Shown piece after piece: positions 1-11,286 of a DNA stretch of 11,286 nucleotides. The stretch comes from Candidatus Omnitrophota bacterium (GTDB lineage Bacteria; Omnitrophota; Gorgyraeia; Gygaellales; Profunditerraquicolaceae): contig JAMWDE010000015.1 in the NCBI GenBank assembly GCA_023818905.1, positions 1-11,286 on the forward strand, in the 5' to 3' direction. Below the pieces are notes generated by a model that was given only the letters and a program-made list of their open reading frames with translations, searched no databases and was not told where the DNA came from. Position numbers and translations under genes: made by a program. Numbering within the stretch: position 1 is the first letter of the stretch; the number at the start of each line of letters is the position of its first letter.

Positions 1-3000
1 CTATTGATTTGTGCGCTGAACCAGGAAGCAACTATATTGGTTTTGTTTCTATATCCAATGCCACTAGGGATATGCAGTTAGCTATTTGGGATGGCACAGA
101 CACCTCACCATTTAATTTTCAATATACCTTCAACAATGCAGATACAAACGCAGCTACCTGGTCAGCCACTACCCAATCTGTAGCCTGTGGCTGGGCAGGT
201 TCAGGAGCAAATCGGCGGGCAGTATTTGTTTACAGAGATGTAGCAGCAACTACCCTGCGCTATTATACCTGGGTAAAATCCAGTACTACTTGGGAACCTT
301 CAGTAGCAGATGCGCCTGCTACCTATTCTCCGCCTATGACCAGCGGAACAAAAAATTTTATCTATATCCAACAAGCGCCTGATGCTTCAGATAAAATCTG
401 GGTGTCAGTGGTAGATTCAAATTCTGACCTCTGGACCTTTACTTATAATGCCTCAAATGGTACAGCTCCAAGTTCCTGGTTGACTATAGATGACGGTAGG
501 TCAGGCAACTATGCAGTGGAGGCAAATCTCACCAGTGCTACCGGCCCTTCAGGAGGCCTGGCCATAACTTCTTTTGACCCTACCCTGGTTGAGTTAATCA
601 GTTTTAAGGCAGAAACCGAAGATGATGAAGCAATAATTAGCTGGCGCACTGCCAGCGAATTACGCACAATAGGATTTCGGCTCTATCGCACATTTAGCCC
701 TGAGGATAGAAATACCTATGAAGAGATTACCACAGGTCTGATTCATAGTCGGGGCAATCCTTATTCTGGTCGTGAATACAGGTACGTGGATAAAGAACCA
801 TTAAAGGAGGTGTACTACATCCTGGAAGAGATTTTAGCTAACGGTAGCACACAGTATCTTAAACCCGTGCGTTTGGACGATAGAAATACATTTTTAGGTA
901 ATGATGATACAGATTCAGATAAGTCCTTTTTGAATAGAGAGGGTAATATTATTCTTGGCGATAGGGTTATCCGTCGTAAACCAAGGTATATATATCCTGT
1001 TGGGAGGATAAGGAATAATCTTAGTGCAGGTTTTAATCCTTTAAAGATAGAGCTAGACCATGAAGGCCTATACCGTATAACATCCCAGGATTTAATCAAC
1101 GCAGGTTGGAATATCTCCGAGCTCAATCCGCGCAGTTTAGCTATATTTAACCAAGGCAGAGAGATCCCTATCTATGTTTCAGGAGAGGATGATAATATTT
1201 TTGATACAGGGGATTTTATTGAGTTTTATGGTCAGAAGAATCTTAGTCGTTATACCTCTAGTAACGTCTATTGGCTGACATCTCTTAAATATAAAGGTCT
1301 AAGGATGAAGCAAGCAGTAAGCGGAAAATTTAATCAAGAATTAATTACTACTTATCAGCATGGCCAGAAGAGGGAAGAGGATGTTTCCTATTATGCTGAA
1401 TTGAAAGGCGATGAGCACTGGTTTTTCGCAGAGGAATTTATCTCTCCGGCAAGCTTTGACTTTCAATTCTATTTAGATCATATTGCCAATCCAAGTACCA
1501 GAACTGCCCTTTTGGAGATAAATCTCCAGGGAGCATCCAGATGGGGTTTTGGAGCAGGTTATAATCTTCAGCGCGCGCTTATATATATAAACAATAATTT
1601 TATAGGCAAGGCAGAGTGGACCCAAGACGTAGAGTTCAGCACGAGTTATCAAATTCCCATAAACTTGCTAAAGGAAGGCAAGAACATCCTTACTATAAAG
1701 GCGCCAGATGAAGAGGGAGGACTTTTACAGTTCTTTCTGCTTAATTGGTTTAAGGTTACCTATCCTAAGAGGTTGGTGGCTGAAGAGAACAGGATTATCT
1801 TTGATAGCGGTGCAACGCAGTATAGGGCGGTTACCTATAAGGTAGAAGGGTTTACTTCCCAATCTATCCGGGGTTTAGTCATAAAGAATGAGAGGGTATT
1901 GCGTCTGCAGAATCTTAACGTAATACGTCAACCCCAGGGAGATTATGCAGTAATATTTGGGGATAATAGTCCAGAAGGAGCGCGTTATATTTTATACGCT
2001 GATACAGAGTTTGATAAACCTCTGGATGTATATCCTGATATACCTTCAAACTTAAGGCAAAAGGCAAATCAGGCAGATTACCTTATCATTACACATGCAA
2101 TTTTTAAAGATGCCTTAAAGCCCCTGGTTGATTTTAGGCGTGGTCAAGGCCTAAGTATTAAAGTAGTGGACGTGGAGGATATATATGACGAATTCAATTA
2201 TGGCATATTTTCCCCTCTGGCAATAAAGGATTTCTTAAGTTACGCCTACCATAATTGGCAGGCGTCTAAGCCGCTTTTTGTTTTGCTGATAGGAGATGCT
2301 ACTTTTGATTATCAGGATTTCTGGCATATCGGAAAGGAAAACCTGGTGCCTGCTTATCTTATACAAAGCCCTGATTTTGGAGAGACGGTTTCAGATAACT
2401 GGTTTGTGGACTTTGATGAGGATACCCTACCTGAGATGTTTATCGGAAGGTTACCAGTTAACAGTACTCAACAGTTAGAAGCTATAATAGATAAGATTAT
2501 CTCCTATGAGAATTCTACACTTTCTCCTTGGACAAAGAAGGTCCTCTTTGTCTCTGATAACGAAAAGCAATTTGAGAATATTTCAGATAGACTATTCAAT
2601 CTGGTTCCTTCTGGATATCAACCCCAGAAGGTATATCTGAGTGTTTTTGGTCCTGATGCCACCAGACAGAGAGTCATTGAGGAAATAAACAAGGGCAGTT
2701 TGGTTTTTAACTATGCGGGACATTCTGGGATAACTCTTCTGGCACAGGAGATGATATTTAGAAACGAGGATATCAGGCAGTTACAAAATACCCTTGCCTA
2801 TCCTTTATTTTTGAGTTTGAATTGTATGACCGGTTATTTTATCTATCCTGAAGGTTTAGATTCTTTAAGTGAAACCCTGCTCAATGCAGACAAAAAAGGT
2901 ATCATCGCAGCCATCTCTCCCAGTGGTTTGTCTTCTCCACCTGAACAGTACGTTTTTATGGAGGGCTTGTATAAGTCTATCTTTGAGACAGGAGATTCTG

Positions 3001-3209
3001 TCTTAGGCGCAGTCCATTTTAAAGCCAAAGGGTATCTTTATAAGAATGCCAGTCTCATAGGTTCAAGCAATAAGGTAAATAATGTTATCAATATATTTAA
3101 TCTCCTAGGCGATCCTGCATTGTTGATAAGAAGACCAGGCGCAAGCACTAATTATTCTCCAGCCTTGATACGCTATCTTCATCGGATTTTGGAACAAAGC
3201 TATGACTGA
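1..3209 (+). CDS. Large secreted protein with C-terminal peptidase C25 (gingipain-type) domain, 5' partial
   Basis: The reading frame is open to the left edge (first whole codon at base 3), so the true start and any signal peptide lie outside the window. About nt 30-540 encodes a Trp- and Tyr-rich, beta-strand-rich region with two or more similar units (near nt 205-300 and 355-480), perhaps part of a beta-propeller. About nt 580-880 matches the FN3-like module often found in secreted proteins (a 'VELISFKAE...SWRTASE...GFRLYR' style pattern). About nt 2070-3150 is the peptidase C25 domain. It carries the presumed catalytic His in YAGHSG (codon 2721-2723) and the Cys in LNCMTG (codon 2823-2825), the dyad spacing and context seen in gingipain relatives, plus the terminal 'LLGDPALLIRRPG' style motif. 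The protein ends about 15 residues after that, so no type IX secretion C-terminal domain is visible. By family it is an extracellular or surface cysteine endopeptidase. The substrate is unknown. The stop overlaps the radical SAM gene by 8 nt, which suggests co-transcription and possible translational coupling. Confidence 0.88.
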   Translation, partial: IDLCAEPGSNYIGFVSISNATRDMQLAIWDGTDTSPFNFQYTFNNADTNAATWSATTQSVACGWAGSGANRRAVFVYRDVAATTLRYYTWVKSSTTWEPSVADAPATYSPPMTSGTKNFIYIQQAPDASDKIWVSVVDSNSDLWTFTYNASNGTAPSSWLTIDDGRSGNYAVEANLTSATGPSGGLAITSFDPTLVELISFKAETEDDEAIISWRTASELRTIGFRLYRTFSPEDRNTYEEITTGLIHSRGNPYSGREYRYVDKEPLKEVYYILEEILANGSTQYLKPVRLDDRNTFLGNDDTDSDKSFLNREGNIILGDRVIRRKPRYIYPVGRIRNNLSAGFNPLKIELDHEGLYRITSQDLINAGWNISELNPRSLAIFNQGREIPIYVSGEDDNIFDTGDFIEFYGQKNLSRYTSSNVYWLTSLKYKGLRMKQAVSGKFNQELITTYQHGQKREEDVSYYAELKGDEHWFFAEEFISPASFDFQFYLDHIANPSTRTALLEINLQGASRWGFGAGYNLQRALIYINNNFIGKAEWTQDVEFSTSYQIPINLLKEGKNILTIKAPDEEGGLLQFFLLNWFKVTYPKRLVAEENRIIFDSGATQYRAVTYKVEGFTSQSIRGLVIKNERVLRLQNLNVIRQPQGDYAVIFGDNSPEGARYILYADTEFDKPLDVYPDIPSNLRQKANQADYLIITHAIFKDALKPLVDFRRGQGLSIKVVDVEDIYDEFNYGIFSPLAIKDFLSYAYHNWQASKPLFVLLIGDATFDYQDFWHIGKENLVPAYLIQSPDFGETVSDNWFVDFDEDTLPEMFIGRLPVNSTQQLEAIIDKIISYENSTLSPWTKKVLFVSDNEKQFENISDRLFNLVPSGYQPQKVYLSVFGPDATRQRVIEEINKGSLVFNYAGHSGITLLAQEMIFRNEDIRQLQNTLAYPLFLSLNCMTGYFIYPEGLDSLSETLLNADKKGIIAAISPSGLSSPPEQYVFMEGLYKSIFETGDSVLGAVHFKAKGYLYKNASLIGSSNKVNNVINIFNLLGDPALLIRRPGASTNYSPALIRYLHRILEQSYD

Positions 3210-4245
3210 GCAGCAAGCCATAAATCTATTTAACCATCTGCTAAATAGGGCAGAAGAAAAAATGATTCCTCTTTGGACCCATCTGGATTTGACCTACCGT
3301 TGTAATCTAAGTTGCATACACTGTTACTGTCAGGGGATCTCAGGCCAACTTTGGGAGAATCGTGGAGAGTTATCCTTTCAGGAGATAAAACAACTTTTGG
3401 ATGATTTGGCAGGATCAGGTGCTTTATACCTTACGCTTTCAGGAGGTGAGGTGTTTTTACGCCGGGATTTTTTTGAGATTGCCTTTTATGCCAAAAAAAA
3501 GAATTTTTGTTTAAGCGTATTTACCAATGGTACGCTTATAGATGAGAATAAAGCCAGAAGGCTTGCTGATCTGTCACCGCTGGCAGTGGAGATGAGTATC
3601 TATGGAGTAACTCCTGAAGTTCACGATAGTATTACTAATCTCGTAGGTTCCTTTGAAAAATTATTGAAGGCAGTTGGGATATTTAAAAAATATGGTCTGA
3701 GAGTTGTACTCAAGACAGTATTTATGAAACCAAATTTTCATCAAGTGCATCAGATAGAGAGATTTGCTTATGATATAGGAACAGATGATTTTCGTTCAAA
3801 TATAGAGATCTCTCCTAAGAATGACGGCTCAAAATTACCCCTGGAATATCAATTAGACACAGAAGAGATGGCATCCATACTTTCTAAGACAGATGAGTCA
3901 GAAGTAGAATATCAGGATAACCCTTTAAGAAAGCCGCTTTGCGCCACAGGCTCATTGGGTTGTTATATCTCACCTTACGGAGACGTGTATCCTTGTATAC
4001 AGCTTTTGATTCCGATGGGAAATATCCGAGAGAAAAGTTTTCAAGAGATATGGCATGCGCCTTCAGAGTTACGTTCACAGCTGTCTCTGCTTAAGACCTA
4101 TGCAGACTTGTTATCCTGTAAGAGTTGTCAGTATGTAAGATACTGCAAAAAATGCCTTGGATTGTCTTACTTAGAGACAAAGGATATGAGGGCTTGCTAT
4201 CCTGCTTTGAGGGATATCTCAAGAATAACCTCTGGGGAATACTGA
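3202..4245 (+). CDS. Radical SAM/SPASM peptide maturase
   Basis: A 347-residue protein of the radical SAM superfamily with a C-terminal SPASM domain, the class that modifies RiPP precursors (for example PqqE and sactipeptide or ranthipeptide enzymes). The 4Fe-4S/SAM motif is C34-x3-C38-x2-C41, followed by the GGE motif at residues 81-83. The SPASM region fits C247-x12-G260-x4-C265, then C306-x2-C309-x5-C315-x2-C318 and C332. The third group is one residue shorter than the usual C-x2-C-x5-C-x3-C. The extra Cys43 and Cys254 are unassigned. The start is ATG at 3202, inside the peptidase stop region (ATGACTGA). There is only a weak upstream GGA, which suggests coupled translation. ATG at 3262, closer to the SAM motif, is an alternative start. 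A precursor gene, an HprK-like kinase and a PqqD protein follow, which supports a peptide-modifying role. The chemistry (thioether, C-C or other link) cannot be read from sequence. Confidence 0.92.
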   Translation: MTEQQAINLFNHLLNRAEEKMIPLWTHLDLTYRCNLSCIHCYCQGISGQLWENRGELSFQEIKQLLDDLAGSGALYLTLSGGEVFLRRDFFEIAFYAKKKNFCLSVFTNGTLIDENKARRLADLSPLAVEMSIYGVTPEVHDSITNLVGSFEKLLKAVGIFKKYGLRVVLKTVFMKPNFHQVHQIERFAYDIGTDDFRSNIEISPKNDGSKLPLEYQLDTEEMASILSKTDESEVEYQDNPLRKPLCATGSLGCYISPYGDVYPCIQLLIPMGNIREKSFQEIWHAPSELRSQLSLLKTYADLLSCKSCQYVRYCKKCLGLSYLETKDMRACYPALRDISRITSGEY

Positions 4246-4266
4246 CAGACCGAAGAACTGAGGCAA

Positions 4267-4295
4267 CCTAATTATCTTCTATAGGTAATTGTAGG
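4267..4295 (+). promoter_or_regulatory. Imperfect RNA hairpin in the leader of the precursor gene
   Basis: CCTAATTATC (4267-4276) can pair with GGTAAT (4284-4289) plus TAGG (4292-4295), leaving a 7-nt loop and a 2-nt TG bulge, including one G-U pair. It lies between the radical SAM stop and the precursor ribosome binding site, and is followed by AT-rich sequence rather than a U-tract. It is therefore not a convincing terminator. It could mark an mRNA processing or stability element that sets the precursor-to-enzyme ratio. The fold was judged by eye. Confidence 0.35.
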
Positions 4296-4308
4296 ATTAT
4301 TAAATATT

Positions 4309-4317
4309 AAGGAGGAG
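4309..4317 (+). promoter_or_regulatory. Strong ribosome binding site of the precursor peptide
   Basis: AAGGAGGAG ends 5 nt before the ATG at 4323, with the core GGAGG 7 nt from the start. It is the best anti-Shine-Dalgarno match in the window, while the neighbouring enzyme genes at 3202 and 4491 have weak sites. This is the expected pattern for a precursor made in excess over its enzymes, and it supports 4323-4481 as a real gene. Confidence 0.75.
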
Positions 4318-4322
4318 CCATT

Positions 4323-4481
4323 ATGTCTAACAAGAAAGATATCTATCAAAAACCAGAGCTTAAGCCAATCAGGATGTTGGAGGTAGGCGCTGCGCTTTGC
4401 TGTCGGGCAACTGCAGGCGCCTGTACCAATACAGTTAGGGCAGCTCAGCCTGGAAAACAGAGAACATCCACTTCTTCATAA
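4323..4481 (+). CDS. Candidate RiPP precursor peptide (52 aa, Cys-containing core, Ser-terminated tail)
   Basis: A short frame from ATG 4323 to TAA 4479-4481 encodes 52 residues. The N-terminal half is charged and leader-like and contains Y8-x2-P11-x-L13 (YQKPEL), the motif recognised by PqqD-type recognition elements in lasso-peptide systems and present in other RiPP leaders. After a hydrophobic stretch (VGAAL, residues 21-25) comes a core-like segment with C26, C27 and C34 (CCRATAGAC), then a basic, Ser/Thr-rich tail ending RTSTSS. The gene sits directly between a radical SAM/SPASM maturase and an HprK-like protein plus a PqqD protein, and has a near-consensus ribosome binding site. The three Cys residues are plausible sites for thioether or other crosslinks, and the terminal Ser is a plausible kinase substrate. 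The leader cleavage point is not evident. It does not end the leader with a clear Gly-Gly. I do not recognise the mature product. Confidence 0.82.
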   Translation: MSNKKDIYQKPELKPIRMLEVGAALCCRATAGACTNTVRAAQPGKQRTSTSS

Positions 4482-4490
4482 TCTTGGTAT

Positions 4491-5291
4491 ATGCCTGAAG
4501 AGCACAGGATCAAATTCAATATAGCTAATATTGTATTTGAGATTACAGGTCTCAGTGAAGAAGCGATATCTGAACTGATGCAGACTTACCCTGTTTTTCT
4601 TACTCGGAGTAAATCAGATTTTAAAATACATCTCAGTATGAAAAGATACCAAAACAAAACGGCTGACTTTCAAAGAGCTATCTTGGGAAGTGATTGCTTG
4701 TATATTCAACAAGAGTATTTTAAGGCGAAAATAAATTTTAAGAAGGCCAAGGTATGGATAGAAGCAAGTCCTGGCTTTGGGATTATGAGCTTCTTGCGGT
4801 TTTTGATTTCGCTGATTGCTCCAGAAAAAAAACAGGGATTCCTACTTCATGCCGCTGCAGTGTCAGATAATAATTATGGGTATGTATTTGTTGGTCCTTC
4901 AGAAAGCGGCAAGACCACGCTTGCTAGGTTATCTAGTAAGGATAAGATTGTCTTAACTGATGAGACTGCCGCTATAGTTAAAACCGATGGAAATTATTAT
5001 GTTTGGTCTACCCCGTTTATTGGTGAATTTGGCCAGGTCAAGCAGAATATGGCCAGTCCTGTAAAGGCAGTCTATTTTATTAAAAAGGATAGTCAATTCA
5101 GGCATCGGCAGTTAGAGAAAGCCGAGGCGGTAAAACTATTTTTGGGCAATGTGATTTTGGGTTTGCAAGACGTAGAGATATTGAATTGCCTATTTGATTT
5201 ATTTGAAAATTTTACCAAAAGGATACCTTGTTATGAGTTTGGCTTTAAACCAGAAGTAGACATCTGGAGGTACATCTATGGATTTACTTAA
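4491..5291 (+). CDS. HPr kinase-like P-loop protein (candidate peptide kinase)
   Basis: A 266-residue protein whose C-terminal half resembles the HPr serine kinase fold: LHAAAV around H120, Walker A GPSESGKTT at 135-143, then the LTDET segment around D157-E158 and a 'STPFIGEFG' block at 173-181. True HprK is about 310 residues with a different N-terminal domain. The first ~110 residues here are unassigned, so this is an HprK-related protein and not the carbon-catabolite regulator. Homologues in some lasso-peptide clusters phosphorylate the C-terminal Ser of their precursor, and other HprK-like proteins travel with PqqD/radical SAM cassettes. The start at ATG 4491 lies 9 nt after the precursor stop with a weak ribosome binding site. 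The end overlaps the PqqD gene by 14 nt. Its substrate is inferred to be the 52-residue peptide. An ATP-dependent chaperone role is the alternative. Confidence 0.83.
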   Translation: MPEEHRIKFNIANIVFEITGLSEEAISELMQTYPVFLTRSKSDFKIHLSMKRYQNKTADFQRAILGSDCLYIQQEYFKAKINFKKAKVWIEASPGFGIMSFLRFLISLIAPEKKQGFLLHAAAVSDNNYGYVFVGPSESGKTTLARLSSKDKIVLTDETAAIVKTDGNYYVWSTPFIGEFGQVKQNMASPVKAVYFIKKDSQFRHRQLEKAEAVKLFLGNVILGLQDVEILNCLFDLFENFTKRIPCYEFGFKPEVDIWRYIYGFT

Positions 5292-5556
5292 TAGCGTGGT
5301 TAGAAGAAATGAAACGGTTGCCTGGAGGTCAATTGACAAAGAGGCTTTGTTGGTCAATCCTCGGGATGGCCTAATATATCCTCTAAACCCTGTGGCTAAG
5401 CGGGTCTGGGAGTTAATTGATGGAAGTAGGACCTGCTCTGAGCTCATAGAGATTGTGGACAGAGAATTTGAAGGCGATAAATCCAATATCCAACAGGATA
5501 TCCTGAGTTTTATAGGGGATTTGATAGATAAGGGTATGGCTATTCTCCAGGATTAA
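5278..5556 (+). CDS. PqqD-family RiPP recognition element
   Basis: A 92-residue stand-alone PqqD-like winged-helix protein. The diagnostic pattern is VAWRSID (14-20), LLVNPRDGLIYPLNPVA (24-40) and VWELIDGSRTCSELI (43-57), followed by an acidic helix at 70-86. Such proteins bind the precursor leader and present it to the modifying enzyme, as PqqD does for PqqE and B1 proteins do in lasso clusters. The leader motif YQKPEL of the peptide at 4323-4481 is the likely ligand. TGGAGG at 5265-5270, 7 nt before the ATG, supports this start, and the gene overlaps the HprK-like gene by 14 nt. Its stop codon overlaps the stop of the opposite-strand permease gene. Confidence 0.92.
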   Translation: MDLLNSVVRRNETVAWRSIDKEALLVNPRDGLIYPLNPVAKRVWELIDGSRTCSELIEIVDREFEGDKSNIQQDILSFIGDLIDKGMAILQD

Positions 5557-6359
5557 TACTGCGCTAAACTTCCCTGTTTTTTTACCTTCTTCAAGGCGTA
5601 TCTGAAGAAGATAAGGCTCAGTGGCAAAAGCAGGATGCAGAAGCAGGAGAGGAAAATTATCTCTTTAATTAGTTGAATTACTGAGTAGCCTCTATACACT
5701 GCCAGTTGAATTGCACGGATAGAATAGGTGATAGGAAAAAATTTCGCCACTATTTGTAACCAGCTCGGCAACACTGTAATTGGAAAATATACCCCTCCTA
5801 ATAATCCTTCCATTTGATTTATCACCCATCCCACAGGATTACCTTGTTTAAAAACCATAATAAAACTTGCCGAGATTATACCTAGACTACTAAAACAGAC
5901 CAGGGTTAGGATGGAGGTCACTACGGTTGAGAATATGTTTATATGACTGAAGTCAATTTTAAACAAGCTTGCTCCTAATATGATATACACTACCATATCC
6001 ATGGTTGCCATAAATAAATTCCATAGTGCCATTGAGAATAACACAACAGAACCAGAAGTAGGAGTCATCAGTATTGCTTCTAAAGTTCCCATATATTGCT
6101 CTGCGCGTATACGCGCAGAAAAAGAACCCAAACCCACGCCGATATAATTAAAGAAAGCCATACCTAATAACACATAGGAAAAGTAACTTACGCCAAACTC
6201 CTGAAGGTGTCCAACGATTCTTTGTCCGAATAATTTATCAATAAAAAAATAACCCAACACACTCATCAGGACACCGAACATGTTAAACAGAAAAGATATG
6301 CGGTAGCTCGATTCTAGTAAAAAGTCCTTTTTCAAGAATGCCACTGATTTTCTAAGCAT
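5553..6359 (-). CDS. ABC-2 type exporter permease
   Basis: A 268-residue integral membrane protein with about six hydrophobic segments (near residues 22-41, 58-78, 104-129, 143-170, 176-195 and 228-253). It has the ABC-2 hallmarks GTLEAILMTP at 91-100 (the cytoplasmic coupling segment) and 'YFPITVLPSWLQ...FFPITY' near 191-212. It forms the membrane part of an exporter with the ATPase encoded just upstream, whose stop overlaps this start by 8 nt (ATGCTTAG). The cargo is not evident. Candidates are the modified peptide of the adjacent cassette, or a lipid or glycan from the polysaccharide cluster on the other side. The gene converges on the PqqD gene with a 4-nt overlap (5553-5556), so any terminator must lie within opposite-strand coding sequence. 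Confidence 0.9.
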   Translation of the reverse strand: MLRKSVAFLKKDFLLESSYRISFLFNMFGVLMSVLGYFFIDKLFGQRIVGHLQEFGVSYFSYVLLGMAFFNYIGVGLGSFSARIRAEQYMGTLEAILMTPTSGSVVLFSMALWNLFMATMDMVVYIILGASLFKIDFSHINIFSTVVTSILTLVCFSSLGIISASFIMVFKQGNPVGWVINQMEGLLGGVYFPITVLPSWLQIVAKFFPITYSIRAIQLAVYRGYSVIQLIKEIIFLSCFCILLLPLSLIFFRYALKKVKKQGSLAQY

Positions 6360-7155
6360 AGTATTGTTCTTGTTGGGTTATCCTTAAGAAAATCTCACCT
6401 AAGGTGGCTTGCGGCTTGGCAACCACCCTTCTTAATTCCTGTAGCGTGCCTAAGGCAAGGAGTTTTCCCTTGTGTAGTATCATAAAGGAATCCGCAAAAT
6501 CCAATGCCTCATCCAGATTATGGGTAGCAAAGATAACTGTTTTACCTTGTTGTTTTATTATTTTTTCTTTTATAAAATCTCTTAATCTTAATGCAGTGGC
6601 GTAATCCAGGCTTTTGGTAGGTTCATCCAAAAGCAGAATCTGTGGGTTATGGATTAGGGCGCGCATCAGGACGAATTTTTTCTGCATACCTGTAGAGTAT
6701 TCCCCAAAACGCCTATCTTGATAATCTACCCCAAACAGATCCATCAACTCATCTATCCTTGATTTTGTTTGTTTTTTGTTTAATCCGTATAGCGAGGAGA
6801 AGAATTCTAAATTTTGTCTACCGCTCAACCTCCAGTAGAAACTGCGCTCAGATGAGGAGACCAAGCCAACCAAAGATTTAATCTTTTCATCATCTCTGCC
6901 TACCAAATAACCTGCTACCTGAATTTTTCCCTTATCCGGTAGAATTAAGGTAGCAATTATCTTAAGCAGAGTGGTTTTGCCCGCTCCATTTAAACCAAGT
7001 ATCCCTAATGTATTACCACCAGATACGCTAAAGTTGATATCTTGAAGCGCGCAGGTAGGCTCTTTATGTTTAAAATCCAATTTTAAGATTCTCTTAAAAG
7101 AAATGGGAGTAAAAAAATACTTAGATAGATTATGCACTTCTATGAGAGGAGGCAT
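6352..7155 (-). CDS. ABC exporter ATP-binding protein
   Basis: A 267-residue nucleotide-binding subunit counted from the ATG at 7155. Walker A is GLNGAGKTT (54-62), the signature is YSTGMQKK (143-150), Walker B is LLLDEP (164-169) and the switch His is H202 in ATHNLDEA. The non-canonical signature YSTGM is usual for ABC-2 drug, peptide or glycan exporters. The Q-loop region reads VSSSERSFYWRL with no Gln at the expected position. The frame stays open to 7245, but the extra 30 residues are low-complexity and AT-rich, and the protein family starts near 'IEVHNLSK', so 7155 is preferred. There is no clear ribosome binding site before it. It energises the permease at 5553-6359. Cargo is unknown. 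Confidence 0.9.
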   Translation of the reverse strand: MPPLIEVHNLSKYFFTPISFKRILKLDFKHKEPTCALQDINFSVSGGNTLGILGLNGAGKTTLLKIIATLILPDKGKIQVAGYLVGRDDEKIKSLVGLVSSSERSFYWRLSGRQNLEFFSSLYGLNKKQTKSRIDELMDLFGVDYQDRRFGEYSTGMQKKFVLMRALIHNPQILLLDEPTKSLDYATALRLRDFIKEKIIKQQGKTVIFATHNLDEALDFADSFMILHKGKLLALGTLQELRRVVAKPQATLGEIFLRITQQEQYYA

Positions 7156-7162
7156 GGTTAGA

Positions 7163-7191
7163 AGTTTAACAGAAAACCCTTTTACCGTCAA
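7163..7191 (-). promoter_or_regulatory. Candidate promoter of the ABC exporter operon
   Basis: On the minus strand TTGACG (7191-7186) and TAAACT (7168-7163) are separated by 17 nt, a fair match to a sigma-70-type promoter (5 of 6 and 4 of 6 bases). Transcription would start at or very near the ATG at 7155, giving a leaderless or nearly leaderless message. That agrees with the absence of a ribosome binding site. AT-rich sequence makes chance matches common. Confidence 0.35.
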
Positions 7192-7230
7192 ATCAAAAAT
7201 TTCAACATAAAGTGTAATATAATATATAAT

Positions 7231-7263
7231 AGATAATAGATACATCTATTAGATAGACAGATA
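7231..7263. repeat. AGATA repeat cluster with small palindrome in the divergent intergenic region
   Basis: AGATA occurs at 7231, 7238, 7251 and 7259 on the plus strand. The 11-bp perfect inverted repeat ATCTATTAGAT lies at 7244-7254. The cluster lies between divergent transcription units, upstream of both promoter candidates, where an operator or activator site would fit. It could also be chance in AT-rich DNA. Confidence 0.3.
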
Positions 7264-7337
7264 TAAGCCATTGTTAATAAGACAGTTAAAATACTATTAG
7301 ACGTTGCCTAAAGTACATTTTCCAAAATAAAAAAATA

Positions 7338-7366
7338 TTGATAAGCTATTGATTTTATGATATCTT
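7338..7366 (+). promoter_or_regulatory. Candidate promoter of the polysaccharide operon
   Basis: TTGATA (7338-7343) and TATCTT (7361-7366) with a 17-nt spacer form a plausible sigma-70-type promoter (5 of 6 and 4 of 6 bases). Transcription would begin near 7373, just before the AAGGAG ribosome binding site at 7375-7380, so the leader would be very short. Confidence 0.4.
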
Positions 7367-7374
7367 AAAACCAA

Positions 7375-7380
7375 AAGGAG
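7375..7380 (+). promoter_or_regulatory. Ribosome binding site deciding a TTG start
   Basis: AAGGAG ends 6 nt before the TTG at 7387. This spacing is ideal, and there is no ATG nearby that preserves the conserved N-terminus, so TTG is taken as the start of the BY-kinase gene. Confidence 0.75.
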
Positions 7381-7386
7381 AAAGGA

Positions 7387-9297
7387 TTGCCTCAATACGA
7401 ATTAAATCTAAGGGATTACTTAAGGATTATGCGTAAACGCAGGATAATGATAGTTACTGTATTTATTTTGATTTTTCTAGGTAGTCTTCTACACACATCT
7501 TTACAGCTTCCTATATATGAAGCAAGCGCCACAGTTAAAATAGAAGAACGCAAGACCATTGCCGGCCTACTTACTGAATGGATCATCTACAATCCTGCAG
7601 ATATTATGGAGTCTCAAACCAAGATAATACGCGGGTATCCGGTAATGCGCAGGGTTGCCTTGCGTTTAGGGATGATTGACCAGAGGTCTTCTCTGGAAGA
7701 TGTGAATGCGGCGGTCAGTCAACTTCAGGCAAGTGTTGAGACCGAGAGGATAGCTAATACGAATATGATTCGCATTACTGCTACTTCCAACGATCCCAAG
7801 AAGGCAACGGATTTGGCCAATAATATAGCTGAGGCATACATTGAAGAGAATCTTTTGGAGAAGACCAAACAGGCCAGACATGCCCGCCAGTTTATTGAAG
7901 AACAACTAACCACCCTGGAGACCAGACTTAAGGATACAGAGGAGAGCCTGAGGAGATTTGGTGAGGAAGTAAAGAATGTAAAATTGGCTGGACCGATAGA
8001 GCAGAAATTGATGGAACTTGAATTTGAACTGGCTGGGCTTCTACAGAAATACACAGAAAAGCACCCCAGGGTTATCCAGTTAAAAGACCAGATAAAAGAG
8101 ATGGAGATGCAACTTAAAGGTTTTTCAGGTCAGGAACTCGAATACGCGCGGTTGAGCAGAGAGGTAGAGGTAAACAAGAAACTCTACACTATGCTTAAAG
8201 AGAAATTGGAAGAAGCGCGTATCACTGAAGCGCAGAAGGTAGGAGATGTTTCTCTGGTAGACCCGGCAGTTATACCACGCTCTCCGGTTTCTCCCAATAG
8301 AGTGATGGGAGTTTTTATAGGATTGATGTTGGGTTTGATTCTGGGAGTCGCTTCTGCTTTTGTTGCCGAGACTTTAGACACCTCTATTGCCACTATAGAA
8401 GATGTGGAGAATATAGTTAAATTGCCAGTTTTAGGTATTATACCCTCTGTTAGTTATAAGCCAAAGCAGACTTTTTTTGCAAGATTCAAAAATATGGTTT
8501 TATCTAAAGACAAAAAAACTGAATCCGAAGAGAGATTTATTCATCTTGTTGCTCACTATAACCCTACCTCTTTGGCTGCGGAGGCATTTCGCAATGTGCG
8601 AACCAATCTTAAATTGGATGCTTCTAAGAAGGCTATCCTTGTTACTAGTGCAAATCCGCGTGAGGGAAAGACTACTGTTTTGACTAACTTGGGCATTGTA
8701 ACAGCACAAGCAGGCGCAAAGGTACTTTTGGTATCAACAGATTTAAGGCGGCCTGCATTGGCTAAAATATTTGGGATAAAGAAGGATGTAGGCATAAATG
8801 AGCTCTTAGTAGGGTCAGCAACCTTAGAGCAGGTCCTTAAGAATATCACAGATATTATGTTAGGTGAGATACCGCTTGAAGATATAGTGGGTAGACCTCC
8901 TGGAATAGAGAATGTTTGGTTACTTCCTAGTGGTCGCCTGCCTTACAACCCTGCGGAGATTTTGGAATTAAAAAAGATGTCAGAGTTGATTGAAGAATTA
9001 AAGATGAGGTTTGATGTTATCCTTTTTGATTCTCCACCGGTTCTTCCGGTTACTGACGCAAGTCTTCTGGCACCTAAGGTGGATTGCGTAGTTATTGTTT
9101 ATGAAATCGGCAAAACCAGCAGAGAGGCGCTTCAGCGTACAAAGATACAATTAGAATCAGTAGGAGCAAGGATCTCGGGAGTGGTCTTAAATAATACCCG
9201 GCCGCAAACTGAAGCGATATCCACTTATCCTTATTATTATCACTATAAGTACAGGTATTACGGTAAAGAAGAGAAAGGCAAGGGAAGCAGGGCATAG
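7387..9297 (+). CDS. Wzz-type chain-length determinant fused to tyrosine autokinase (BY-kinase)
   Basis: A 636-residue two-domain protein of the polysaccharide co-polymerase/BY-kinase type. The Wzz domain has a first membrane helix at about 19-39, a periplasmic coiled-coil-rich region (about 155-285), the Pro-rich segment VIPRSPVSP at 295-303 and a second helix at about 305-328. The cytoplasmic kinase follows, with Walker A SANPREGKTT (421-430), Walker A' STDLRRPA (450-457) and Walker B VILFDSPP (544-551). The tail YPYYYHYKYRYY holds eight tyrosines (614, 616, 617, 618, 620, 622, 624, 625), the autophosphorylation cluster of this family. A stretch near 480-505 looks longer than in short homologues. 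Cycles of phosphorylation control polymer length and export. It begins with TTG. Polymerase- and flippase-like genes downstream fit a Wzx/Wzy-dependent pathway. The kinase is fused to the Wzz part, as in the proteobacterial Wzc type. Confidence 0.93.
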   Translation: MPQYELNLRDYLRIMRKRRIMIVTVFILIFLGSLLHTSLQLPIYEASATVKIEERKTIAGLLTEWIIYNPADIMESQTKIIRGYPVMRRVALRLGMIDQRSSLEDVNAAVSQLQASVETERIANTNMIRITATSNDPKKATDLANNIAEAYIEENLLEKTKQARHARQFIEEQLTTLETRLKDTEESLRRFGEEVKNVKLAGPIEQKLMELEFELAGLLQKYTEKHPRVIQLKDQIKEMEMQLKGFSGQELEYARLSREVEVNKKLYTMLKEKLEEARITEAQKVGDVSLVDPAVIPRSPVSPNRVMGVFIGLMLGLILGVASAFVAETLDTSIATIEDVENIVKLPVLGIIPSVSYKPKQTFFARFKNMVLSKDKKTESEERFIHLVAHYNPTSLAAEAFRNVRTNLKLDASKKAILVTSANPREGKTTVLTNLGIVTAQAGAKVLLVSTDLRRPALAKIFGIKKDVGINELLVGSATLEQVLKNITDIMLGEIPLEDIVGRPPGIENVWLLPSGRLPYNPAEILELKKMSELIEELKMRFDVILFDSPPVLPVTDASLLAPKVDCVVIVYEIGKTSREALQRTKIQLESVGARISGVVLNNTRPQTEAISTYPYYYHYKYRYYGKEEKGKGSRA

Positions 9298-9350
9298 AAA
9301 AGGATAAGTTTAAAAATCTAACATTCACATTCAGTATAAGAATAATAAAG

Positions 9351-9373
9351 AAGAGGGGGATTCCCTCTTTTTT
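9351..9373 (+). terminator. Intrinsic terminator hairpin after the BY-kinase gene
   Basis: AAGAGGG (9351-9357) pairs perfectly with CCCTCTT (9363-9369) around a 5-nt loop GGATT, followed by a T-run (six Ts at 9368-9373). It lies 53 nt after the BY-kinase stop and only 10 nt before the next start codon at 9384. That leaves no space for a promoter after it, so the downstream genes need read-through or a promoter upstream of the hairpin. Confidence 0.75.
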
Positions 9374-9383
9374 AATTTAGGAG

Positions 9384-9626
9384 ATGCGAGTTATATTCTT
9401 TGTTTTTCTTTTAACCTTATTTACTTTTATAGTCAGTTTTGTTTTGAAAAATATCAGAAAAACTATCAGAGATCTTTTCTTGGCTATTTTAATCTCAGGG
9501 TTAGCAGTTATTATTTTAGCTTTTTTCTTCGCCAACTATCAAAGATTTGATGCTATAGTTATAATATTTTTATTGTTTATCACTGTAACCTTGGGGTTAT
9601 ATCTAAGTACCCGTAGATATGGATGA
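9384..9626 (+). CDS. Small three-helix membrane protein of the polysaccharide cluster
   Basis: An 80-residue, strongly hydrophobic protein with three likely membrane helices (about 3-21, 30-50 and 56-74) and a basic loop (KNIRKTIRD, 22-30). I recognise no family. The ATG at 9384 is the only upstream start, because TAG at 9378-9380 closes the frame. The AGGAG sequence abuts the ATG with no spacer, which is unusual. The end overlaps the next gene by 8 nt (ATGGATGA), so it is probably translated together with the polymerase or ligase. It may be an accessory subunit of the polysaccharide machinery. That role is inferred from context only. Confidence 0.72.
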   Translation: MRVIFFVFLLTLFTFIVSFVLKNIRKTIRDLFLAILISGLAVIILAFFFANYQRFDAIVIIFLLFITVTLGLYLSTRRYG

Positions 9627-11010
9627 TACAAAATTGCTAAATATCAAAAGCGGTCAGACAATCACAGGAGTTATAGCCTTTTTATTTTCTATTTTGGCTA
9701 TAGGCTTTATTGCAGTATATGGCTTACCAGGCAGACTTTCCTTTGTTTTTGTTTTGGCTTGTCTTGCCCTTTTACTTTCTATAATTAAGACTGATTTTGC
9801 ATTAATCGTATTAATATTTTCCATGCTACTTTCTCCTGAGTTGAGAGTAGGCCAGATTACCGGACGTCAGGTAGTAATACGCGCAGATGATATTATGCTT
9901 TTCATTGTATTTTTTGGCTGGCTGGCAAAGATGGCTATTTATAAAGAATTGGGCTTGCTTAGAACCTCTGCACTTAATACACCCATATTGACTTATATAT
10001 CTATATGTATAATATCTTCTCTTATTGGCATATCAAGAGGCCAGATAAACCTCAAGGAGACTGTATTCTATATCTTGAAGTATTTTGAGTATTTTCTTCT
10101 GTTTTTTATGGTGACCAACAATATAAAAGATACAAGACAGATAAAAATTTTTATATATGCACTCATCTCGGTTTGTTTTATCATCGGTCTGTATGCCTGG
10201 CAATTGCACCTTTTGGGCGTTACGAGAGTTACTGCTCCATTTGAGGGAGAGGCAGGAGAGGCAAATACATTAGCAGGATATCTCCTTTTGATGATGGCTA
10301 CAATAGGTGGTTTGATTATACATTCCTCTTATAAACTGCGTCTTTTACTGTTGGGGTTACTAGTATTTATTATTCCTCCATTTTTATTTACTCTTTCCCG
10401 AGGAGCTTGGTTTGCGTTCATACCGATGTATTTGAGTTTTTTGATTATCTCAAAAAGGGCAAAGATAGCTCTTTTATTTATATTGATAATAGCGGTGTTA
10501 ATTCTTCCCTGGAGTTTACCTGGATTTGTAAAGACGCGGATAAAGTATACGTTTGTGCCTGGTAAGACTTATAATATCTACGGCAAGAGCATCACCTTTG
10601 ATGAATCTACTATTAGACGAGTTGAATCTTGGAGTTACGCCTTTAAAAAATGGCAGAAGAGACCCATTTTGGGTTATGGGGTGCCAGCAGGTATTGTTAC
10701 GGATAATCAGTATGGCCGCGTGTTAAGGGAAACTGGCATCGTGGGATTTATGGCTTTTGTTTGGCTTATGATGATGATATTCAGAGTAGCCTATTACGCG
10801 TACAGATTTTCAGGAGATGATTTTAGCAGGGGCATAGCCTTGGGGTTTCTTTGTGGGTTTATTGGTCTGTTGGTGCATGGGTTAAGTTCCGAGGTGTTCA
10901 TTATCATTCGCATTATGGAGCCATTCTGGTTTTTGGCAGCCATAGTGAGCAGGTTGCCCGAGGTCAGTGTCTCTGGAGCAAAAGATACCTCCATACTGTT
11001 TAAATACTAG
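9619..11010 (+). CDS. O-antigen polymerase/ligase family membrane protein (Wzy/WaaL-like)
   Basis: A 463-residue polytopic membrane protein with about ten to twelve hydrophobic segments. The Wzy_C/O-antigen ligase signature is visible: TLSRGAW (258-264) followed by a hydrophobic helix, then a soluble loop (about 305-345), RPILGYG (348-354) and DNQYGRVLRETGIVG (362-376), and the conserved late His (H420) in 'LLVHGLSSE'. The family moves undecaprenyl-linked glycans onto a growing polymer, lipid A or a protein at the outer face of the inner membrane. Polymerase and ligase cannot be told apart by sequence reading. Since Wzz-kinase and Wzx genes flank it, a Wzy-type polymerase of exopolysaccharide is the more likely role. 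The start overlaps the small membrane protein by 8 nt. Confidence 0.87.
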   Translation: MDDTKLLNIKSGQTITGVIAFLFSILAIGFIAVYGLPGRLSFVFVLACLALLLSIIKTDFALIVLIFSMLLSPELRVGQITGRQVVIRADDIMLFIVFFGWLAKMAIYKELGLLRTSALNTPILTYISICIISSLIGISRGQINLKETVFYILKYFEYFLLFFMVTNNIKDTRQIKIFIYALISVCFIIGLYAWQLHLLGVTRVTAPFEGEAGEANTLAGYLLLMMATIGGLIIHSSYKLRLLLLGLLVFIIPPFLFTLSRGAWFAFIPMYLSFLIISKRAKIALLFILIIAVLILPWSLPGFVKTRIKYTFVPGKTYNIYGKSITFDESTIRRVESWSYAFKKWQKRPILGYGVPAGIVTDNQYGRVLRETGIVGFMAFVWLMMMIFRVAYYAYRFSGDDFSRGIALGFLCGFIGLLVHGLSSEVFIIIRIMEPFWFLAAIVSRLPEVSVSGAKDTSILFKY

Positions 11011-11017
11011 ACAATAC

Positions 11018-11286
11018 ATGAATACCGAATTTGATTTTAAAAACCAGATGACTGAAGGAATAAGATGGTTAGGCTTAGGACAGGTATTCGGTTATATTGT
11101 TCAGTTCTTTGTCTGGGTGGCATTAGCCCGAATTCTTACTCCTGAGGAGTTTGGTGTTTTAGGTATAGCCTTAGTAGTGATGAATTTTGTCTTGATTTTT
11201 AATGAATTAGGAATGGTTTCAGCCATTATACAAAGAAGAGAAATCAGTTTAAGACATACTAGTACTGCCTTTTGGATTTGTATTAT
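11018..11286 (+). CDS. Wzx-type polysaccharide flippase, 3' partial
   Basis: The first 89 residues of a protein that runs off the right edge. ATG at 11018 lies 7 nt after the ligase stop. ATG at 11048 is an alternative in the same frame. The N-terminus is typical of the polysaccharide exporter branch of the MOP/MATE superfamily (Wzx, WzxC-like): 'GIRWLGLGQVFGYIVQFFVWVALARILTPEEFGVLGIA'-like, quoted here only as the segments GLGQVFGY, ARILTPEEFG and NELGMVSAIIQR. These correspond to helix 1, the cytoplasmic loop after helix 1 and the loop after helix 2. It would flip lipid-linked repeat units across the inner membrane for the polymerase upstream. No clear ribosome binding site is seen. Confidence 0.88.
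   Translation, partial: MNTEFDFKNQMTEGIRWLGLGQVFGYIVQFFVWVALARILTPEEFGVLGIALVVMNFVLIFNELGMVSAIIQRREISLRHTSTAFWICI

Follow-up and report, generated by a model that had tools for sequence, protein, structure and literature searches.

A radical SAM/SPASM maturase, an HprK-like kinase and a lasso-type RRE accompany a conserved Cys-containing peptide in Omnitrophota: a candidate RiPP pathway

Introduction

Phosphorylated RiPPs have been described in two settings that bear on the locus reported here. Clusters for linear polyphosphorylated peptides (LPP; PMC13381572, Nat Commun 2026) combine a discrete RRE, an HprK-like kinase and a YxxP leader with an archaeal-type signal peptidase, an NTP transferase and an MsbA-like transporter, and lie in polysaccharide loci. 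The LPP product is linear and made without a cross-linking maturase, and its kinase, LppK, phosphorylates Ser 3 of the core rather than the C-terminus. As presented in the available text, the LPP core set includes no radical SAM enzyme (the terms "radical SAM", "rSAM" and "SPASM" have 0 occurrences in the main text), the system is called restricted to Bacillota, and its authors call the biological roles unknown (PMC13381572). The same paper notes that the majority of discrete lasso RREs recognise [Y/W]xxPx[L/V/I/A/F/Y] leaders, and that LPP and paeninodin clusters share an accessory set of signal peptidase and NTP transferase.

In phosphorylated lasso peptides of the paeninodin/pseudomycoidin type, a B1-type RRE and an HprK-like kinase occur with an NTP-transferase gene and a conserved C-terminal Ser; these kinases have a His-Lys-Asp-Asp catalytic set and target the C-terminal residue, which the available text calls "extremely conserved" in kinase-bearing lasso clusters (PMC9266682). 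Two further systems share parts with the present locus. SynChlorMet, which can be compared by the names of its NCBIfam models alone (TIGR04248-04251), has HprK-like, PqqD and radical SAM/SPASM proteins, and we found no paper on it in the literature searched; SkfB-type sactipeptides pair a SPASM enzyme with a Cys-bearing core.

Results

A five-gene set in a polysaccharide locus

The window, by which we mean the whole stretch of DNA analysed, comprises positions 1 to 11,286 of the forward strand of contig JAMWDE010000015.1 from a Candidatus Omnitrophota bacterium (GCA_023818905.1). Its relevant features are as follows.

9..3209, forward: C25 peptidase of the PorU/gingipain clan, truncated at its 5' end by the contig edge (Pfam C25, 2.6e-90)
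3202..4245, forward: radical SAM/SPASM peptide maturase, 347 aa (Pfam Radical_SAM, 2.6e-24; SPASM, 2e-11)
4309..4317, forward: Shine-Dalgarno sequence AAGGAGGAG of the precursor gene (spacing to ATG unique in the window)
4323..4481, forward: precursor peptide, 52 aa, 3 Cys, with leader YQKPEL, core CC-x6-C and C-terminal Ser (conserved family)
4491..5291, forward: HprK/PEPCK-superfamily kinase, 266 aa (fold search, catalytic residues)
5278..5556, forward: PqqD-type discrete RiPP recognition element, 92 aa (Pfam PqqD, 4.8e-15)
5553..6359, reverse: ABC-2 permease, convergent with the cassette (domain search)
6352..7245, reverse: ABC ATPase, partner of the permease (domain search)

The cassette proper spans 3202-5556, with gaps of 77 nt between maturase and peptide genes and 9 nt between peptide and kinase genes, and an overlap of 14 nt between kinase and PqqD genes. 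The preliminary description had given these four genes as running in one direction with overlaps or short gaps, and a re-check reproduced their coordinates exactly; it had missed a fifth member of the set, the C25 (PorU-like) peptidase gene, which overlaps the start of the maturase gene by 8 nt and inside which the 11.3-kb contig begins. Wzc and Wzy genes are neighbours of the cassette, a polysaccharide locus.

A conserved precursor family

The 52-residue Cys peptide, which had been proposed as an overlooked precursor, proved to belong to a family conserved beside the cassette and has a perfect Shine-Dalgarno sequence. Its start carries the sole AAGGAGGAG-N5-ATG site in the window, and 200 shuffles yielded 0 such sites. 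Thirteen aligned Omnitrophota peptides have in common YxxPx[LVI], a Glu, CC, a further Cys and a C-terminal Ser, with the broader leader [Y/W]xxPx[L/V/I] in 13/13, so that the homologous small frame that had been named beforehand as the feature to look for in relatives is present with its leader and Cys positions conserved. Cys is among the most strongly conserved core residues of the aligned precursors. Over 49 columns of the 13 members, codon positions 1, 2 and 3 differ at 0.46, 0.41 and 0.69, the third being the most variable. A ten-peptide profile searched against 384 Omnitrophota genomes gave 12 strong matches (E<=2.4e-15), ten of them the profile's own members and two new (G189, G162), and all 12 lie at cassette loci. 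A chance open reading frame is excluded by these profile matches, the codon-position pattern and the unique Shine-Dalgarno site, together with the terminal-Ser enrichment given below. Pfam and NCBIfam gave no match to the window precursor, and none beyond chance level to any precursor tested. Ser and Thr are abundant in the core.

Recognition element

By sequence, the RRE family has its nearest solved relative in TbiB1, a lasso RRE (3.7e-14). Compared by eye with the LPP leader YxxPxVLxHQxIxFETxxS (PMC13381572), the cassette leader shares only YxxPx[hydrophobic] and a similarly placed Glu.

The kinase and the C-terminal Ser

The label "HprK-like" holds at the level of fold. The AF2 model (pLDDT 93.7) matches PEPCK (4.8e-9) and, ranking below it, HprK/P (5.8e-4) by Foldseek; family models match weakly (Pfam PEPCK_ATP, 0.01; NCBIfam ScmC, 7e-8). 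By analogy, H120, K141, D157 and E158 are the predicted catalytic residues. The His and Lys are found in 72/72 aligned kinases and the Asp in 68/72, and the fourth site, a Glu in the window, is likewise Glu in 44/72; lasso kinases have Asp there (PMC9266682), a difference that counts against a lasso-like kinase activity.

Automatic picking returned a [YW]xxP peptide at 66 of the 88 loci that carry radical SAM and HprK labels, and none at the other 22. In this uncurated set, which contains wrong picks (e.g., L049, L114, L120, L125, L129, L130, L131 and L174), 46/66 peptides end in Ser, versus 10.8% of 2,099 control ORFs. Among the 20 that do not, some are visibly mispicked and some look genuine (e.g., L050, L093, L119, L134 and L145). 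The uncurated count supersedes a manually assembled list (56 peptides, of which 44 have terminal Ser) that excluded duplicates and ORFs judged spurious and also omitted the Ser-ending L146, L111, L123, L153 and L164 and the Met-ending L094.

These data bear on the alternative that the HprK-like protein is no C-terminal Ser kinase and instead modifies an internal Ser or Thr, as in LPP, acts on another protein or is regulatory. The action of LppK on core Ser 3 (PMC13381572), the rank of PEPCK above HprK in the fold search and the Ser- and Thr-rich core are consistent with it. At loci lacking HprK, three peptides are plausible by eye, two of which end in Ser (L155, whose contig terminates within the locus, and L159) and one in Gly (L136); these peptides are too few to decide the matter and, on their face, speak against a strict tie between terminal Ser and kinase. 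The enrichment of terminal Ser at kinase-bearing loci and the position of the kinase gene between the precursor and RRE genes argue the other way, and we regard a different target or role as doubtful, albeit the strongest of the competing readings.

The maturase

The maturase has the cluster motif CNLSCIHC, and in an alignment with 11 relatives the SPASM Cys 247, 265, 306, 309, 315 and 318 are invariant and Cys 332 nearly so. Its nearest solved counterpart, by sequence and by predicted fold, is the sactisynthase SkfB, which is the top PDB profile match (7.2e-32) and the top Foldseek match (9.6e-16) of the AF2 model (pLDDT 94.4). Further Foldseek matches include the epimerase EpeE, PqqE and SuiB, and SPASM homology does not reveal the type of reaction; the enzyme might epimerise residues, form a C-C bond that does not involve Cys or make some further change in place of a thioether, the Cys binding metal or later forming disulfides. 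The proximity to SkfB and the place of the core Cys among the best-conserved residues both argue against such a reading, which we consider unlikely.

Relation to described systems

Set against LPP, the cassette carries a radical SAM/SPASM enzyme and Cys-bearing cores, sometimes has a C25 peptidase, occurs in Omnitrophota and other phyla, and has an ABC-2 permease/ATPase pair on the window contig in place of the MsbA-like transporter. The discrete RRE, the kinase, the YxxP leader and the polysaccharide setting are shared, and many of the cassette's relatives also carry an archaeal-type signal-peptidase-like gene and an NTP-transferase gene. With the paeninodin-type systems it shares the B1-type RRE, the kinase and the conserved C-terminal Ser, and in its relatives the NTP-transferase gene, but it has a radical SAM enzyme instead of the lasso cyclase and B2. 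Asn_synthase matches were found in 12/12 genomes tested, none on a cassette contig, and B2 (PF13471) in 0/12, the control giving matches in 2/14 named genomes; a lasso peptide was rejected on the absence of a linked cyclase and of B2 in these 12 genomes. Unlike SkfB-type systems, the cassette has a discrete lasso-type RRE and a kinase, and its thioether is putative.

The kinship with SynChlorMet that had been suggested stands as a relationship and fails as an identity. The window proteins score below every curated cut-off of ScmC, ScmD, ScmE and ScmF (32/125, 49/100, 101/400 and 70/400 bits), and by model names SynChlorMet has two radical SAM proteins (ScmE, ScmF) versus one in the cassette. 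Loss of one radical SAM gene from a cassette of SynChlorMet type would account for the weak matches to the ScmC, ScmD and ScmE models and for L094, a relative with two radical SAM genes whose best models, ScmE and ScmF, again fall short of their 400-bit cut-offs (228 and 303 bits). Such a loss is improbable given that the top radical SAM model of the window is not an Scm model and that 81/88 loci have one radical SAM label; membership was rejected, and L094 is retained as a relative.

Distribution and accessory genes

Radical SAM and HprK labels, assigned with profiles made for this analysis and in a few cases lying on over-long open frames, occur together at 88 of the 114 loci examined, and with PqqD at 84. 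A first count of 82/98 loci, which excluded the window and used one of two signal-peptidase labels, was replaced by this recount. By record titles, the hosts of the radical SAM and HprK set span more than ten phyla: Omnitrophota, Acidobacteria, Nitrospirae, Rokubacteria, Elusimicrobia, Lentisphaerae, Verrucomicrobia, Kiritimatiellia, Aminicenantes, Chloroflexi, WOR-3, Binatia, Myxococcales and deltaproteobacterial lineages. The proposed layout of one maturase and one kinase recurs, 76/88 loci having exactly one radical SAM, one HprK and one PqqD label. The anatomy of the genes is plain, and peptide, catalytic residues and neighbourhood are conserved alike. That the small ORF encodes a structural or regulatory protein while the enzymes act elsewhere is very improbable, since many phyla repeat the leader motif, the Cys and the association with RRE and radical SAM genes, even if the cassette's product is a predicted one.

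A signal-peptidase-like label is present at 57 of the 84 loci with all three genes, with plausible length in 54. For all eight such proteins tested the top model was archaeal-type signal peptidase I, above cut-off in four, and at L038 this domain is fused to the kinase. The L035 set combines a signal-peptidase-like gene and NTP_transf_5 with a methyltransferase gene. The 11.3-kb contig has no signal-peptidase gene, and the window's own genome (65% complete) gave 0 matches to PF00717 or to the L035 protein, the latter search having been run without a positive control. NTP_transf_5 occurs at 49/84 loci; the window contig lacks it, and the genome has two copies, both on other contigs. Contig G000:C139 ends inside an ORF that matches part of the C25 profile, begins like a signal peptide and adjoins an NTP_transf_5 gene. 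A position of this contig directly upstream of the window is unproven because no exact end-to-start overlap of at least 12 nt exists and the C25 profile ranges overlap. The convergent permease recurs at 21/88 loci. Because relatives often add a signal-peptidase-like gene and NTP_transf_5, and sometimes C25, the four-gene cassette of the preliminary description, whose layout does recur, is better termed an LPP/paeninodin-type chassis with a radical SAM maturase.

Discussion

We consider it probable, from sequence and predicted structure, that the cassette directs synthesis of a RiPP whose Cys are cross-linked by the radical SAM enzyme and whose C-terminal Ser is phosphorylated by the kinase, in a polysaccharide locus. 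Our confidence was lowered slightly because two of the three plausible peptides at HprK-less loci end in Ser. The RiPP reading itself, already put forward in the preliminary description, is supported by the conserved frame with its leader and Cys positions beside the cassette.

We propose the following pathway, whose reactions, sites and order we infer. The PqqD protein, a lasso-type RRE, would bind the 52-aa precursor by its YxxPxL leader and deliver it to two modifying enzymes. Of these, the radical SAM/SPASM enzyme would form at least one radical-derived cross-link at conserved core Cys, most likely a thioether of the sactionine type, and the HprK-like kinase would add phosphate to the C-terminal Ser, the residue that PadeK, ThcoK and SyanK phosphorylate in lasso precursors. 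The archaeal-type signal-peptidase-like protein of relatives would cleave off the leader, and their NTP_transf_5 protein may modify the phospho-Ser further. For the window, the C25 peptidase may carry out (extracellular) processing, and export would probably proceed via a linked ABC system. The nearby polysaccharide genes point to a product located at the cell surface.

Such a pathway would unite two RiPP logics under the guidance of a single lasso-type RRE: cross-linking by a radical SAM enzyme and phosphorylation by a kinase of the HprK type. We found no description of a radical SAM enzyme, an HprK-type kinase and an RRE together in the literature searched, in keeping with the earlier view that this is not a recognised characterised class. 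The available text of two papers on Omnitrophota RiPPs (PMC9902471, PMC11123730) does not describe the cassette, and that of a third paper mentions an HPr kinase in lasso clusters only.

What might the product do? The cassette bears on why polysaccharide loci harbour phosphorylated RiPPs. We speculate, as a long shot, that the product is a peptide-glycan linker, in which a cross-linked peptide with a C-terminal phospho-Ser glycosylated via NTP_transf_5 would prime or anchor the surface polysaccharide that the Wzc/Wzy genes produce and that is exported, with the secreted, PorU-like C25 protein as transpeptidase or final protease. If true, this would define a widespread RiPP class that primes or attaches extracellular polysaccharide.

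The C25 peptidase carries the His/Cys dyad motif, and its gene is the single C25 match in its own 65%-complete genome. A role as substitute for the signal peptidase is unsupported because L047, L053 and other loci carry both genes. Among the best 10 C25 matches across the 384 Omnitrophota genomes, seven adjoin an HprK-like kinase of this kind.

Gene organization of the window

The window is a complete contig of 11,286 bp from a metagenome-assembled genome of 1.1 Mb that is 65% complete. It carries the following genes.

9–3209, + strand: C25 peptidase, 5' end cut by the contig
3202–4245, + strand: radical SAM/SPASM protein
4323–4481, + strand: candidate precursor peptide, 52 aa
4491–5291, + strand: HprK-like kinase
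5278–5556, + strand: PqqD protein
5553–7245, − strand: ABC-2 permease/ATPase pair, pointing toward the cassette
7387: Wzc-like gene, beyond the ABC pair
9619: Wzy/O-antigen-ligase-like gene, beyond the ABC pair

A family of probable precursor peptides

The preliminary description had proposed an overlooked precursor in the cassette, and the reality of this peptide is borne out by a Shine-Dalgarno sequence, alignable relatives and variable third codon positions. The Shine-Dalgarno match preceding the 52-residue peptide is perfect, has the usual spacing and is unique within the window. Among 384 genomes of the phylum, 106 gave a match in a kinase search, and a small Cys-bearing frame with a [YW]xxP leader lies beside the cassette in 15 of the first 20 neighbourhoods fetched. 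Across an alignment of ten of those 15 peptides, Y8, P11, E20, C26, C27, C34 and S52 are invariant. The ten-peptide profile gave 12 strong matches in the 384 genomes, namely the ten members and two new peptides on contig fragments that also bear radical SAM and NTP_transf_5 genes; 7 of 24 weaker matches fall, by coordinates, within about 1.5 kb of a kinase-search match. When the alignment was extended to 13 peptides by adding those of loci L085, L086 and L105, the YxxP motif, the E, the CC, the C and the terminal Ser were kept in all 13, in line with the anticipated conservation of leader and Cys positions, and codon position 3 was the most variable. Scans of 15 and 32 peptides returned no NCBIfam or Pfam match above chance level. 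Judged by its sequence, the peptide represents a real family of gene products and not a chance frame. Four loci (L113, L117, L121 and L133) hold an acidobacterial two-Cys class, ...L[TS]CGK...C...S, whose peptides sit upstream of the kinase and not beside the radical SAM gene.

Distribution and layout

The cassette is best read as a widespread and readily testable RiPP variant, all of whose chemistry is predicted. Contigs of named genomes were scanned with the radical SAM alignment and the best 80 loci kept, so that the number of loci is a lower bound; these 80, the window and 38 region loci, minus five records duplicating earlier loci, make up the 114 examined. Radical SAM and HprK labels occur together at 88 of the 114, with PqqD as well at 84, and a [YW]xxP peptide is often present, so that the neighbourhood sought in other genomes is indeed found there. 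Accessory-gene counts over the 84 loci, which include short stretches and contig ends, are rough: a signal-peptidase-like label at 57 (54 with plausible length), NTP_transf_5 at 49, an ABC permease at 26, C25 at 23, and Wzc or Wzy at 16. Archaeal-type signal peptidase I was the top model for all eight signal-peptidase-like proteins tested, four of them above its cut-off. The commonest gene order is HprK-PqqD-rSAM (50 of 88 loci), followed by PqqD-rSAM-HprK (18 of 88); the window's order, rSAM-HprK-PqqD, is rarer (4 of 88). When 150 of the 291 flanking ORFs that bear no label were sampled at random, polysaccharide export (Poly_export, 8) came out as the commonest Pfam family; the 25 families shown for that sample include neither of the lasso markers. 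At L038:5862-7121 an archaeal-type signal peptidase domain (residues 22–105) is fused to an HprK-like kinase (residues 264–405, ScmC-like).

Enzymes and the possible kinase target

Both a CxxxCxxC motif and the Cys residues typical of SPASM are present in the radical SAM protein, and SkfB, described as a sactisynthase forming Cys-alpha-carbon thioethers, ranks first for it both by sequence profile and by predicted structure (pLDDT 94.4). Among solved chains, the nearest to the PqqD family is TbiB1, a lasso RRE (3.7e-14), then 9x8z, a 'PqqD family protein' (5.1e-12); the PqqD of PQQ (5e-7) and further lasso chaperones (8e-7, 3e-5) are less close. The kinase, modelled with a pLDDT of 93.7, belongs to the HprK/PEPCK superfamily; His120 and Lys141 are present in all 72 aligned sequences and Asp157 in 68 (Glu in 4), while at the position after it 44 sequences have Glu and 28 have Asp.

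What might this kinase modify? A fixed rule, applied without hand curation, yielded a peptide at 66 of 88 loci. Of these, 46 end in Ser, whereas the share among 2,099 further small ORFs from those stretches is 10.8%; the binomial value of 1.6e-29 overstates independence because the loci are related. The other 20 lack a terminal Ser, some being clearly wrong picks and some apparently genuine. Two points count against a C-terminal target: two of three plausible peptides from loci without an HprK label also end in Ser, and the kinase of the LPPs, the closest family described, acts on core Ser 3 according to passages of PMC13381572. We regard the terminal Ser as a sequence-based clue to the target and not as proof.

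Comparison with known systems

Clusters for linear polyphosphorylated peptides (LPPs) have in common with the cassette an RRE, an HprK-like kinase, a YxxP leader and a polysaccharide setting and, with many of its relatives, a signal peptidase and an NTP transferase, to judge from the sections of PMC13381572 that treat them. No radical SAM term, however, occurs in the main text of that paper, and its relevant sections present LPPs as linear peptides confined to Bacillota. Assignment as a lasso peptide is rejected on the cyclase and B2, neither of which is linked to the cassette in the 12 genomes tested, and membership of SynChlorMet on model cut-offs. The likeness is therefore mixed: as predicted from its genes, the way the cassette recognises its leader and its use of a kinase recall a phosphorylated lasso or LPP pathway, its maturase recalls a sactipeptide pathway, and on the features tested it is a full member of none of the LPP, lasso, SynChlorMet and sactipeptide classes. 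That it matched no recognised, characterised class had been suggested earlier, and we found no description of a RiPP combination of radical SAM, HprK and PqqD in a literature whose subscription papers lay mostly outside coverage, which is no proof of novelty. Among the listed papers that pair HprK with RiPPs, the LPP paper (PMC13381572) was the one on a RiPP pathway; in the paper that came up for radical SAM, HPr kinase and precursor peptide together, an HPr kinase is mentioned for lasso clusters only.

Two Omnitrophota loci, L101 and L102, have labels for HprK, PqqD, a signal-peptidase-like protein and NTP_transf_5, together with YxxP peptides that lack Cys, and no radical SAM label; they are LPP-like clusters outside Bacillota. 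L094:1044-6387, a relative with two radical SAM genes (best models ScmE and ScmF, with scores under the cut-off) and a peptide of 99 aa that contains several Cys, is a SynChlorMet-like cluster.

The C25 peptidase as a fifth part

In the window, the C25 gene, which the preliminary description had passed over as part of the cassette, and the radical SAM gene overlap by 8 nt. C25 is present in 27 of the 384 genomes; 7 of the 38 matches listed adjoin a kinase-search match, all within the best ten. Three of the 12 genomes with a window-type peptide have C25, each as a single match at the cassette, and at 18 of 88 loci it lies on the same strand within 300 nt. A motif search detected the His/Cys dyad in 19 of 22 C25 proteins, and several complete ones begin, by eye, with signal-peptide-like segments. 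The peptidase may process or anchor the product extracellularly. Since loci L047 and L053 carry both, it does not simply stand in for the signal peptidase. Cassette-linked C25 genes recur across several phyla. Elsewhere in the window's genome are two NTP_transf_5 genes (L185, G000:C139; L186, G000:C158), one of which adjoins an ORF that partly matches the C25 profile and is truncated by the end of its contig.
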